Assembly (NCBI GenBank): GCA_002410935.1
Contig: DHPM01000007.1
Coordinates: 12,326-76,325, forward strand
From: Caryophanales bacterium UBA5364
GTDB lineage: Bacteria; Bacillota_I; Bacilli_A; RF39; UBA660
Direction of reading: 5' to 3'
DNA: 64,000 nt
This document shows, piece by piece, positions 1-64,000 of this stretch (position 1 is its first letter; each line of letters opens with the position of its first letter). Under the pieces are notes generated by a model. That model was not told where the DNA came from, searched no databases, and saw only the letters and a program-made list of their open reading frames with translations. Position numbers and translations under genes: made by a program.

Positions 1-386
1 AATTTACTTATCATCCAGGAATCATGGATACTTTAGAAGTATACGAAATAACACCAAGAGAAGGTAATCATGAAGAAGATGCTATTAATGTTAAAAAAAT
101 GAGTGATAGTCTAGAAAACATTTTAGAAAAATATTTAGGGGCTGATATCACTTTAATTCCATGTGGAGCAGGAGACCAAATCATTTCTGAAAGGGAACAA
201 TGGAATGATGGCTCTAATACCTTATGTATTGCTCCTGGAGTTGTTATTGTATATGACCGTAATAATATTACGAATGCTGTTTTAAGAAGAGCTGGACTAA
301 CAGTACTTGAAATGCACGGAAGTGAATTATCAAGAGGTAGAGGTGGTCCTCGCTGTATGAGTATGCCATTATATAGAGAGGATTAG
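1..386 (+). CDS. arcA: Arginine deiminase, C-terminal part (cut by window start)
   Basis: Arginine deiminase hydrolyses arginine to citrulline and ammonia, the first step of the ATP-yielding ADI pathway. The reading frame is open from base 3, so the gene starts upstream of the window; about 128 C-terminal codons are present. The end carries [10 protein letters not shown], which contains the family's nucleophilic cysteine, and a guanidino-modifying-enzyme core segment ([16 protein letters not shown]). It is followed after 4 bases by the ornithine carbamoyltransferase gene, the expected operon order. Identification rests on these motifs and the neighbours. The methionine at 24 is internal. Confidence 0.95.
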
Positions 387-390
387 TATT

Positions 391-1398
391 ATGAATTTAA
401 AAGGAAGAAATTTTTTGAAGTTATTAGATTATACCGAAGAAGAAATCTTATATTTATTAGATTTATCAAAAAGGTTTAAACAAATGAAAAAAGATAATAT
501 TCTCCATAAATACTTAGAAGGTAAAAATATTGTTTTACTATTTGAAAAAACTTCTACTAGAACAAGATGCTCATTTGAAATAGCAGGAAAAGATTTGGGT
601 ATGGGAGTAACATACTTAGATGCTGCTAGTAGTCAAATGGGGAAGAAAGAAAGCATTAGAGACACCGCTAAAGTACTTGGCAGATTATATGATGGTATTG
701 AGTACCGTGGATATGGGCAAGATATCATTGAACAATTAGCTAAAGATGCAGGAGTTCCAACTTGGAACGGATTAACTGATGAATTTCATCCAACACAAAT
801 GATTGGTGACTTATTTACAATTAGAGAACACTTTGGATATTTAAAAGGATTAAACCTTACTTTTGTAGGTGATGGGAGAAATAATGTTGCTAATTCATTA
901 ATGGTAGCTTGTGCTAAAATGGGAATTAATTATACTTGTTTAGCACCTAATGAATTATATCCAGCAAGATCATTATTTGAAACTTGTAATGAAATAGCTA
1001 CTAAAAATGGTTCTACAATTACTATTACTAGTGATCTTAATAAAGGGGTTACAAATGCTAACATTCTTTATACTGATGTTTGGGTATCAATGGGAGAACC
1101 GGAGGAAATATGGGAACAAAGAATTAATATGCTAGAACCATATCAAGTCAACCAAAAGATGATGGAGTTAGCTAATGAAAATTGTATTTTCCTACATTGT
1201 TTACCATCATTTCATGATTTAAATACAACTATTGGTAAAGAAATTTATGAAAAGTTTGGATTAAGAGAAATGGAAGTAACTAATGACATATTTAATTCAG
1301 ATAAATCATTAGTATTTCAAGAAGCAGAAAATAGAATGCATACAATTAAGGCTATTATGTATGCAACAATGGCAGCTGGCGATATAGATGAAAAATAA
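391..1398 (+). CDS. argF: Ornithine carbamoyltransferase (catabolic)
   Basis: In the ADI pathway this enzyme splits citrulline with phosphate into ornithine and carbamoyl phosphate. At 335 aa it has the usual length. Visible motifs are STRTR at residues 55-59 (carbamoyl-phosphate binding), FHPTQ in the middle, and FLHCLP with the catalytic cysteine region near residue 270. It sits between arcA and arcC and overlaps arcC by 11 bases, so translation is probably coupled. A catabolic role (often called arcB) is inferred from this operon; the sequence alone does not separate it from an anabolic ArgF. Confidence 0.95.
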   Translation: MNLKGRNFLKLLDYTEEEILYLLDLSKRFKQMKKDNILHKYLEGKNIVLLFEKTSTRTRCSFEIAGKDLGMGVTYLDAASSQMGKKESIRDTAKVLGRLYDGIEYRGYGQDIIEQLAKDAGVPTWNGLTDEFHPTQMIGDLFTIREHFGYLKGLNLTFVGDGRNNVANSLMVACAKMGINYTCLAPNELYPARSLFETCNEIATKNGSTITITSDLNKGVTNANILYTDVWVSMGEPEEIWEQRINMLEPYQVNQKMMELANENCIFLHCLPSFHDLNTTIGKEIYEKFGLREMEVTNDIFNSDKSLVFQEAENRMHTIKAIMYATMAAGDIDEK

Positions 1399-2326
1399 AA
1401 TTGTTATAGCCCTTGGTGGCAATGCTCTTGGACAAGATCCGATTGAGCAATTAAATTTAGTTAAATCAACGGCTAAAAAAATAGTTGATCTAGTAATTGA
1501 TGGTCATCAAGTTATTATTAGTCATGGGAATGGACCACAAGTTGGAATGATTAATACGGCAACGGAATTTGCTTATAATCATAATGCAGGAACACCAATT
1601 ATCCCATTTGCTGAATGTGGTGCAATGTCCCAAGGTTATATTGGATATCATCTTCAACAAGCAATTGTTAACGAACTAATGGCAAAAAATGTCGATAAAG
1701 ATTGTGTTACATTGATAACTCAAGTTGTTGTTGATGAATTAGATGCGGCTTTTCAAAATCCAACTAAACCAGTTGGTCTATTCTATACCAAAGAAGAAGC
1801 AGAACAAATTGAAAAGCAAACAAATTATCAATTCATTGATGATGCTGGTAGAGGTTATAGAAGAGTTGTTCCTTCTCCAAAACCAATCAGCATTGTTGAA
1901 TTGAATACAGTAAGACAATTAACTAATCAAGGAAGTATTGTCATTACGATTGGTGGTGGTGGGATTCCTGTTGTAAAGGCTGACCACAGTTACAAAGGAA
2001 TAGACGCTGTCATTGATAAAGACAAATCAAGTGCCCGACTAGCAATTGATTTGGATGCTGATATTTTATTAATTTTAACAACCGTTGAACAAGTCTCTAT
2101 TAATTATGGTTTATATAATCAAACATCATTAAAAGAAATATCGGCTAATCAAGCCCGTGAGTATATTATTCAACACCAATTTGCCGAAGGTAGTATGCTT
2201 CCAAAAATAGAAGCATGTCTAGATTTTGTTGATAATAATCCACGAGGTGTAGCAATTATTACTTCTCTAGATAAGGTAAAGGATGCTCTAGAGGGTAAAA
2301 CAGGAACAAAAATAATGAAGGAGTGA
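1388..2326 (+). CDS. arcC: Carbamate kinase
   Basis: Transfers phosphate from carbamoyl phosphate to ADP, giving ATP, CO2 and ammonia: the energy-yielding step of arginine fermentation. The 312-aa protein begins IVIALGGNALGQ and has SHGNGPQVG, TIGGGGIPVV, a DKDKSSARLA segment and EGSMLPKIEA, all typical of the amino-acid-kinase fold of carbamate kinases. It starts inside the 3' end of argF and is followed by the carrier gene after 4 bases. Confidence 0.96.
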   Translation: MKNKIVIALGGNALGQDPIEQLNLVKSTAKKIVDLVIDGHQVIISHGNGPQVGMINTATEFAYNHNAGTPIIPFAECGAMSQGYIGYHLQQAIVNELMAKNVDKDCVTLITQVVVDELDAAFQNPTKPVGLFYTKEEAEQIEKQTNYQFIDDAGRGYRRVVPSPKPISIVELNTVRQLTNQGSIVITIGGGGIPVVKADHSYKGIDAVIDKDKSSARLAIDLDADILLILTTVEQVSINYGLYNQTSLKEISANQAREYIIQHQFAEGSMLPKIEACLDFVDNNPRGVAIITSLDKVKDALEGKTGTKIMKE

Positions 2327-2330
2327 AAAA

Positions 2331-3779
2331 ATGGATAAAGCAAAAAAGAATGAAGAAGTAGTTGTATCCACCAATATGGGGAAAAAGGGATTAACTGCCT
2401 TTTCAATCATACTAATTTTATTAGTTATCGTTTCTGCTGTTACATGGTTTATACCAGAAGTAACAAGTGCAAAAATATCAGACATTGTTATGGCGCCAGT
2501 TAATGGTTTTGTCGATGCTGTTGATGTTTGTATCTTTGTTCTAATTCTTGGTGGCTTCTTAGGTATTGTTCAACACACCGGTGCTTTAGAAGCTGGAATT
2601 GCAACTCTTGTTAGAAAATTGAAAGGTAATGAATTATTAATAATTCCAGTATTAATGTTTATCTTTTCAATTGGTGGTACAACTTATGGAATGTTAGAAG
2701 AAACAGTTGGTTTCTATATCTTATTAGCAGCAACAATGGTTGCAATAGGATATGATACAATTGTCGGGTCAGCAATTGTATTATTAGGAGCAGGATCTGG
2801 GGTATTAGGATCAACAATTAACCCATTTGCAGTAGGGGCTGCTATTAGTGCCTTACCAGATGGGATTGCAGCTGATCAATCAATTATCCTACCATTAGGA
2901 GTAATTTTGTGGTTAACAGCGTATGTAATCTCAGTATTCTTTGTTATGAGATACGCTAAGAAAGTTAAAAAGAATAAAGGTTCAACTTTCTTATCTCTAC
3001 AAGAAAGAAAGGATATGGAAAGTGAATTTATTAAAAAGGAACATGCTAATGATGTAAAATTAACTAAAAAACAAAAGATCGTCTTAGTACTATTTGGATT
3101 AACTTTTGTCGTTATGATTTTAGGATTTATTCCTTGGGTTGATTTTGGTATTATTAGTGCTGAAGTAGCTGATGCTGGTACTCACTGGTCTGCTATTTTA
3201 ACAGGTAATTGCTTTGGATATTTCTATTTCTTAGATGCAGCTACTTGGTTCTTATTAATGGCAATTATTATTGGATTAGTTGCTGATTTAGGTGAAGAAG
3301 GAATTATTAAAGTATTTATGAAGGGTGTAGGGGAAATAGTAGAAGTAGTTATGATTATTGCTATTGCTCGTGGTATTAGTGTAATTATGAATACTACTGG
3401 ATTAGGTGTATATATCATCGAAAATGCTGTAGAAGCATTACAAGGAACTTCAGGCTATGTCTTTGCACCACTAGATTACTTATTACATATCTTCTTATCA
3501 GTTTTAGTTCCATCAAGTTCTGGATTAGCTAACTTATCGACTCCAATCGTTGCTCCAGTAGCAGATGGAATTGGATTAAATCCATCAGTAACAATTATGA
3601 TTTATGTAGCTGCTAATGGATTAGTAAACTTAATTACACCAACTTGTGGTGCAATTATGGGTGGTCTAGCTTTAGCTAAAGTTGAATATCGTACTTGGTT
3701 TAAATGGGCATTCAAAGTTGTTCTAACAATCGGAATAGCCTCAATGATTATTTTAACGGCAGCTATGGTTATGTTATAA
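2331..3779 (+). CDS. arcD: YfcC-family basic amino acid carrier, likely arginine/ornithine antiporter
   Basis: A 482-aa polytopic membrane protein with about 11-12 hydrophobic segments; the first is near residues 20-40. Family marks include GGTTYGMLEET near residue 115 and PSSSGLANLSTPIVAPVAD in the C-terminal half, as in YfcC/C4-dicarboxylate-carrier-like proteins. As the last gene of an arc operon it most probably exchanges arginine for ornithine. The substrate is inferred from context, since the family also includes carriers of other solutes. A hairpin with a T-run follows immediately. Confidence 0.85.
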   Translation: MDKAKKNEEVVVSTNMGKKGLTAFSIILILLVIVSAVTWFIPEVTSAKISDIVMAPVNGFVDAVDVCIFVLILGGFLGIVQHTGALEAGIATLVRKLKGNELLIIPVLMFIFSIGGTTYGMLEETVGFYILLAATMVAIGYDTIVGSAIVLLGAGSGVLGSTINPFAVGAAISALPDGIAADQSIILPLGVILWLTAYVISVFFVMRYAKKVKKNKGSTFLSLQERKDMESEFIKKEHANDVKLTKKQKIVLVLFGLTFVVMILGFIPWVDFGIISAEVADAGTHWSAILTGNCFGYFYFLDAATWFLLMAIIIGLVADLGEEGIIKVFMKGVGEIVEVVMIIAIARGISVIMNTTGLGVYIIENAVEALQGTSGYVFAPLDYLLHIFLSVLVPSSSGLANLSTPIVAPVADGIGLNPSVTIMIYVAANGLVNLITPTCGAIMGGLALAKVEYRTWFKWAFKVVLTIGIASMIILTAAMVML

Positions 3780-3780
3780 G

Positions 3781-3812
3781 AAAAAGAACTATTGTAAAAT
3801 AGTTCTTTTTTT
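3781..3812 (+). terminator. Intrinsic terminator of arc operon
   Basis: Inverted repeat AAAGAACTAT / ATAGTTCTTT with a 6-base loop followed by a T-run, one base after the carrier stop codon. The A-run on its other side means it could also serve the converging permease gene. Confidence 0.85.
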
Positions 3813-3817
3813 GTGTA

Positions 3818-4606
3818 TTAATATTTGGTTAATCTTTTTTCAATATATAAAACTAAGTAGTACATGACAGCAGCTATAATACATAAAATAATTACTCCAG
3901 CCATCACTAAGTGTAAATTAAATACTTGTGATCCATACATAATTAAATAACCAATACCTTGTTTTGATACTAAGAATTCCCCCATAATAACACCAATTAA
4001 AGACATACTAATATTTATTTTTAAAGTACTAATAATGGTCGAAAAACTACTAGGTAATAATAACTTAAAATATATTTGTTTCTTAGTCGCTCTAAATGAT
4101 TGCATTAATTTTAATTTGATAGGATTAACATTATTAAAACCTTGAAATATATCAATAATAGTAATGATAACGGAAATTAATAAGGCCATTACAATAATTG
4201 AATCCATTGAAGCTCCAACCCAAATTATAATAATAGGTCCTAATGCAACCTTTGGTAAACTATTTAAAATAGTTAAATAAGGATCCAGAACTTTAGCGAT
4301 AAATTTATTCCACCACAATATTGTCGCAACAATAATTCCAATAATAGTTCCTAATATAAAACTAATTAGTGTTTCATATACAGTAATGAAAATATGATTG
4401 TATAAATTATGGGCCTTATGCAAGCCTATAATTGTTTTCATTACATCTCTAGGACTTGATGAAATAAAGGTGTTAATTAATTCGAAATCAGCTAGTAGTT
4501 GCCATAAAGCAATGAATAAGATAATAATTGAAAATTGTGACAATCTAATAAAAAGGTTCGTTCGCTTAATTTTCTTTAAATACTTTATGTGTTCTAAGCT
4601 ATACAT
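3818..4606 (-). CDS. NitT/TauT-type ABC transporter permease
   Basis: Inner-membrane subunit of an ABC importer (BPD_transp_1 family), 262 aa from ATG at 4606, with about six membrane segments. The cytoplasmic coupling loop is around residues 155-175 (DIFQGFNNVNPIKLKLMQSF), like SsuC/TauC/ThiX proteins. ATG 4606 is preferred to TTG 4615 because a GGAAAG ribosome site lies about 10 bases before it. It overlaps by 8 bases the stop codon of the C-terminal ATPase fragment, and its partner genes lie 12 kb away at 16.8-18.4 kb beyond an insertion. It is therefore probably cut off from the operon promoter. The substrate is unknown; thiamine-precursor-like importers look similar. Confidence 0.88.
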   Translation of the reverse strand: MYSLEHIKYLKKIKRTNLFIRLSQFSIIILFIALWQLLADFELINTFISSSPRDVMKTIIGLHKAHNLYNHIFITVYETLISFILGTIIGIIVATILWWNKFIAKVLDPYLTILNSLPKVALGPIIIIWVGASMDSIIVMALLISVIITIIDIFQGFNNVNPIKLKLMQSFRATKKQIYFKLLLPSSFSTIISTLKINISMSLIGVIMGEFLVSKQGIGYLIMYGSQVFNLHLVMAGVIILCIIAAVMYYLVLYIEKRLTKY

Positions 4607-4772
4607 GGTAATCAATCTCTTTCCATATTAAGTCATAATAATAAGCGAATTCTTTAGCCTTACGATTGTTAATTGGAGTTGTTTTATCAGTTAATTCAAT
4701 ATTATATATCTTTTTTATAGTCGCGGGCCTTTTAGATAATATGATAATACGGTCTGCCATACTTATAGCTTC
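4599..4772 (-). pseudogene. C-terminal fragment of ABC ATPase, separated by insertion
   Basis: The minus strand reads in frame EAISMADRIIILSKRPATIK and continues to a TAG at 4599, about 57 residues. This is the part that normally follows the H-loop in NitT/TauT-type ATPases. The missing first 193 codons are at 16826-17403 on the same strand. Joined at GAAGC (minus-strand 4772-4768 and 16830-16826) the halves give 747 bases, 249 codons with stop, the usual family length. An ATG at 4778 could start a 59-residue peptide, but the codons before the junction are unrelated to ATPase sequence. Confidence 0.9.
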
Positions 4773-4795
4773 ACTCATGGATTTAAAATGTATGA
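4750..4795. other. Left attachment junction (attL) of the element
   Basis: ATPase C-terminal codons end and foreign sequence begins at GCTTC (4768-4772). On the element side the arm includes ATTTAAAATGTAT, an imperfect mirror of the arm at the right end. Exact crossover bases cannot be fixed beyond the 5-bp identity. Confidence 0.7.
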
Positions 4796-4847
4796 CAATT
4801 TAGTTAAAAAAAATAAATCATGTCATAGGATTAACTAAGAGGTGATT

Positions 4848-4973
4848 ATGAATATGGAAAAGATAAAATTAACGAAGGAACAACAACAAAGAATAGTTTC
4901 TTTTTTCTTAAAAACATCAGTTCCAAGAATAATAAGTTCAATCAATAATAAATGTGATAAAAATGATAAATAA
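4848..4973 (+). CDS. Small 41-aa protein upstream of recombinase
   Basis: Starts MNMEKIKLTKEQQQRIVSFF and ends in a polar, lysine- and asparagine-rich tail; the middle contains LKTSVPRII. A strong ribosome site (AAGAGGTG) lies 4 bases before the ATG. It overlaps the recombinase start by 11 bases, so the two are likely made together. From memory, similar short proteins often precede serine recombinases in clostridial elements. A role such as accessory or directionality factor is only a guess. Confidence 0.75.
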   Translation: MNMEKIKLTKEQQQRIVSFFLKTSVPRIISSINNKCDKNDK

Positions 4974-6465
4974 AATATACGTAGGTATTTATGTTAGAGT
5001 ATCTACTGAGGAACAAAAAGAGTATGGTTATTCAATTCCCCAACAAATAGATTTGTTAACAAAGTTGGCTGATAAAAATAATTGGAGTATATATAAAATA
5101 TATAATGATGCTGGAATAAGTGGCAAGAATACAGAAGATAGACCAATGCTCAAAGCATTATTAAATGATGTAAAAAACAATCAAATTAGTAAAGTTTTAA
5201 TTACAAAACTAGATAGACTATCAAGAAATGTAATTGATACTGCAACCTTATTAAATATATTTAATAATTTTAACTGTGAATTGATTGACTATAGCGGAAG
5301 GAAAATTGAGTCAGATAACCCTAGTGATTGGTTATTTACGATTATTCAAAGTGCCTTTGGTCAATATGAAAGAAAAGCAATTATTAGTCGTATTAAAGAT
5401 GGGTTTGCAGGTAAAGTTAAGATGGGAAAGTCAATCTGTAGTTCAACCCCTCCATATGGTTATAACCGGGAAAAGGGGTGTAGTGTATTATCGATTAATG
5501 AAGAAGAAGCAGCTGTTGTAAAACAAATTTATAACATGTATCTTGATGGTTATTCATTAACAAATATTGCTAGATTTCTTAATGCTTCTAAAATAGCGAC
5601 TAAACGTTCAGGGCAAGTTATTAATGGAAAAAAAGTAATTGCTCGTTGGACACCAAAAACCGTTAAATTAATATTAACTAATTCAACCTATATTGGAAAA
5701 GTCAGATATCACTTAAATCAAAAAGATTATTATGAATGTGATGGCGAACATTTACCACTCATTGATCTTAAAATATATAACCAAGTCCAAGAAAAACATA
5801 TCAAGGCAAGGAATACCTCAAAGACTAATAAACCAACGGAAGATGTTTATTTTTGTGGAACATTGGTTTGTAGCAAGTGTCATACTAAACTAACGACTCA
5901 GCGGACAATTAAATATAATAAAAATAAGGAACCAAAGGTGTTCTATGGATATCGTTGTCGTAATAGAGAATTGGGGTTATGTGATGGTATTGGAATGAGC
6001 CATAAAAAGGTCGAAGAAGCCTTTTTAAAATATCTTGATAAAATAGAGCGTATGATGAAATTTAATCATTTTGATATAAGCATGACTGATAATAATAAGG
6101 AAATTGAAGTTAAAGAATTAAAAAGAGTAATTAATAAAGTAAAAGATAAAAAGAAAGAAATTATGCAATTATTTATGGAAGATACTATTACTAATAAACA
6201 AATGCAATATATGATAAAAGAAATAGATATTAAAAATAGAATACTAAGAGAGCAATTAACTAAATTAGAAAGGCGCTTGATATTAGATAATAATATTATT
6301 AGTGATAATCTAACTACTAATTTTAAAGAACATTGGTGTTGGTTAACTAATAAAGAAAAACTTGAATTTTTAAATCAATTTATAGAATATATAATTATAA
6401 AAAATGAAAATAATAATAAAAAGGGTAATTCAGTAAGTATTTTAAGTGTTAAATTATATGACTAA
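4963..6465 (+). CDS. Large serine recombinase (site-specific integrase)
   Basis: 500 aa from ATG 4963 (a GTG lies 9 bases earlier). The N-terminal resolvase domain begins GIYVRVSTEEQ with the catalytic serine, and continues with LDRLSRN and a FGQYERK segment. A recombinase domain follows (YGYNREKG to about residue 290), then a zinc ribbon near residues 295-345 with cysteine pairs (CGTLVCSKC and YRCRNRELGLC) and a lysine-rich coiled coil to the end. This is the architecture of integrases that catalyse directional insertion between attP and attB. It lies next to the left junction, as expected for the enzyme that moved the 12-kb unit. Confidence 0.95.
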   Translation: MINKIYVGIYVRVSTEEQKEYGYSIPQQIDLLTKLADKNNWSIYKIYNDAGISGKNTEDRPMLKALLNDVKNNQISKVLITKLDRLSRNVIDTATLLNIFNNFNCELIDYSGRKIESDNPSDWLFTIIQSAFGQYERKAIISRIKDGFAGKVKMGKSICSSTPPYGYNREKGCSVLSINEEEAAVVKQIYNMYLDGYSLTNIARFLNASKIATKRSGQVINGKKVIARWTPKTVKLILTNSTYIGKVRYHLNQKDYYECDGEHLPLIDLKIYNQVQEKHIKARNTSKTNKPTEDVYFCGTLVCSKCHTKLTTQRTIKYNKNKEPKVFYGYRCRNRELGLCDGIGMSHKKVEEAFLKYLDKIERMMKFNHFDISMTDNNKEIEVKELKRVINKVKDKKKEIMQLFMEDTITNKQMQYMIKEIDIKNRILREQLTKLERRLILDNNIISDNLTTNFKEHWCWLTNKEKLEFLNQFIEYIIIKNENNNKKGNSVSILSVKLYD

Positions 6466-6563
6466 TATGCTAATACTAACTTTGCGTCAAGTTTTAATTT
6501 TTTAATTATTATGATATACTATATAAGAGTAATTATATAAATAGAATTGATGGTGGTCTAAAT

Positions 6564-9500
6564 ATGATAGTTAGTAATGAGTTTCGTAAAATTAGAAAAC
6601 ATTATAATAAATTAATAAAAATGATTAATAACCATTTTTTTGTGGGTATAATCAATGAATGGATAATAGATAATTATTATTTATTACTTGAACAAAAAGG
6701 AACGATAAAACGATTTGTTAAAGATAAAAAATTATATATTTATACGACTAAATATTTTGATATGTATAAAGTTTTTAAAGACATTTTAGATAAGTATAAT
6801 TATAAAATTAATGAAAAAATAATTATTAAAGAGGTTCTTGATTATCAAAAGAGATCAGGTTACAATTTAAAATATAAAGAATTATCAATAATACCTTTAG
6901 TTATTAAAACTTTATTATTAAAAGAAGTCGCAATTATTTGTGACCAAGAATCAACTAAGTTAAAAGATAAAAAAGAAGTAAAGAAAATAATAAATGAATT
7001 AAAAGTAGAGTTATTAAATAATGAAATTATATCACTTGAAGATATGATTGATTTAAATAAGACTTCTGATTATGCTATTGTTTATTTTAATGAACAGCTT
7101 AAGGAGTTAGGAGTACACTCTAATTTAATTTTTAAACAATTTAATTGCCTATTAGAAAAAAATAATAGGGTTATGCTTGATGTTATTAATGATGTTCATT
7201 TAAAGAACACGGAATCTAATATTTTGATTAATAACATTTTTTTAAGCCTTAAAGAGACTAATCTATTTGTTATGGAGAATATTTATGAACAAACTAATGA
7301 TGTTGAAAAGTTACTTCAAGAAGATGATTTATATTCTTCAATGACTTTAGAAACAAAGACTTTAATTCGTCAACACCTATTAAAAAGAGCAAGAAAAGAA
7401 AAAGTTACTGCTGACTTCTTAGTTAAAGACATCATGGATGATTATGGAAACATAAGTAAAGGTATAGCTAAAGCGAAATCAAGAAAACCATTTAAGGTTT
7501 ATGTTTATATAGGTTGTATCTTGTTATTAACAATTATCTTTAGTTACTACTTATCAAGTTATTTAACAAGTTATCGACTAGTTGGATTTTTAGTATTACT
7601 AATTCCTATTAGTGAGTTAGTTATTATTGTTATTCAAAAAATATTTTTGAAATTCTTTAGACCCCAACCTCTACCAAAATTAAATTTTTCTAAAGGGATA
7701 CCATCAAATCATAAAACTATGGTTGTTATCCCAACTATTATCAAAAATGAAGAGAAAATTAGGGAAGTTTTCAAGAGTTTAGAAAAATATTATTTAATTA
7801 ATAGAACTAAGAATTTATATTTCACTTTATTAGGTGATACTTTTGAAAATAAAGAAGAAGAACATGAAAATGATTCCAAAATTGTTAGTTTTGGTGTGTC
7901 AGAAGTTGAAAGACTAAACCAAAAATATGGAAAAAATATTTTCAATTTTATTTATCGTCGCCGTAAATACAATGAGGGTGAAGGTACTTGGCTAGGATTC
8001 GAAAGAAAAAGAGGGGCACTATTACACTTTAATGATCTATTATTAGGTAATATGACTGAATCAGAACAAGAAGAATGGTTTAAAGTTCATACTTTCCATA
8101 ATTTTCATCATAAAATTAAATATGTTATTACTTTAGATGTTGATACTGAACTAGGAATTGGTAGTGCCTTAAAACTAGTCGGAACAATGGCTCATCCATT
8201 AAATAGACCAGTTTTAAATGAGGAAAAAAATAAGGTAATTGCAGGTTATGGTATTTTACAACCAAGAATTAGTTTAGAAGTAGAAGCTAGTAATAAGTCA
8301 TTATTTTCTCAAATTTATGCTGGTGTTGGTGGATTTGACCCATATAGTAGTCTTTATCCTAATTTTTATCAAGATGCTTTTAATGAAGGTACTTTTTATG
8401 GAAAGGGAATATATGATTTAGAAGTCTATCAACAAGTTTTAAAAAATCGCTTTCCTAATAATTTAATTTTAAGTCATGACTTGGTAGAAGGCAATTATCT
8501 TCATGCAGGTAACGTGAGTGATGTTGACTTAGTAGATGGTTTTCCGTCTAAGTTTTTAGTCGATGCTTCAAGACGATCAAGATGGGCTCGCGGTGACATG
8601 CAAATAATTGGCTGGTTAGGTAATAAGGTTAAAAATGTTAATCAAGAAAAGGAAAATAATCCTATTACTTTATTAGGTAAATGGAAAATTTTTGATAATA
8701 TTAGACGAGGTTTAGTATATATTTCATTATTATTAATCTTATTACTATCATTGAATAGTAATATTATATATCCTGGCTGGTGGTTATTATTTATTATTTT
8801 AATTTATATTCTACCAGTAATTATTCAAATAATTGATAACTTTGCTATTAGTAGAATAAGTTTTAGTTCATTAAAGTATTATCGCCTTTTAGTATTCGGT
8901 TATCGTGCACTAATATTAAGGGCAATAACAGAACTTGCAACAATTCCTTACAACGCTTATTTATATTTAAATTCTTTTATTCGTTCAATTTATCGAATGA
9001 CAATTAGTAAAAAACATTTACTAAATTGGGTAACAGCGGATGATGCAGCAAAACTAGTGAAAACTAATATGAGTAATACATTTAGACAATTTTGGATGAA
9101 TATTTTAGTGGCGGCACTATTAATCTTATCGGCATTCTTATCTAATGATTACCAAGTGTTAAAAGTAGTTGTAGCGTTTATCTTTATATTGGGTCCTGTG
9201 ATTACATACTTTTTAAGTAAAGATTTAATACTAAATAAAAACAAAATAAATAGTGAAGATACTGAATTTTTAAATGATTTAGCAGAAAAAACTTGGAACT
9301 TTTTTAAAGATAATCTTACACCTGAAAATAATTATCTTATTCCTGATAATTATCAAGAAAATAGAGATGTGAAAGCTGATGTTAAGACATCACCAACTAA
9401 TATTGGTTTATCGTTAGTATCAATTATTTCAGCAGCAGAATTAAACTTTATCACTAATAAAGAAGCAATTCGTTTATTAAAAGAAGTTATAACAACTATT

Positions 9501-12500
9501 AGAAAACTTGATAAATGGCATGGTCATTTATATAATTGGTACAATATTGAAACATTGGAAATTATGTATCCACACTTTATTTCAAGTGTGGATAGTGGGA
9601 ACTTAGTGGCTTCGTTAGTAGTTGCTAAAGGGTATTTAGAAAAACATAATCAAAATGAATTAGTAAAAATGGTTAAAGTATTAATAAATAAGACGGATTT
9701 TAGTTATTTATACACAACTACTGATGTTTTTAGTATTGGTTATCATGTTGATCAAGGTCGTATTGAACCATATAACTATAATAAGTTTATGAGTGAAAGC
9801 CGTATTATGAGTTATATAGCTATTGCTAAAGGAGATGTTCCTAGTAAGCACTGGTTAGGGCTTGATAAAACTTTGATTGCTTATAAAAACAAGAAGGGAT
9901 TATCTTCGTGGTCAGGTACATTCTTTGAATATTATATGCCGTTATTATTCATGCCTAGTTATGCTAATACGATTCTCGATGAAGGATATCATTTTGCATA
10001 TTATGCTCAAGTTGATTATATGAGACAAGTTAATCCTAATTATCCTTGGGGCATCTCAGAATCAGCTTATAACGAGTTAGATGATGCTCAAAATTATAAA
10101 TATAAAGCTTTTGGTATACCACAATTAAGACTACGTGAAGATACAAGTGAAAGAATTGTAATCTCACCATATAGTTCAGCTTTAGCAATTCAACTATTTC
10201 CTAAAGAAGTTATTAAAAATATTAAGAGATTTAAACCGCTTAATATGTTTGGTGAGTATGGCTTATATGAATCGTATGATTTTTCTGATGAAACACCAGT
10301 TATGTCATATTATGCTCATCACCAAGCAATGATTTTAGGTAGTTTAACTAACTTTTTAACGAATGGAAGTATTCAATCATATTTCTATTCAGATATTCGT
10401 AATCAAGCAATAAATATGTTAATTAAAGAGAAAGTACAATTAAAACCACATATTAATTATGAGACGATGAAATATAAGAAATATACCTATGAAAAGGAAC
10501 CTTTCGCTAATGATATTAGAGTTTTTAATCAAATGTCAAAATTGCCTGAATTGTCAGTATTATCAAATTCTCGTTATAGTGTAATTATTGATGATCGTGG
10601 AAACGGATATAGTAAGTATGATCAAATTCGCTTAAATAGATATCGTAAAGTAACCGAAAGAGATTATGGGCAATTTGTCTATATTAAAGATTTACAAACA
10701 AATAAGGTTTGGTCAAATACTTATGCTCCAATGAATATTAAGCCACGTAAATATGAAATTGTGTATGCTTTAGATAATATTAAATTTGTTAGAGCAGATA
10801 AAGATGTTATTACGACTACTGAAATTGTTGTAACTAAATCACATAATGCTGAGATTAGAAAAATAACATTAAAAAATACTAGTAATAAAGATAAGAAGTT
10901 AGAACTAACGACTTATACTGAACCAATTCTCGGATTGAATGATGATGATATTGGACATCCTGTTTTCAACAACATGTTTGTTTATAGTGAATACGATGAA
11001 AAAACTGACTCAATTATTATGCGTCGTAATTTAAGAAATTCAAATATTAATTATTATATGATTAGTCGTTTATTAATTAAAGATCCAATCACTGAATTTG
11101 AATATGAGACAAATCGTGATAATTTTATAGGTAGGGGGCGTAATACTGATAACCCAATTGCCTTACACAAAAAATTAGGTAACTTTGTAGGAACGACATT
11201 AGATCCTATCATTAGTTTAAGGAATAAGATTATAATACCTAAAAACAGTGAAAAAACAGTTTATTTAATTACAGGTTTTGGAAAGTCTAAGGAACATGTT
11301 TTAAATATTGTTAGAACTTATTCAAATAAGCAAGTTATTAATGAAAAAGGATTTGAAACCTCTATTATTATGAGTAATGCAACAAACAAGATGGTTAATA
11401 TGAGTGCAAATGATCGTAGATTATATAACACTATGCTTAACTATTTATTACAAACTAATTATATTGTTGTAAGCGATGAAGTCGTCAATAATTTAACTAA
11501 AAATACTTTAAATCAAACTAGTTTATGGGGAATGGGAATATCTGGTGATCGACCAATTATTTTATTAGATATTGCTGACTTAAGTGATTTAAGTTTAGTA
11601 AAAGAGTTATTACATGCATTTGAATATTATAAAAGTAAAGCTATTTTTGTCGATTTAGTTATCATAAATAGTGAAAATGAAGAACATGCAAAAGTATTAG
11701 CAGAAGAAATCGAAAATGAAAAATATCATATGTATGCTATTAATAATTTCTTTAATACTCCAGGAACTATCTTTGTTATAGATAGAAAAACAATTAATGA
11801 AGATCAATATACCTTGTTGCATACAGTTGCAAGATTAAAAATTAAGAGTAGTCTTCATAATTCACTACAATATTATATTAATGAACTTCAAAAATTAAAT
11901 ACAGTTGAAACAAAGATTAATGAACAAGAAGTTCCTAGTTTACCAATTCCATATGATAAAAATAAAATTAAATATTTCAATGAGTTTGGTGGATTTATTA
12001 ATAATGGTAGGGATTACTTAATTGTAGAACCAAACACTCCAACTGCTTGGAGTAATGTTATTTCTAATAAAAACTTTGGTACCATTGTAACCAATAATAA
12101 TTGTGGTTTTACATATGCCCACAATAGTCGTGAATATAAATTAACCTCTTGGACGAATGACACCTTAGTTAATGATTATTCTGAAGGATTTAAAATAAAT
12201 GATAAAAAAATTAACTTTAGTCAAGTAAAATTTGGGTTTGGTTATAGTGAATTTATCGGTAACTTTAAACGAATTGATTTAAATTTAACACAATTTGTTG
12301 CTAAGAAAGATAACGTTAAATTTTATAAAATGACTTTAAAAAATAATGCTGCTCGTAAGCAACGAATTATTTTAAAATTTTGGCTTAACCCTAATTTAGG
12401 TTTTTCAGAAGAAAAAACAGGTCGTTATTTATTAAGTGAGTTTAATGATATAAATAACTACTTAAGTATTAGAAATGTTTATAGTCAAAAATTTAGTGAT

Positions 12501-14228
12501 TTATATGCTTATATGTCAAGTACTGAGAAGATTGAAAATGCTGTTCTTAATAATCTGTTATTTAAAGAGATTGAAGTAGATTTTTATTTAAATGAAAAAG
12601 AGGAAAAGGAAATAGCCTTCACTCTTGGTAGTGCATCTAAAGATGACTTAGATTCATTAGTAAAAAAATATCAAAGTATCGGTAAAATTAATCAAGAATT
12701 ACTTGATGTTAAAAACAATTGGAATGATGTTTTAAATGTTGTTCAAGTAAAAACGCCTGAAGATAGCTTTAATTATATGGTAAATGGATGGACACTTTAT
12801 CAAACACTTGCTTCTAGGCTTCAAGCACGTGCTGGATTCTATCAAGTAGGAGGAGCATTTGGATTTCGTGACCAATTACAAGATTCTATGAATGTATGTA
12901 GTATTAACCCAGATATCACTAGAAAACAAATTTTATTTAATGCAGCACACCAATTTGCCGAAGGAGACGTTCTTCACTGGTGGCATCCTAAATTAGATAT
13001 TGGACTTCGTTCGTTATATAAGGATGATTATTTATGGTTAATTTATGCTGTGTGTGAATACTTGAAAATAACTGAAGACTTTAGTATTTTAGATGAACAA
13101 GTACCATTTATTAAAGGTTTAAGTTTAGGACCTAATGAACATGAAAAATTAATTGATTATTCAGTAAGTGAAGAGTCATCATCAATTTATGAACGCTGTT
13201 TATTAATAATTGATAAAGTTATGAATGAACTTGGAACCAATGGGATACCACTAATGGGTGGTGGCGACTGGAATGACGGAATGAATAAAATAGGTGCTAA
13301 AGGTAAAGGAACTAGTGTTTGGTTAGGATTTTTCTCGCATCTATTGATCGAACAATTTATGGTTTATGCTGAAAAATATGATAGCAAGATTGATTTAAAG
13401 AAGTATCAAGACTTTAATATTAAATTAAGAAAATCATTAAGAAAAGTAGCATGGGATGGGAAATATTATTTAAGAGCTTTCTTTGATAATGGTCGTCCTG
13501 TTGGGTCACACTTAAATGATGAATGTGCCATTGATTTATTATCACAAAGTTTTGCCATTTTATCAGGAATAGCTGATGAAAAACAAATAGAATCAATGCT
13601 AGATGAAGTAGAAACTAAATTAGTTGATCGTGACTTAAAAATCATTAAATTATTAACACCACCTTTTGCTAATAGTAAAGATTATCCAGGTTATATTATG
13701 GATTATCCAAAAGGAATTCGTGAAAATGGTGGACAATATACACATTCTGTTGCATGGTATATTCAGGCTTTATTAAAACTAGGTAAAAATGATTTAGCTT
13801 TTGAACATTATCAAATGGTTAATCCAATTAATAGGACTAAGACCAAAGAGGATGCCCTTAAATATAAAGTCGAACCATATGTCTTTGTGGCGGACATTTA
13901 TAGTAATGAAAGCTTTGCTGGACAAGGTGGCTGGAGCTGGTATACAGGTACAAGTGGATGGTTTTATAAAGTTGCATTAGTAGAAATCCTTGGTTTTAAT
14001 TTAAGAGGTAATAAACTTTATATTACTCCTAATGTTCCAACTACTTGGACCAATTATGAAATTACTTATCAGTATAAAGAAACTATTTATGAAATTAAAG
14101 TTGAATTAAAAAATATTGCTGATGAGATAATATTAGATAATCAAGGTGTCAAAACTAATTATATTGAATTAGTAAATGATAAGAAAAAACATTATGTAAT
14201 AGTAAAGATTGGAGAAAAAAATGATTAA
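6564..14228 (+). CDS. Cyclic beta-1,2-glucan synthase-like protein (GT84-GH94)
   Basis: A giant 2554-aa membrane enzyme. Residues 1-310 are unassigned; membrane helices lie near 311-362, 715-760 and 845-885. The GT84 catalytic part includes VITLDVDTELGIG (about 521), LSHDLVEG (about 635) and RRSRWARGD (about 669). A glucoamylase-like segment follows (about 940-1200, GTFFEYYMP, YPWGISES). Then come GH94 phosphorylase domains with HWWHPKLDIGLRS (about 2138), the catalytic GGGDWNDGMN (about 2232) and ENGGQYTHSVAWY. Such proteins polymerise glucose from UDP-glucose and cyclise the chain, with phosphorolysis trimming its length. The order matches NdvB/ChvB although it is about 10% shorter. It is the lead cargo gene of the element and overlaps pgi by 8 bases. 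Confidence 0.88.
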   Translation: MIVSNEFRKIRKHYNKLIKMINNHFFVGIINEWIIDNYYLLLEQKGTIKRFVKDKKLYIYTTKYFDMYKVFKDILDKYNYKINEKIIIKEVLDYQKRSGYNLKYKELSIIPLVIKTLLLKEVAIICDQESTKLKDKKEVKKIINELKVELLNNEIISLEDMIDLNKTSDYAIVYFNEQLKELGVHSNLIFKQFNCLLEKNNRVMLDVINDVHLKNTESNILINNIFLSLKETNLFVMENIYEQTNDVEKLLQEDDLYSSMTLETKTLIRQHLLKRARKEKVTADFLVKDIMDDYGNISKGIAKAKSRKPFKVYVYIGCILLLTIIFSYYLSSYLTSYRLVGFLVLLIPISELVIIVIQKIFLKFFRPQPLPKLNFSKGIPSNHKTMVVIPTIIKNEEKIREVFKSLEKYYLINRTKNLYFTLLGDTFENKEEEHENDSKIVSFGVSEVERLNQKYGKNIFNFIYRRRKYNEGEGTWLGFERKRGALLHFNDLLLGNMTESEQEEWFKVHTFHNFHHKIKYVITLDVDTELGIGSALKLVGTMAHPLNRPVLNEEKNKVIAGYGILQPRISLEVEASNKSLFSQIYAGVGGFDPYSSLYPNFYQDAFNEGTFYGKGIYDLEVYQQVLKNRFPNNLILSHDLVEGNYLHAGNVSDVDLVDGFPSKFLVDASRRSRWARGDMQIIGWLGNKVKNVNQEKENNPITLLGKWKIFDNIRRGLVYISLLLILLLSLNSNIIYPGWWLLFIILIYILPVIIQIIDNFAISRISFSSLKYYRLLVFGYRALILRAITELATIPYNAYLYLNSFIRSIYRMTISKKHLLNWVTADDAAKLVKTNMSNTFRQFWMNILVAALLILSAFLSNDYQVLKVVVAFIFILGPVITYFLSKDLILNKNKINSEDTEFLNDLAEKTWNFFKDNLTPENNYLIPDNYQENRDVKADVKTSPTNIGLSLVSIISAAELNFITNKEAIRLLKEVITTIRKLDKWHGHLYNWYNIETLEIMYPHFISSVDSGNLVASLVVAKGYLEKHNQNELVKMVKVLINKTDFSYLYTTTDVFSIGYHVDQGRIEPYNYNKFMSESRIMSYIAIAKGDVPSKHWLGLDKTLIAYKNKKGLSSWSGTFFEYYMPLLFMPSYANTILDEGYHFAYYAQVDYMRQVNPNYPWGISESAYNELDDAQNYKYKAFGIPQLRLREDTSERIVISPYSSALAIQLFPKEVIKNIKRFKPLNMFGEYGLYESYDFSDETPVMSYYAHHQAMILGSLTNFLTNGSIQSYFYSDIRNQAINMLIKEKVQLKPHINYETMKYKKYTYEKEPFANDIRVFNQMSKLPELSVLSNSRYSVIIDDRGNGYSKYDQIRLNRYRKVTERDYGQFVYIKDLQTNKVWSNTYAPMNIKPRKYEIVYALDNIKFVRADKDVITTTEIVVTKSHNAEIRKITLKNTSNKDKKLELTTYTEPILGLNDDDIGHPVFNNMFVYSEYDEKTDSIIMRRNLRNSNINYYMISRLLIKDPITEFEYETNRDNFIGRGRNTDNPIALHKKLGNFVGTTLDPIISLRNKIIIPKNSEKTVYLITGFGKSKEHVLNIVRTYSNKQVINEKGFETSIIMSNATNKMVNMSANDRRLYNTMLNYLLQTNYIVVSDEVVNNLTKNTLNQTSLWGMGISGDRPIILLDIADLSDLSLVKELLHAFEYYKSKAIFVDLVIINSENEEHAKVLAEEIENEKYHMYAINNFFNTPGTIFVIDRKTINEDQYTLLHTVARLKIKSSLHNSLQYYINELQKLNTVETKINEQEVPSLPIPYDKNKIKYFNEFGGFINNGRDYLIVEPNTPTAWSNVISNKNFGTIVTNNNCGFTYAHNSREYKLTSWTNDTLVNDYSEGFKINDKKINFSQVKFGFGYSEFIGNFKRIDLNLTQFVAKKDNVKFYKMTLKNNAARKQRIILKFWLNPNLGFSEEKTGRYLLSEFNDINNYLSIRNVYSQKFSDLYAYMSSTEKIENAVLNNLLFKEIEVDFYLNEKEEKEIAFTLGSASKDDLDSLVKKYQSIGKINQELLDVKNNWNDVLNVVQVKTPEDSFNYMVNGWTLYQTLASRLQARAGFYQVGGAFGFRDQLQDSMNVCSINPDITRKQILFNAAHQFAEGDVLHWWHPKLDIGLRSLYKDDYLWLIYAVCEYLKITEDFSILDEQVPFIKGLSLGPNEHEKLIDYSVSEESSSIYERCLLIIDKVMNELGTNGIPLMGGGDWNDGMNKIGAKGKGTSVWLGFFSHLLIEQFMVYAEKYDSKIDLKKYQDFNIKLRKSLRKVAWDGKYYLRAFFDNGRPVGSHLNDECAIDLLSQSFAILSGIADEKQIESMLDEVETKLVDRDLKIIKLLTPPFANSKDYPGYIMDYPKGIRENGGQYTHSVAWYIQALLKLGKNDLAFEHYQMVNPINRTKTKEDALKYKVEPYVFVADIYSNESFAGQGGWSWYTGTSGWFYKVALVEILGFNLRGNKLYITPNVPTTWTNYEITYQYKETIYEIKVELKNIADEIILDNQGVKTNYIELVNDKKKHYVIVKIGEKND

Positions 14229-15423
14229 GTTTGATTTTAATACTTATATGAAAACATTATCTAATAAAACAGAATATAATCCTAAAATAGACGAAATAAC
14301 TCGTTTATTAGAAACAGGTACATCGATGAATGATTGGTATGATTTAGATAAATGTATTACACCTGATGTCATTGAAGACGTTATTAAGACAAGTAAAAAT
14401 ATTCGTGATAATTGTGATGTTTTTATTGTTATCGGAGTAGGTGGTTCATCTTTAGGAGCTAAAGCTATTACTGATGCCTTTAAGCCTTACTTAAAAAAGG
14501 ATAAACCAGAAATAATCTTTATAGGGCAATCACTATCATCTACTTACTTAACTGAGTTATTAGAGTACATTAGTGATAAAGAAATTATGATAAATGTAAT
14601 TTCTAAATCAGGAACAACTTTTGAAACTAATTTATATTTTGAATATTTATATAATGAATTATGTAAAATATATGATAAAGATGAACTTAATAAAAAGATT
14701 ATTATAACTACTGATGCTAAAGAAGGTATCCTTAGAGAATTAGTAAATAAAGAAGGTTATAAATCATTTGTTTTACCAAGTAATATTGGTGGACGTTATT
14801 CAGTAATGACAGTAGTTGGCCTTCTTCCTATTGCTGTTGCTGGTATTGACATTAATGAAATGATTCAAGGAGCAAAGTCTTTAGACAAAAAAATAGCATT
14901 TGATTATGCCGTTATTAGGGATCTTTTATATAAAGATGGAAAAATGATTGAATCATTTACTATTTATGAACCAAAATTACAATCATTTGTTGAATGGATT
15001 AAACAACTATTAGCTGAAACACAAGGAAAAGATGGTAAGGCAATATTCCCAGTTGCTACGCTTAATACTGGTGACTTACATTCTTTAGGTCAATATTACC
15101 AAGAAGGTAGTAAAATCTTATTTGAAACCGTCATTAATATTGAACATAGTATTGATGTTAATATACCTAAATATAATAAGAATTTAGATGATATTAATGC
15201 TATGGTTAGTAGACAAGTCGCTATTTCACATATGAAAAATACTACTTATAGTAACTATGTATCAATGGATACTTTAACTCCATTTAATATGGGCTTGTTA
15301 ATTTATTTCTTTGAAATAGCAGCAGCAGCAGGGGCTTACTTATTAGATGTTAATCCATTTGATCAACCAGGGGTAAATGAATATAAAAAATTAGTAACAA
15401 AGGAGCTAGATATTAATGATTAA
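14221..15423 (+). CDS. pgi: Glucose-6-phosphate isomerase
   Basis: Interconverts glucose-6-phosphate and fructose-6-phosphate. ATG 14221 is chosen because GGAG lies 6 bases before it; an upstream in-frame TTG at 14209 has no such site. The 400-aa protein is slightly short for the family but complete. It has IGVGGSSLGAKA, the SIS-type phosphate loop SKSGTTFETN, GGRYSVMTVVGLLPIA, QGKDGKAIFPV and NPFDQPGVNEYK. It overlaps the glucan synthase by 8 bases and the next gene by 8, so all three are one operon linking fructose-6-phosphate to glucose-1-phosphate supply. Confidence 0.95.
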   Translation: MIKFDFNTYMKTLSNKTEYNPKIDEITRLLETGTSMNDWYDLDKCITPDVIEDVIKTSKNIRDNCDVFIVIGVGGSSLGAKAITDAFKPYLKKDKPEIIFIGQSLSSTYLTELLEYISDKEIMINVISKSGTTFETNLYFEYLYNELCKIYDKDELNKKIIITTDAKEGILRELVNKEGYKSFVLPSNIGGRYSVMTVVGLLPIAVAGIDINEMIQGAKSLDKKIAFDYAVIRDLLYKDGKMIESFTIYEPKLQSFVEWIKQLLAETQGKDGKAIFPVATLNTGDLHSLGQYYQEGSKILFETVINIEHSIDVNIPKYNKNLDDINAMVSRQVAISHMKNTTYSNYVSMDTLTPFNMGLLIYFFEIAAAAGAYLLDVNPFDQPGVNEYKKLVTKELDIND

Positions 15424-16789
15424 AATAAACCCATTAATCTTTAGAGCTTATGACATAAGAGGAATATATCCAACTGATATTAATGAAGATAATACTTATA
15501 TATTAGGTCGTAGCTTTGGGACCTATATTAGTAAATTGGGCTTTACAGAAGCACTAATTGGTTATGATAACCGATTATCTTCTCCTGCCTTACGCGATTC
15601 ACTTATTAGTGGCATTACTAGTACAGGAATAAATGTTGTTGACTTAGGTTTAGTTACCACTCCAATGTTTTATTACGCTAGATACAATCTAAATATTTGG
15701 TCAGGGATTATGATTACAGCTAGTCATAATCCAAGTGATCATAATGGTTTTAAAATATCATTCACTGAAATTGGTAATGCCCTTGGAGAGGAAATTAAAG
15801 ACTTTTATAATTTCACTTTAAAGGGAGAATTTATTGATGGTAATGGTACCGTTAAAACTTATAATATTAAAGATAAGTATATGGAACTTATTAAGAGTTC
15901 GCTTAATTTTGGAGAAAAGAGATTAAAAATTGCTGTTGATTGTGGTAATGGGACAACATCTATTGTTATTAAAAAAATACTTGACCAATTACCAATTGAT
16001 TATAAATTAATGTATGCTGAAAGTGATCCAACCTTCCCTAATCATCATCCAGATCCTTCGGTACCAGATAATTTAAAGGATCTTCAAAAGGAAGTTATTG
16101 AATCAAATTGTGATTTAGGTATTGCTTTAGATGCTGATGGTGACCGAATAGGGATAGTTGATAACTTAGGAAATATTATTAGTAGTGACCTATATATGAT
16201 TGTTATGTATCGCTTCTTAAAAGATAAATTGGAGAATAAAACAGCTTTATATGATGTTAAATGTTCAAAATCATTAATTGATGAACTGGATAAACTAGGA
16301 TATAATCATATTATGAATCGAACTGGTAACTCGTACTTTTATCGTAAAATTAATCAAGATAATATTGGATTTGGTGGCGAGTATTCAGGACATATCTTCT
16401 TCAAAGATAGATTCCCAGGTTTTGATGATGGTATATACGCCGGACTTAGAATGGCTGAAGTGTTATCGGTAACCGGTAAAACAATCAGTGAGTTATTAGA
16501 AGGTATTAATCAATATTATTCAACACCTGAAATTAAGGTACCAGTTAAAGAAGAACATAAATTCCAAGTGATTGATGAGATAAAAGAATATTTAAATAAT
16601 AATCATCAACCATTTAAGGATATTGACGGAGTTAGAATTGAAAATGATGACTTTTGGGTATTGATAAGGGCATCTAATACAACTCCTTATCTAACTGTTC
16701 GTTTTGAAGCTAACACTGATTCATTATTAAATAGTATTCAAGAAAAGTATTTAGATATAATTAATAATATAATTCACAAGGATAATTAA
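15416..16789 (+). CDS. Phosphoglucomutase/phosphomannomutase
   Basis: Alpha-D-phosphohexomutase, 457 aa, most likely converting glucose-6-phosphate to glucose-1-phosphate for UDP-glucose synthesis. Four family elements are present: TASHNPSDHNGFK with the phosphoserine (about residue 102), the metal loop DADGDR (about 240), the sugar loop GGEYSGH (about 320) and the phosphate site RASNTTPYLTVRFEA near the end. The ManB/AlgC-like size leaves mannose and glucose substrates both possible; the neighbouring glucan synthase and pgi favour glucose. It is the last gene of the element, followed by a terminator. Confidence 0.92.
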   Translation: MIKINPLIFRAYDIRGIYPTDINEDNTYILGRSFGTYISKLGFTEALIGYDNRLSSPALRDSLISGITSTGINVVDLGLVTTPMFYYARYNLNIWSGIMITASHNPSDHNGFKISFTEIGNALGEEIKDFYNFTLKGEFIDGNGTVKTYNIKDKYMELIKSSLNFGEKRLKIAVDCGNGTTSIVIKKILDQLPIDYKLMYAESDPTFPNHHPDPSVPDNLKDLQKEVIESNCDLGIALDADGDRIGIVDNLGNIISSDLYMIVMYRFLKDKLENKTALYDVKCSKSLIDELDKLGYNHIMNRTGNSYFYRKINQDNIGFGGEYSGHIFFKDRFPGFDDGIYAGLRMAEVLSVTGKTISELLEGINQYYSTPEIKVPVKEEHKFQVIDEIKEYLNNNHQPFKDIDGVRIENDDFWVLIRASNTTPYLTVRFEANTDSLLNSIQEKYLDIINNIIHKDN

Positions 16790-16806
16790 TAATTATCCTT
16801 TTTTGT
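16778..16806 (+). terminator. Terminator at the right end of the element
   Basis: AAGGATAATTA / TAATTATCCTT followed by a T-run, overlapping the pgm stop codon. It closes the cargo operon about 20 bases before the right junction. Confidence 0.85.
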
Positions 16807-17403
16807 TATACTTATTTGGTATATTGCTTCTGCTAGGTCATGTGTGACCATAATAACGCTTTTACCCTCGCTCTTTATGATTTTAAAAACATCATCAGAG
16901 ACTGCTAATCTAGTTTGATAATCTAAAGCTGAAAAGGGTTCATCAAGCAATAAAATATCTGGTTTGGTAGCTAGTGTTCTAATTAAAGCTACCCTTTGAC
17001 GCATTCCACCTGATAAATTCGGTGGATAACTATTTATAAATTTTGATAAGCCATAGGTATTTAAAAGTTTTAAGACATAGTTTTTAGTTTCATCATTTAA
17101 GTTATGATTTATTTCTAGTCCTAGTAAACAGTTATCTAAAACAGTACGCCATTCAAATAACGAATCTTGCTGAAGCATGTAACCAATTTTAGTATTCTCA
17201 CGGAATTTAATATCACCATCTGTTTTTTCTTCTAACCCACAAAGAATCGAAAGAATGGTACTTTTTCCACAACCACTAGGACCTACAATAGCAACAAATT
17301 CACCATCTGACATAGTAAAAGAAAAATTATCAACAGCTAATGTTTCATCTCTACTAGTGTGATAAATTTTCCTTAAATTCTCAATCTTTAAAATTTTTTT
17401 CAT
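16786..17403 (-). pseudogene. ABC transporter ATPase, N-terminal part truncated by insertion
   Basis: NitT/TauT-type ATP-binding subunit. It keeps Walker A GPSGCGKST (residues 41-49), a Q-loop (MLQQDSLFEWR), signature LSGGMRQRVAL, Walker B ILLLDEPFSALD and H-loop MVTHD. After HDLAEA (residue 193) the natural sequence stops and about 12 codons from the element lead to a stop, giving 205 aa instead of about 248. The rest is at 4599-4772. The core nucleotide-binding motifs are intact, so residual function cannot be excluded. It shares an ATGA overlap with the binding-protein gene upstream. Confidence 0.92.
16807..16850. other. Right attachment junction (attR) of the element
   Basis: GCTTC at 16826-16830 separates the element arm (ATACTTATTTGG at 16809-16820) from ATPase codons for HDLAEA. 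Joining this element arm to the one at 4773-4795 gives a 44-base attP-like site with imperfect inverted ends (ATACnTnTT), centred on the core. Confidence 0.68.
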
Positions 17404-18389
17404 TTTTTAGCGTAAGTATTATTTACTAATTTGTCATATGGCACATTTTTCTCTAATTCATTTGCTGCTTTCATAATGGTTTGAACGTGGTTAAAGTTAT
17501 CTTCTTCAATATATGTCGTATCAAACCATGAATCGATACTTTTATATCTTTCCACAATTTTAACTAAGTCATTCATTGAAGTATCTGGGAAATAATCGAT
17601 AATTACTTCAGCAATTTTTTCCGGTTTATTATTATGAACATAATCTAATCCTTTTTGAATACCTTTTACAAATCCTTCAATTACTTCAGGATTATTTTCA
17701 ATATAACTTTTTCTTGCATTATAAGCAGTATATGGTACAACCCCACCTAGTTCACCAACTGATGCGACAACATATCCATAACCTTGTTTTTCAATGCTTA
17801 AGGCATTAGGTTCAAATAAAGTTACAAAGTCACCAATACCACCAATAAATGCACCACTCATGGCAGCAAAAGCAATACTTGTATCAATATCTAAATCTTT
17901 TACCGGATGGATACCATGTTCTTTTAATGCCCATTCAAAGGTCATTTCTGGCATACCACCTTTTCTTCCCCCAATTACACTTTTCCCTTTCAAATCATTT
18001 AAAGTAAAATTATCATATTTCTTTCTTGAAACTAAGAAACTACCATCACGTTTAGTTAAACCAGCAAAATTAACTAGATAATCCTTTTCTCCTTGTTGAT
18101 AAACATAAATTGAAGCTTCACTACCACAAAAACCAATATTAACATCACCTGATAAAACAGCAGCTGAAACCTTATCAGCACCAGGTACTAAAATAAGTTC
18201 TACATCTAGTCCTTCATCTTCAAAATATCCTAGACTATGAGCAACATATTGTGGAGCATAAAAAATACTATGAGTTACTTCTGCAACCTTAACATCTTTT
18301 AAGTCACTTTTTTCTTTATTAAAAAAGAGAAAATATCCACCAACTAAAACAACAATTAAAGCAGGAATAACGTATATATATGCTTTCAA
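17400..18389 (-). CDS. NMT1/ThiY-like ABC transporter substrate-binding protein
   Basis: Extracytoplasmic solute receptor of a NitT/TauT importer, about 329 aa. The start is best placed at TTG 18389, since AAAGGAG lies 8 bases upstream of it and inside the longer frame from ATG 18410. A single N-terminal hydrophobic helix (YVIPALIVVLVGGYFLFF) has no lipobox cysteine, so it is probably a membrane-anchored receptor. The binding fold begins VAEVTHSIFYAPQYVAHSLG, with GADKVSAAVLSGDVNIGF and GSEASIYVYQQG next. The ligand is not evident; relatives bind thiamine precursors, riboflavin or sulfonates, and no TPP riboswitch was seen upstream. First gene of the operon split by the insertion. Confidence 0.88.
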   Translation of the reverse strand: MKAYIYVIPALIVVLVGGYFLFFNKEKSDLKDVKVAEVTHSIFYAPQYVAHSLGYFEDEGLDVELILVPGADKVSAAVLSGDVNIGFCGSEASIYVYQQGEKDYLVNFAGLTKRDGSFLVSRKKYDNFTLNDLKGKSVIGGRKGGMPEMTFEWALKEHGIHPVKDLDIDTSIAFAAMSGAFIGGIGDFVTLFEPNALSIEKQGYGYVVASVGELGGVVPYTAYNARKSYIENNPEVIEGFVKGIQKGLDYVHNNKPEKIAEVIIDYFPDTSMNDLVKIVERYKSIDSWFDTTYIEEDNFNHVQTIMKAANELEKNVPYDKLVNNTYAKK

Positions 18390-18490
18390 AATAAACTCTC
18401 CTTTCATCATTTTATTATATTCAAATAGTTATTTATGGTGCTGGGAATATAGTCGCAAGTTATGTTATAATATTACTAGGCGGTGATAAA

Positions 18491-18694
18491 ATGGATCAAT
18501 CAATTAAAAAAAGCACAGCTGAAGATTATGAGAATGAATATTCCAAAGAAAATATTATTAATGAAAAAGTAATTAAAGTCACACACGATGCTGATTCGGA
18601 TCATAATATCGTTAAAACAGTTAAAGAAGTAACTTACAAAAATGGCGAAACGGTAAAAGAGATTGAAAAAGAATATTTCAAAAAAGAAGAATAA
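18491..18694 (+). CDS. Small hypothetical protein, 67 aa
   Basis: Highly charged, probably soluble protein with a beta-rich middle (VIKVTHDADSDHNIVKTVKE) and a lysine/glutamate-rich end. No membrane segment, cysteine or recognised motif. A GGCGGTGA ribosome site precedes the ATG, a TATAAT (about 18467) suggests its own promoter, and a strong terminator follows, so it looks like a real monocistronic gene. Function unknown. Confidence 0.7.
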   Translation: MDQSIKKSTAEDYENEYSKENIINEKVIKVTHDADSDHNIVKTVKEVTYKNGETVKEIEKEYFKKEE

Positions 18695-18698
18695 TAGT

Positions 18699-18727
18699 AA
18701 AAGGGATTGATATACCAATCCCTTTTT
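18699..18727 (+). terminator. Terminator after the 67-aa gene
   Basis: AAGGGATTG / CAATCCCTT with a short loop and T-run. Confidence 0.88.
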
Positions 18728-18757
18728 TATGGTATAATACATAAAGGTGGTGATCTT

Positions 18758-18973
18758 ATGTCCGAAGAAAACATTGATAAAGCGATTACAGGAGCAACTT
18801 CTAATATTGATCTTGAGTATGTCGATTCATTAAGCAAAGAAGAATTAGGTCTTCTAAAAGAAGCTTTAAGAAGAGGTCGTAAATCAGAGAGTTTATTATA
18901 TAATATAGTAAAACTATATGCCAATAAAAAAGATATGAAAGAAGAGAAAAAAAGCGATGGTAGTAAAAAGTAA
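18758..18973 (+). CDS. Probable Fic antitoxin (VbhA-like), 71 aa
   Basis: 71-aa protein from ATG 18758, with a TATAAT at 18733 and AAAGGTGGTGAT ribosome site. A helix (IDKAITGATSNIDLEYVDSL) is followed by SKEELGLLKEALRRG and a lysine-rich tail. Length, helix pattern and position fit the separate antitoxins of class I Fic enzymes. The canonical inhibitory motif S/T-x3-E-G/N is not cleanly present; the closest is SNIDLEY or SLSKEE. It overlaps the fic gene by 17 bases, which strongly suggests a toxin-antitoxin pair. Confidence 0.62.
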   Translation: MSEENIDKAITGATSNIDLEYVDSLSKEELGLLKEALRRGRKSESLLYNIVKLYANKKDMKEEKKSDGSKK

Positions 18974-19619
18974 TTATGATGATGCTTATAGTGAGCAATC
19001 TATATATTGTTATCCTAATACAGACGTTTTAATGAATAGTAGAAATATCAAGGATCCAGAGGTTTTAAACAGTGTTGAGAGAATGATATCAACTTATAAT
19101 TTATCTCATTTACAAGTAGAACCAATTAAAGGTAAATTTGATATTGAACATTATTTTAAAATACATAAGTATTTATTTAATGATTTGTATCCGTTTGCTG
19201 GTAAAATCAGGTTGGAAAACATGACTAAAGGTTCAACCCCTTTTTGTAGGCCAGACTATATCCATTACTATTTATCTAAAACATTAGAAAAATTAAACAA
19301 TGATATTACTAAAGTAAGTAATGAAGATGAAATGTTTGAAGTGCTTGCTTATTATTATAGTGAAATAAATGTTATTCATCCTTTTAGAGAAGGTAATGGT
19401 CGAACTCAAAGAGAATTCTTTAGAGAATTTGTCGATGCTAAATGTAATAATTATGAGTTTGGAAATTATAAAATCGATTATAATTTATTAAATCCTGATG
19501 GTAAAAAATATTTAATGAATGGAAGTATTATTTCAGCTGCGACTGGAGATACAACTTTATTAAAAGAATTTTTAAAACAAACGATAGTTAATACTAAGGT
19601 TCAAAGCCTTAAAAGATAA
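18957..19619 (+). CDS. Fic domain protein (AMP-transferase type)
   Basis: 220-aa protein with the full Fic motif HPFREGNGRTQREF at about residues 141-154 (catalytic histidine, phosphate-binding GNGR) and the upstream flap region PFAGKIR. Fic enzymes transfer AMP or other nucleotide moieties to target proteins. No internal N-terminal inhibitory helix is apparent, in line with class I, where inhibition comes from the small upstream partner that this gene overlaps. A terminator follows, so the pair is an isolated cassette. The target is unknown. Confidence 0.9.
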   Translation: MVVKSNYDDAYSEQSIYCYPNTDVLMNSRNIKDPEVLNSVERMISTYNLSHLQVEPIKGKFDIEHYFKIHKYLFNDLYPFAGKIRLENMTKGSTPFCRPDYIHYYLSKTLEKLNNDITKVSNEDEMFEVLAYYYSEINVIHPFREGNGRTQREFFREFVDAKCNNYEFGNYKIDYNLLNPDGKKYLMNGSIISAATGDTTLLKEFLKQTIVNTKVQSLKR

Positions 19620-19620
19620 A

Positions 19621-19647
19621 AAACACTCTTATCATAAGAGTGTTTTT
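19621..19647 (+). terminator. Terminator after fic
   Basis: AAACACTCTT / AAGAGTGTTT stem followed by T-run, two bases after the fic stop codon. Confidence 0.88.
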
Positions 19648-19672
19648 ATGTTATGATTATATAGGTGATAGT

Positions 19673-21748
19673 ATGAACTTAGAAACATTAAACAACAAAC
19701 AACTTGAAGCAGTTAAAGTATTAGATGGACCATTACTTATTTTAGCAGGTGCCGGTAGTGGTAAAACTCGTGTTTTAACTACTCGTGTTGCTTATTTAAT
19801 AGAACAAGGTGTTAATCCCGAACAGATTTTAGCTATAACGTTTACAAATAAAGCAGCTAAAGAAATGAAAGATCGCATTATCAAAATGCTAGGGCCAGTG
19901 GCTTATCAAATTCAAATTTCAACATTTCATTCTTTTGGATTAAAAATCATTAAATACCATCATGATTTATTAGGATATAAAAAGAATTTTACAATCTTAG
20001 ATAGTGAAGATTCGATAACCGTTATTAAAAAAATATTAAAAAGTATGGATTTAGATCCTAAAATATATCATCCAAAAGCAATTAAATCTCAAATAAGTGG
20101 AGCAAAGAATGAATTATTGAACCCTGAAGAATATTCTAAATTTGCTAATACGGAATATGAAAAGATTGTTTTAAAAGTATATAAAGCTTATCAAAATAAA
20201 TTAGTTATTAATAATTCACTAGATTTTGATGATTTATTAATGTTACCGATCGTTTTATTTAATCAAAATAAAGATGTGTTAAAAATATATCAGGAACAAT
20301 TTAAATATGTTTTAATCGATGAATACCAAGATACTAATGAAGCACAATATGTATTAACTAAAATGATATCAGCTAAATATAAAAACATTTGCGTAGTAGG
20401 AGATCCAGATCAAAGTATTTATGCTTTTAGAGGGTCAAATTATCGTAATATTCTTAATTTTGAAAAAGATTATAAAAATGCTAAAACAATTATGTTAGAA
20501 GAAAATTATCGTTCAACTAAGAATATATTAAATGTTGCTAATAGTGTTATTAAAAACAATGGTTCAAGAAAAGAAAAAAATCTATGGACCGATAATGAAG
20601 ATGGGGATAAGATTATATACCATCGTTCAGAAAATGAAAAAGATGAAGCTTTTTATGTTATGTCTCAAATAAAAAAAATAATGAATCAATCACCATTAAG
20701 TGAAATCGCAATTTTGTATCGTACTAATGCTCAATCAAGAAATATGGAAGAAGCCTTATTGAGGGAAAATATACCTTATAAAGTAATTGGTAGTTTCTAT
20801 TTCTATAAACGAAAAGAAATAAAAGATTTAATATCATACTTGAAGCTTATTTATAATCAAGACGATGATATCAGTCTAACAAGAATTATAAATGTTCCCA
20901 AAAGAGGTATTGGATTAAAATCAATTGAAAATTTAGTTCAAAAGGCTAATGATGAAGGAAAAAGTATGTATGAGGCCATTGATAATGGTAAAGAATTAGC
21001 TTTTAGACAAATAATTGAAGAATTAATTAAGATGCAAGATAGTTGTTCATTAACTGAATTAGTTGATCTAATTCTTGAAAAAACAGGTATTAGAAATGAA
21101 TTAATTGCTGAAAATACACTTGATGCAGAAGTAAGATTAGAAAACTTAGAAGAATTCAAATCAATTACGAAGAACTTTGAGGAAAAAAATGGTATAATAT
21201 CATTAGAAGAATTTCTAAATGAGATAAGTTTAGTTTCAGATATTGAAGAACATAAAAATAATAATGAAGTAGTAACATTAATGACTGTTCATTCTGCTAA
21301 AGGATTAGAGTTTAATAACGTATTTGTTATTGGGATGGAAGATGGAATATTTCCTCATGCTAATGCATTCCAAGATCCTTCTCAGTTAGAAGAAGAACGT
21401 CGACTTTGTTATGTTGCTATTACCCGTGCTAGAAAAAAACTTTGGTTAGTTAATGCTAAACGAAGAATGCTATACGGAATGGAAAATGCTAATGTTGAAA
21501 GTCGATTTATTAAAGAAATTGATGGACAATATTTAGATAAAGATATTGTTGCTGAAGAAACAAGAATTATTAAGACCAATATGATTGATGCATCAATTGA
21601 TTATAGTATAAGCGATAAAGTAGTTCATAATAAATATGGTGTAGGTGTTATTGTTAATATTGAAAAATCAATTTTAACGATTGCTTTTAATCATCCACAT
21701 GGAATTAAGATGATTATTAAAGGCCATAAAAGTATTAGAAAGGTGTAG
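19673..21748 (+). CDS. pcrA: ATP-dependent DNA helicase PcrA/UvrD
   Basis: SF1 3'-5' helicase for repair and replication-restart. ATG 19673 is preferred, with ATAGGTGAT before it, giving 691 aa. Motifs in order: GAGSGKTRVL (Walker A), ISTFHSFG, LIDEYQDTNEAQ (motif II), VVGDPDQSIYAFRGS (III), EENYRST (IV), MTVHSAKGLEF (V), YVAITRARKKLWL (VI). The end (DKVVHNKYGVGVIVNI) is the C-terminal Tudor-like domain of Gram-positive PcrA. LigA lies two genes downstream, as often seen. Confidence 0.96.
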   Translation: MNLETLNNKQLEAVKVLDGPLLILAGAGSGKTRVLTTRVAYLIEQGVNPEQILAITFTNKAAKEMKDRIIKMLGPVAYQIQISTFHSFGLKIIKYHHDLLGYKKNFTILDSEDSITVIKKILKSMDLDPKIYHPKAIKSQISGAKNELLNPEEYSKFANTEYEKIVLKVYKAYQNKLVINNSLDFDDLLMLPIVLFNQNKDVLKIYQEQFKYVLIDEYQDTNEAQYVLTKMISAKYKNICVVGDPDQSIYAFRGSNYRNILNFEKDYKNAKTIMLEENYRSTKNILNVANSVIKNNGSRKEKNLWTDNEDGDKIIYHRSENEKDEAFYVMSQIKKIMNQSPLSEIAILYRTNAQSRNMEEALLRENIPYKVIGSFYFYKRKEIKDLISYLKLIYNQDDDISLTRIINVPKRGIGLKSIENLVQKANDEGKSMYEAIDNGKELAFRQIIEELIKMQDSCSLTELVDLILEKTGIRNELIAENTLDAEVRLENLEEFKSITKNFEEKNGIISLEEFLNEISLVSDIEEHKNNNEVVTLMTVHSAKGLEFNNVFVIGMEDGIFPHANAFQDPSQLEEERRLCYVAITRARKKLWLVNAKRRMLYGMENANVESRFIKEIDGQYLDKDIVAEETRIIKTNMIDASIDYSISDKVVHNKYGVGVIVNIEKSILTIAFNHPHGIKMIIKGHKSIRKV

Positions 21749-21754
21749 ATAATT

Positions 21755-21910
21755 ATGAAAGATTTTTTTGTCAAATTGGAAGAAACGTTTGAACCAGTAA
21801 GGGAATTTATTATCAGCAATCATGGAACTATTAAAATAATATTTTGGATACTTTTAGTTGTGGTAGTGTGCTTTAACATAACTAAAAATGCCATAGATAA
21901 GTATAAGTAA
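21755..21910 (+). CDS. 51-aa single-pass membrane peptide
   Basis: Short ORF between pcrA and galU, 6 bases after the pcrA stop and 1 base before the galU start. An AAAGGTG ribosome site overlaps the end of pcrA. The first 25 residues are polar and charged; residues 27-43 form one hydrophobic helix (IKIIFWILLVVVVCFNI), then a short basic tail (KNAIDKYK). Tight packing on both sides argues that it is translated. Function unknown. Confidence 0.65.
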   Translation: MKDFFVKLEETFEPVREFIISNHGTIKIIFWILLVVVVCFNITKNAIDKYK

Positions 21911-21911
21911 A

Positions 21912-22772
21912 ATGAAAAAGATTAGAAAAGCAGTTATTCCCGTTGCTGGTATGGGAACAAGATTTCTTCCAATAACTAAATCAGTTCCAAAAGAAATGTT
22001 ACCAATTGTTGATAGGCCAACTTTAGATTATATTATTGATGAAGCCGTGGCTAGTGGTATCGAAGAGATATTATTAATTACTAGTCCATATAAAAAGGTA
22101 ATTGAAGATTATTATGATGAACATTATGAACTAGAAAGTCGCTTAGAAAAATCAGGAAAGTTAGAACAACTAGAATTAGTTAGAGGTATATCTAAGAAAG
22201 TTAGTATTTTTTATCGTAGGCAAGGTGAACCAATGGGGAGTGGTCATGCTATTAATTTAGCCCGCAACTTTATTGGTGATGAACCATTTGCTGTTTTATA
22301 CGGTGACGATTTAATGAAATACGATAAACCAGTTTTAAAACAATTAATTGAAGTATATGAAAAATATGATTGTAATGTTATTGGTGTCAGTGAAGTGCCT
22401 AGAGAACTAGTAAATAAATATGGTATTATTGAATTTGAAGATAAAGACACTGGTAAGATTAAGACAATTGTTGAAAAACCAAGTATTGATAGTGCACCAT
22501 CTAATATCGCTGGCTTAGGAAGATATATTGTTAAAAGTGATATTTTTGATATTCTAGATGATTTAAAACCTGGTGTTGGTAATGAAGTACAATTTACTGA
22601 TGCTATGAAAGAGTTAATGAATAGTCAAGACTTTTATGTATGCCAGTATGAGGGTACTTATTATGATACTGGTAGTAAATTAGGTTATATGAAAGCTAAT
22701 ATTGATTTTGGTTTAGAACACCAAGAATTAAAAGACGGATTAAAAGTGTTTATAAATGAAAAGAATAACTAG
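21912..22772 (+). CDS. galU: UTP-glucose-1-phosphate uridylyltransferase
   Basis: Makes UDP-glucose from UTP and glucose-1-phosphate. 286 aa, beginning KAVIPVAGMGTRFLPITK (nucleotide-binding loop) followed by SVPKEMLPIVDRP; also MGSGHAI, LYGDDLM and VEKPS, all GalU features. UDP-glucose is the expected donor for both the glucan synthase at 6.6-14.2 kb and the lipid glucosyltransferase at 43.8 kb, so this host gene probably feeds both. Confidence 0.96.
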   Translation: MKKIRKAVIPVAGMGTRFLPITKSVPKEMLPIVDRPTLDYIIDEAVASGIEEILLITSPYKKVIEDYYDEHYELESRLEKSGKLEQLELVRGISKKVSIFYRRQGEPMGSGHAINLARNFIGDEPFAVLYGDDLMKYDKPVLKQLIEVYEKYDCNVIGVSEVPRELVNKYGIIEFEDKDTGKIKTIVEKPSIDSAPSNIAGLGRYIVKSDIFDILDDLKPGVGNEVQFTDAMKELMNSQDFYVCQYEGTYYDTGSKLGYMKANIDFGLEHQELKDGLKVFINEKNN

Positions 22773-22787
22773 AAGTTATTCTTTTTT
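22760..22787 (+). terminator. Terminator after galU
   Basis: AAGAATAACT / AGTTATTCTT, 3-base loop and T-run, overlapping the end of galU. Confidence 0.85.
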
Positions 22788-22789
22788 AG

Positions 22790-24805
<2,016 letters not shown>

Positions 24806-24808
<3 letters not shown>

Positions 24809-24830
24809 AAACAAGCATTGCTTGTTTTTT
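24806..24830 (+). terminator. Terminator after ligA
   Basis: AAACAAGC / GCTTGTTT with a 3-base loop and T-run; it ends at the converging metallophosphoesterase gene. Confidence 0.82.
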
Positions 24831-25686
24831 ATTTATTAGTTATACGATAAAAATTAAATGATGGTTTATTAAAAAATCTAAATTTAATTACTGAGGTTCC
24901 TAAACCATTTGAAATGTATAAATCAGTATTATTTAATTTATAATATTCACTATAATATTTTCTTGCCCCATAAGGAGTATATATCTTTTTTATAAAAGGC
25001 AATCTGACTTGACCATTATGAGAGTGACCTGATAATATCAAATCAAATTTTTCATAATCTATTTTTTCAATAAAATCTGGTTCATGAATTAATAAGATAT
25101 TATATATAAATTTATCTTCAGTGGTTTCTAAATACTCTTTCATTGGTTTTACTTTATCATTAATAGTTAAATTACCATATGAATTAGTGCTTATTCCAGC
25201 AACAAAAATAGCTTCATTTTTTTCGTTGTAAATAACATCGTGTTTGTCATTTAAAATAATAAAATCACTATTTTTCATTACTTTATTAAATTCTTTTGGA
25301 TGATCATAATCATGATTACCATTAATAGCATACTTATTAATTTTAACCTTAATTTTAGATAAGACTTCAATTAATTCTTGGATATATTTATCATTAATAT
25401 TTTCATCTGAGAATAAATCACCAGTAAAAAAGACGATATCTGGTTTTAATAAGTTAATTTTACGAACTAAGTTTTCTAACTCACGTTTATAAATTATACT
25501 ACCATAATGAATATCTGAGATATGAACAACTTTTAAACCATGATATGAATCAGTTATTTTATCATTAACAATCTTATATTCTTTTATTACTAATCCTTTA
25601 GTTGAAACAAAACGACTATATAATAATGTTCCTGTAATAATTAATAAAAAAAGAATGACATAAATAATTATCTTTATCTTAGGCAT
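24829..25686 (-). CDS. Membrane-anchored metallophosphoesterase (YkuE-like)
   Basis: 285-aa calcineurin-like phosphoesterase. An N-terminal hydrophobic helix (IIYVILFLLIITGTLLY, residues 6-22) anchors it with the catalytic part outside. Metal-binding motifs are in order: VHISDIHYGS, FFTGDLFSDE, INGNHDY, LLIHEPDF, GHSHNGQVRLP. Relatives act on lipid-linked or nucleotide phosphates, but the substrate here cannot be read from sequence. It converges with ligA. Confidence 0.87.
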   Translation of the reverse strand: MPKIKIIIYVILFLLIITGTLLYSRFVSTKGLVIKEYKIVNDKITDSYHGLKVVHISDIHYGSIIYKRELENLVRKINLLKPDIVFFTGDLFSDENINDKYIQELIEVLSKIKVKINKYAINGNHDYDHPKEFNKVMKNSDFIILNDKHDVIYNEKNEAIFVAGISTNSYGNLTINDKVKPMKEYLETTEDKFIYNILLIHEPDFIEKIDYEKFDLILSGHSHNGQVRLPFIKKIYTPYGARKYYSEYYKLNNTDLYISNGLGTSVIKFRFFNKPSFNFYRITNK

Positions 25687-25735
25687 AACATCACCATATA
25701 TATTTTATCATAAATAAAAAAAAAGACTAGTGTCT

Positions 25736-26440
25736 TCACCCAAATATTAATACAAATACTTGTAAAGACATCAATAGTCCATTATGTATAAAATGTAATC
25801 CAATTGGAACAAAAATATTTTTACTTTTAGTTAGTACATAAGCAAATATAATACCTGGTGTAGAATAAGGTACTAAGTATAATAAGTCATATACTGTTTC
25901 ATATGTTCCTACAATATGCATTAAACCAAATACTAAACCTGATGAGATAATGAATAACCAATCATTTTTAAACATATATCTAAAAGAAAGTCTAAACGTA
26001 AGTTCTTCAAGAAATGGTGCTAAAAAGACAGCGCTAATAAATGTATAAATTGGGACACTCTCAAATAAATCCTTAACTGCTTCCTCATTCCCAGCTATTG
26101 AACCAGGTCTAATTAATAAAATAATAAAATTACTTAACATCATAATCCCAAGGGCTAAAAACCAATATTTAAGATATTTCTTAAAATATTCTTGGTGATT
26201 TTGTTTTAAATCAAGCCAATTACTTTTTAATGTTTTGCGATAAATAAAAACAAGTATAAAAATTAGAACTACGGTAAAGAAAAATGAATACCAAACAATA
26301 AATGTTTGTGATAAATTCTCTATATCAATATCTAGTAATACTAATGGTAAACCTTGTAATTGAGTAAACACAAAATATAGTATAATGGCACTAAATCCAA
26401 TAAAAAAATTCTTTACTCTTTCTGGTTGTTTTATTTTCAA
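25736..26440 (-). CDS. CPBP-family intramembrane glutamic protease
   Basis: Polytopic protein of about 234 aa. Start TTG 26440 is chosen because GGAGATGA lies 9 bases before it and the upstream ATG 26455 sits directly on a TATAAT-like -10 box. The CAAX/CPBP motifs are visible: FLEELTFRLSF (EExxxR), FGLMHIV and GLHFIHNGLL. Bacterial members process or degrade membrane peptides or act in bacteriocin immunity; this target is unknown. Confidence 0.85.
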   Translation of the reverse strand: MKIKQPERVKNFFIGFSAIILYFVFTQLQGLPLVLLDIDIENLSQTFIVWYSFFFTVVLIFILVFIYRKTLKSNWLDLKQNHQEYFKKYLKYWFLALGIMMLSNFIILLIRPGSIAGNEEAVKDLFESVPIYTFISAVFLAPFLEELTFRLSFRYMFKNDWLFIISSGLVFGLMHIVGTYETVYDLLYLVPYSTPGIIFAYVLTKSKNIFVPIGLHFIHNGLLMSLQVFVLIFG

Positions 26441-26485
26441 TATTATCATCTCCATTAATATTATATCAAAAAAAATGAAAAAAAG

Positions 26486-26514
26486 TGTTAAAAAGATAGT
26501 TTTTATGATATAAT
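26486..26514 (+). promoter_or_regulatory. Probable rimP operon promoter
   Basis: TATAAT at 26509-26514 with TGTTAA 17 bases upstream as a weak -35. It lies before the leader hairpin of the rimP-nusA-infB operon. Confidence 0.5.
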
Positions 26515-26528
26515 ACCTTTAGTTGCAG

Positions 26529-26552
26529 AAGAGTGGGAGTTCCCACTCTTTA
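26529..26552 (+). promoter_or_regulatory. Leader hairpin of rimP-nusA operon
   Basis: Perfect inverted repeat AAGAGTGGGA / TCCCACTCTT followed by TAATT, 17 bases before the rimP ATG. Similar G-C-rich hairpins precede rimP in many Firmicutes (from memory). A T-rich tail is nearly absent, so it is more likely a leader structure or weak attenuator than a full terminator. Confidence 0.55.
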
Positions 26553-26569
26553 ATTCATAGGAGGTTAAA

Positions 26570-26824
26570 ATGAGAATAGAAGATCAAGTAAGAGATTTAA
26601 TCGAAGATATTATTGTAAAAAATGATTATAAGCTTGATGATGTTTTATATACTAAAGAAGGTAATATGTACAATCTTGCTGTTGTTATTGATAAAGAAGG
26701 ATACATTGATGTTGAAGACTGCGTTAAGGTCAGTAATTTAATTAATCCAATTTTAGATAAAGCTAATTTAATAGAAGATAGTTATGTTTTGGATGTATGT
26801 TCTAGAGAAAAGGGTGGTGAATAA
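26570..26824 (+). CDS. rimP: RimP, shortened to its N-terminal domain
   Basis: Ribosome maturation factor for the 30S subunit. Only 84 aa are encoded; full RimP is about 150. The N-terminal alpha/beta domain is recognisable (GYIDVEDCVKVSNLINPILD, then EDSYVLDV), but where the family continues with SSPG and an SH3-like C-terminal domain, this protein ends in CSREKGGE. nusA starts one base after the stop codon region, so no room remains for the missing half. The shortening thus looks stable, not a recent frameshift. Strong AGGAGG ribosome site. Confidence 0.85.
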   Translation: MRIEDQVRDLIEDIIVKNDYKLDDVLYTKEGNMYNLAVVIDKEGYIDVEDCVKVSNLINPILDKANLIEDSYVLDVCSREKGGE

Positions 26825-26825
26825 A

Positions 26826-27890
26826 ATGAATAATAAAGAATTTTTAAATGCGGTTGACCTTTTAGAAAAAGAAAAAGGAATCGATCGTGAAACTATTTTT
26901 GAGGCTATGGAATTAGCGCTTTCAAGCGCATATAAAAAGCACTTTAATTCATTATCTAATGTTCGAGTTGATATCAATAAAGAATTAGGAGATATTAAAG
27001 TTTATTCTTTTAAAACAGTTGTTGAAGAAATTGAAGATGAACGTGTTGAATTAACTTTAGATGAAGCAAGAAAAATTGTTCCAGATATTGAAATAGGCGA
27101 AACAATTGAAGAAGAAGTAACTACTAGTGATTTTGGTAGAGTTGCTGCTTCAACTGCAAAACAAGTTGTTGTCCAAAAGATTAGAGAAGCAGAACGTAAT
27201 AATATTATTTCTGAGTATGAGGATAAACAAGAAGAAATGGTTTCAGGTACTGTTTCAATGGAGGATGTCCGCAACTACTATATTGATTTAGGGAAAACAC
27301 AAGGTATTTTACCTAAAACAGAAATAATTCCTGGTGAAGAAATTAAAATGGGTTCTAATATTAAAGTTTATATTTCGAAAGTAGAAAATAATCCTAAGGG
27401 ACCACTAATTTTACTTTCTAGAAGTCATTACGGATTTGTTAAAAGATTATTTGAATTAGAGATTCCTGAAATTAATGATGGTACTATTTTAGTTTATAGT
27501 GTAGCTAGAGAAGCTGGTAATAGAACTAAAATAGCAGTATTCTCAGAAAACTCTAATGTTGATGCTGTAGGATCATGTATTGGCGAAAAGGGAATGAGAA
27601 TTAATCAAATTCTTAAAGAGGTAAGTAATGAAAAAATAGATGTTATTGCATATGATAACGATCCTGAAAAGTTTATTGAAAATGCTTTAAGTCCAGCTAA
27701 GAATGTTAGAGTCTTTATTACTGATGAAAAGAAAAGAGAAGCATTAGTTATTGTTGACAATGATAATTTATCTTTAGCAATTGGTAAAAAAGGATTAAAT
27801 GTTCGTTTAGCAGCAAGATTAACACATTTTAAAATAGATGTTAAAACATATGAACAAGCTAAAGAAGAAGGCATTAATATAATTGAATAG
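26826..27890 (+). CDS. nusA: Transcription termination/antitermination factor NusA
   Basis: 354 aa from ATG 26826. N-terminal RNA-polymerase-binding domain (FLNAVDLLEKEKGIDRETIF), S1 domain around residues 135-200 (VSGTVSMEDVRNYYIDLG), and two KH domains (AVGSCIGEKGMRINQIL and LAIGKKGLNVRLAARLT). It lacks the acidic C-terminal repeats of proteobacteria, normal for Firmicutes. It follows rimP directly and precedes rnpM, the standard order. Confidence 0.96.
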   Translation: MNNKEFLNAVDLLEKEKGIDRETIFEAMELALSSAYKKHFNSLSNVRVDINKELGDIKVYSFKTVVEEIEDERVELTLDEARKIVPDIEIGETIEEEVTTSDFGRVAASTAKQVVVQKIREAERNNIISEYEDKQEEMVSGTVSMEDVRNYYIDLGKTQGILPKTEIIPGEEIKMGSNIKVYISKVENNPKGPLILLSRSHYGFVKRLFELEIPEINDGTILVYSVAREAGNRTKIAVFSENSNVDAVGSCIGEKGMRINQILKEVSNEKIDVIAYDNDPEKFIENALSPAKNVRVFITDEKKREALVIVDNDNLSLAIGKKGLNVRLAARLTHFKIDVKTYEQAKEEGINIIE

Positions 27891-27901
27891 GGAGGTGCTA
27901 C

Positions 27902-28162
27902 ATGAAAACTAAAAAAATTCCTATGCGTAGTTGTGTTGTAACAAGAGAAAAGTTACCTAAATACGAACTACTGAGAGTCGTTAGAACACCTGAAGGCAAT
28001 GTTATAATTGATGAAACAGGTAAGGCTAATGGTCATGGAGCATATCTAAAAAGAGACTTAGAAATAATAGAAAAAGCAATTAAGCATAAAATATTAGAGA
28101 GACATTTAGAATGTGATATTCCTGATCAAATCTACGATGAAATGAAACAAATGATAAAATAA
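27902..28162 (+). CDS. rnpM: YlxR/RnpM RNA-binding protein
   Basis: 86-aa protein with the family start KIPMRSCVVTREKLPKYELL and VIIDETGKANGHGAYLKRD. YlxR has been described as a regulator of RNase P (RnpM). GGGAGGTG precedes the ATG. The ylxQ (L7Ae-like) gene that commonly follows is absent here and infB comes next. Confidence 0.92.
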   Translation: MKTKKIPMRSCVVTREKLPKYELLRVVRTPEGNVIIDETGKANGHGAYLKRDLEIIEKAIKHKILERHLECDIPDQIYDEMKQMIK

Positions 28163-28180
28163 GAAAAGAGGTGTGTATTT

Positions 28181-30274
28181 ATGATGAGTGTACGTGAATA
28201 TGCTGATGATATGAATAAAACAGTGGAGGAAATATTAAGAAAGTGTAATGAACTTGGCATTTATTTATCAAATGAAGATGATATGTTAAGTGAAGAAAAT
28301 ATTGTTGAGTTGGATAATGTTTTAGCCAATGATGATAATGATATTGATGAAGAAATCGAAATCGTTCTTGATAGTAAAATTGTTAATAATGATGATGTTG
28401 TGGTAAAAGAAAAACTTAAGAAAAAGACCGATATTATCAAAAGGGGTACTAAAACAGAACTTGCTGACAAGAAAAAGGCAATGTATAAGAATAAAGAAAA
28501 ACTAGTTTCAAATGCACCAGTTAATAATGAGAATGTTGTTTTATATAAAGAAAATATGACAATTGGGGAACTAGCTGACAGTTTAGGAGTAAGTGGTGCT
28601 GAATTAGTTAAAAAGTTATTTTCTTTAGGGATTATGGCTACCGTTAATAATAGTATTAGTTTTGAAAATGCGGAAATATTAATAGTGGATTATAATAAAG
28701 AACTAAAGAAGGAAGAAACTGCTGATGTAACTAATTTTGAAGAATTTGAAATCATTGATAATGAAGAAGATTTAATTGTTCGTCCACCAGTTGTTACTAT
28801 TATGGGTCACGTTGACCATGGGAAAACAACTTTACTTGATACAATTAGAAAGACTAGTGTTGCGGATAGTGAAGCTGGAGGTATTACTCAAGCAATTAGT
28901 GCTTATCAAACTAAATATAAGGATAAACCAATAACGTTCATTGATACTCCTGGTCACGCAGCATTCACTGAAATGCGTGCTCGTGGAGCTAATATTACTG
29001 ATATTGTTATAATAATAGTCGCAGCTGATGATGGTGTTATGCCTCAAACAAGAGAAGCGATTGACCATGCGAAAGCGGCTAATGTGCCAATTATTGTTGC
29101 TATTAATAAGATGGATAAACCAGAAGCAAATCCTGAACGTGTTATGACAGAACTTGCTGAATATGGTCTTACACCTGATATTTGGGGTGGAGATACATTA
29201 TATAATCAAATTTCAGCTAAAGATGGAAAAGGTATTGAAGAATTATTAGAAAACATTTTATTAATTGCTGATATGCAAAATTATCGTGCTAATCCAAGCC
29301 GTTATGCGATTGGAACCGTTATTGAATCAAGACTAGATAAGCATGTTGGACCAATTGTTACTGTTTTAGTTCAAAATGGTACATTAAGAATGGGAGATCC
29401 GATTGTTGTAGGTACTGCTTATGGTAAAGTAAGAACGCTTAAAAATGATCGTAATGAAGAAATAATGACAGCTCTTCCATCTGCTCCAGTTGAAATCACT
29501 GGACTAAATGATACACCGAACTCTGGTGATAAATTTATGACTTTTGAAAGTGAAAAACAAGCTCGTAGTATTGGTGAACAAAGAAAATCTCAATCAAAAC
29601 TTCGAGGATTGACATGTAATACAGCTGTTACTTTAGATGAATTATTTGCTAAAATTCAAGAAGGAACTAAAGAAATAAATGTTATTATTAAAGCTGATGT
29701 TAATGGTAGTTGTGAAGCTGTTAAAAACTCTTTAGAAAAACTTGATGTTGAAGGTGTTAAAGTCAAAGTAATTAGAAGTAGTGTTGGAACCATTACCGAA
29801 AGTGATATTGTTTTAGCAAAAGCTTCAAATGCTATTATAATTGGTTTTAATGTACGCCCAACTAATACAACTAAAGATTATGCTGCTGAAAACTGTGTTG
29901 AAATCCGTTTATACAACATTATCTATAAGGCAGTAGAAGAAATGGAAGCAGCAATGAAAGGTTTACTTGATCCAATTTATGAAGAAAAAGTATTAGGTAC
30001 TGCTGAAGTAAGACAATTATTTAAGTTTTCGAAAGTTGGTACTATTGCTGGATCATATATTACAGAAGGATTAATTAGAAGAGATGCTAAAGCTAGAGTA
30101 ATTAGAGATGGTATTGTTATTTTTGACGGTAGTGTAAATTCTGTTCAAAGAGAAAAAGATACTGTTAAGGAAGTTAAAAAAGGTTTAGAATGTGGTATAA
30201 CCATTGAAAATTATAATGATATTAAAGTCGGAGATATCATTGAAGCTTATGAAATGATCGAAATAAAAAGATAA
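28181..30274 (+). CDS. infB: Translation initiation factor IF-2
   Basis: 697-aa GTPase that places initiator tRNA on the 30S subunit. Short N-terminal IF2_N-type helices ([19 protein letters not shown]), a linker, then a second IF2_N-like segment ([20 protein letters not shown]). The G domain has [12 protein letters not shown] (G1, about residue 210), DTPGHAAF (G3) and NKMD (G4), followed by beta-barrel domains II-IV. Two ATGs (28181, 28184) are both compatible with AGAGGTG upstream. Confidence 0.97.
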
Positions 30275-30290
30275 ATTAAAGAGGTGGATT

Positions 30291-30656
30291 ATGAGCGTAA
30301 AGATAGATAGAATTGCTACTAATATTCTTCGCGAAGTTAGTTACATTTTAGCTACTGAGATAAAAGATAATGATATTAAATTTGTTGTAGTTACTGATTG
30401 TAAAGTAACAAATGATTTAAGTTTTGCTAAACTATATGTAACAGTATTAGATGAATCCAAAAAAATAGAAACGTTAAAAGCGTTAAATAATGCTAGTGGC
30501 TTCATTAGAAAAAAATTAGCTGAACGTATTGAAGTAAGACATATTCCAGAATTAACTTTTGTTTATGATGAATCAATTAAAAATGCTCAAAAAATTGAAG
30601 GTATTATTGAAAAAATACATAAAGGGGAAAATAATAATCAAAATGTTATTGATTAA
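30291..30656 (+). CDS. rbfA: Ribosome-binding factor A
   Basis: 121-aa KH-fold factor for 16S rRNA 5'-end maturation and cold adaptation. VKIDRIATNILREVSYILAT, VTDCKVTNDLSFAKLYVTVL and RHIPELTFVYDESI are typical. It follows infB after 16 bases with an AGAGGTGG site, the usual end of the nusA-infB operon; truB, often next, is absent. Confidence 0.95.
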   Translation: MSVKIDRIATNILREVSYILATEIKDNDIKFVVVTDCKVTNDLSFAKLYVTVLDESKKIETLKALNNASGFIRKKLAERIEVRHIPELTFVYDESIKNAQKIEGIIEKIHKGENNNQNVID

Positions 30657-30697
30657 TTTCATAATTTGTGTTATTATTTTTGAAAACAGGTGAATAA

Positions 30698-30868
30698 ATG
30701 ATTAAAATAACATCTATTTCAAATGATTATAAGAAAAAGCCTTATCGTGTTGAAAAAATTCAACCTGCATCACAAGCCAAATTTAATTTTGAGGACTTTC
30801 TTAAACAATACGATAATCCAAACAAGAAAAAAGATGAAAATAATTTGATAAAGAAAAATAGAAAGTAA
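30698..30868 (+). CDS. Small basic hypothetical protein, 56 aa
   Basis: ORF MIKITSISNDYKKKPYRVEK and onward with a lysine/asparagine-rich C-terminus; no membrane segment. An ACAGGTGAAT ribosome site precedes the ATG. It lies between rbfA and the T-box. The FNFEDFLKQY stretch looks like a short amphipathic helix. No family recognised; it may be a lineage-specific small protein. Confidence 0.6.
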   Translation: MIKITSISNDYKKKPYRVEKIQPASQAKFNFEDFLKQYDNPNKKKDENNLIKKNRK

Positions 30869-30871
30869 TTA

Positions 30872-31044
30872 TATAATAGGTAATTAGAGAACTAATGGTG
30901 GTGAAAATTAGTCAAAGTTATATAATGAATTACATATTTTGAATCAAATCGTTACTTGCGTTAAAAGGAAAGAGCATAAGTTATTATGAAATAGGGTGGT
31001 ACCACGGTTATTCGTCCCTATATTTATAATAACTTTTTATTTTA
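30872..31044 (+). promoter_or_regulatory. Tyrosine T-box riboswitch upstream of deoC-tyrS
   Basis: Transcript likely begins after TATAAT (30872-30877). Stem I material includes GGTGGTGAAAA, with a specifier loop holding TAC (30931-30933, tyrosine) followed by A. The conserved T-box GGGTGGTACCACGG lies at 30993-31007. The competing terminator is visible: the segment starting AAGTTATTATGAAATAGGG pairs with CCCTATATTTATAATAACTT before a T-run. Uncharged tRNA-Tyr should favour the antiterminator and turn on deoC and tyrS. Confidence 0.93.
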
Positions 31045-31055
31045 GGAGGAATATT

Positions 31056-31709
31056 ATGAATGGTTGTATAGATCATACAAATTTAAAAATTGATGCTACT
31101 TTAAAGGATATTGAAACATTATGTGATGAAGCTGTAAAAAACAACTTTATGGCTGTGTGTGTTTTTCCTTATTATGTACCATTAGCTAAAGAGTTACTAG
31201 AAGATACTAATGTCTTAGTTGATACGGTTATTGGTTTTCCATTAGGGATGAATACTACCGCTAGTAAGGTATATGAAGCTATTGATGCTATTGAAAATGG
31301 TGCTGATGAAGTTGATATGGTTATCAATATTGGAGCATTAAAAAATAAGGATTATGAATATATTAAAGAAGAAATTGAAGAAATCAGAGATGCTATTGAT
31401 GGTAAAACATTAAAAGTAATTATTGAAACTTGTTATCTAACAAATGATGAAATTATTAAAATGACTGAAATATGTAATGAAACATTTGTTAATTATATAA
31501 AAACATCAACGGGTTTTGGTGTATATGGTGCTAAAGTAGAAGATGTTGAATTAATCAATCAATATAAAAGTGAAACACTAGAAATAAAAGCTAGTGGTGG
31601 TATTAAAGATTATGATACAGCAGTGAAAATGCTGGAAGCTGGAGCAACAAGAATTGGTACGAGTAGTGGAGTGAAAATAATGGGGAGTGTTGTAGATGAA
31701 ACTGTTTGA
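31056..31709 (+). CDS. deoC: Deoxyribose-phosphate aldolase
   Basis: Splits 2-deoxyribose-5-phosphate into glyceraldehyde-3-phosphate and acetaldehyde. 217 aa from ATG 31056 with GGAGGA 9 bases upstream. DeoC marks: CIDHTNLK, AVCVFPYYVPLAK, VIGFPLG, EVDMVINIGALK, the Schiff-base lysine region YIKTSTGFG, and SGGIKDYDTA. Unusually it stands between a tyrosine T-box and tyrS and overlaps tyrS by 14 bases, so it should be induced by tyrosine shortage. Confidence 0.95.
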   Translation: MNGCIDHTNLKIDATLKDIETLCDEAVKNNFMAVCVFPYYVPLAKELLEDTNVLVDTVIGFPLGMNTTASKVYEAIDAIENGADEVDMVINIGALKNKDYEYIKEEIEEIRDAIDGKTLKVIIETCYLTNDEIIKMTEICNETFVNYIKTSTGFGVYGAKVEDVELINQYKSETLEIKASGGIKDYDTAVKMLEAGATRIGTSSGVKIMGSVVDETV

Positions 31710-32925
31710 TGAATTAAAATGGAGAGGGCTAATTGAAGATATTTCAAGTCCTGATTTAGAAGAAAAATTAAATAATGGTGGGATAACCTTTTATATAGGA
31801 ACTGATCCTACTGGAGATAGTTTACATATTGGTCATTACTCAAGTTTCTTAATGGCTAAAAGGTTAAAAGATGCTGGTCATCACCCGATTCTTTTAGTAG
31901 GTGGGGCTACTGGTTTAATAGGAGATCCTAAACCTAATGCTGAACGACCAATGATTACTAAAGAGGAATTAGAATATAATTATATAAAACTGCGTAAACA
32001 AGTTGAAGATATATTTGGTTTTGAAGTAGTTAATAATTATGATTGGTCAAAGGATATTAATTTTATTGATTACTTAAGAGATTATGGAAAGTATTTTAGT
32101 CTTAACTATATGCTATCTAAAGAAACAGTTAAAAGTAGATTAGATATAGGTATTACTTATACTGAATTTTCGTATATGATTATGCAAGCGTTAGACTTCT
32201 TATGGTTATTTGAACACAAAAATTGTACAATGCAAATTGGTGGTCAAGATCAATGGGGAAATATTACTGCTGGTATTGAATTAACTCGTAAAAAAATAGG
32301 TCAAGAAGTATATGGTTTAACTATGCCACTTATTACTAAAAGTGATGGCACTAAATTTGGAAAAAGTGAAGGTAATGCCGTTTGGTTAGATAAAGATAAG
32401 ACCTCGCCTTATGAATTATATCAATTTTTAATTAATTCAGAGGATGATAAAGTTATTGAATATTTAAAAAAATTAACTTTTTTACCAGTCGAAGAAATAG
32501 AAGCTTTAGAGGAATCTCTTAAAGCAGAACCTCATTTAAGATTACCACATCAAAAGTTAGCTGAAGAAGTAATAACTTTCTTACATGGTAAGGAAGAATA
32601 TGATAACGCAGTAAGAATTAGTGAATCATTATTTAATGGTAATATTAAAGATTTATCAGTAAAAGAAATATTACCTGCGTTTAAAGATTTACCAAACTTT
32701 ATAATTAAAGAGGAAAAATCTATTTTAGATATCTTAGTTGATAATGATATTTGTTCAAGTCGTAGAGAAGCGAGAGAACTTATATCAAGTTCTTCAATTA
32801 CAATTAATGATGAAAAAGTAACTGACGAGAATATGTTAGTTACTAAGGATATTGCGATAGAAGGAATTCTAATTATTATTAAAAGAGGTAAAAAGAAATA
32901 TTACCTTGGTAAGTTTGAAAAATAA
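31696..32925 (+). CDS. tyrS: Tyrosyl-tRNA synthetase
   Basis: Class I synthetase, 409 aa. HIGH-type motif LHIGHYSSF (about residue 38), tyrosine/AMP pocket GGQDQWGNI, KMSKS-type loop KFGKSEG (about 220), and a C-terminal S4 RNA-binding domain (SRREARELISSSSITINDE). The ribosome site GGGGAGTG lies in the end of deoC. Controlled by the upstream T-box through read-through of deoC. Confidence 0.97.
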   Translation: MKLFDELKWRGLIEDISSPDLEEKLNNGGITFYIGTDPTGDSLHIGHYSSFLMAKRLKDAGHHPILLVGGATGLIGDPKPNAERPMITKEELEYNYIKLRKQVEDIFGFEVVNNYDWSKDINFIDYLRDYGKYFSLNYMLSKETVKSRLDIGITYTEFSYMIMQALDFLWLFEHKNCTMQIGGQDQWGNITAGIELTRKKIGQEVYGLTMPLITKSDGTKFGKSEGNAVWLDKDKTSPYELYQFLINSEDDKVIEYLKKLTFLPVEEIEALEESLKAEPHLRLPHQKLAEEVITFLHGKEEYDNAVRISESLFNGNIKDLSVKEILPAFKDLPNFIIKEEKSILDILVDNDICSSRREARELISSSSITINDEKVTDENMLVTKDIAIEGILIIIKRGKKKYYLGKFEK

Positions 32926-32926
32926 T

Positions 32927-32954
32927 AAAAAGATACTTAATGGTATCTTTTTTT
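32927..32954 (+). terminator. Terminator after tyrS
   Basis: AAAGATAC / GTATCTTT with 6-base loop and T-run, directly after the tyrS stop. Confidence 0.85.
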
Positions 32955-32955
32955 G

Positions 32956-32991
32956 TATAAAAAAATACATTGAAATTTATTCAATGTATTT
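32956..32991 (-). terminator. Terminator of rpsD
   Basis: AAATACATTGA / TCAATGTATTT stem; on the minus strand it is followed by a T-run. Lies 13 bases after the rpsD stop. Confidence 0.85.
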
Positions 32992-33003
32992 AATATAAGC
33001 TTA

Positions 33004-33606
33004 TTATTTATTGTAGAATTCAACAATAAGTGCTTCATTAATATCAGCGTTTAATTCGCTTCTTTCAGGGTATCTAACAAAAGTACCTGTCATTGAAGCA
33101 TCATCAAATGTAACAAACTCAACACGGTTATTTAAAGCTTCTAAAGATGATTTAACAACTGTTAATTCTTTTGATCTTTCTTTTAAACCAATAACATCGC
33201 CTGGTTTAACACGATAAGATGGAATATCAACTTTATTACCATTAACAGTAACATGACCATGGTTAACTAATTGTCTTGCAGCATTTCTTGTAGAAGCAAA
33301 TCCAATACGATAAACGACATTGTCTAAACGACTTTCAAGAAGTTTTAAGAAATCTTCACCATGAACACCTTTTAGTTTTCCAGCATCTAAGAAAGTTTTC
33401 TTAAATTGCTTTTCAGATAATCCATACATAAATCTAACTTTTTGTTTTTCTTGTAATTGAATACCATAGTTAGATAATTTTTTACCACGTTTTTTACCAT
33501 GTTGTCCTGGAATATATGGCTTTCTAGCAATATCTTTACCAGTTTCTAAAATTGAAAAACCTAAACGACGGCTTTTACGAAAACTTGGTCCTGTGTATCT
33601 TGACAT
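33004..33606 (-). CDS. rpsD: 30S ribosomal protein S4
   Basis: Primary 16S-binding protein, 200 aa. Starts [19 protein letters not shown], contains [19 protein letters not shown] and the S4 RNA-binding domain ([31 protein letters not shown]). GGAGGAT precedes the ATG. It is monocistronic with its own promoter, a long leader and a terminator, as in Firmicutes where S4 represses its own synthesis. Confidence 0.97.
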
Positions 33607-33766
33607 AATATCCTCCTTTTCTATATTGCGAATAGATCGAGGCCTTCAGTCAGATTATAGGGTGTACTATTTTAATATCTTCGCTTTGCAGCATAAGTTA
33701 CACAATAACCCCTAAAGGTAATAAACACGTTATAATCTTCTAAATGGCGCTGCTAGATACATCGCA
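33607..33766 (-). promoter_or_regulatory. Structured rpsD leader, probable S4 autoregulatory RNA
   Basis: About 160 untranslated bases between the predicted start of transcription and rpsD. Read on the minus strand, AGATTATA near the start pairs with TATAATCT about 90 bases later, and AGCAGC with GCTGCA inside, so a multi-branched fold is likely. Position and length match the S4-repressed leaders of Bacilli; no direct match was tested. Confidence 0.55.
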
Positions 33767-33772
33767 CTACTA

Positions 33773-33801
33773 ATTATATTAGTTTTTATATAAATAGTCA
33801 A
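33773..33801 (-). promoter_or_regulatory. Sigma-A promoter of rpsD
   Basis: Minus-strand TTGACT and TATAAT separated by 17 bases, an almost consensus promoter for a ribosomal gene. Confidence 0.8.
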
Positions 33802-33807
33802 TGATAA

Positions 33808-34743
33808 TTAACTATTTATTTTACTTTTTTGATGTTTATGCTTAGAATATTGTAATGTTTTATCAATACCATTTAAACAAATACCTTTTATAGGTTGAAC
33901 AATACTTGTTTTAAGGTTAGTTTTTCTAATATATTCTTTAATTAATTTTTGGAGACTAGTTAATTGATCCATGCTTAAGTGATCAAAATCATAATTATGT
34001 TTAACTAAATAATGATATAAACTACTAGGTAATTTATCAGCATCTTGGATTAATAAATCCTTATTGATCATGATTTTACCATTACTAACATAGTAATAAT
34101 CATTATCAATACTGGAATATATTTCATGTAACTCATCAAAACTACCTTTTGTAATATTTGATACTTTATTAGGATCTTCCATTTTGGCATACATTCTAAT
34201 ATCTCCATTATATGATAAAGAACAAATTTTATAATATAAATCATTAAGGCTATTTTGGTCGTTTTCTAGTAATAATAATGCTACCTTTAAAGCGTTCTCT
34301 TGATTTAATTTAATAGCTTTATCTAATAAGTTATCACTTTTTATAAGTTGGACAGCCTTTTGCAATCTTCCTGCTAAGTAACCATTTTTCCAGGTTACTA
34401 AGTCCTCAATTAAGTTATTATAGTCAATAACTCCAAGTTTAAAGCTTTGGTTTTTATACTTTAAATATGCAAGATAATTAATATCAGTTCCCCAATGATA
34501 TAGCTTTGGAAGTTGATTAAATATTTTGTTTCCAAGTTTAGAATAATCATTAGGATTAAGCATATAATTTTCTTGATGCCACTTTTCTTGATTTTCGACT
34601 GCTAAAATTAAATCAATTTGTTTTTTAGAGCCTATGTCTCCTGCTTGCCTTTTAATGGCAGAACCATAACCAATAATATCCATCACTTCTGGCTTGGTAG
34701 AAATATATTCATTTACTATTTCGGTAACCTTATTGTTATCCAT
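33808..34743 (-). CDS. Tam41-type CDP-diacylglycerol synthase
   Basis: 311-aa protein matching the Tam41/Mmp37 nucleotidyltransferase family, which makes CDP-diacylglycerol from phosphatidic acid and CTP in mitochondria. Visible: IIGYGSAIKRQAG (nucleotidyltransferase GS motif, about residues 23-35), KKQIDLILAVENQEKWHQEN with metal-binding aspartate, LNPNDYSKLG, KLGVIDYNNLIEDLVTWK and YLAGRLQKAV. There is no membrane helix; association would be peripheral. Bacteria normally use the unrelated integral-membrane CdsA, which is not in this window. Activity is inferred from the family. Confidence 0.82.
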   Translation of the reverse strand: MDNNKVTEIVNEYISTKPEVMDIIGYGSAIKRQAGDIGSKKQIDLILAVENQEKWHQENYMLNPNDYSKLGNKIFNQLPKLYHWGTDINYLAYLKYKNQSFKLGVIDYNNLIEDLVTWKNGYLAGRLQKAVQLIKSDNLLDKAIKLNQENALKVALLLLENDQNSLNDLYYKICSLSYNGDIRMYAKMEDPNKVSNITKGSFDELHEIYSSIDNDYYYVSNGKIMINKDLLIQDADKLPSSLYHYLVKHNYDFDHLSMDQLTSLQKLIKEYIRKTNLKTSIVQPIKGICLNGIDKTLQYSKHKHQKSKINS

Positions 34744-34883
34744 TCATATCTCCCCCTAAAAGATAATATTTATTATAATTAATTTTATGTTATAAGTCAA
34801 ATAAAATATAATAGAACCTTTTATCAAAAAGGGGTGCAAAAAAAGTCGAAAATGTGATATTATTATTATAGTGAGGTGGAAGA

Positions 34884-36611
34884 ATGGATGGAGTAACATT
34901 AATATCAATTACCTTATTCTTTATTACTGTTATTATGGTAGTAGTAGTTTTAAATGTGATACAAAATTTTAAAAATAATAAAATCAAAAAACATATTGAT
35001 GAACTTGATATCGAAAAGAATAAAATAGACAGCGCTCCAATCATGCCGGAACTTGCTAAGATTGAATCTTTTTTAAAGAATGAAAAACTAGAAGTTATGT
35101 ATAATGAATGGAAAGAAAGGCTACAATATATTAAAAGTGCCCAAATACCAAAGTTGACGGAAATGATTTTAGAAGCTGAGTATTCATTATCGCAAATGGA
35201 TTATAAAGGAACCCTTTGTAAAATGGCTAAACTAGAATTAGAAATATATAAAGTTCGTACTAATTCAGAATTTTTAATGGATGAAATAAAAGAAATCACA
35301 ACAAGCGAAGAAAAGAATAGAGCAATTATTACTAAATTAAAAATTACATATCGTGAATTATTTCAAAAGTTTACTGAAACTCGTAGTGAGTATGGCGATA
35401 TTGCTAAATCAATTTCATTACAATTTGAAAATATTGCTAAAAGATTTGAAGATTTTGAACATGTCATGGAAAACAATGAATATACCGAAGTAACTCAAAT
35501 AATTAAGGCAATTGATGAAATGTTAAAACATATGGCGATTGTTATTGAGGAAATACCGGCAATTGTTTTACTAGCTACTAATGTTTTACCAAGTAGAATT
35601 AAGGAAGCAGAAGAAATTTATAAAAAAATGGTTAATGGTGGTTATCCATTAGATTATTTAAATATTGAATATAATATTTCGGAAGCCGATAAAAAAATTA
35701 ATGATGTTATGGTTCGTAGTCGTGTTTTAAACTTAGAAGATAGTTTATTTGAATTAAAAGTATTATTAGATTATTTTGATTCATTGTTTAATGATTTTGA
35801 AAAAGAAAGAATAAATCGTCAAACTTATGAGGAAACAAATATTTCGTTTGCTAAAAAACTTAATAAGATTAATGGTTTAATTACTGATATTTTTAGTCAA
35901 ATAGAAGATATTAAAACGGTATATAATTTATCTAAAGAAGATATGGATTTATTAGTCAGTATTAGAGAAGAATTAAAAGGATTAAATGCTGATTACAAAA
36001 TATTAATTGATCATACAAGTAATGATACTTTTGCTTATTCTAAATTAATTAAAGAAATTGAAATATTAGTTTTAAAATTAGCGTCAATTGAAGATCGTTT
36101 AGATAATTCATTAGATGCTATTAGTAGCATGAAAGAAGATGAAGTCAGAGCAAGACAACAATTAGAAGAAGTTAAGTTGTTATTAAAAGATTCTAAGACT
36201 AAGATTAGAGAATATAATTTACCTGTTGTCCCTAAAACTTATTATGTGGAATTAAATGAAGCACAAAGTGCTATTAGAGAAATTGTTAAAGAACTAGAAC
36301 GTAAACCAATTACAATTAGCGTTTTAAATACAAGAGTTGATACCGCTAGAGATTTAGTTTTAAAATTATTTACTAAAACAAAAGAAATAATGAAAACAGC
36401 TATGTTCGCTGAAATGGCTATTGTCTATGGTAATCGTTATCGCTCAGCTATTGATGGTGTCGATCATCATCTAACTAGTTCTGAAATGTTATTCTTTAGA
36501 GGTGAATATCAAAAATCATTAGAATTAACGATCAATACTTTAAATAAAGTTGAACCTGGTATTTATAACAAGTTATTAAAGTTATATGGTAATGAAAAAA
36601 CAATTAATTAA
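34884..36611 (+). CDS. ezrA: Septation ring formation regulator EzrA
   Basis: 575-aa cell-division regulator that modulates FtsZ ring assembly. One N-terminal helix (residues 5-28, ISITLFFITVIMVVVVLNVI) places the long C-terminal part in the cytoplasm. The rest is almost wholly coiled-coil (spectrin-like), with NEWKERLQYIKSAQIP near the start as in EzrA. GAGGTGGA precedes the ATG. A near-match to a Spo0A box lies about 35 bases upstream. Confidence 0.88.
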   Translation: MDGVTLISITLFFITVIMVVVVLNVIQNFKNNKIKKHIDELDIEKNKIDSAPIMPELAKIESFLKNEKLEVMYNEWKERLQYIKSAQIPKLTEMILEAEYSLSQMDYKGTLCKMAKLELEIYKVRTNSEFLMDEIKEITTSEEKNRAIITKLKITYRELFQKFTETRSEYGDIAKSISLQFENIAKRFEDFEHVMENNEYTEVTQIIKAIDEMLKHMAIVIEEIPAIVLLATNVLPSRIKEAEEIYKKMVNGGYPLDYLNIEYNISEADKKINDVMVRSRVLNLEDSLFELKVLLDYFDSLFNDFEKERINRQTYEETNISFAKKLNKINGLITDIFSQIEDIKTVYNLSKEDMDLLVSIREELKGLNADYKILIDHTSNDTFAYSKLIKEIEILVLKLASIEDRLDNSLDAISSMKEDEVRARQQLEEVKLLLKDSKTKIREYNLPVVPKTYYVELNEAQSAIREIVKELERKPITISVLNTRVDTARDLVLKLFTKTKEIMKTAMFAEMAIVYGNRYRSAIDGVDHHLTSSEMLFFRGEYQKSLELTINTLNKVEPGIYNKLLKLYGNEKTIN

Positions 36612-36637
36612 ATAAATTTTTAAAAATTTAAAATAAT

Positions 36638-36672
36638 AAAAATAGTATTTCCAAAGAGATACTATTTTTTAT
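36638..36672 (+). terminator. Terminator after ezrA
   Basis: AAAATAGTAT / ATACTATTTT with 10-base loop and T-run. Confidence 0.83.
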
Positions 36673-36710
36673 TAATATTTATTATGATATAATTAACACT
36701 GGGTGATATT

Positions 36711-37889
36711 ATGGACAGATTAATATTAATTAAATATGGAGAATTAACGACTAAAAAAGCTAATCGTAACTTTTTTATTAAAATGTTAGAAAACAATATT
36801 TTAAATGTCTTAAAAGATTATAAAGTAAAAATTATTAAAGACCGAGTTAGAATGTATATTGAGGTAGAAAATATTTATATTGATGAAGTTGTTTCTTTAT
36901 TAACTAAGATATTTGGAATTCATGGTATAGTCATATGCTATCCAGTAAATACTAATATTGAAGAGATTGAGAACGCTGTTTTAAAAATTGTTGAAAAAGA
37001 ACAATTTAATACTTTTAAAGTTGATACTAAAAGAGCAGACAAATCTTTTCCTATTCATACCATGGAATTTAATAATAGAATTGGTGGATTAATTTTAAAA
37101 AATTTTACTTGCAAAGTAGATGTTCACCATCCTGAGTTATTACTAAGAATTGAAATTAGAACTGAAGGAACTTTCATTTATACTGGTGAAATAAAGGGTA
37201 GTGGTGGATATCCAGTAGGAATTCAAGGTAAAGGTATGTTAATGCTTAGTGGAGGTATAGATAGTCCTGTTGCTGGATATTTAGCCTTAAAAAGAGGTGT
37301 TGATCTTGAATGTATGTATTTTGAGTCACCTCCACATACTAGTGAAAAGGCTAAAAACAAAGTTATTGAATTAGCTAATATTTTAAATAATTATTCTGGT
37401 AATATTGTTGTACATATTGTACCTTTTACAACATTACAAGAAAGTATATATAAAAATGTTCCTTCTAGTTATATGATAACCATTATGAGAAGAATGATGT
37501 ATCGTATATGCGAGGGATATGCTAAATTAAGAAAATGCGATATCATCATTAATGGCGAAAGTATTGGTCAAGTCGCAAGTCAAACCATAACTAGTATGTC
37601 AGTTATTAATAATGTAACTAATATGCCAGTTATTAGACCGGTTGCATGCATGGATAAATTAGAAATAATTGATGTTGCTAATAAAATTCAAACATATGAA
37701 ACAAGTATTTTACCTTATGAGGATTGTTGTACGATTTTTTTACCAAAACATCCTGTCATTAATCCTGATTTAGAAAAGTGTATTGAGTATGAATCAAGAT
37801 TCAATTATGAATCATTAATTGATGAATGTATCGCAAATATAGAAACGATTAAAAACTTAAAAGGTAATGATTATAAAGACCTTTTATAA
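36711..37889 (+). CDS. thiI: tRNA 4-thiouridine synthase ThiI
   Basis: Sulfurates U8 of tRNA and can supply sulfur for thiamine. 392 aa: ferredoxin-like and THUMP domains (residues 1-165), then the PP-loop ATP site LSGGIDSPVAGYLALKRG (about 180) and INGESIGQVASQT. Near the end PYEDCCTIFLPKHP contains the cysteine region typical of the short Firmicutes form, which lacks the rhodanese domain. No cysteine desulfurase gene is adjacent. TATAAT-like sequence at about 36687. Confidence 0.95.
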   Translation: MDRLILIKYGELTTKKANRNFFIKMLENNILNVLKDYKVKIIKDRVRMYIEVENIYIDEVVSLLTKIFGIHGIVICYPVNTNIEEIENAVLKIVEKEQFNTFKVDTKRADKSFPIHTMEFNNRIGGLILKNFTCKVDVHHPELLLRIEIRTEGTFIYTGEIKGSGGYPVGIQGKGMLMLSGGIDSPVAGYLALKRGVDLECMYFESPPHTSEKAKNKVIELANILNNYSGNIVVHIVPFTTLQESIYKNVPSSYMITIMRRMMYRICEGYAKLRKCDIIINGESIGQVASQTITSMSVINNVTNMPVIRPVACMDKLEIIDVANKIQTYETSILPYEDCCTIFLPKHPVINPDLEKCIEYESRFNYESLIDECIANIETIKNLKGNDYKDLL

Positions 37890-37903
37890 GCCATAAATTA
37901 CCA

Positions 37904-37933
37904 CTTATAAAAACACTGAATGTACACATGATA
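37904..37933 (+). promoter_or_regulatory. Candidate sigma-G-type promoter of the SASP gene
   Basis: CTTATA and CATGATA separated by 17 bases resemble the forespore sigma -35/-10 pattern (5 of 7 in the -10). It overlaps an inverted repeat TGTACAC / GTGTACA (37921-37943) just before the ribosome site. Weak by sequence alone. Confidence 0.35.
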
Positions 37934-37956
37934 TTAGTGTACAGGAGGTGAAACAA

Positions 37957-38172
37957 ATGAATAATAACCAATCAAAAAATAAATTAGTAGTACCTGGCGC
38001 AAAGCAAGCAATTGATAAAATGAAATGGGAAATTGCTAGTGAATTAGGTGTTAATATGGGTCCTGATGCTACCTCTAGAGCAAATGGTTCAGTAGGGGGA
38101 GAAATTACTAAACGTTTAGTTCAAATGGGACAACAACAACTAGGAAGTACTGCTAACTTTCAATCAAAATAA
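37957..38172 (+). CDS. Small acid-soluble spore protein, alpha/beta type
   Basis: 71-aa DNA-protecting spore protein. The GPR cleavage site is visible in [10 protein letters not shown] (cut expected after the glutamate) and the C-terminal DNA-binding motif in [23 protein letters not shown] 37957 is preceded by AGGAGGTG, one of the strongest ribosome sites in the window. The matching germination protease gene is at 61.8 kb. Expression in the forespore is expected for the family. Confidence 0.95.
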
Positions 38173-38180
38173 ATAAAATG

Positions 38181-38205
38181 GACAGATATTACTCTGTCTT
38201 TTTTT
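38181..38205 (+). terminator. Terminator after the SASP gene
   Basis: GACAGA / TCTGTC stem, 6-base loop and T-run; it abuts the converging clpP gene. Confidence 0.75.
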
Positions 38206-38770
38206 ATAGTATTTTATCGACAATACCATACTCTAATGCTTCTTCAGCACTTAGAAAATAATCGCGTTCAGTATCCTGTTCAACCACTTTCAATTCTTTG
38301 CCAGTATTTTTAGATAATAATAAATTTAATTTTTCTTTTAATTTTAAAATCCTTTCAGCAGCAATCTTTATTTCTGTTGCTTGACCTTGAACACCACCTA
38401 ATGGTTGATGAATCATGATTTCGCTATTAGGTAAACAAAATCTTTTACCCTTTGTTCCACTAGATAATAAAAAGGCTGCCATACTAGCTGCTATACCAAT
38501 ACAAATGGTTGAAACATTACTTTTAATAAAATTCATAGTATCGTATACAGCCATACCAGAAGTTACACTTCCACCAGGAGAATTAATGTATAAACTAATA
38601 TCATCATTATTTAATGAGTCTAAATATAATAATTCAGCAACTATAATATTAGCATTAGCATCATCTATTTCCCCTGTTAAAATCACAATACGATCTTTTA
38701 ATAATCTCGAATATAAATCATAAACCCTTTCATTATTGTTAGTTCTTTCTATTACTGTAGGAATTAACAT
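38204..38770 (-). CDS. clpP: ATP-dependent Clp protease proteolytic subunit
   Basis: Serine peptidase subunit that forms the ClpP barrel with Clp ATPases. 188 aa. Catalytic serine in [18 protein letters not shown], histidine in [14 protein letters not shown] and the aspartate near [13 protein letters not shown]. Also [27 protein letters not shown] precedes the ATG. Monocistronic; no CtsR-type operator repeat was recognised upstream. Confidence 0.96.
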
Positions 38771-38879
38771 TTTATCACCCCACTATTATAATAGGTCGTT
38801 AAAGTGTAAATATGTATCAAAAGGTGTGACAAAATAAATATTTTTTGATAAAATGATTATATAGAATAGAGGGAATAAA

Positions 38880-40544
38880 GTGGAGAAAACTGTTAAAATT
38901 AACTTTAGAGACCTTGTAACTAATGAATATCCTGTTGGTACAAGTCTTAAAGAAGTTAGTAAAGATTTTAAAAAATATTTTAATTACCCCATTTTAGCAG
39001 CTAAAATGGACAACAATCTATTTAGTTTAAGCCATACTATTCATAAAAAACATGATATTGATTTTTATGATCGTAGTAGCGAAGTTGGTAATAGTATTTA
39101 TAATAGTAGTTTACAATTATTATTAGTTGTAGCAATTAAAAAAGTATTTGGTAGTAATGTTGATGTTATTGTTGAACACTCAATTGATAAAGGTGTTTAT
39201 TGTGAATTACTTAATATGACATTAGAAAAATCAGATATTAAAAAAATAGAAGATAAGATGCACGAATTAGTTCTTCAAAACTTAGTTTATCATAAGGTTA
39301 GTGTTTCTCGTATTGATGCTATTAAATATTTCAATAGTAGAAAACAATATGATAAAGTTAATGTTTTAAAATATATCAGTAATAGTTATGTTAATTTATA
39401 TCGTTTAGATGATATATATGATTATTTTTTTGGTGAACTAGCCAATAATACTGGTGATATTGATGATTTTAAATTGACATATATTAAAGGAAATGGTTTT
39501 GTATTATCTAGTCCAACTGTTTCCAATCCAGAATGTACTTTAGATTATGTTCATCATAAGTTAATGTTTGAAAGTTTCTTAGAGTACACTGAATGGGGAA
39601 GAAAAGTTGGAATTGCAACTGCTTCAGATTTAAATAGTATTGTATCAAATGGTAAATATGATGAGATTATAAGATTATCAGAGGTTTATTATGAAAATCA
39701 ATTATCGCATGTTAGTGATGTTATTTATAAAAATAAAAATGAAATTAAATTTATTTTAATTGCTGGACCATCATCTAGTGGTAAGACGACTACAGCTAAA
39801 AAGTTAGAAGTCTATTTAGCATCACGTGGTTTTACAACCCATAGCATTTCGATTGATGATTATTTTTTAGAAAGAGAACAAACCCCAAAAGATGCTAATG
39901 GTGAATACGATTTTGAAGGTGTTGATGCAATTGATATTGAATTATTTAATCAACATTTAGCAAAATTATTAGATGGTGAAAGAGTTCTATTGCCACAATA
40001 TAACTTTTTAACTGGTAGAAAAGAATATAAAAACAAATACATTCAAATAGGGGAAAAAGATGTTGTTGTAATTGAAGGATTACATGCCCTTAATGATAAA
40101 TTAACAATGTCAATTGAGAGAAAAAATAAATATAAGATTTATGTATGCCCTTTAACACAATTGAATATTGATCGTCATAATCGTGTTCATACAAGTGATA
40201 CTAGACGTTTAAGAAGAATTGTTCGTGATAATAAATATCGTGGGTATTCAGCGGCCGCAACTTTAAAAATGTGGAAAAAAATACGAGAAGGAGAAGAAAA
40301 ACATATCTTCCCTTTCCAAAATGACGCTGATATCGTAATAAATACAGCGATGTTATATGAAATAGGTGTTTTAAAAATTTATGCTGAACCATTGCTTTTC
40401 TCGGTACCTGAGGATGATGAATCATATCCAGAAGCAATTAGGTTAATTAATTTCTTAAGGAATTTTTTACCTATTCCAAGTGATAATATACCGAGAGAAT
40501 CATTGTTAAGAGAGTTTATTGGTGGGGGTTGTTTTAATGATTAG
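38880..40544 (+). CDS. Nucleoside (uridine) kinase-like protein with N-terminal TGS/tRNA-synthetase-like region
   Basis: 554 aa, starting at GTG with AGAGGG upstream. Residues 1-60 look like a TGS-type beta-grasp domain and the next part resembles the ThrRS editing-type region ([16 protein letters not shown]). The C-terminal half has a P-loop [19 protein letters not shown] (about residue 298), SIDDYFLER and [13 protein letters not shown], as in uridine kinase/phosphoribulokinase proteins. Such fusions are common in Firmicutes and Thermotogae; the true substrate is uncertain. gap follows after a few bases. Confidence 0.83.
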
Positions 40545-40558
40545 AAAGGAAGATGAAA

Positions 40559-41572
40559 GTGATTAAAGTAGCAATTAATGGTTTTGGAAGAATTGGAAGA
40601 TTAGTATTTAGAATAATGGAGGAAGATCCTACATTTGAAGTAGTTGCAATCAATGACTTAACAGATGCAGAGCAATTAGCTCATTTATTAAAATATGATA
40701 CTAATCATCGTCAATATCGTACTGATGAAATTAGTTTTAACGAAGGAGAAATTATTGTTGGAGATCATAAGATAAAGGTATTTGCTGAAAAAGATCCTAA
40801 TAATTTACCTTGGGGTGAACTAGGTGTTGACGAAGTATTTGAATGTACTGGTAGGTTTACTAAGAAGGAAGAAGCATTAGCTCATATTAATGCTGGAGCT
40901 AAAAAGGTTATTATCTCAGCGCCTGCTAAGGGAGATGTAGAAACAATTGTCTATAATGTTAATGAAAATATTTTAGATGGTAGTGAAGAAGTAATTAGTG
41001 CTGCAAGTTGTACAACAAATTGTCTAGCACCAGTTGTAAATGTATTACATAATGAATTTGGAATAGTTAAAGGTTATATGACTACAGTTCATTCATATAC
41101 TAACGATCAAGTAATTTTAGATGTTGCTCACCCTAAAGGTATTAAAGCTCGTCGTGGACGTGCTGGAGCTGCTAATATTATCCCATCATCTACAGGTGCA
41201 GCTAGTGCAATTGGACTAGTTATACCAGAATTAAAAGGTAAATTAGATGGTAGTGCTTTAAGAGTCCCAACAACAACTGGTTCAGTTATTGATTTAACTT
41301 TAGAATTAGCTAAGAATACTACAGTAGAAGAAATAAATGATGCATTTAAAAATAATGCTAACGAAACTTTAGGCTTTACAACTGATCCTATTGTATCAAG
41401 TGATATTATTGGTTCTAATTTAGGGGCTTTAGTTGATGGATTATTAACTAGTGTTCTTGAAGTAGATGGTAAGCAATTAGTTAAGGTAGTTGCTTGGTAC
41501 GATAATGAAATGGGATATAGTACTCAAATGGTTCGAACAGCTAAATATTTAGGTGAACAAATGAGAAAGTAA
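40559..41572 (+). CDS. gap: Glyceraldehyde-3-phosphate dehydrogenase
   Basis: NAD-linked glycolytic enzyme, 337 aa from GTG 40559. That start is chosen because AAAGGAAG lies 6-8 bases before it and directly touches ATG 40553. The Rossmann start [16 protein letters not shown], the catalytic cysteine in [12 protein letters not shown] (about residue 152), and [11 protein letters not shown] are present. It begins a stretch of glycolysis genes that continues with pgk, tpiA and gpmI. Confidence 0.96.
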
Positions 41573-41590
41573 GTTAAACTTACTTTTTTT
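41566..41590 (+). terminator. Terminator after gap
   Basis: AAGTAAGTT / AACTTACTT with T-run, overlapping the gap stop codon. Confidence 0.75.
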
Positions 41591-41641
41591 ATGCAATAAT
41601 CTAAAAATGTGATAAAATATTAGTAATGAATAGGTGATTTA

Positions 41642-42619
41642 ATGAAAAAAAATAATGGGTTTACCTTAATTGAATTAATAGGTGTTATTGTTCTTATTGT
41701 TATAATTTTATCAATAGCTGTTCCTTCAGTGGTTGAAATACTTAAAAATGCTAATGATTCTAAAGGAAAAGAATTAGCTAATATGATTGAATTAGCAGCT
41801 GAAACTTATGTTGAACAAAACAGGGATTTATTTTCTAATTTAACAGAGGTTGGAAGTAAGGAATTTATTAAGGTTAGGACCTTAATTGAAAATGATTATA
41901 TAGAGAATGAAATAAAAGGTGTCGATGATGAGGATATTAGTAATTATACGGTTATTGCAACCGTTGGAAATGATAATATTATAAAGTATACTTATACTAA
42001 TCGTAATAGTGATACAACCGCATATATTAGTGATGGCTTATTACTACATTATGATGCCTACAACAAACCGGTTGATAATACATGGCATGATTTAAGTGGA
42101 TATAATAACGATGCCACTTTAGTAGGATTTGAAAAGGTAACTAGTAATGGTTTAACCTTTGATGGTGTTGATGATACAGTTAATGCTAGTTTTACTTTTC
42201 CTAATGATGCTTCAACTATTCAATTTGTTTTTGAATCTGAAGTTTTTCGTTATACTGAATTTAAGTTTGGGCCCATTTCATTTAAATGGAGAATTGTTAA
42301 TAATATTCCATATGTTAATTTTTGGGATACTACTAGCTTTTATAATTCAACCCCATTTGATGAAATATTACCAATTAATACACCGATGCTTATTACAATT
42401 ACCTTTGATGGGAACAACAGAAGTTTATATGTTAATTCAAAATTAATGAAATCAGTAACTAAATCATTAACTTTAAAGGTAGATAATGGTATAATTTTAG
42501 GTGGTGGAACTGAAAAATTAACTGGTAAAATGTATGGTCTACGAATATATGATAAAGTTTTAACGGATAGTGAAATGGAAAAAAACTATGAAATAGATAA
42601 AGATCGTTTTAATATATAG
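41642..42619 (+). CDS. Prepilin-like protein with LamG-type lectin domain
   Basis: 325 aa. The N-terminus has a type IV prepilin signal: KKNNGFTLIELIG, with the peptidase site between G and F, followed by a hydrophobic helix to about residue 30. Residues 130-325 form a concanavalin/LamG-like domain (LLLHYDAYNKPVDNTWHDLS, GLTFDGVDD, YGLRIYDKVLTDSEMEKNY). It is probably a surface or pseudopilus subunit binding glycans or other ligands. It lies between gap and pgk although it has no glycolytic role; two more prepilins are at 54.4-57.5 kb. No pilus assembly ATPase or prepilin peptidase gene is in the window. Confidence 0.85.
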   Translation: MKKNNGFTLIELIGVIVLIVIILSIAVPSVVEILKNANDSKGKELANMIELAAETYVEQNRDLFSNLTEVGSKEFIKVRTLIENDYIENEIKGVDDEDISNYTVIATVGNDNIIKYTYTNRNSDTTAYISDGLLLHYDAYNKPVDNTWHDLSGYNNDATLVGFEKVTSNGLTFDGVDDTVNASFTFPNDASTIQFVFESEVFRYTEFKFGPISFKWRIVNNIPYVNFWDTTSFYNSTPFDEILPINTPMLITITFDGNNRSLYVNSKLMKSVTKSLTLKVDNGIILGGGTEKLTGKMYGLRIYDKVLTDSEMEKNYEIDKDRFNI

Positions 42620-42627
42620 GAGGATAT

Positions 42628-43812
42628 ATGAAAAAAACAATAAGAGATTTCGATTTAAACGGTAAAAAAGTAATAATTAGAGTTGATTTTAATGTTCCTA
42701 TTAAAGATGGAGTAATAACTGATGATAATAGGATTAAAGAAAGTTTAAAAACAATTCAATACGCTATTGATAATTCAGCTAAAGTTATTTTAATGTCTCA
42801 TTTAGGTCGTATTAAAGAAGAAGGTGATAAAGTTAAAAATACTTTAGAACCAGTTAGTGCAAGATTAAGTGAACTTTTAAATAAAAATATTACTTTTATT
42901 TCTAATACAAGGGGCAAAGAATTAGAAGAAGCTATTAATCACCTTCAAGACGGGGATATATTATTAATGGAAAATACTCGTTATGAAGATTTAGATGGTA
43001 AAAAAGAAAGTGGTAATGATCCAAAATTAGCTAAATATTGGGCTAGTTTAGGTGATATTTATATTAATGATGCATTTGGCACAAGTCATCGTAGTCATGC
43101 CTCTAATGTAGGTATTGCCTCTATTTTACCTAATGGAGTTGGGTTCTTAATTGAAAAGGAACTAACTATATTAGAGCCGGCTATCAATAATCCAAGGCAC
43201 CCATTTACAGTCATCTTAGGTGGTGCTAAAGTAAGTGATAAAATAGGTGTTATCGAAAACTTAGTTAAGATTGCTGACTATATTTTAATAGGTGGAGGAA
43301 TGGCCTTTACTTTCTTAAAAGCTAAGGATATCGAAGTGGGCAAATCGTTAGTTGATTTAGATAATATTGATTTTTGTAAAGAAATGTTAGAAAAATACCC
43401 AGATAAAATCATTTTACCGATTGATGTTATTGCTGGTAATGAACTATCAGATAAGAGTATTAGTCATGAAGTCTTTATTACTGATTTAAAAAGTGATGAA
43501 ATGGGCTTAGATATTGGAACCCAAACAATAAAAGTGTTTAAGCAATATCTAATAGATAGTCAAACAATTATATGGAATGGACCAGTAGGTGCATTTGAAT
43601 ATCAAAATTATGCTGAAGGTACAAAAAAAATATGTGAAATTTTATCCAATCTTGATGCTACTACTATTTTAGGTGGTGGAGATACCGCATCAGCGGCTAT
43701 TAACTTTGGTTATAAGGATTCATTTACCCATATATCAACAGGTGGCGGCGCATCATTAGAACTTCTAGAAGGAAAAGTTCTTAGTGGAATTGATGTTATA
43801 AATAATAAGTAA
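42628..43812 (+). CDS. pgk: Phosphoglycerate kinase
   Basis: ATP-forming glycolytic enzyme, 394 aa. Marks: KKVIIRVDFNVPIKDG (substrate site), LMSHLGRIKEEGD, NDAFGTSHRSHAS, GGAKVSDKIGVIENL, WNGPVGAFE and the nucleotide-binding end GGGDTASAAI with STGGGASLELLEG. AGGAGG before the ATG. Starts 8 bases after the prepilin gene. Confidence 0.97.
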   Translation: MKKTIRDFDLNGKKVIIRVDFNVPIKDGVITDDNRIKESLKTIQYAIDNSAKVILMSHLGRIKEEGDKVKNTLEPVSARLSELLNKNITFISNTRGKELEEAINHLQDGDILLMENTRYEDLDGKKESGNDPKLAKYWASLGDIYINDAFGTSHRSHASNVGIASILPNGVGFLIEKELTILEPAINNPRHPFTVILGGAKVSDKIGVIENLVKIADYILIGGGMAFTFLKAKDIEVGKSLVDLDNIDFCKEMLEKYPDKIILPIDVIAGNELSDKSISHEVFITDLKSDEMGLDIGTQTIKVFKQYLIDSQTIIWNGPVGAFEYQNYAEGTKKICEILSNLDATTILGGGDTASAAINFGYKDSFTHISTGGGASLELLEGKVLSGIDVINNK

Positions 43813-43828
43813 GAAAAGGGAGAAAGAT

Positions 43829-45061
43829 ATGCGTATAGGAATGTTTACTGATATTTATTATCCTTATTTAAGCGGAGTTGTAATTAGTGTTGATTCACTA
43901 CGAAGAACTTTAGAAAAAGAAGGACATGAAGTATATATTATTACTAGTAATTTAGAAAATCAAAAGTTTTTGTATGACAAAAAAAATCGTATTATTAGAA
44001 TTCCCGGAATTGGTACACCAATCCCAGGTACCAAATTAGTTTATCCTTATTCAATAAGGACAGCTAGAATTATGAAAAAATGGAAATTAGATGTAATTCA
44101 TTCTCATACTGAATTTGGGGTAGGGACATTCGCTAGAATCGTTGGTAAGCAATTAAATATACCAATTGTTCATACTTATCATACAATGTATGAGGATTGT
44201 GTATACTTTGTAACTAAAGGTTATTTTGATAACGTTAGTAAGAAAATAGTTGAATATTTAACTAAGTTTTATTGTGATAAAACAGTATCTGAATTAATTG
44301 TACCAACCGATAAAGCAAAAGAAAAATTTATTAAGCAATATAAAGTTGATCGTAATATCCACATTGTACCTAATATTATTGAGATTGATAAATACTATAA
44401 AGAAAATGTTTTGCCAGATGTGTTAGAAGGTTACAAAAAGCAATTTGGTATTAAAGAAACTGACTTTTGTATTATGTATTTAGGTAGAGTATCAGAAGAA
44501 AAGAATATTATGTTTTTAATGAATGCTATGCCTAAATTAGTTAAATATAATAAAAATATTAAATTAGTCATTTGTGGCTCTGGTAATGCTTTAGATGGTT
44601 TGAAGAATGCTGCTAAGAAAAAGAAAGTAAACAATAATGTTATTTTTACTGATTTATATCCATTTGAAGAATCACCATACTATTATCAATTAGGACAAGT
44701 ATTTGTAATGGCTTCTAAAAGTGAAACACAAGGGATGACTGTTATTGAGGCGCTATCTTCATCTAAACCTGTTATTTGTATTGAAGATGATAGTTATAGG
44801 AATACAGTTATTCATGGATATAATGGTTATTTTTTCAAAAATGAGAAAGAATATATAGAATATGTAAAAGAGTTAATGGATAATCCAGATAAATTAGAAG
44901 AATTCAGTAATAATGCCCATGAAAGTATTCAAAAGTATTCACCACAAGTGTTTGCTAATAACATTTTAAATGTTTATAAGATAGCAATTGAAAAAAATAA
45001 AATGACTTTTATGTCAAAATTAAAAAAATATTGGGGAGGTGTTTTTAGTGGAAAGAAATAA
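43829..45061 (+). CDS. GT4 glycosyltransferase, probable diacylglycerol glucosyltransferase
   Basis: 410-aa retaining glycosyltransferase of the alpha-monoglucosyl-diacylglycerol synthase type, membrane-associated on the inner face. It opens MRIGMFTDIYYPYLSGVVIS (acceptor-side domain) and has HSHTEFGVGTFARI, YLGRVSEEKNI and SKSETQGMTVIEALSSSKP, the E-x7-E nucleotide-sugar site of GT4. The basic C-terminus may help membrane binding. It probably makes glucolipid, using UDP-glucose from GalU. Located between pgk and tpiA; the tpiA start overlaps its 3' end. Confidence 0.83.
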   Translation: MRIGMFTDIYYPYLSGVVISVDSLRRTLEKEGHEVYIITSNLENQKFLYDKKNRIIRIPGIGTPIPGTKLVYPYSIRTARIMKKWKLDVIHSHTEFGVGTFARIVGKQLNIPIVHTYHTMYEDCVYFVTKGYFDNVSKKIVEYLTKFYCDKTVSELIVPTDKAKEKFIKQYKVDRNIHIVPNIIEIDKYYKENVLPDVLEGYKKQFGIKETDFCIMYLGRVSEEKNIMFLMNAMPKLVKYNKNIKLVICGSGNALDGLKNAAKKKKVNNNVIFTDLYPFEESPYYYQLGQVFVMASKSETQGMTVIEALSSSKPVICIEDDSYRNTVIHGYNGYFFKNEKEYIEYVKELMDNPDKLEEFSNNAHESIQKYSPQVFANNILNVYKIAIEKNKMTFMSKLKKYWGGVFSGKK

Positions 45062-45779
45062 AGTAGTTGTTGCTAATTTAAAAATGAATTTAGTATATGA
45101 TGAGATAAAAGCATATATTGAACAAGCAAAAAAGGAAATATCTAATAATCAAGTTATTATTTGTCCAACAAGTATTTATCTACCGTATTTTTTACAAGGA
45201 AACTATGATTTAGGTGTTCAAAATACCTCTGAAAAAAGTGAAGGAGCTTATACTGGTGAGTTAAGTCCTAAACAAGCCTATAGTATGGGAGCTAAGTACA
45301 CTATTTTAGGGCACAGTGAACGAAGAACTATATTTAAAGAAGATGATCTTCTTATTAATAAAAAGATTATTGAAGCAATAAAAAACAATCTTAATGTAAT
45401 TTTATGTATAGGTGAGACTCAAGAAGAAAGAGCACTTCGAAAAACAGAACAAGTTATAAAAAGACAATTAATTAATTGCCTTCGAGATTTAGAACATGAT
45501 ATGTTTGATAATATTATAATTGCTTATGAACCAATTTGGGCAATAGGTACTAATATAACACCAACAGTAGAGGATATTCTAGGTATTGCTGACTACATTA
45601 AAAATGCAGTTAATAGTTTATATAATTATGAAAATGTTCGAGTTTTATACGGTGGAAGTGTTAATGAAAAAAATATAAAGGATTTGAATAAGATAGATAA
45701 AATCGATGGCTTTTTAGTTGGTAGCGCATCACTAGATTTCAACAAATTTGCTAAAATAATTAATGTTGTCATTGATTGA
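45048..45779 (+). CDS. tpiA: Triosephosphate isomerase
   Basis: TIM barrel, 243 aa from GTG 45048, which lies 8 bases after GGGGAGG (an earlier GTG at 45039 is too near the ribosome site). Catalytic lysine in VVANLKMN, histidine in ILGHSERR, glutamate in AYEPIWAIGT, phosphate loop in YGGSVNEKN. Overlaps the glycosyltransferase gene by 14 bases. Confidence 0.96.
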   Translation: MERNKVVVANLKMNLVYDEIKAYIEQAKKEISNNQVIICPTSIYLPYFLQGNYDLGVQNTSEKSEGAYTGELSPKQAYSMGAKYTILGHSERRTIFKEDDLLINKKIIEAIKNNLNVILCIGETQEERALRKTEQVIKRQLINCLRDLEHDMFDNIIIAYEPIWAIGTNITPTVEDILGIADYIKNAVNSLYNYENVRVLYGGSVNEKNIKDLNKIDKIDGFLVGSASLDFNKFAKIINVVID

Positions 45780-45797
45780 CGACATTTTTTTTGACTT

Positions 45798-45814
45798 TTC
45801 GACAAAATTCGACA
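45798..45814 (+). promoter_or_regulatory. Two tandem Spo0A boxes upstream of spo0A
   Basis: TTCGACA occurs at 45798-45804 and again at 45808-45814, each the exact complement of the 0A box TGTCGAA and exactly 10 bases (one helical turn) apart. A TATAAT at about 45858 lies between them and the spo0A start. Autoregulation by Spo0A is the natural reading. Confidence 0.75.
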
Positions 45815-45894
45815 AAACTAGATAAACTTTACTCTAGAAACGTTGGGGTAAAAAAGGTATAATGTAGTTGTTTATCAAATAGAGGGAGAAATAT

Positions 45895-46659
45895 ATGGAA
45901 AAAATTCGGGTTTTAATGGTCGATGATAATACTAGTTTAGTGGGAATGGTTAAGGAATATTTTAAAAATCATGAAAATATTGAATTAGTATTGACCGCAA
46001 GTGATGGGGTAGAGGGGATTGCTGTAATTGAAAAGGAAGTAAATAATTATGATATAATTATTTTAGATTTAATTATGCCTAATAAAGATGGCATTTATGT
46101 CTTAGAAGAAATGAAAAAACGTAATATTAGAAAACGTGTTATTGTTTCAACAAGTTATAATGCAGCAGAAGTAATTAGAGAAGTTGCAGAATATGGTGTT
46201 AATTATTATATTCTAAAACCATTTGATCTTCATGATTTAGAAAAGAGGATTTTAGAGTCATTTAAGGTTACAGATAATAAGAGCATTGATATTCACCATA
46301 ATAACTTACAAATATCAATTACCAAAATACTTCATGAATTAGGAATACCTTCACACATTAAAGGATATCAATATATCCGAGACGGGATTGAAATTATCTA
46401 TCGTAAACCTGAAACAATTGGTGGTATTACTAAGGAATTATATCCAGAATTAGCTAGTAAATATAGTACAACTGTATCGAGAGTAGAAAGAGCAATTAGA
46501 CATGCTATAGAAGTTAGCTGGAATCGTGGGAACTGGGCATTAATGGAAGAAATATTTGGTCATAGTGTTGATATTGATAAAGCAAAACCAACTAATTCTG
46601 AATTTATTGTAACGATTGCTGATAAGTTAAAATTAGAATTTAATAGAATAGGCGGATAG
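45895..46659 (+). CDS. spo0A: Sporulation master regulator Spo0A
   Basis: 254-aa response regulator. The receiver domain (residues 1-120) has the acidic pair D10-D11 (VDDN), phospho-acceptor D58 ([11 protein letters not shown]) and the lysine in ILKPFD. After a linker, the Spo0A DNA-binding domain (about 140-254) includes [38 protein letters not shown] and the recognition helix [19 protein letters not shown]. It switches on sporulation genes when phosphorylated. Tandem 0A boxes lie upstream and a candidate kinase gene is at 59.2 kb. Confidence 0.97.
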
Positions 46660-46669
46660 CCTTTTTTTA

Positions 46670-46697
46670 TTGACAAAAATATTTATCGAGGTATAAT
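46670..46697 (+). promoter_or_regulatory. Promoter of the lipid kinase gene
   Basis: TTGACA (46670-46675) and TATAAT (46692-46697), both consensus, separated by 16 bases. Confidence 0.75.
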
Positions 46698-46716
46698 AAC
46701 GTTGTATGGGGGATTT

Positions 46717-47595
46717 ATGAAAAGAGTATTTATTATTAACCCTATTGCGGGTAATGGATGTACCTTAAAAATAGGAAAGATCATTGAAAGTATTTGTAAT
46801 GAACAGCAAATTGATTATCAAATTCATTATACTAATAAACCAAAAGAGGCAACAGAACTTACTAAATTACATAGTTATAATTTAGAACCAACTGTTATTT
46901 ATAGTGTTGGCGGTGATGGGACACTATCTGAAGTTGTAAATGGTATTATTGGTAGTAAAGCTATGCTTGGTATTATCCCAGCTGGTAGTGGTAACGATTT
47001 TGTAAGAACTTTGCCAACCATCAACGAAAGTATTTCAAAAATAGATATTGGACAAGTGAATGAACATTACTTTATTAACATTGCATCAATTGGTATTGAT
47101 GCAGAAATAGCTTATAATGCTGGGAAAATGAAGAACATGAAAATACCTAAGTCATGGATATACAATGCAAGTATTTTATATACCCTTGGTCAATATAAAA
47201 ATAAAATTATTGACTATAATATTAATGATGAACAAGCAACCAAAAAAATTACGTTACTAGCTATATGTAATGGTAGATATTATGGTGGTGGTTTTTGTAT
47301 GGCACCTAACGCTTTAATTGATGATGGAGCTTTTGATGTATATTTAGTAGATGCTATGCCTAAAATAAAAATCCCCGGCGCCTTATTAAAATTAAAGAAA
47401 CAACTTCATGAACAATTATCAGTTATTCATAAATACAATAGTAATCATCTTTCAATCGATTCAGATGAAAAACTAGTTTGTAATGTTGATGGTGAAATTA
47501 TTTATGATAATCATCTTGATTTTAAACTATTAGAAAAAGAAATAACACTTTATAATCATGATGACTTAAAAATAAAACAATTAATTCGAAAGTGA
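46717..47595 (+). CDS. Diacylglycerol/lipid kinase (DagK/YegS family)
   Basis: 292 aa from ATG 46717, with GGGGGA upstream. Catalytic-domain marks: FIINPIAGNG, VIYSVGGDGTLSEVVNGII, IPAGSGNDFVRTL and CNGRYYGGGFCMAP. In Gram-positives DgkB-type members return diacylglycerol to phosphatidic acid. That would feed the CDP-diacylglycerol route (Tam41-type enzyme at 33.8 kb) and compete with the lipid glucosyltransferase for diacylglycerol. The exact lipid is not determined by sequence. Confidence 0.87.
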   Translation: MKRVFIINPIAGNGCTLKIGKIIESICNEQQIDYQIHYTNKPKEATELTKLHSYNLEPTVIYSVGGDGTLSEVVNGIIGSKAMLGIIPAGSGNDFVRTLPTINESISKIDIGQVNEHYFINIASIGIDAEIAYNAGKMKNMKIPKSWIYNASILYTLGQYKNKIIDYNINDEQATKKITLLAICNGRYYGGGFCMAPNALIDDGAFDVYLVDAMPKIKIPGALLKLKKQLHEQLSVIHKYNSNHLSIDSDEKLVCNVDGEIIYDNHLDFKLLEKEITLYNHDDLKIKQLIRK

Positions 47596-47611
47596 TATTA
47601 TCACTTTTTTT
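47590..47611 (+). terminator. Terminator after the lipid kinase gene
   Basis: AAGTGAT / ATCACTT stem with 3-base loop and T-run, overlapping the stop codon. Confidence 0.78.
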
Positions 47612-47659
47612 GTTGAATAAATGATAATATATGGTAAAATTAAAGATGGAGATGATATG

Positions 47660-49156
47660 ATGAAACCAGTTGTATTATGTATTTTAGATGGTGCTGGCAT
47701 TCGTGAAGAAATTAAAGGAAATGCTTTTAAACAAGCAAAAAAAGATACTTTCGATTATTTATGGAATAAATATCCTCATAGTTTATTAGAAGCTAGTGGT
47801 GAACTAGTAGGATTACCTATTGGACAAATGGGGAACAGTGAAGTTGGGCATATAACTATTGGTTCAGGTCGTATTGTTAATCAACCACTTCAACTAATGA
47901 ATAAAGCAGTTAAAACAGGTGAAATATATAAGAATGAAAATATTTTAGAAGTTATTAATTATACTAAAAATAATAATTCGAAACTACATTTATTAGGTCT
48001 TATTAGTGATGGTGGTGTTCATTCACATATTAATCATTTATTAGGTCTTATTGATATGTGTAAAAAAGAAGGAATAAAAGATATATATATTCATTTATTT
48101 CTTGATGGTAGGGATACCCCTCCTCGAAGTGCTTATCAATATATTAAAGTGTTAGAAGATAAAATAAACAAAGAAAATATAGGGATTATTAGTACTCTTA
48201 GTGGTAGATATTATGCCATGGATCGTGACAATAAATGGGATCGTATTAAATTAGCATATGATAATATTACTTTAGGCGCTGGTGAAAAATATAATAATTG
48301 TAAAGATGCTATTATGACTAGTTATGAAAATAATGTTGATGATGAATTTTTAATTCCATGTGTTATTAATGAAGATGGTTTAATTCAAGATAATGATGGT
48401 TTAATAGTTTTTAATTTTAGACCAGACCGTTTAAGAGAATTATTTTTTGCTTTAACTAACCCTAATTTTAATCATTTTGAAAGGTCTTTAGTCAATAATT
48501 TGAAATTAGTTACAATGATGCCTGTAAGTGATGATTTAGTCTATAAATATGCCTTTAAAATGGATAAACTAGATAATACTCTTGGTTCATATATTAGTGA
48601 TTTAGGATTAAAGCAACTTCGCATAGCAGAAACAGAAAAATATGCTCATGTAACTCATTTCTTCGATGGTGAAAATGATAGTGAATTAAATAATTGTGAT
48701 AAAATATTAATTCCATCACCAAAAGTAGCAACCTATGATTTACAACCTGAGATGAGTGCTTATAAAATAACAGAGCAATTATTACCTATTATGGAAAATT
48801 ATGATTTAATTATTTTAAATTATGCTAATTGTGACATGGTTGGTCATACTGGTGATATGCAAGCAACTATTAAAGCTGTAGAAGCAGTAGATAAATGTTT
48901 AGATATAGTTTATAAAAAGGTAGAAGAACTAGATGGTACTATTTTAATAACAGCGGATCATGGTAATAGTGAATATATGATTGATGAAAATGGTAATAGG
49001 GTTACTAGTCATTCAACTAATAAGGTGCCACTCATTATTAACAAAAATTTTAAATTAAAAGATGGAAAATTAAGTGATTTAGCACCTACTATTTTAAAAC
49101 TTATGAATTTAGAAATTCCTAAAGAAATGACTGGGGATATTTTAATAATAGATTGA
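47660..49156 (+). CDS. gpmI: Cofactor-independent phosphoglycerate mutase
   Basis: Interconverts 3- and 2-phosphoglycerate with two manganese ions. 498 aa from ATG 47660 (GGAG 8 bases upstream; ATG 47657 also possible). Metal and catalytic sites: VLCILDGAG, GQMGNSEVGHITIGSG with the phosphoserine, SDGGVHSH, FLDGRDTPP, NFRPDRLREL, NYANCDMVGHTG and ITADHGNSEYM. Completes the lower glycolysis set here apart from enolase and pyruvate kinase. Confidence 0.97.
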   Translation: MKPVVLCILDGAGIREEIKGNAFKQAKKDTFDYLWNKYPHSLLEASGELVGLPIGQMGNSEVGHITIGSGRIVNQPLQLMNKAVKTGEIYKNENILEVINYTKNNNSKLHLLGLISDGGVHSHINHLLGLIDMCKKEGIKDIYIHLFLDGRDTPPRSAYQYIKVLEDKINKENIGIISTLSGRYYAMDRDNKWDRIKLAYDNITLGAGEKYNNCKDAIMTSYENNVDDEFLIPCVINEDGLIQDNDGLIVFNFRPDRLRELFFALTNPNFNHFERSLVNNLKLVTMMPVSDDLVYKYAFKMDKLDNTLGSYISDLGLKQLRIAETEKYAHVTHFFDGENDSELNNCDKILIPSPKVATYDLQPEMSAYKITEQLLPIMENYDLIILNYANCDMVGHTGDMQATIKAVEAVDKCLDIVYKKVEELDGTILITADHGNSEYMIDENGNRVTSHSTNKVPLIINKNFKLKDGKLSDLAPTILKLMNLEIPKEMTGDILIID

Positions 49157-49163
49157 GGTAAAA

Positions 49164-50519
49164 ATGAAAAAATATAGATTATCAAAAAGAAAAATTAGTT
49201 TATTATTTGTTATTGTAAATATTACTGTTTTATTATTAATAACAAGTTACTATGGATATCGATTAATCCATTATTATCGTTTAGAGAACCCTAAGGTTGT
49301 AGTAGAGACATTATCAAATGTTGTTACCTTAGAAAAGAATTTAGCCCTAATTGGCGATGGGTTATATAAACAAGATGACTTATATTATTTCAAAGGAACT
49401 AAAGTCAATAACTATGTTTTATATTCAGGAAGACTATGGCAAATAGTTAGTGTTAATGAAAAAGGTAATGTTAAACTAATAACAACTGATAATCAAACCT
49501 CTTTAGTATGGGGAAAAGATAATAATTATCAAAATTCTTATATTAGAGAATGGTTAAATTCTACTAGTAACCAACACAGTGGAATATTTTATAAAACTTT
49601 ATCTAATCCTGAACTTTATTTAGAAAAATCAAGTTGGTGCATTGATATTGTTTTAGAAAACCCAGATATATGCAATAGTAAAATAGAAGATAAAATTGGG
49701 TTACTTAGTATTAATGAATATAACCGTGCACTAGGTAGTAATAGTTATTTAAATATTGATTCTTATTGGTGGACAATTAATGGTGCAAGTGATAATAAAG
49801 TATGGTATGTTTATCCTGAGGGAAAACTTAATAATGAATCATATCATAATGACTCATATTTTAGTTATGGTATTAGACCAGTTATTAATTTAAAAAAGGA
49901 TATTACCTTGTATGGAGGAAATGGAACAAAAGAAACACCATATATTATTGAACGTGGTACTAGTAATATTTTAAAGACTAAAAGAGTCGGAGAATATTTA
50001 AAATATGCTAACTATAATTGGAGAATCGCATCAGTTACTGAAGACTATGTAGAAGTTTATATGGATGGTAATGTATTACAAGATAATGAAAATATGAATA
50101 GTCGTTTCTCAACTTCAAGTAATTTATATTCTATTGATAAAGGTATTGGTAAATATTTAAATACAACCTTTTATGAAAATTTAACTAATAAAGAATATAT
50201 CGTAAGTGGTAAATGGTATGTAGGTAATTATGATGATAGTATAAAATATAATTATAAGAATATTTATAATAAAAGTATTGAAGCAAAAGTTGGAATGCTA
50301 TCAGTAGGTAACTTATTTGTTGAAGATTATGAAGATTATTTTTTAATGACTAGACCTAATAATATTGAGAATACTATTTATAAAGTAGTTGAAAATGGTC
50401 AGGTATATGCTGATTTAATGGATAGTTATGCTTATATTAGACCAGCTATTAAATTAAAGACGGATATTGTTATTTTATCAGGAACTGGTAAGAAAGATAA
50501 ACCGTATATTATAGAGTAG
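49164..50519 (+). CDS. Membrane-anchored protein with two DUF6273-like repeats
   Basis: 451 aa. One N-terminal helix (residues 12-33, LFVIVNITVLLLITSYYGY) anchors an extracellular part. That part holds two repeats of about 190 residues, each with a W-Q/R-I-x-S-V start (LWQIVSVNE; NWRIASVTE) and an ending of the form IRPVINLKKDITLYGG or IRPAIKLKTDIVILSG followed by PYIIE. This resembles DUF6273 of Firmicutes surface proteins; function unknown. It starts 7 bases after gpmI and is followed by the glycosidase, so it may be co-transcribed. Confidence 0.75.
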   Translation: MKKYRLSKRKISLLFVIVNITVLLLITSYYGYRLIHYYRLENPKVVVETLSNVVTLEKNLALIGDGLYKQDDLYYFKGTKVNNYVLYSGRLWQIVSVNEKGNVKLITTDNQTSLVWGKDNNYQNSYIREWLNSTSNQHSGIFYKTLSNPELYLEKSSWCIDIVLENPDICNSKIEDKIGLLSINEYNRALGSNSYLNIDSYWWTINGASDNKVWYVYPEGKLNNESYHNDSYFSYGIRPVINLKKDITLYGGNGTKETPYIIERGTSNILKTKRVGEYLKYANYNWRIASVTEDYVEVYMDGNVLQDNENMNSRFSTSSNLYSIDKGIGKYLNTTFYENLTNKEYIVSGKWYVGNYDDSIKYNYKNIYNKSIEAKVGMLSVGNLFVEDYEDYFLMTRPNNIENTIYKVVENGQVYADLMDSYAYIRPAIKLKTDIVILSGTGKKDKPYIIE

Positions 50520-50526
50520 GTGAAGT

Positions 50527-51537
50527 ATGAAAAAAACAATTATAACATTAATAGTATTAGATTTTTTAGCATTAATTGGTTTTTTTATAACTTATGGACC
50601 ATGGGGCTACTTTCGTGATCTTTTAATTACTACGGCTATGAATACGATGACTCATACTTATTTAGCTAGAATATTTTATAGTGATGAAATGATAAAAGAG
50701 TCATTAAGTCGTAATTATATTATAGAAGTTAATGAAACAACTAATGTGAATGAAATTGAAGTAGGAAAAATAAAAGAAACTAAGAATTATTCATCAATTT
50801 ATGAAAAGCAAATATTAGAAAGAGAAGAAGACCAATTATATAAATTAATTGAATTTAAATATAAGGGCTATGATGTCTTTTTAACGGCTATTTATGATCC
50901 ATCAAGAGTAGAGATAGCTTCGACAAGACATTTAGGTGTAGTTGGTGAAAATGTAACTGATATTGCTAAAAACAACCAAGCAAAGGTGGCTATAAATGCT
51001 GGCGGATTCTATGATGGAAGTTATGAAGGTAATGGTGGAACCCCAACTGGTGTCGTTATTGAAGATGGTAAAATTGTTTGGAATGGTGCACATGTATCAG
51101 GAAATATTGTTGGGTTTAATAAGGATAATATTTTAGTTTTATCTAAAGGTAGTGTTCAAAATGCTTTGAAGTCTGGACTTAGGGATGCTGTTCAATTCGG
51201 TCCATTTTTAATAGTAAACGGGAAGGCTTCAGCTGTAGCTGGTAATGGGGGTGGAGGAAAGAATCCTCGAACCGTTATTGCGCAAAGAAAAGATGGAATT
51301 GTCTTATTCTTAGTTATCGATGGTAATGGAGAAAAATATAATTTTGATCTACGTGGTGGTGCATCTTATGGTGATTTAATTACTATACTTGAAAGATATG
51401 GGGCCTATAATGCTGCTAATATGGATGGTGGTGCTTCAACCGTTTTAGCAATTGAAGGGAAACTACAAAATAAACCATGTGGTCTATATACTGTTGATGG
51501 TCAAAGAAAATTACCAAACGCCTGGATTGTAAAATGA
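50527..51537 (+). CDS. Phosphodiester glycosidase (NAGPA-domain) protein
   Basis: 336 aa with an N-terminal membrane helix (IITLIVLDFLALIGFFITYG) and an extracellular NAGPA domain (about residues 115-336): VAINAGGFYDGS, GGTPTGVVIEDGK, QFGPFLIVNGK, PRTVIAQRKDG and the catalytic-region NMDGGASTVLAIEG. The family cleaves sugar-phosphodiester links, and in Firmicutes members act on cell-envelope or exopolysaccharide sugars. The substrate is unknown. Starts 7 bases after the DUF6273-like gene. Confidence 0.85.
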   Translation: MKKTIITLIVLDFLALIGFFITYGPWGYFRDLLITTAMNTMTHTYLARIFYSDEMIKESLSRNYIIEVNETTNVNEIEVGKIKETKNYSSIYEKQILEREEDQLYKLIEFKYKGYDVFLTAIYDPSRVEIASTRHLGVVGENVTDIAKNNQAKVAINAGGFYDGSYEGNGGTPTGVVIEDGKIVWNGAHVSGNIVGFNKDNILVLSKGSVQNALKSGLRDAVQFGPFLIVNGKASAVAGNGGGGKNPRTVIAQRKDGIVLFLVIDGNGEKYNFDLRGGASYGDLITILERYGAYNAANMDGGASTVLAIEGKLQNKPCGLYTVDGQRKLPNAWIVK

Positions 51538-51561
51538 TATAATGAATGTAGGGGTGATAAC

Positions 51562-52392
51562 ATGCCAGAACTACCAGAAGTAGAAACTGTAAAAGAAGCA
51601 TTAAAAACTAAAGTATTAAATAAAAAGATAATAGGCGTTAATATCTATTATCCAAATATAATTGAATATCCTACGGTAGATGAATTTAAACTAAAAATTA
51701 TTAATCAAACAATTAATAATATTAAAAGAAGAGGAAAATGGTTAATGTTTGAACTAGATGATTACTATTTATTAAGTCATCTAAGGATGGAAGGTAAATA
51801 TAATATTGTTAATGCTAATGAAGTCGTTAATAAACATGAACATGTTGCTTTTCTACTAAATAATAAAAAAGAATTAAGATATCAAGATACAAGAAAGTTC
51901 GGTAAAATGCACTTGATTGAAAAAAACCAAATATTAAGTAGAAAGCCATTAAATGAATTAGGGTTAGAACCATGGGATGAGAATTTAACCATTAAATATT
52001 TAAAAGATAAATATCAAAATAAAAAATTACCAATTAAAACGGTTATACTTGATCAAAGTATTATCGTTGGTATTGGTAATATATATGCTGATGAAATATT
52101 ATTTTTAAGTAAGATTAATCCCTTAAAGGAAGCTAAAAAACTAACTAATAAAGAATTACAAAGGATTATTGATAATACGAAGATTGTTTTAGATAAAGCT
52201 ATTAAGTCTGGTGGAACAACAATTCGTACTTATTCATCAGTAGGTGGAATTCACGGACGCTTCCAACAAGAACTACTTGTCCATAATCAAGAAGGAAACA
52301 CTTGTAAAGAATGTAATAACGAAATTATTAAAATAAAAGTAAATGGTCGAGGAACGTATTATTGTCCAAATTGCCAAAAAAATAGAACTTGA
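51562..52392 (+). CDS. mutM: Formamidopyrimidine-DNA glycosylase
   Basis: Removes 8-oxoguanine and formamidopyrimidines. 276 aa starting MPELPEVETV, where the proline after the cleaved methionine is the catalytic nucleophile; lysine in RRGKWLMFEL; H2TH region with IVGIGNIYADEIL; C-terminal zinc finger with two cysteine pairs (CKECNNE and CPNCQ). AGGGGTGAT precedes the ATG. Confidence 0.96.
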   Translation: MPELPEVETVKEALKTKVLNKKIIGVNIYYPNIIEYPTVDEFKLKIINQTINNIKRRGKWLMFELDDYYLLSHLRMEGKYNIVNANEVVNKHEHVAFLLNNKKELRYQDTRKFGKMHLIEKNQILSRKPLNELGLEPWDENLTIKYLKDKYQNKKLPIKTVILDQSIIVGIGNIYADEILFLSKINPLKEAKKLTNKELQRIIDNTKIVLDKAIKSGGTTIRTYSSVGGIHGRFQQELLVHNQEGNTCKECNNEIIKIKVNGRGTYYCPNCQKNRT

Positions 52393-52411
52393 GAAACTAA
52401 CCTCAAGTTCT
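52376..52411 (-). terminator. Terminator of tmcAL inside the mutM 3' end
   Basis: AGAACTTGAG / CTCAAGTTCT hairpin; on the minus strand it is followed by a T-run, so it serves the converging tmcAL gene. Confidence 0.78.
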
Positions 52412-52452
52412 AATTCTATTATATGTAGGTTTATCAAATATATACCAAAATT

Positions 52453-53601
52453 CTATTTTTTTATAATTGGTTTAGATCGATATTCAAGATTAATAAGTTT
52501 ATCACATTTAGATATAATCGCATAAATACTATTTGCTCTAAATTCTAATTCTAACATTTCATTATTTATATCTGAATATTTTGTAATCAGAGGAATACTA
52601 ATTTCCTTTTTAATTTTATTTAAATAGTTTTTACCTTTATTATTAAACCCTAATAATCTAATATACTGAATATCATTAAACTTGTTAGCCTCTTCTTTTT
52701 TAAAGTTACATAATATGTGGGTAAACATTCTATTTATTTTATTATAAGTGTAACGTTTAGTCTTAATATTCATAATTAATTCTTCTAAATTGTTACTATT
52801 ATAAATGCTCTTTTTAATGCGGTTTTCAATACCTTCATCAACTGTTTGATATTCTTCTAAATTATTAATATCACATATTATTTTATATTTTAAATAAGAA
52901 TAATAATCATCAGTTATCATCACATTTTTATTAATATAATTCAAAGTTAGTTCAGGAACATATTTTTTAATATCTTTATTTTGATTTATAGCATGACGAA
53001 TACTAGTGGCGCTAGTTATTTCTGTATTTAATTCTAATGAATGATAGTCATTGGTTCTTTTAATACAAATAGGTTTTATTTTACTATTAAGTTTTTTAAT
53101 TTCTTTAATATAGCTTAAAGCTAATAAATCGTTTGGTGCGCTAATGTTATAATTAGTTAAATCAGATAATGTTTTTGATAAAGCCGTTGGATAATTAATT
53201 CCTTCATCTAAATATTCCTTAACTTTTAAATCAAAATCCTTATTATATAATTGACAATCAACTAAATCATTAAGAAGATTAATATCACCTTGTTCGCTAC
53301 CAAAAACTAATGTATCTACATGTAAATGATTTAATATTTGAATAGCCCCTTTAGCAAATATATCAGCACTTTGAGTAGCGAAAGGAAAAGGAAGTTCAAT
53401 AACTAGATCAATTCCATATTCTAAAGCAATTTCTGTTTTATCCCATTTATTTAAAATACTAGGATTGCCTCTTTGCAGAAATGGTCCACTTAACACTAAA
53501 ACAATAATAGCATCAGGATATAGTTCCTTAACTTTATTTAAATGATATAAATGACCATTATGAAAGGGATTATATTCTGCGATTATACCAACACTTTTCA
53601 T
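52453..53601 (-). CDS. tmcAL: tRNA(Met) cytidine acetate ligase TmcAL
   Basis: 382-aa protein that acetylates the wobble cytidine of elongator tRNA-Met using acetate and ATP (YlbM family). Nucleotide-binding start VGIIAEYNPFHNGHLYHLNK, VLVLSGPFLQRGNPSIL, ELPFPFATQSADIFAKGA and LVFGSEQGDI. It often sits near yceD-rpmF, which here lie just downstream in the opposite direction. Confidence 0.93.
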   Translation of the reverse strand: MKSVGIIAEYNPFHNGHLYHLNKVKELYPDAIIVLVLSGPFLQRGNPSILNKWDKTEIALEYGIDLVIELPFPFATQSADIFAKGAIQILNHLHVDTLVFGSEQGDINLLNDLVDCQLYNKDFDLKVKEYLDEGINYPTALSKTLSDLTNYNISAPNDLLALSYIKEIKKLNSKIKPICIKRTNDYHSLELNTEITSATSIRHAINQNKDIKKYVPELTLNYINKNVMITDDYYSYLKYKIICDINNLEEYQTVDEGIENRIKKSIYNSNNLEELIMNIKTKRYTYNKINRMFTHILCNFKKEEANKFNDIQYIRLLGFNNKGKNYLNKIKKEISIPLITKYSDINNEMLELEFRANSIYAIISKCDKLINLEYRSKPIIKK

Positions 53602-53642
53602 ATTACCACCACCACCATTTTAACATAAATATTAAAATAATA

Positions 53643-53670
53643 TTGCATTTTCTTGATAATTTGTTATAAT
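53643..53670 (+). promoter_or_regulatory. Promoter of yceD-rpmF
   Basis: TTGCAT (53643-53648) and TATAAT (53665-53670) with a 16-base spacer. Confidence 0.65.
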
Positions 53671-53688
53671 GTTTGTGCTGGTGATAAA

Positions 53689-54168
53689 ATGCAAATAGAT
53701 ATTATTAGACTTATAAACAATATAACGGAATATATTGATATTGATGAATATCATAGTTTTGATGAATCATATTTATCTAAAACAGAATTATTAAAATTGG
53801 ATAATGTGCATATAACTGGGTATTTAACGAAAGATAATATGGAAAATATAATCCTTAATTTAGTAATTGAGGGTTCAATGGTATTACCATGTTCGTTAAC
53901 TTTAGAACCGGTTGATTATCCATTTAAGATAGAAATTAATGATAATTTAGAAAAAACATATGAAGAAATAGATGAAAAACTTCCAAACTTTGAAAAAACT
54001 ATTGATATTTTGCCGATAATATGGGAAAATATATTAATGGAAATTCCCATGAAAGTAACTAGTTCGGATATTAAAGATATTAAATTATCTGGTGATGGTT
54101 GGCAATTAGTGACCGAGGAAAATAAGGAAGTTAATCCAGAATTAGAAAAACTAAAGGATTTATTATAG
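53689..54168 (+). CDS. YceD/DUF177 protein
   Basis: 159 aa from ATG 53689 with GGTGAT upstream; acidic. Typical DUF177 pattern: an N-terminal beta region, the segment GSMVLPCSLTLEPVDYPFKI in the middle (the LPCxxTLEPV signature of the family) and a C-terminal WQLVTEE region. YceD is linked with 23S rRNA stability in several bacteria; the exact role is unclear. Directly followed by rpmF, the classic pairing. Confidence 0.87.
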   Translation: MQIDIIRLINNITEYIDIDEYHSFDESYLSKTELLKLDNVHITGYLTKDNMENIILNLVIEGSMVLPCSLTLEPVDYPFKIEINDNLEKTYEEIDEKLPNFEKTIDILPIIWENILMEIPMKVTSSDIKDIKLSGDGWQLVTEENKEVNPELEKLKDLL

Positions 54169-54183
54169 AATAGAGGTGTTACA

Positions 54184-54393
54184 ATGAAATTAGATATTCA
54201 AATGTTTGCTGTTCCTTTCAGAAAGATTAGTAAAACAAGAAAGAGAATGAGAAGAACTCACTATAAAATAAGTGAAAATGGTACTACAAAATGTCCTAAG
54301 TGTGGTGCAGATATTAGACCACATAGAGTATGTTCAAAATGTGGAACATATAAAGGAAAAGAAGTAGTAAAGCAAGAAGAAACAACTAAATAG
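54184..54393 (+). CDS. rpmF: 50S ribosomal protein L32
   Basis: 69 aa. The L32 core [20 protein letters not shown] is followed by a four-cysteine zinc ribbon ([18 protein letters not shown]). Unlike the usual start MAVPF, there is an extension MKLDIQMF supported by AGAGGTG 6 bases before ATG 54184. No ribosome site precedes the internal ATG at 54202. Confidence 0.95.
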
Positions 54394-54408
54394 ATGTTGT
54401 TTTTTTTT
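54381..54408 (+). terminator. Terminator after rpmF
   Basis: AACAAC / GTTGTT stem with a 9-base loop followed by eight T; overlaps the 3' end of rpmF. Confidence 0.65.
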
Positions 54409-54450
54409 GTCATAGTTGTTATAATTAAAATGATAAGGATAGGTGAAAAG

Positions 54451-55965
54451 ATGAAGCAAAATAATGGTTTTACTTTGGTTGAGTTAATAGGAGTCATTTT
54501 ATTATTATCATTAGTTGGTTTACTTGCTCTTCCACCAATTGTAAAATATATTCAAAATTCTAAAAATGCCTATGATGAATCAACTTTAAAATTAATTTAT
54601 AGTGCTGCTAATTCATACATAGATATTAATCCAGACAATTATCCTAAAGAAGAAAAGAATCTTTATTGTATTTCATTAACTGATTTAGTAACTAGTGGTA
54701 AATTAAGTAAAGATATCCTTGATTTAAACAAGGATAATGAAATTCCTACCGATAAGATAGTCGGAGTAACTTTTACTAATAATCGCTATGAACATATTTT
54801 AATGGATGCTGAAGAATGTATAGAAAATATCGAACCTAGAGCACCTGAGTTGTCAGGCGGAATGATTCCAATTATTTGGAATGGAAGTAAATGGGTTAAA
54901 GCCGATACAAGTAGTGAATGGTATAATTATAACGGTAAAAAATGGGCTAATGCGGTTTTGGTTACTGAAAGTAAAAGAATATATTATCTTGATGTTGCAC
55001 CTGGAACTGAGATATTAGAAGCAGATGTTATGGCCTATTTAGTATGGATACCTCGATATAAATATAAGTTATTTAATGTTAATGCTCTACCGAGTTCACC
55101 TCAAACGATTGAAATTAAATTTGAGAGTAAATATGCAACTAAGTCAAATGGCGATGCTAACGGAGAATGGTTAACTCATCCAGCGTTCACATTTGGTGAT
55201 TCTGAAGTGAATGGAATCTGGGTAGGTAAGTTTGAAACAACAGGAAATGCAACAACCCCAACGATAAAACCAAGGGTTACATCAATTCGTAGTCAAGATG
55301 TTAGTACTCAATTTGCAACTGCTAAAAAGTTTAATGATACCAAAATATATGGTACAACACCTGGTTTTGATTCGCATATGATGAAAAATATGGAGTGGGG
55401 AGCAGTAGCTTACTTATCTCACTCAGTATATGGAAAAAATAGTGAAGTATGGAAAAACAATGATTCAAATATAACAACCGGATGTGCTGGTAATAGTGCT
55501 AGTGAACCGTTATTTGATGGTTGTCAAAACGAGTATGATACTCCATTAGGAATAAATGCGTCAACAACGGGAAATATCTATGGAATATATGATATGAGTG
55601 GTGGCTCATGGGAATATGTAATGGGTGGAATGTATAATGGTGATAACCAAACTATTGAGTTAAGTTTATCGGGATTTGATCAAACTGTGATTGATAGTGA
55701 AACTATGGGAAAATATATAAATAAATACACTTACGGAACTACCAAAGACGATCAAACAGCATATAATAGGAGACTATTAGGCGATGCGACTGGTGAAGTA
55801 AGAGCATGGTACAATGACAGAGAATTTTTTGTTCTTACTGGTTATCCATGGTTTATTCGTGGAGGTTGTCAAAGCGATTCTACGGATACCGGTGCTTTTG
55901 CCTTTAGTGCTCTTGATAAGCCGCTTACCGGTGTATCATTTCGTGTTGTACAAGTTAAACCATAA
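54451..55965 (+). CDS. Prepilin-like protein with FGE/C-type-lectin-like domain, copy 1
   Basis: 504 aa from ATG 54451 (ATAGGTGA upstream). Prepilin signal KQNNGFTLVELIG then a hydrophobic helix; a pilin-like segment to about residue 130. The large C-terminal domain (about 190-504) contains WIPRYKYKLF, a middle region with EWGAVAYLSHSVYG, YGIYDMSGGSWEYVMGGMYN and the ending FIRGGCQSD ... FAFS ... SFRVVQVKP. This is the pattern of formylglycine-generating-enzyme/C-type-lectin folds without evident catalytic cysteines. Probably a secreted surface subunit. A close paralogue follows 31 bases later. Confidence 0.82.
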   Translation: MKQNNGFTLVELIGVILLLSLVGLLALPPIVKYIQNSKNAYDESTLKLIYSAANSYIDINPDNYPKEEKNLYCISLTDLVTSGKLSKDILDLNKDNEIPTDKIVGVTFTNNRYEHILMDAEECIENIEPRAPELSGGMIPIIWNGSKWVKADTSSEWYNYNGKKWANAVLVTESKRIYYLDVAPGTEILEADVMAYLVWIPRYKYKLFNVNALPSSPQTIEIKFESKYATKSNGDANGEWLTHPAFTFGDSEVNGIWVGKFETTGNATTPTIKPRVTSIRSQDVSTQFATAKKFNDTKIYGTTPGFDSHMMKNMEWGAVAYLSHSVYGKNSEVWKNNDSNITTGCAGNSASEPLFDGCQNEYDTPLGINASTTGNIYGIYDMSGGSWEYVMGGMYNGDNQTIELSLSGFDQTVIDSETMGKYINKYTYGTTKDDQTAYNRRLLGDATGEVRAWYNDREFFVLTGYPWFIRGGCQSDSTDTGAFAFSALDKPLTGVSFRVVQVKP

Positions 55966-55996
55966 ATACTCTTAGATAAAACGAAAAGGTGGTTAT

Positions 55997-57538
55997 ATGA
56001 AAATAAATAAAAAAGGTTTTACCTTAATTGAACTTCTTGGTGTTTTAATTTTAATATCATTATTAGCTATTTTAGTTACTCCATCAATTATTGAACGACT
56101 AAAAGGCTCAGAATCTATTTTAGATAAAGCAACTATGACTTTAATTGAAGGTAGTATGGAATTATATTTAGAACAGAATACTAATGTTTATCCTAAAGTT
56201 AATGGTAGTGTTTATTGTATTTCAGTTGAGGAATTAGTTAATTCAGGTCAATTGCAAGCACCAATTATAAATGCTAGTACGGGTAAAGAAATACCATTAA
56301 ATACAATTTTAAAAACAAAAATTAATAACCAAAATATAAATATAAATATTAGTGAAACCGAATGTACAGAGTTCAGAGTTAATCCCGTATATACTGATAC
56401 AACAGGTGCTCCAAATCCAGAATTATCAGCTGGTATGATACCTGTTGTCCATAATGGTACTAGTTGGGTAAAAGCTGATATAACTCAAAAATGGTATAAT
56501 TATGCCACTAAAGAATGGGCTAATGCCGTTTTAGTTACAGAAGCAACACGAACTACATATCAAAATGCTGTAAGAGGTAGTGTTATTAATGATGACGATG
56601 TACTGGCCTATTTAGTATGGATACCAAGATATAGATACAAATTATTTAATGCGAAAGCATTATCGACTTCACCTCAAACGATAGAAGTTAAATTTGAGGG
56701 TAAATATGCTACTAAGTCAAATGGTGACAATAATGGAGAATGGTTAACTCATCCAGCATTCACATTCGGAAATTCTGAAGTAAGCGGAATATGGGTAGGT
56801 AAATTTGAAACGTCAGGTGATGCAACAACTCCAACGATAAAACCTAATAATACTTATTTAGGAAACCAAAATGTTAGTACTCAATTTGCAACTGCTAAAA
56901 AGTTTAATGATACCCAGGTATATGGTACTTCAAATGATTTTGATTCACATATGATGAAAAATATGGAGTGGGGGGCAGTTGCTTACTTATCTCATTCAAT
57001 ATATGGAAAAAATGGTGAAGTTTGGAAAAATAATAGTGGAACACTATTGACTGGATGTGCTGGTGATAGTGCTAGTGAAGTAGTATTTGCAGGATGTCAA
57101 AACGAGTATGATAGTCCATTAGGAGTAAATGCATCAACAACTGGTAATATCTATGGAATATATGATATGAGTGGTGGAGCATGGGAATATGTAATGGGTG
57201 GAATGTATAATATTGATAACCAAACAATAGAAATAAGTTTATCAGGATTCGATCAAACTGTGATTGATAGTGAAGGTATGGAAAAATATATAAATAAATA
57301 CACTTATGGAACTACAAAAAATGATCAAACAGCCTTTAATCGAAGACAATTAGGTGATGCAACCGGTGAGGTTAGAGGATGGTATATTGATAGAGACTTC
57401 TTTGCCACTACTAACTATCCATGGTTTATTCGTGGAGGTTGTCAAAATGATACTACGGATACAGGATTATTTGCCTTTAGTAGTCTTGATAAAGCAACTG
57501 GTAATGTATCCTTCCGTGTTGTTCAACTAAAACCATAA
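55997..57538 (+). CDS. Prepilin-like protein with FGE/C-type-lectin-like domain, copy 2
   Basis: 513 aa. Prepilin signal KINKKGFTLIELLG, hydrophobic helix, then a pilin-like part that differs from copy 1. From about residue 195 (WYNYATKEWANAVLVTEATR) the sequence runs nearly parallel to copy 1, including YGIYDMSGGAWEYVMGGMYN and FIRGGCQND ... FAFS ... SFRVVQLKP. The N-terminal third is much more diverged than the C-terminal domain, so the two arose by tandem duplication with unequal change. Differences near the end cluster at exposed-loop positions of this fold. Confidence 0.82.
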   Translation: MKINKKGFTLIELLGVLILISLLAILVTPSIIERLKGSESILDKATMTLIEGSMELYLEQNTNVYPKVNGSVYCISVEELVNSGQLQAPIINASTGKEIPLNTILKTKINNQNININISETECTEFRVNPVYTDTTGAPNPELSAGMIPVVHNGTSWVKADITQKWYNYATKEWANAVLVTEATRTTYQNAVRGSVINDDDVLAYLVWIPRYRYKLFNAKALSTSPQTIEVKFEGKYATKSNGDNNGEWLTHPAFTFGNSEVSGIWVGKFETSGDATTPTIKPNNTYLGNQNVSTQFATAKKFNDTQVYGTSNDFDSHMMKNMEWGAVAYLSHSIYGKNGEVWKNNSGTLLTGCAGDSASEVVFAGCQNEYDSPLGVNASTTGNIYGIYDMSGGAWEYVMGGMYNIDNQTIEISLSGFDQTVIDSEGMEKYINKYTYGTTKNDQTAFNRRQLGDATGEVRGWYIDRDFFATTNYPWFIRGGCQNDTTDTGLFAFSSLDKATGNVSFRVVQLKP

Positions 57539-57549
57539 CTAATTATAAA

Positions 57550-57576
57550 AAAACATCTCTTAATGAGATGTTTTTG
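57550..57576 (+). terminator. Terminator after the prepilin pair
   Basis: AAACATCTC / GAGATGTTT, 5-base loop and T-run. Confidence 0.85.
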
Positions 57577-57586
57577 TTATCTATTT

Positions 57587-58717
57587 TCAATTAGTATATC
57601 TTAAACTAGCATTAGAAATATTAAAGACGATACCAATCATAATCATATAACTAAGGAGTGATGATCCACCATAACTTATGAACGGTAAGGTAATACCTGT
57701 TATTGGCATTAAACCAAAAGTCATACCAATATTTTGAAGTTGCTGATAAATAAGCATGCCAACAATTCCTGACATAACATATTTATTGATGTTATTATTA
57801 CTTCTTAGAGCTGTCATAATTAATCTAATATCAAAGAAAGTTAGTAATATAATCAATATGACAGAACCAACAAACCCAAAGTTACTGGCATATACGGCAA
57901 AGATAAAGTCTGTTTGTGCTTCCGGAAAGTAAATAGGAGTATTGCCAATCCCATGACCAGTTATACCAGACGATCCAATAGCGGCTAAACCATTTTCTAA
58001 TTGAAAACCACTTTTACTAGACCAATCTAATAAACGATCGACCCTTAGAAAGAAGTTAGTTCCAAATATATTAATAAATAATTCATTATTAATAAAATAA
58101 ACAATTAAGACAACACTAATTCCTAATAATAATAATCCAAATAATATCGCAAACCAACGATATCTAATACCTGAAACAAATAGCATTACAATTGTAATAA
58201 GTAAATAAATAATAACGACACCAGTATCTGGCTGAAGAAAAGTAAGGATGCTAGGTATTAAGACAATGATTCCAACTTTAATTAAAAAAATGAATTCTTC
58301 TTTTATAGTTGGATTATTATATTCTTCATTAAAGTTATTTATCATACTTCCAAGAACAATGATTAGAATAATCTTCATAAACTCACTAGGTTGAATAGTC
58401 CCAACTCCGGGAATACTAAACCAACATTTAGCATTATTAATTGGTTCCGTAAATAATAATAAAGCTAAGAGCATTAAAATTCCAATTATATATAATATCC
58501 AGGCATTTTTATAGATTATGGAATTACCAAATGACATAATTATATATGCAATAACAAAACCTAATGCATACCAAACAATTTGTTTGATATATAAATTATC
58601 TAAATAAGATGGTAAAATACTTGTTGCACTACTTAAGGTAATAATGGAAATAATTGCCATTGCTAGCAAAGGAATGATAATTGTTTTCTCAACCTTATAT
58701 TTAGAAATGTTTTTCAT
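57587..58717 (-). CDS. RodA/FtsW/SpoVE-family peptidoglycan polymerase
   Basis: 376-aa SEDS membrane glycosyltransferase with about ten helices. Family marks: IQPSEFMKIILIIVLG, FLQPDTGVVIIYL, the catalytic-loop aspartate in FPEAQTDFIFAVYASNFGF, and GITLPFISYGGSSLLSYM near the end. It polymerises lipid II with a partner class B PBP, not present here. It lies alone on the minus strand, so RodA (elongation), FtsW (division) and SpoVE (spore cortex) cannot be separated; the GNTPIYFPEAQTDF form looks more RodA-like. Confidence 0.87.
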   Translation of the reverse strand: MKNISKYKVEKTIIIPLLAMAIISIITLSSATSILPSYLDNLYIKQIVWYALGFVIAYIIMSFGNSIIYKNAWILYIIGILMLLALLLFTEPINNAKCWFSIPGVGTIQPSEFMKIILIIVLGSMINNFNEEYNNPTIKEEFIFLIKVGIIVLIPSILTFLQPDTGVVIIYLLITIVMLFVSGIRYRWFAILFGLLLLGISVVLIVYFINNELFINIFGTNFFLRVDRLLDWSSKSGFQLENGLAAIGSSGITGHGIGNTPIYFPEAQTDFIFAVYASNFGFVGSVILIILLTFFDIRLIMTALRSNNNINKYVMSGIVGMLIYQQLQNIGMTFGLMPITGITLPFISYGGSSLLSYMIMIGIVFNISNASLRYTN

Positions 58718-58822
58718 CTAATCACCCTAATATTATCTTACACTAAAATAATTATTTATACAATTGCAAACAAAAAAGTTTTCAAAAGATGAAATTTATA
58801 GTATAATTAGATTGGTGATAAA

Positions 58823-59137
58823 ATGGAATATATACAATATGTTGTTATTATATTAATCTTATTAGTAATCGCATTAGCTATTTCTAAATCAAAGAGAAAA
58901 GATTTTAAAATTGAAGTCAATAAGTTAATTGATTGTTTAGGCGGAAGACAAAATATTATTACCTATGAAGTTAATAAATCAAGGTTTATGGTCACCTTAC
59001 ATGACATCTCAGTTGTTAATAAAGAAGCTATTCAAAAAATGGGTGCTCAAGGAATGGTGGAAATTGATAATCAACTTAAAATAATATTAGGTAATAATGC
59101 AAAAAAATTAAAAAAACAAATAGATGATTTAAAGTGA
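58823..59137 (+). CDS. Membrane-anchored PTS EIIB-like domain lacking the catalytic cysteine
   Basis: 104 aa: one N-terminal membrane helix (residues 5-22) then a glucose-type EIIB fold: KLIDCLGGRQNIITYEV, then VTLHDISVVNKEAIQKMGAQG and QLKIILGN. In active EIIB the segment after the GG-x2-NI strand is A-C-x-T-R with the phosphorylated cysteine; here it reads V-N-K-S-R, so the cysteine is replaced by asparagine. It therefore cannot carry phosphate in the normal way. Possibly a sensor or binding relic. Own TATAAT-like box and GGTGAT. Confidence 0.75.
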   Translation: MEYIQYVVIILILLVIALAISKSKRKDFKIEVNKLIDCLGGRQNIITYEVNKSRFMVTLHDISVVNKEAIQKMGAQGMVEIDNQLKIILGNNAKKLKKQIDDLK

Positions 59138-59157
59138 TAAATTTTGTCACTTTTTTT
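59131..59157 (+). terminator. Terminator after the EIIB-like gene
   Basis: AAAGTGA / TCACTTT stem with T-run, overlapping the stop codon. Confidence 0.75.
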
Positions 59158-59162
59158 CATCT

Positions 59163-59169
59163 TTCGACA
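59163..59169 (+). promoter_or_regulatory. Spo0A box upstream of the sensor kinase gene
   Basis: TTCGACA, an exact reverse-complement 0A box, 46 bases before the kinase start. A TTGACA (59174) and TATAAT (59192) follow but are only 12 bases apart, so they do not form a normal sigma-A promoter together. Confidence 0.55.
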
Positions 59170-59214
59170 TAAATTGACACCTCACTTGTTTTATAATGTA
59201 TTTGAGGTGAGAAG

Positions 59215-60468
59215 ATGAATTTGTCAGAGATAATTTTATTAAATGTTATATTTATATTTTTTCCATTATCTATTTATCTTTTCTATATTGCACATAATCA
59301 TAATGTGAGTAAAGAAGAAAACAATATGTTTTTTGGGTTGGCTTTATTTTCCTCATTGTATTTGTTGATTAAATTTGGTTTTAAGATATATTTTAATGTT
59401 CCGGCTTTGTCAATCAATATTCCTATTTTTCTAGCTTATTTTAAAAATAGAAAAGCAGAAGCTATTGTCTTATCAATTTTCGTAATGATATATTATTTTG
59501 TTTGTTATGATTTTAATTTTTATTTTTTATTAATTGAATATGTTTTCTTTTACTTATTGTATTCGATGAATAATAGATTTAAGATAAATGATTATGTGTT
59601 TGCTATTTTCTTAATTGTTTTAAAAGGCTTATTCTTTTATTTGAGTTTGCATTATTATGGAACAAATAATACATTATTGACATCACCATTTGAATTCTTT
59701 GCCTTATTTATTTCATCAGTAATATCAATTGTTTTAATTATCTTTTGCTTAAAAATAGGTGATGAGATATTAAAATTTCATATGAATATAAGAGAATTAG
59801 AACAAGAAAAGCAAATAAGATTATCGTTATTTAAAATAACTCATGAAATAAAAAATCCTTTAGCTGTTATGAAAGGATATGTTGATATGTTTGATGTTAA
59901 TAATGATGATCACGGTAAACGATATATTCCAATTATTAAAGGGGAAATAGACAGAACACTTATTTTGCTCCAAGACTTTTTGACAATGACTAAAATAAAT
60001 ATTGATAAAGAATTAATTGATATTAATTTATTATTAGAAGAAGTATGTAATAGTATGCGACCATTATTAAATGAAAATAAAATAGATTTTATAACTAAAA
60101 TAAGTCGTAATGAAATATATATATTTGGTGACTATAATCGATTAAATCAAGTTATTATTAACTTAGTTAAAAATAGTATTGAATCATTTTCTACTGATAA
60201 AAATAAATGGATAAAAATATATACCAAATTAACTAAGAAAAATATTGTAATTTTTATTGAGGATAATGGTTCCGGAATAAGTAAAGAAAACTTAGAAAAA
60301 ATAAAAGAACCATTTTTTACTACTAAAAATCGTGGGACTGGTTTGGGTGTATCCTTATCATCTGAGATTATACTTGCTCATAAAGGGGAAATAAATTATT
60401 ATTCAGAAATAGAAGTTGGAACTAAAGTTGAATTAATTATTCCAATAAAAAAAGACTATTTATCTTAA
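59215..60468 (+). CDS. Membrane sensor histidine kinase, candidate Spo0A-pathway kinase
   Basis: 417 aa. Five or six N-terminal helices fill residues 1-185 with little outside the membrane, as in KinB-type sporulation kinases. Then come an HisKA domain with H210-region THEIKNPLAVMKGYVDMF and an HATPase domain: N box NLVKNSIES, G1 EDNGSGISKENLEK, F box EPFFTTK, G2 GTGLGVSLS. No response regulator is adjacent, so it is an orphan kinase. The KinB-like layout and the upstream 0A box suggest it phosphorylates Spo0A directly or through a relay. Confidence 0.88.
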   Translation: MNLSEIILLNVIFIFFPLSIYLFYIAHNHNVSKEENNMFFGLALFSSLYLLIKFGFKIYFNVPALSINIPIFLAYFKNRKAEAIVLSIFVMIYYFVCYDFNFYFLLIEYVFFYLLYSMNNRFKINDYVFAIFLIVLKGLFFYLSLHYYGTNNTLLTSPFEFFALFISSVISIVLIIFCLKIGDEILKFHMNIRELEQEKQIRLSLFKITHEIKNPLAVMKGYVDMFDVNNDDHGKRYIPIIKGEIDRTLILLQDFLTMTKINIDKELIDINLLLEEVCNSMRPLLNENKIDFITKISRNEIYIFGDYNRLNQVIINLVKNSIESFSTDKNKWIKIYTKLTKKNIVIFIEDNGSGISKENLEKIKEPFFTTKNRGTGLGVSLSSEIILAHKGEINYYSEIEVGTKVELIIPIKKDYLS

Positions 60469-61385
60469 TTTGCTTCAAGATAAAGGTCTTTTTTGTAATT
60501 ATGTTTATTAGTATTTTTGTCTTCTAATTCTTTAGTAGTAATTAAAAAGAATTCATGAATAACAATATCTCTATTAGAAGTTAAAACTGGGTCGTCCCAA
60601 GTTAGATCAAGATGATACCAATTATTATCTAAGTAAACTAAATTCCAAATATGGTCAGAAGTTGATATTTTAATGTTAGGTAAATTTACTCTATTTAAAA
60701 ATATTGACATTATATCAGTGTATCCCCCACATATAGCTAATCTGTTACTTAATAAACCATTAGCTTTATGAGAAATATTATCTTTATTGTTAATGTTACT
60801 TTTTATTTCAGTTGCTCTTTTATCGTCATAATCAGTATATTCAATAATATAATCATGGAATGCTTTAATTTGTCCAAGAGTACTCATATCTTTAGTTATA
60901 ATTTTATTAATAATCTGTTCAACTTGATTATTGATATATTCTATTTCTGTTTTTGTATATAGTTTATTAATAGACAATGTGACTCTACCAAGATCATTGA
61001 AACTAATATTTAAAATGCTATAACTATTATATGGATGAACATAATTATTGATGGCTGACGATAACGCTGTATTTGTTGCTACTGCTTCAACATCATCCGT
61101 ACATGTTTTATATTTATCTAAACAATAGAAAGAAAAACTATCAACTCCAGAATCAATCACTGTATAAAAGATATCAATAATGTCTTGTTTGTTTTCTGGA
61201 AAGAAATCATCAGTTTTTTTCATCGGCAAGAAATTACTTTCTTTTGCATATTCATTTGAAGTTGTTATTGTAATATCTTTACTCACAATATATTGGGTAT
61301 AGATAAATTCAATCACATCAACTCTATATAAATATATAAAAATCAATGATATTCCTATTACCAACCATAATAGAAACTTTTTCAA
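60465..61385 (-). CDS. Transglutaminase-like cysteine peptidase-fold protein
   Basis: 306 aa from TTG 61385 (GAGGTGAT upstream). One N-terminal helix (FLLWLVIGISLIFIYLY), an extracellular region of about 130 residues, then a transglutaminase-like domain: FHDYIIEYTDYDD, catalytic cysteine in RLAICGGYTDIM, histidine in SDHIWNLVYL, aspartate in HLDLTWDDPV. The full triad is present. Substrate unknown; such proteins act on envelope or spore-coat proteins or peptidoglycan peptides. Its stop overlaps the kinase stop by 4 bases in a tail-to-tail arrangement. Confidence 0.83.
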   Translation of the reverse strand: MKKFLLWLVIGISLIFIYLYRVDVIEFIYTQYIVSKDITITTSNEYAKESNFLPMKKTDDFFPENKQDIIDIFYTVIDSGVDSFSFYCLDKYKTCTDDVEAVATNTALSSAINNYVHPYNSYSILNISFNDLGRVTLSINKLYTKTEIEYINNQVEQIINKIITKDMSTLGQIKAFHDYIIEYTDYDDKRATEIKSNINNKDNISHKANGLLSNRLAICGGYTDIMSIFLNRVNLPNIKISTSDHIWNLVYLDNNWYHLDLTWDDPVLTSNRDIVIHEFFLITTKELEDKNTNKHNYKKDLYLEAN

Positions 61386-61434
61386 TAAATCACCTCGTAT
61401 TAATTAATTATAATGTAAAAAAATGAAGTATCTA

Positions 61435-61698
61435 TTACTCCATATTGTTTACTTTTTTTGTTAACTTTGATTTATAACGTGCAGATGTATTTTTTGATAT
61501 TACACCAGCTTTAGTTGTTTTATCAATCTTTTTGATAGCAACTTTTAAATTATCATTAGCCTTAGTTTTATCGTTAGCAGCTAATGCCTTATCAACATTT
61601 TTAATAGCTGTTTTCATACTTGATTTGTATTCATTATTAATATTTTTTTGTTTTGCAATTACTCTTACGCGTTTTTCTGCATTTTTCATATTTGCCAT
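61435..61698 (-). CDS. rpsT: 30S ribosomal protein S20
   Basis: 87 aa, lysine-rich, starting MANMKNAEKRVRVIAKQKNI from ATG 61698 with GGAGGTG 6 bases before it. The S20 pattern of two long helices is clear (YKSSMKTAIKNVDKAL; NTSARYKSKLTKKV). Placed head-to-head with gpr, a common arrangement in spore-forming Firmicutes. Confidence 0.95.
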   Translation of the reverse strand: MANMKNAEKRVRVIAKQKNINNEYKSSMKTAIKNVDKALAANDKTKANDNLKVAIKKIDKTTKAGVISKNTSARYKSKLTKKVNNME

Positions 61699-61798
61699 TA
61701 AGTTCACCTCCAAGTCATTAATAAGTTAATTTTAACAAAGATTCATAAAAAAAGCAATAAAAACTCTTTTTTTTGGCAAAATATATATAGGTGATAAG

Positions 61799-62821
61799 AT
61801 GAAACATGAAATAGATTTAAAACAATATCATGTGCGAACTGATTTAGCTATTGAAACAATTAAGACTAATACACAAGGAATTATTGTTGAGACTGAAACA
61901 ATTGATGATATAAAAATAACAAATGTTATAGTAGAAAAAGAAGGTAGTTCTATTATTAAAAAAAAAGAAGGTAATTATATTACAATTGAATTTGATGATG
62001 TAACTGATACTTCCAATAAAGAACAATTACAAAGTATATTCTCAAGCCAACTAAAAAAGTTATTAGATATAAGTGGTATTAAGGATAGTGATAGCTGTTT
62101 AGTTATTGGTCTTGGAAATGCTAAATCAACGCCTGATGCACTTGGACCGTTAGTTATCAATAATGTTTTAGTAACTAATCATTTATTTGAATATGGTGAA
62201 GTAATTGATGGATACCGTAAAACATTTGCTATTATTCCTGGTGTCATGGGACAGACAGGGATTGAAACTAGTGACATTATTATGGGTGTATTAAAAACAA
62301 TAAAACCTGGTTTTGTTATTGCTATTGATGCATTGGCTAGTCAATCAATAGAACGAGTCAATCGTACTATTCAAATGACTGATACCGGTATTCATCCTGG
62401 AAGCGGAGTAGGAAACAGTCGTAAGGAAATAAGCAAAGAAACTTTAAATATACCGGTTATCGCAATTGGTGTTCCTACTGTTGTTGATGCCGTAACTATT
62501 GTTAGTGATACCATTAATTATATGTATAGGCACTTTTCATATACAAAAGAAAACATTAATAATCCAGTTAATAAATTGAAAGTTAATGTTAATTATCTAA
62601 ATGAGCCGGTTAATGTTAATGAAGAAGATAAAGAATCATTAATGGGGATGATTGGTAACCTTAATGAAGAAGAGATTAAACAATTAATTTTTGAAGTGTT
62701 AACCCCAATTGGTTATAATTTAATGGTAACTCCTAAAGAAATAGACTTTGTGATTGATAAATTAGGTGAAGTTATAGGTAACGGTATTGATTGTGCTCTG
62801 CATGAAAACATTGTAAAGTAA
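61799..62821 (+). CDS. gpr: Spore germination protease GPR
   Basis: 340-aa aspartic-type endopeptidase that degrades SASPs during germination. Marks: VIGLGNAKSTPDALGPLV, PGVMGQTGIETSDIIMGV, IAIDALASQSIERVNRTIQM, GIHPGSGVGNSRKEIS and IGVPTVVDAVTI. It starts at ATG 61799 with GGTGAT and probably carries a short propeptide before RTDLAIE, the usual autocleavage zone. Its substrate family is represented by the SASP gene at 37.9 kb. Confidence 0.95.
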   Translation: MKHEIDLKQYHVRTDLAIETIKTNTQGIIVETETIDDIKITNVIVEKEGSSIIKKKEGNYITIEFDDVTDTSNKEQLQSIFSSQLKKLLDISGIKDSDSCLVIGLGNAKSTPDALGPLVINNVLVTNHLFEYGEVIDGYRKTFAIIPGVMGQTGIETSDIIMGVLKTIKPGFVIAIDALASQSIERVNRTIQMTDTGIHPGSGVGNSRKEISKETLNIPVIAIGVPTVVDAVTIVSDTINYMYRHFSYTKENINNPVNKLKVNVNYLNEPVNVNEEDKESLMGMIGNLNEEEIKQLIFEVLTPIGYNLMVTPKEIDFVIDKLGEVIGNGIDCALHENIVK

Positions 62822-62889
62822 TGTCAATTATTGCTGCAAATGCTATATTTTTTCGAAAATTATTGATATACTAATGATAGGTGATATAT

Positions 62890-63255
62890 ATGAATCAAAG
62901 TGTTGGTAAAATTGAATTAATTTCACAAAAACAAATGATTACAAATATGTTAGAGAGAATCCTCTATAAAAATAAAGATGTCTTAAGTGAAACAGACAAA
63001 AAGGAATTACAAAACAACTATTTAAATAGTGATAAGGACTACAACTTAAAATTAGAGGAATTAACTGCTATACATGCATATAACAAAGAAGCGATGCAAC
63101 AACATTTAAATAAGAATACAAATATTGAGGCTATTCAAAACTTAAATGATTTAAAATCAGAAATAAATTTAACTCATAATCAAGAACCAAAAGAACTACA
63201 ACCAAGAGAAAAAGGTAAAGTTCTAATCAAAAAGAAGAATGATCGTTATCATTAA
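62890..63255 (+). CDS. Hypothetical protein, 121 aa, between gpr and spoIIP
   Basis: Hydrophilic, mostly helical protein without membrane segments or cysteines; the start (VGKIELISQKQMITNMLERI) looks amphipathic and the C-terminal third is lysine-rich. ATG 62890 has AGGTGAT upstream. It is flanked by gpr and spoIIP, so a sporulation role is possible, but no family was recognised. Confidence 0.65.
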   Translation: MNQSVGKIELISQKQMITNMLERILYKNKDVLSETDKKELQNNYLNSDKDYNLKLEELTAIHAYNKEAMQQHLNKNTNIEAIQNLNDLKSEINLTHNQEPKELQPREKGKVLIKKKNDRYH

Positions 63256-63276
63256 TATATATTAAAATAAGTAAAA

Positions 63277-63308
63277 GTATCAAAACTAATGTTTTGATCT
63301 TTTTTTTG
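63277..63308 (+). terminator. Terminator before spoIIP
   Basis: ATCAAAAC / GTTTTGAT with 4-base loop and a long T-run. Confidence 0.87.
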
Positions 63309-63364
63309 ACATTTTATTTATTCATATAAATGTATAATATGAATAATTTAAAGTGGGGTGAACT

Positions 63365-64000
63365 ATGAAAAGAAAATTTAGGCGCCATAAGAAAAAGTTT
63401 AAATATATTATTGTTGCTTTATTAATTAGTCTTTGTTATCAAATAACATATGGTATTTTAATGAATATTAAATTATTTTCGTCTAACGAGGAGTTTTTAA
63501 AAGCCTTAATTGAAAATTCTAATTATTATTTAATATATGAAAAAAATGATAACTTAGTAAAAAAAGTGGCTAATTTTTTAATAGATATAGATGTTAATGA
63601 CCCTACAACCATTATTAATAAAGTTTTTTATACAGGTAATACCGAAGAACGTTCTGAGCCAGTATCTAAACATATCAAGGATCCTAATCCCATTGTAAAG
63701 AATGAACCACTCGTTTATATTTATAATTCTCATCAATTAGAAAATTATGATGGTAGTGACTATGAGATATATAACATTACTCCTAATGTAATGATGGCTT
63801 CATATATTTTAAAAGAAAAATTAAATGATTTAGGAATACCATCTATTGTGGAAGAAGGAGATATCACAGAGTTTATAAGAGTTAATAATTGGACACATGA
63901 TTATAGTTATGATGCTAGTCGTTATTTTATTAAAGAAGCAAAAAATAAATACCCAACATTAAAGTTTTTTATTGATATTCATCGTGATGCTATTAAGAAA
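63365..64000 (+). CDS. spoIIP: Stage II sporulation protein P (cut by window end)
   Basis: First 212 residues. One N-terminal helix (YIIVALLISLCYQITYGIL) is followed by a linker and the start of the SpoIIP amidase/endopeptidase domain: PLVYIYNSHQLENYDGSD with the zinc-region histidine, NVMMASYILKEKLNDLGI, and FFIDIHRDAIKK near the cut. SpoIIP works with SpoIID and SpoIIM to thin septal peptidoglycan during engulfment. The frame is open to base 64000. It follows gpr, the common order in Firmicutes. Confidence 0.93.
   Translation, partial: MKRKFRRHKKKFKYIIVALLISLCYQITYGILMNIKLFSSNEEFLKALIENSNYYLIYEKNDNLVKKVANFLIDIDVNDPTTIINKVFYTGNTEERSEPVSKHIKDPNPIVKNEPLVYIYNSHQLENYDGSDYEIYNITPNVMMASYILKEKLNDLGIPSIVEEGDITEFIRVNNWTHDYSYDASRYFIKEAKNKYPTLKFFIDIHRDAIKK

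Follow-up and report, generated by a model that had tools for sequence, protein, structure and literature searches.

When a recombinase-bearing stretch of DNA lies within a transporter gene, is that gene lost to its host, or could excision return it to use? The question is raised by an ABC ATPase gene in the 64,000-nucleotide stretch of DNA analyzed here (the window), for which the first-pass annotation had proposed that a serine recombinase inserted the intervening unit, that excision would restore the gene exactly, and that this might be linked to sporulation.

An element within an ABC ATPase gene

The element is 12,058 bp long, encodes a serine recombinase and lies inside the ATPase gene, with a core common to both junctions that reads GCTTC on the plus strand and GAAGC on the minus strand. 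The features of the locus are as follows.

3818..4615, minus strand: ABC permease (BPD_transp_1), operon gene 3; Pfam match at 1.1e-22, with an orthologue beside the intact ATPase in G001
4599..4767, minus strand: C-terminal part of the split ATPase, lacking its own start codon; 93% identical to the matching G001 stretch
4768..4772, no strand: left attachment core GCTTC, from junction comparison
4848..4973, plus strand: micro-ORF (41 aa) directly ahead of the recombinase; motif, and match to PHROG 30936 at 8.1e-5
4954..6465, plus strand: serine recombinase, 503 aa; Resolvase and Recombinase domains, zinc ribbon just below cut-off
6564..14228, plus strand: GH94 protein, 2554 aa, cargo; Pfam PF17167, PF06165 and PF10091
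14209..15423, plus strand: glucose-6-phosphate isomerase (PGI), cargo; domain matches
15416..16789, plus strand: phosphoglucomutase/phosphomannomutase (PGM), cargo; domain matches
16826..16830, no strand: right attachment core GCTTC, from junction comparison
16786..17403, minus strand: ORF carrying the N-terminal part of the ATPase, which is genuine as far as the core (16826–17403) and is followed by 12 codons of the element
17400..18410, minus strand: substrate-binding protein (NMT1/SsuA-like), operon gene 1; domain matches
18413..18439, minus strand: sigma-K-like promoter (AC, 16-base spacer, AATATAATA); pattern shared by 92 of the 128 operons examined
45895..46659, plus strand: Spo0A, sporulation master regulator, host context; TIGR02875, 270 bits against a cut-off of 200

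The minus-strand ATPase departs from its family after HDLAEA, as annotated, with the family match running to residue 193 of 248, so that the insertion does not leave its target intact. The ORFs confirm that the missing C-terminal part lies 12 kb away, beginning with ISMADR, ending with the TAG at 4599 and overlapping the permease ORF (4615–3818). Joining the two halves at the core gives, as had been predicted, an in-frame protein of 248 aa, identical at 235 of 248 residues to the product of an uninterrupted gene in a genome of the same genus (G001, locus L109; JAQUFI010000014.1). There the insertion site is empty and the intact ATPase adjoins the permease orthologue. An uninterrupted 248-aa gene of the kind that the annotation had envisaged therefore exists, and relatives are neither all split nor all lacking an intact copy; both states are found among them. 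Together with the in-frame joints and site-specific recombinase groups described below, the empty sites support the proposal that a serine recombinase inserted the element into a single ABC ATPase gene, which excision would restore exactly.

None of the four large ORFs of the element (recombinase, GH94 protein, PGI and PGM) is a phage structural or conjugation gene. We take the GH94 protein to resemble a cyclic glucan synthase. The 41-aa micro-ORF, whose PHROG has no known function, encodes a candidate directionality factor or accessory protein; an FF-x-x-TS-x-PR-like motif is present ahead of the recombinase in all 11 members of the clade to which the window's recombinase belongs and in 6 of the 9 from the carboxypeptidase-site clade, but in none of the 6 from the other clade at ATPase residue 193. 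Dyad symmetry of the window attP is 14/26 (p = 0.16), and p falls below 0.01 in six of the nine same-site elements tested.

The source MAG is 52% complete, a figure that lends something to the reading in which the ATPase is a dead gene or the arrangement misassembled. The data already contradict that reading, and we give it next to no weight: the arrangement recurs in a second genome, G374, where 14.7 kb are collinear at 77% identity, 17 related recombinases occupy the one site, and the split pieces contain no in-frame stop before the junction.

Interruption of the operon across the host's family

Of the 45 genomes in the host's family that carry the operon, 21 have it interrupted and 20 uninterrupted, with 4 uncalled. 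Interruptions fall at several sites, some operons hold two elements, and 16 genomes together supply 17 cases of a related recombinase at the window's ATPase site (both halves in view in 12, one half in 5). A recombinase is present in all 28 intragenic gaps of the operon and absent from all 8 intergenic gaps between the binding-protein and ATPase genes. We examined the joints of the 28 intragenic gaps whose two halves share a contig, and the longest identical run was at least 5 bp and in register in 20 of them, versus 9.1% of off-register controls. The join picked by script was, in our judgement, clean in 22 of the 28 and not clean in L077, L080, L187, L209 and, for the gaps in the binding-protein gene, L213 and G041; a clean joint is nevertheless visible in the sequences of L209. 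Dropped before counting were L063, L169 and L131, whose flags were judged alignment breaks or small gaps, L051, which shares a contig with L109, and 22 distant loci, while the near-duplicates L144/L148 and L145/L077 (97.4%) were kept. Titles and abstract openings in the open-licence literature searched contained no report of such interruption, either of this operon or in this lineage.

Each insertion site pairs with its own recombinase group, and at least five groups are found in the operon. Site labels change on the recombinase tree the minimum possible number of times (9 of 9; shuffled mean 36.0). The recombinases at ATPase residue 193 make up one side of a weakly supported branch, and a sister clade occupies a gene for a D-Ala-D-Ala carboxypeptidase, whose product is typed by general DacA/DacD/PBP3 models.

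Recombinases 96.8% identical occur in hosts whose operons are only 52–53% identical, which shows transfer of elements between genera. For the window element we rejected simple vertical inheritance, as comparison with the two G374 copies gives discordant identities for operon and element; given also that the element is absent from this site in G001 and G032, gain and loss is preferred. A virus or plasmid circle was likewise rejected, the best IMG/VR recombinase match reaching 36% identity among the matches listed (best 80). Other elements carry an arginine deiminase pathway (G003), an agmatine-type pathway (G009) or a metal ATPase (L148).

Transfer between genera and such adaptive-looking cargo would also be expected if mobile cassettes, similar in logic to SCC, landed in a dispensable operon with no programmed excision, so that the transporter is simply lost while the cassette stays and excision serves transfer only. 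In keeping with this, the binding protein is absent from 14 of 59 family genomes; at least four of these (G010, G014, G025 and G035) do have SpoIVA, which makes the operon dispensable to some carriers of spore genes. The split copies themselves are mostly of normal conservation, with one ATPase region slightly less conserved. At residues 146–188, departures from conserved residues amount to 0.077 in 25 copies split elsewhere versus 0.033 in intact copies (p = 0.007), and to 0.071 versus 0.033 in nine copies split at residue 139 (p = 0.054). Alignment overrun was rejected as the cause of the excess at 143–190, which persists without it. The pattern could reflect some relaxed selection, also expected of landing in a dispensable operon, or sampling of more distant genomes. 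Against simple loss, the insertions break coding sequence at several positions in a single operon, and the split pieces are free of internal stops, although recent insertion would account for that as well. Synonymous differences are high (pS mostly 0.5–0.8), and selection tests fit recent insertion and restored function alike.

Sporulation context and a proposed mechanism

Spore genes are widespread in the family: SpoIVA is found in 34 of 37 genomes, and Spo0A_C and a sigma-K/sigma-E-type factor (E < 1e-75) in 35 of 37 each, the window's genome included in every case. The two genomes with neither SpoIVA nor the sigma factor (G006 and G034) also lack the operon. We infer from these genes that the family makes spores. 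A sigma-K-like promoter precedes the operon at 92 of 128 loci, against a shuffled mean of 3.4. The excerpted sources enter B. subtilis ytlA/C/D as sigma-K genes (PMC3416734) and describe C. difficile ytlC as sigma-K-dependent (PMC3789822), and in gene set, promoter and distribution the operon resembles B. subtilis ytlA-ytlC-ytlD. A thiamine/HMP transporter with a riboswitch was considered and rejected, with no Rfam match in the window or in the loci of seven relatives.

In addition, two of the 37 family genomes have a spoIVA gene split at residue 121, one of them with an adjoining recombinase; the element of the G003 spoIVA was searched for and not found. SpoIVA N-ends are incomplete at or near contig ends in G031 and G011. 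Among control genes, the phosphomutase is near full length in 28 of the 29 genomes with a match, one copy being partial and none in two pieces. PcrA is free of recombinase splitting in 34 of 37 family genomes, those with a match; its exceptions in form are an in-frame insert in G029 and a copy on two contigs in G019. The promoter and the interrupted sporulation gene both weigh against cassettes that merely displace a dispensable operon, and we consider that account unlikely. The sporulation-linked option of the first-pass annotation, by contrast, gains support from the spore genes, the promoter, the likeness to ytlACD and the split spoIVA and carboxypeptidase genes.

Reversible excision might instead switch a nutrient transporter on in part of a growing population, with no relation to sporulation. 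Split and intact alleles of almost the same sequence (99.5% and 99.0% identity over 192 residues) are compatible with such phase variation, as are contigs that break exactly at split sites, in the binding-protein gene of G017 (overlapping only by GG, in our judgement) and in spoIVA of G003 (only TGG); these breaks are no more than suggestive of mixed states, and a recombinase matching the G017 split was not found. The promoter and host spore genes, however, point to the mother cell. The phosphomutase has a single match per genome in all six genomes searched, and in G374 that match lies on the element, so excision in growing cells would risk its loss. We consider phase variation highly unlikely.

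We therefore favor, as the rather probable reading, a gene-intervening element of the skin/gin type, mobile and non-viral, that would excise in the terminal mother cell. Comparison of the fixed site, the empty site and the matching recombinase group shows the first step, in which a circular form of the element would have been inserted by its recombinase at a fixed attB, located at the H-loop in the ATPase gene of an operon resembling ytlA-ytlC-ytlD. Judging from promoter and regulon likeness, a sigma-K-type promoter would drive the operon at a late stage in the mother cell. As that cell dies, the recombinase would excise the element and rebuild the ATPase, probably aided by the 41-aa micro-protein or a similar directionality factor. 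The forespore would retain the element, and cargo such as PGI and PGM would thereby be kept in the lineage. A gene required in no cell but a terminal one could be interrupted at almost no cost, and this would account for the settling of several recombinase groups in one operon.

Relation to known elements and significance

The closest parallel is gin, described in the excerpted text of PMC5595907 as interrupting gerE of Bacillus cereus ATCC10987. Like the window element, gin is non-viral, uses serine recombination with a short core common to both ends, and splits a late mother-cell gene (putatively so here) whose product is restored on joining. Its att sites are inverted repeats, a form to which the dyad symmetry of six of the nine same-site elements may correspond, with the window attP itself at p = 0.16. 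It differs in its three recombinases and demonstrated excision; the window element, known from sequence, has one recombinase plus metabolic cargo, another target gene and uncultured hosts. In SP-beta, which splits spsM of B. subtilis (PMC4191935), and the C. difficile skin element (PMC5025042), the excerpts likewise describe a large serine recombinase and a host gene reconstituted in sporulation, but these are prophages or prophage-like. Cyanobacterial heterocyst elements are, as outlined in PMC4874684, also numerous, hit several genes active in a specialized cell and have the recombinase as marker, with excision established, but belong to another phylum and cell type. Among NCBIfam models, XisF does match the window recombinase best, at 158 bits against a cut-off of 375; the host is no heterocyst-forming cyanobacterium, its nearest named relatives being MAGs labelled Bacilli, Tenericutes or Erysipelotrichaceae. 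SCC, with CcrA/B/C, shares serine recombinases, mobile cassettes, adaptive cargo and a fixed attB (partly from the excerpts of PMC5595907). NCBIfam matches of the window recombinase to Ccr proteins are below cut-off. SCC integrates into the 3' end of rlmH, which stays unbroken, so that its target is left whole, whereas elements of the window's type break coding genes midway.

To our knowledge, sporulation-linked interruption elements have been isolated examples from cultured species of Bacillus and Clostridium. Here one conserved operon is hit in about half of its carrier genomes by at least five site-bound recombinase groups, so that the set of interruptions looks like a large collection of spore-linked gene switches. 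It provides many recombinase/attB pairs as a resource, and a natural series for asking why elements settle in terminal-cell genes, how recombinases and targets evolve jointly, and whether unstudied carriers of spore genes rearrange their genomes in development. More tentatively, and with somewhat less than even confidence, this family of uncultured Bacilli may practice multi-locus programmed rearrangement in its mother cells, with elements as carriers of metabolic genes. The elements, as many as two per ytlACD-like operon with further ones in spoIVA and the carboxypeptidase gene, would each have to excise before the host gene works, while the spore line would keep the elements that bear phosphomutase, PGI, and arginine or agmatine pathways.

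The split ATPase and its uninterrupted counterpart

The first-pass annotation had described a 12-kb recombinase element splitting a minus-strand ATPase in the window, and we located both gene parts and the attachment cores as described.

Features of the window locus
18410–17400, minus strand: binding protein, first gene of the operon
from 17403, minus strand: N-terminal part of the ATPase, followed by the 12,058-bp element
16826–16830 and 4768–4772: attachment cores, GCTTC
4848–4973: micro-ORF of 41 aa upstream of the recombinase, with a motif like FF-x-x-TS-x-PR that is common to two recombinase clades
to TAG at 4599, minus strand: C-terminal part of the ATPase, beyond the element
4615–3818, minus strand: permease, last gene of the operon

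The in-frame restoration that had been predicted holds as well: joined at the core, the ATPase frame spans 248 aa and is identical at 235/248 positions to the intact ATPase of G001 (locus L109), a genome of the same genus. The uninterrupted 248-aa ATPase that the annotation had suggested seeking in relatives is thus found within the genus itself. The unit is real, site-specific and mobile; it would restore its target gene, and it is a member of a large set.

Interruption sites and recombinase groups

The binding protein is encoded in 45 of 59 family genomes, the window's own included, and is missing from 14. By manual reading, 21 of the 45 carriers have an interrupted operon and 20 an uninterrupted one, with four (G015, G053, G021 and G046) unscored because their contigs end near a site. 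The interrupted set includes G017, whose two halves lie on two contigs that both end at one residue, G042, whose second half is inverted, G005, which has an intact copy as well, and cases in which the other half lies outside the fetched stretch. Interruptions occur in the ATPase at residues ~193 (as in the window) and ~139, in the binding protein at ~78, 108, 150 and 205, and in the permease at ~208; at least eight genomes or loci (G009, G041, G055, G016, G146, G321, G350 and L161) carry two each. For 28 intragenic gaps a single contig holds both halves, and every one of these gaps contains a recombinase ORF; the eight intergenic gaps between binding protein and ATPase contain none. Sixteen genomes yield 17 instances of a related recombinase at the ATPase-193 site; both halves of the ATPase are visible in 12 of the instances and one half in five (L210, L211, L212, L216 and L217), and 12 of these 16 genomes were retrieved with the recombinase as bait and stand outside the prevalence count.

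Some loci show other arrangements. In L093 (G042), the ATPase C-part and permease run opposite to the N-part, as would result from inversion rather than excision by a recombinase. The ATPase N-part of L110 is duplicated (12779–13186 and 18236–18955, 97.5% identity over 445 bp), the first copy stopping near the residue-139 site. Outside the operon, the PcrA helicase gene of G029 (C50, 5041–8208) carries an in-frame insert of ~1 kb, perhaps an intein, within a single open frame of 1058 aa.

Recombinases match their sites: mapped onto a maximum-likelihood tree built from 57 recombinases, the site labels require nine changes, the minimum possible, against an average of 36.0 in shuffles. The ATPase-139, permease-208, binding-protein-205 and carboxypeptidase sites each correspond to a strongly supported single group, and ATPase-193 (67/45) and binding-protein-150 (34/49) to weakly supported ones. 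All nine recombinases of the carboxypeptidase group (L105, L106, L218–L223 and L228) lie outside the operon; a D-Ala-D-Ala carboxypeptidase gene whose match ends in a common region is directly upstream of eight of them, and its C-part was found at two loci, one of which has both parts. Within the ATPase-193 element of G335, a second serine recombinase from another group is nested (L215, 10413–12440).

Recombinases sharing 96.8% identity reside in hosts whose operon proteins are only 52.2% (L187/L085) and 52.9% (L059/L164) identical; elements therefore cross genera, landing at the same place. The window element itself recurs at the same site in G374, from another genus, with 14.7 kb collinear at 77% DNA identity. 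Among the best 120 of 7,969 ATPase homologues in the protein database (8,000 scored), 24 are no longer than 230 aa, and most, not all, of these stop just past the H-loop. The split homologue P0006 (195 aa) and the intact P0003 (248 aa) share 99.5% identity over 192 residues, P0019 and P0022 share 99.0%, and the binding-protein gene is unbroken in L145 and split in L077, its 97.4% relative. Split and intact states therefore coexist within close lineages. Two contigs make up the window's own cluster, P0001 (99% identical), whose representative is likewise split.

Element content

The serine recombinase gene starts ~180 bases inside the left core of the window element, and downstream of it are genes for a 2554-aa GH94 protein, PGI and a phosphomutase. 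G001 and G032 have an intact operon, with the genes for PGI, phosphomutase and the GH94 protein located beyond its permease end; the GH94 gene is complete in G032 and truncated at a contig end in G001. Each of the six genomes searched yielded a single phosphomutase match, so the phosphomutase seems to be the sole copy where it lies inside an element, a reading that applies only weakly to the window genome, a MAG of 565 kb and 52% completeness.

Cargo of operon elements
G003: arginine deiminase pathway
G009: agmatine-type pathway
L148: heavy-metal ATPase
L095 and L214 (Pfam), L213 and L224 (by eye): collagen-like proteins
elements in the operon: nuclease or RhuM-like proteins

The G003 element lies in the binding-protein gene (L071, 8080–14927), and counterparts of its arginine deiminase genes adjoin the operon in the window, outside the element (by eye). 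The four collagen-like cases are GPTG-repeat proteins within ATPase-193 elements; one of them matches BclA_C weakly, scoring under the cut-off.

By motif search, a micro-ORF similar to that of the window lies 5′ of the recombinase in 11/11 members of the window's clade and 6/9 of the carboxypeptidase-site clade; the motif was absent 5′ of the recombinase in the other ATPase-193 clade (0/6), and no such micro-ORF was found with the ATPase-139, permease-208, binding-protein-150 or binding-protein-205 recombinases. The window copy weakly matches an unnamed phage family, PHROG 30936. We propose the 41-aa micro-protein as a candidate directionality factor.

Condition of the split copies and a probable link to sporulation

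Departures at conserved residues in ATPase 200–248 are similar in 193-split and intact copies (0.071 versus 0.057, p=0.28), as they are in most other regions. The exception is ATPase 146–188, for which, counting full pieces only, the value is 0.077 in 25 operons split elsewhere and 0.071 in the 139-split C-part (n=9), versus 0.033 in 55 intact operons (p=0.007 and p=0.054, respectively). Median pN/pS is alike at the 193 site and in intact copies (C-part 0.372 versus 0.385; permease 0.424 versus 0.426) and somewhat higher in 139-split copies than in intact ones (permease 0.506 versus 0.426; C-part 0.422 versus 0.385; residues 145–190 0.343 versus 0.261; binding protein 0.498 versus 0.428). The only stops in split pieces lie at the junction or beyond it (L056 and L077) or at the extreme end of the binding protein (L095). 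Gross decay is thus absent, with perhaps slight relaxation, a condition that would fit either recent insertion or regular restoration.

SpoIVA was found in 34/37 family genomes and Spo0A_C in 35/37 (34 above cut-off), the window genome included in both, and Spo0A is encoded within the window. A sigma-K/sigma-E-type factor (E<1e-75) is present in 35/37, again including the window genome, whose best sigma-K match scores 295.2 bits, slightly below the curated cut-off (298.65); 15/37 family genomes exceed this value, and the B. subtilis control falls short of it. G006 and G034, without SpoIVA, also have no strong sigma match and no binding protein; G010, G014, G025 and G035 have SpoIVA and lack the binding protein. 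Among 23 class-level genomes, a strong binding-protein match (E<1e-80) occurs in 4/8 with SpoIVA above cut-off and 0/15 without. SpoIVA is itself split at residue 121 in G003 (L343/L344), where two contigs end at the split with TGG in common, and in G022 (L345/L346), where a serine recombinase adjoins the C-part.

The pattern AC-N16/17-[CA]ATAnnnTA, which resembles the sigma-K consensus, lies 5′ of the operon in 92/128 loci (3.4 in mononucleotide shuffles) and in 129/1,646 ORF upstream regions of those loci, operon genes counted in. The operon is putatively orthologous to ytlACD; B. subtilis ytlA, ytlC and ytlD appear among the sigma-K genes in PMC3416734, and PMC3789822 describes C. difficile ytlC as sigma-K-dependent.

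Because of the ATPase 146–188 result, our confidence in the main explanation, a sporulation-linked element, dropped by a very small step, leaving it modestly favored. The operon would be expressed in the mother cell and the element excised there. The window element is most likely sporulation-linked, like gin in gerE of Bacillus cereus ATCC10987 and skin of C. difficile.
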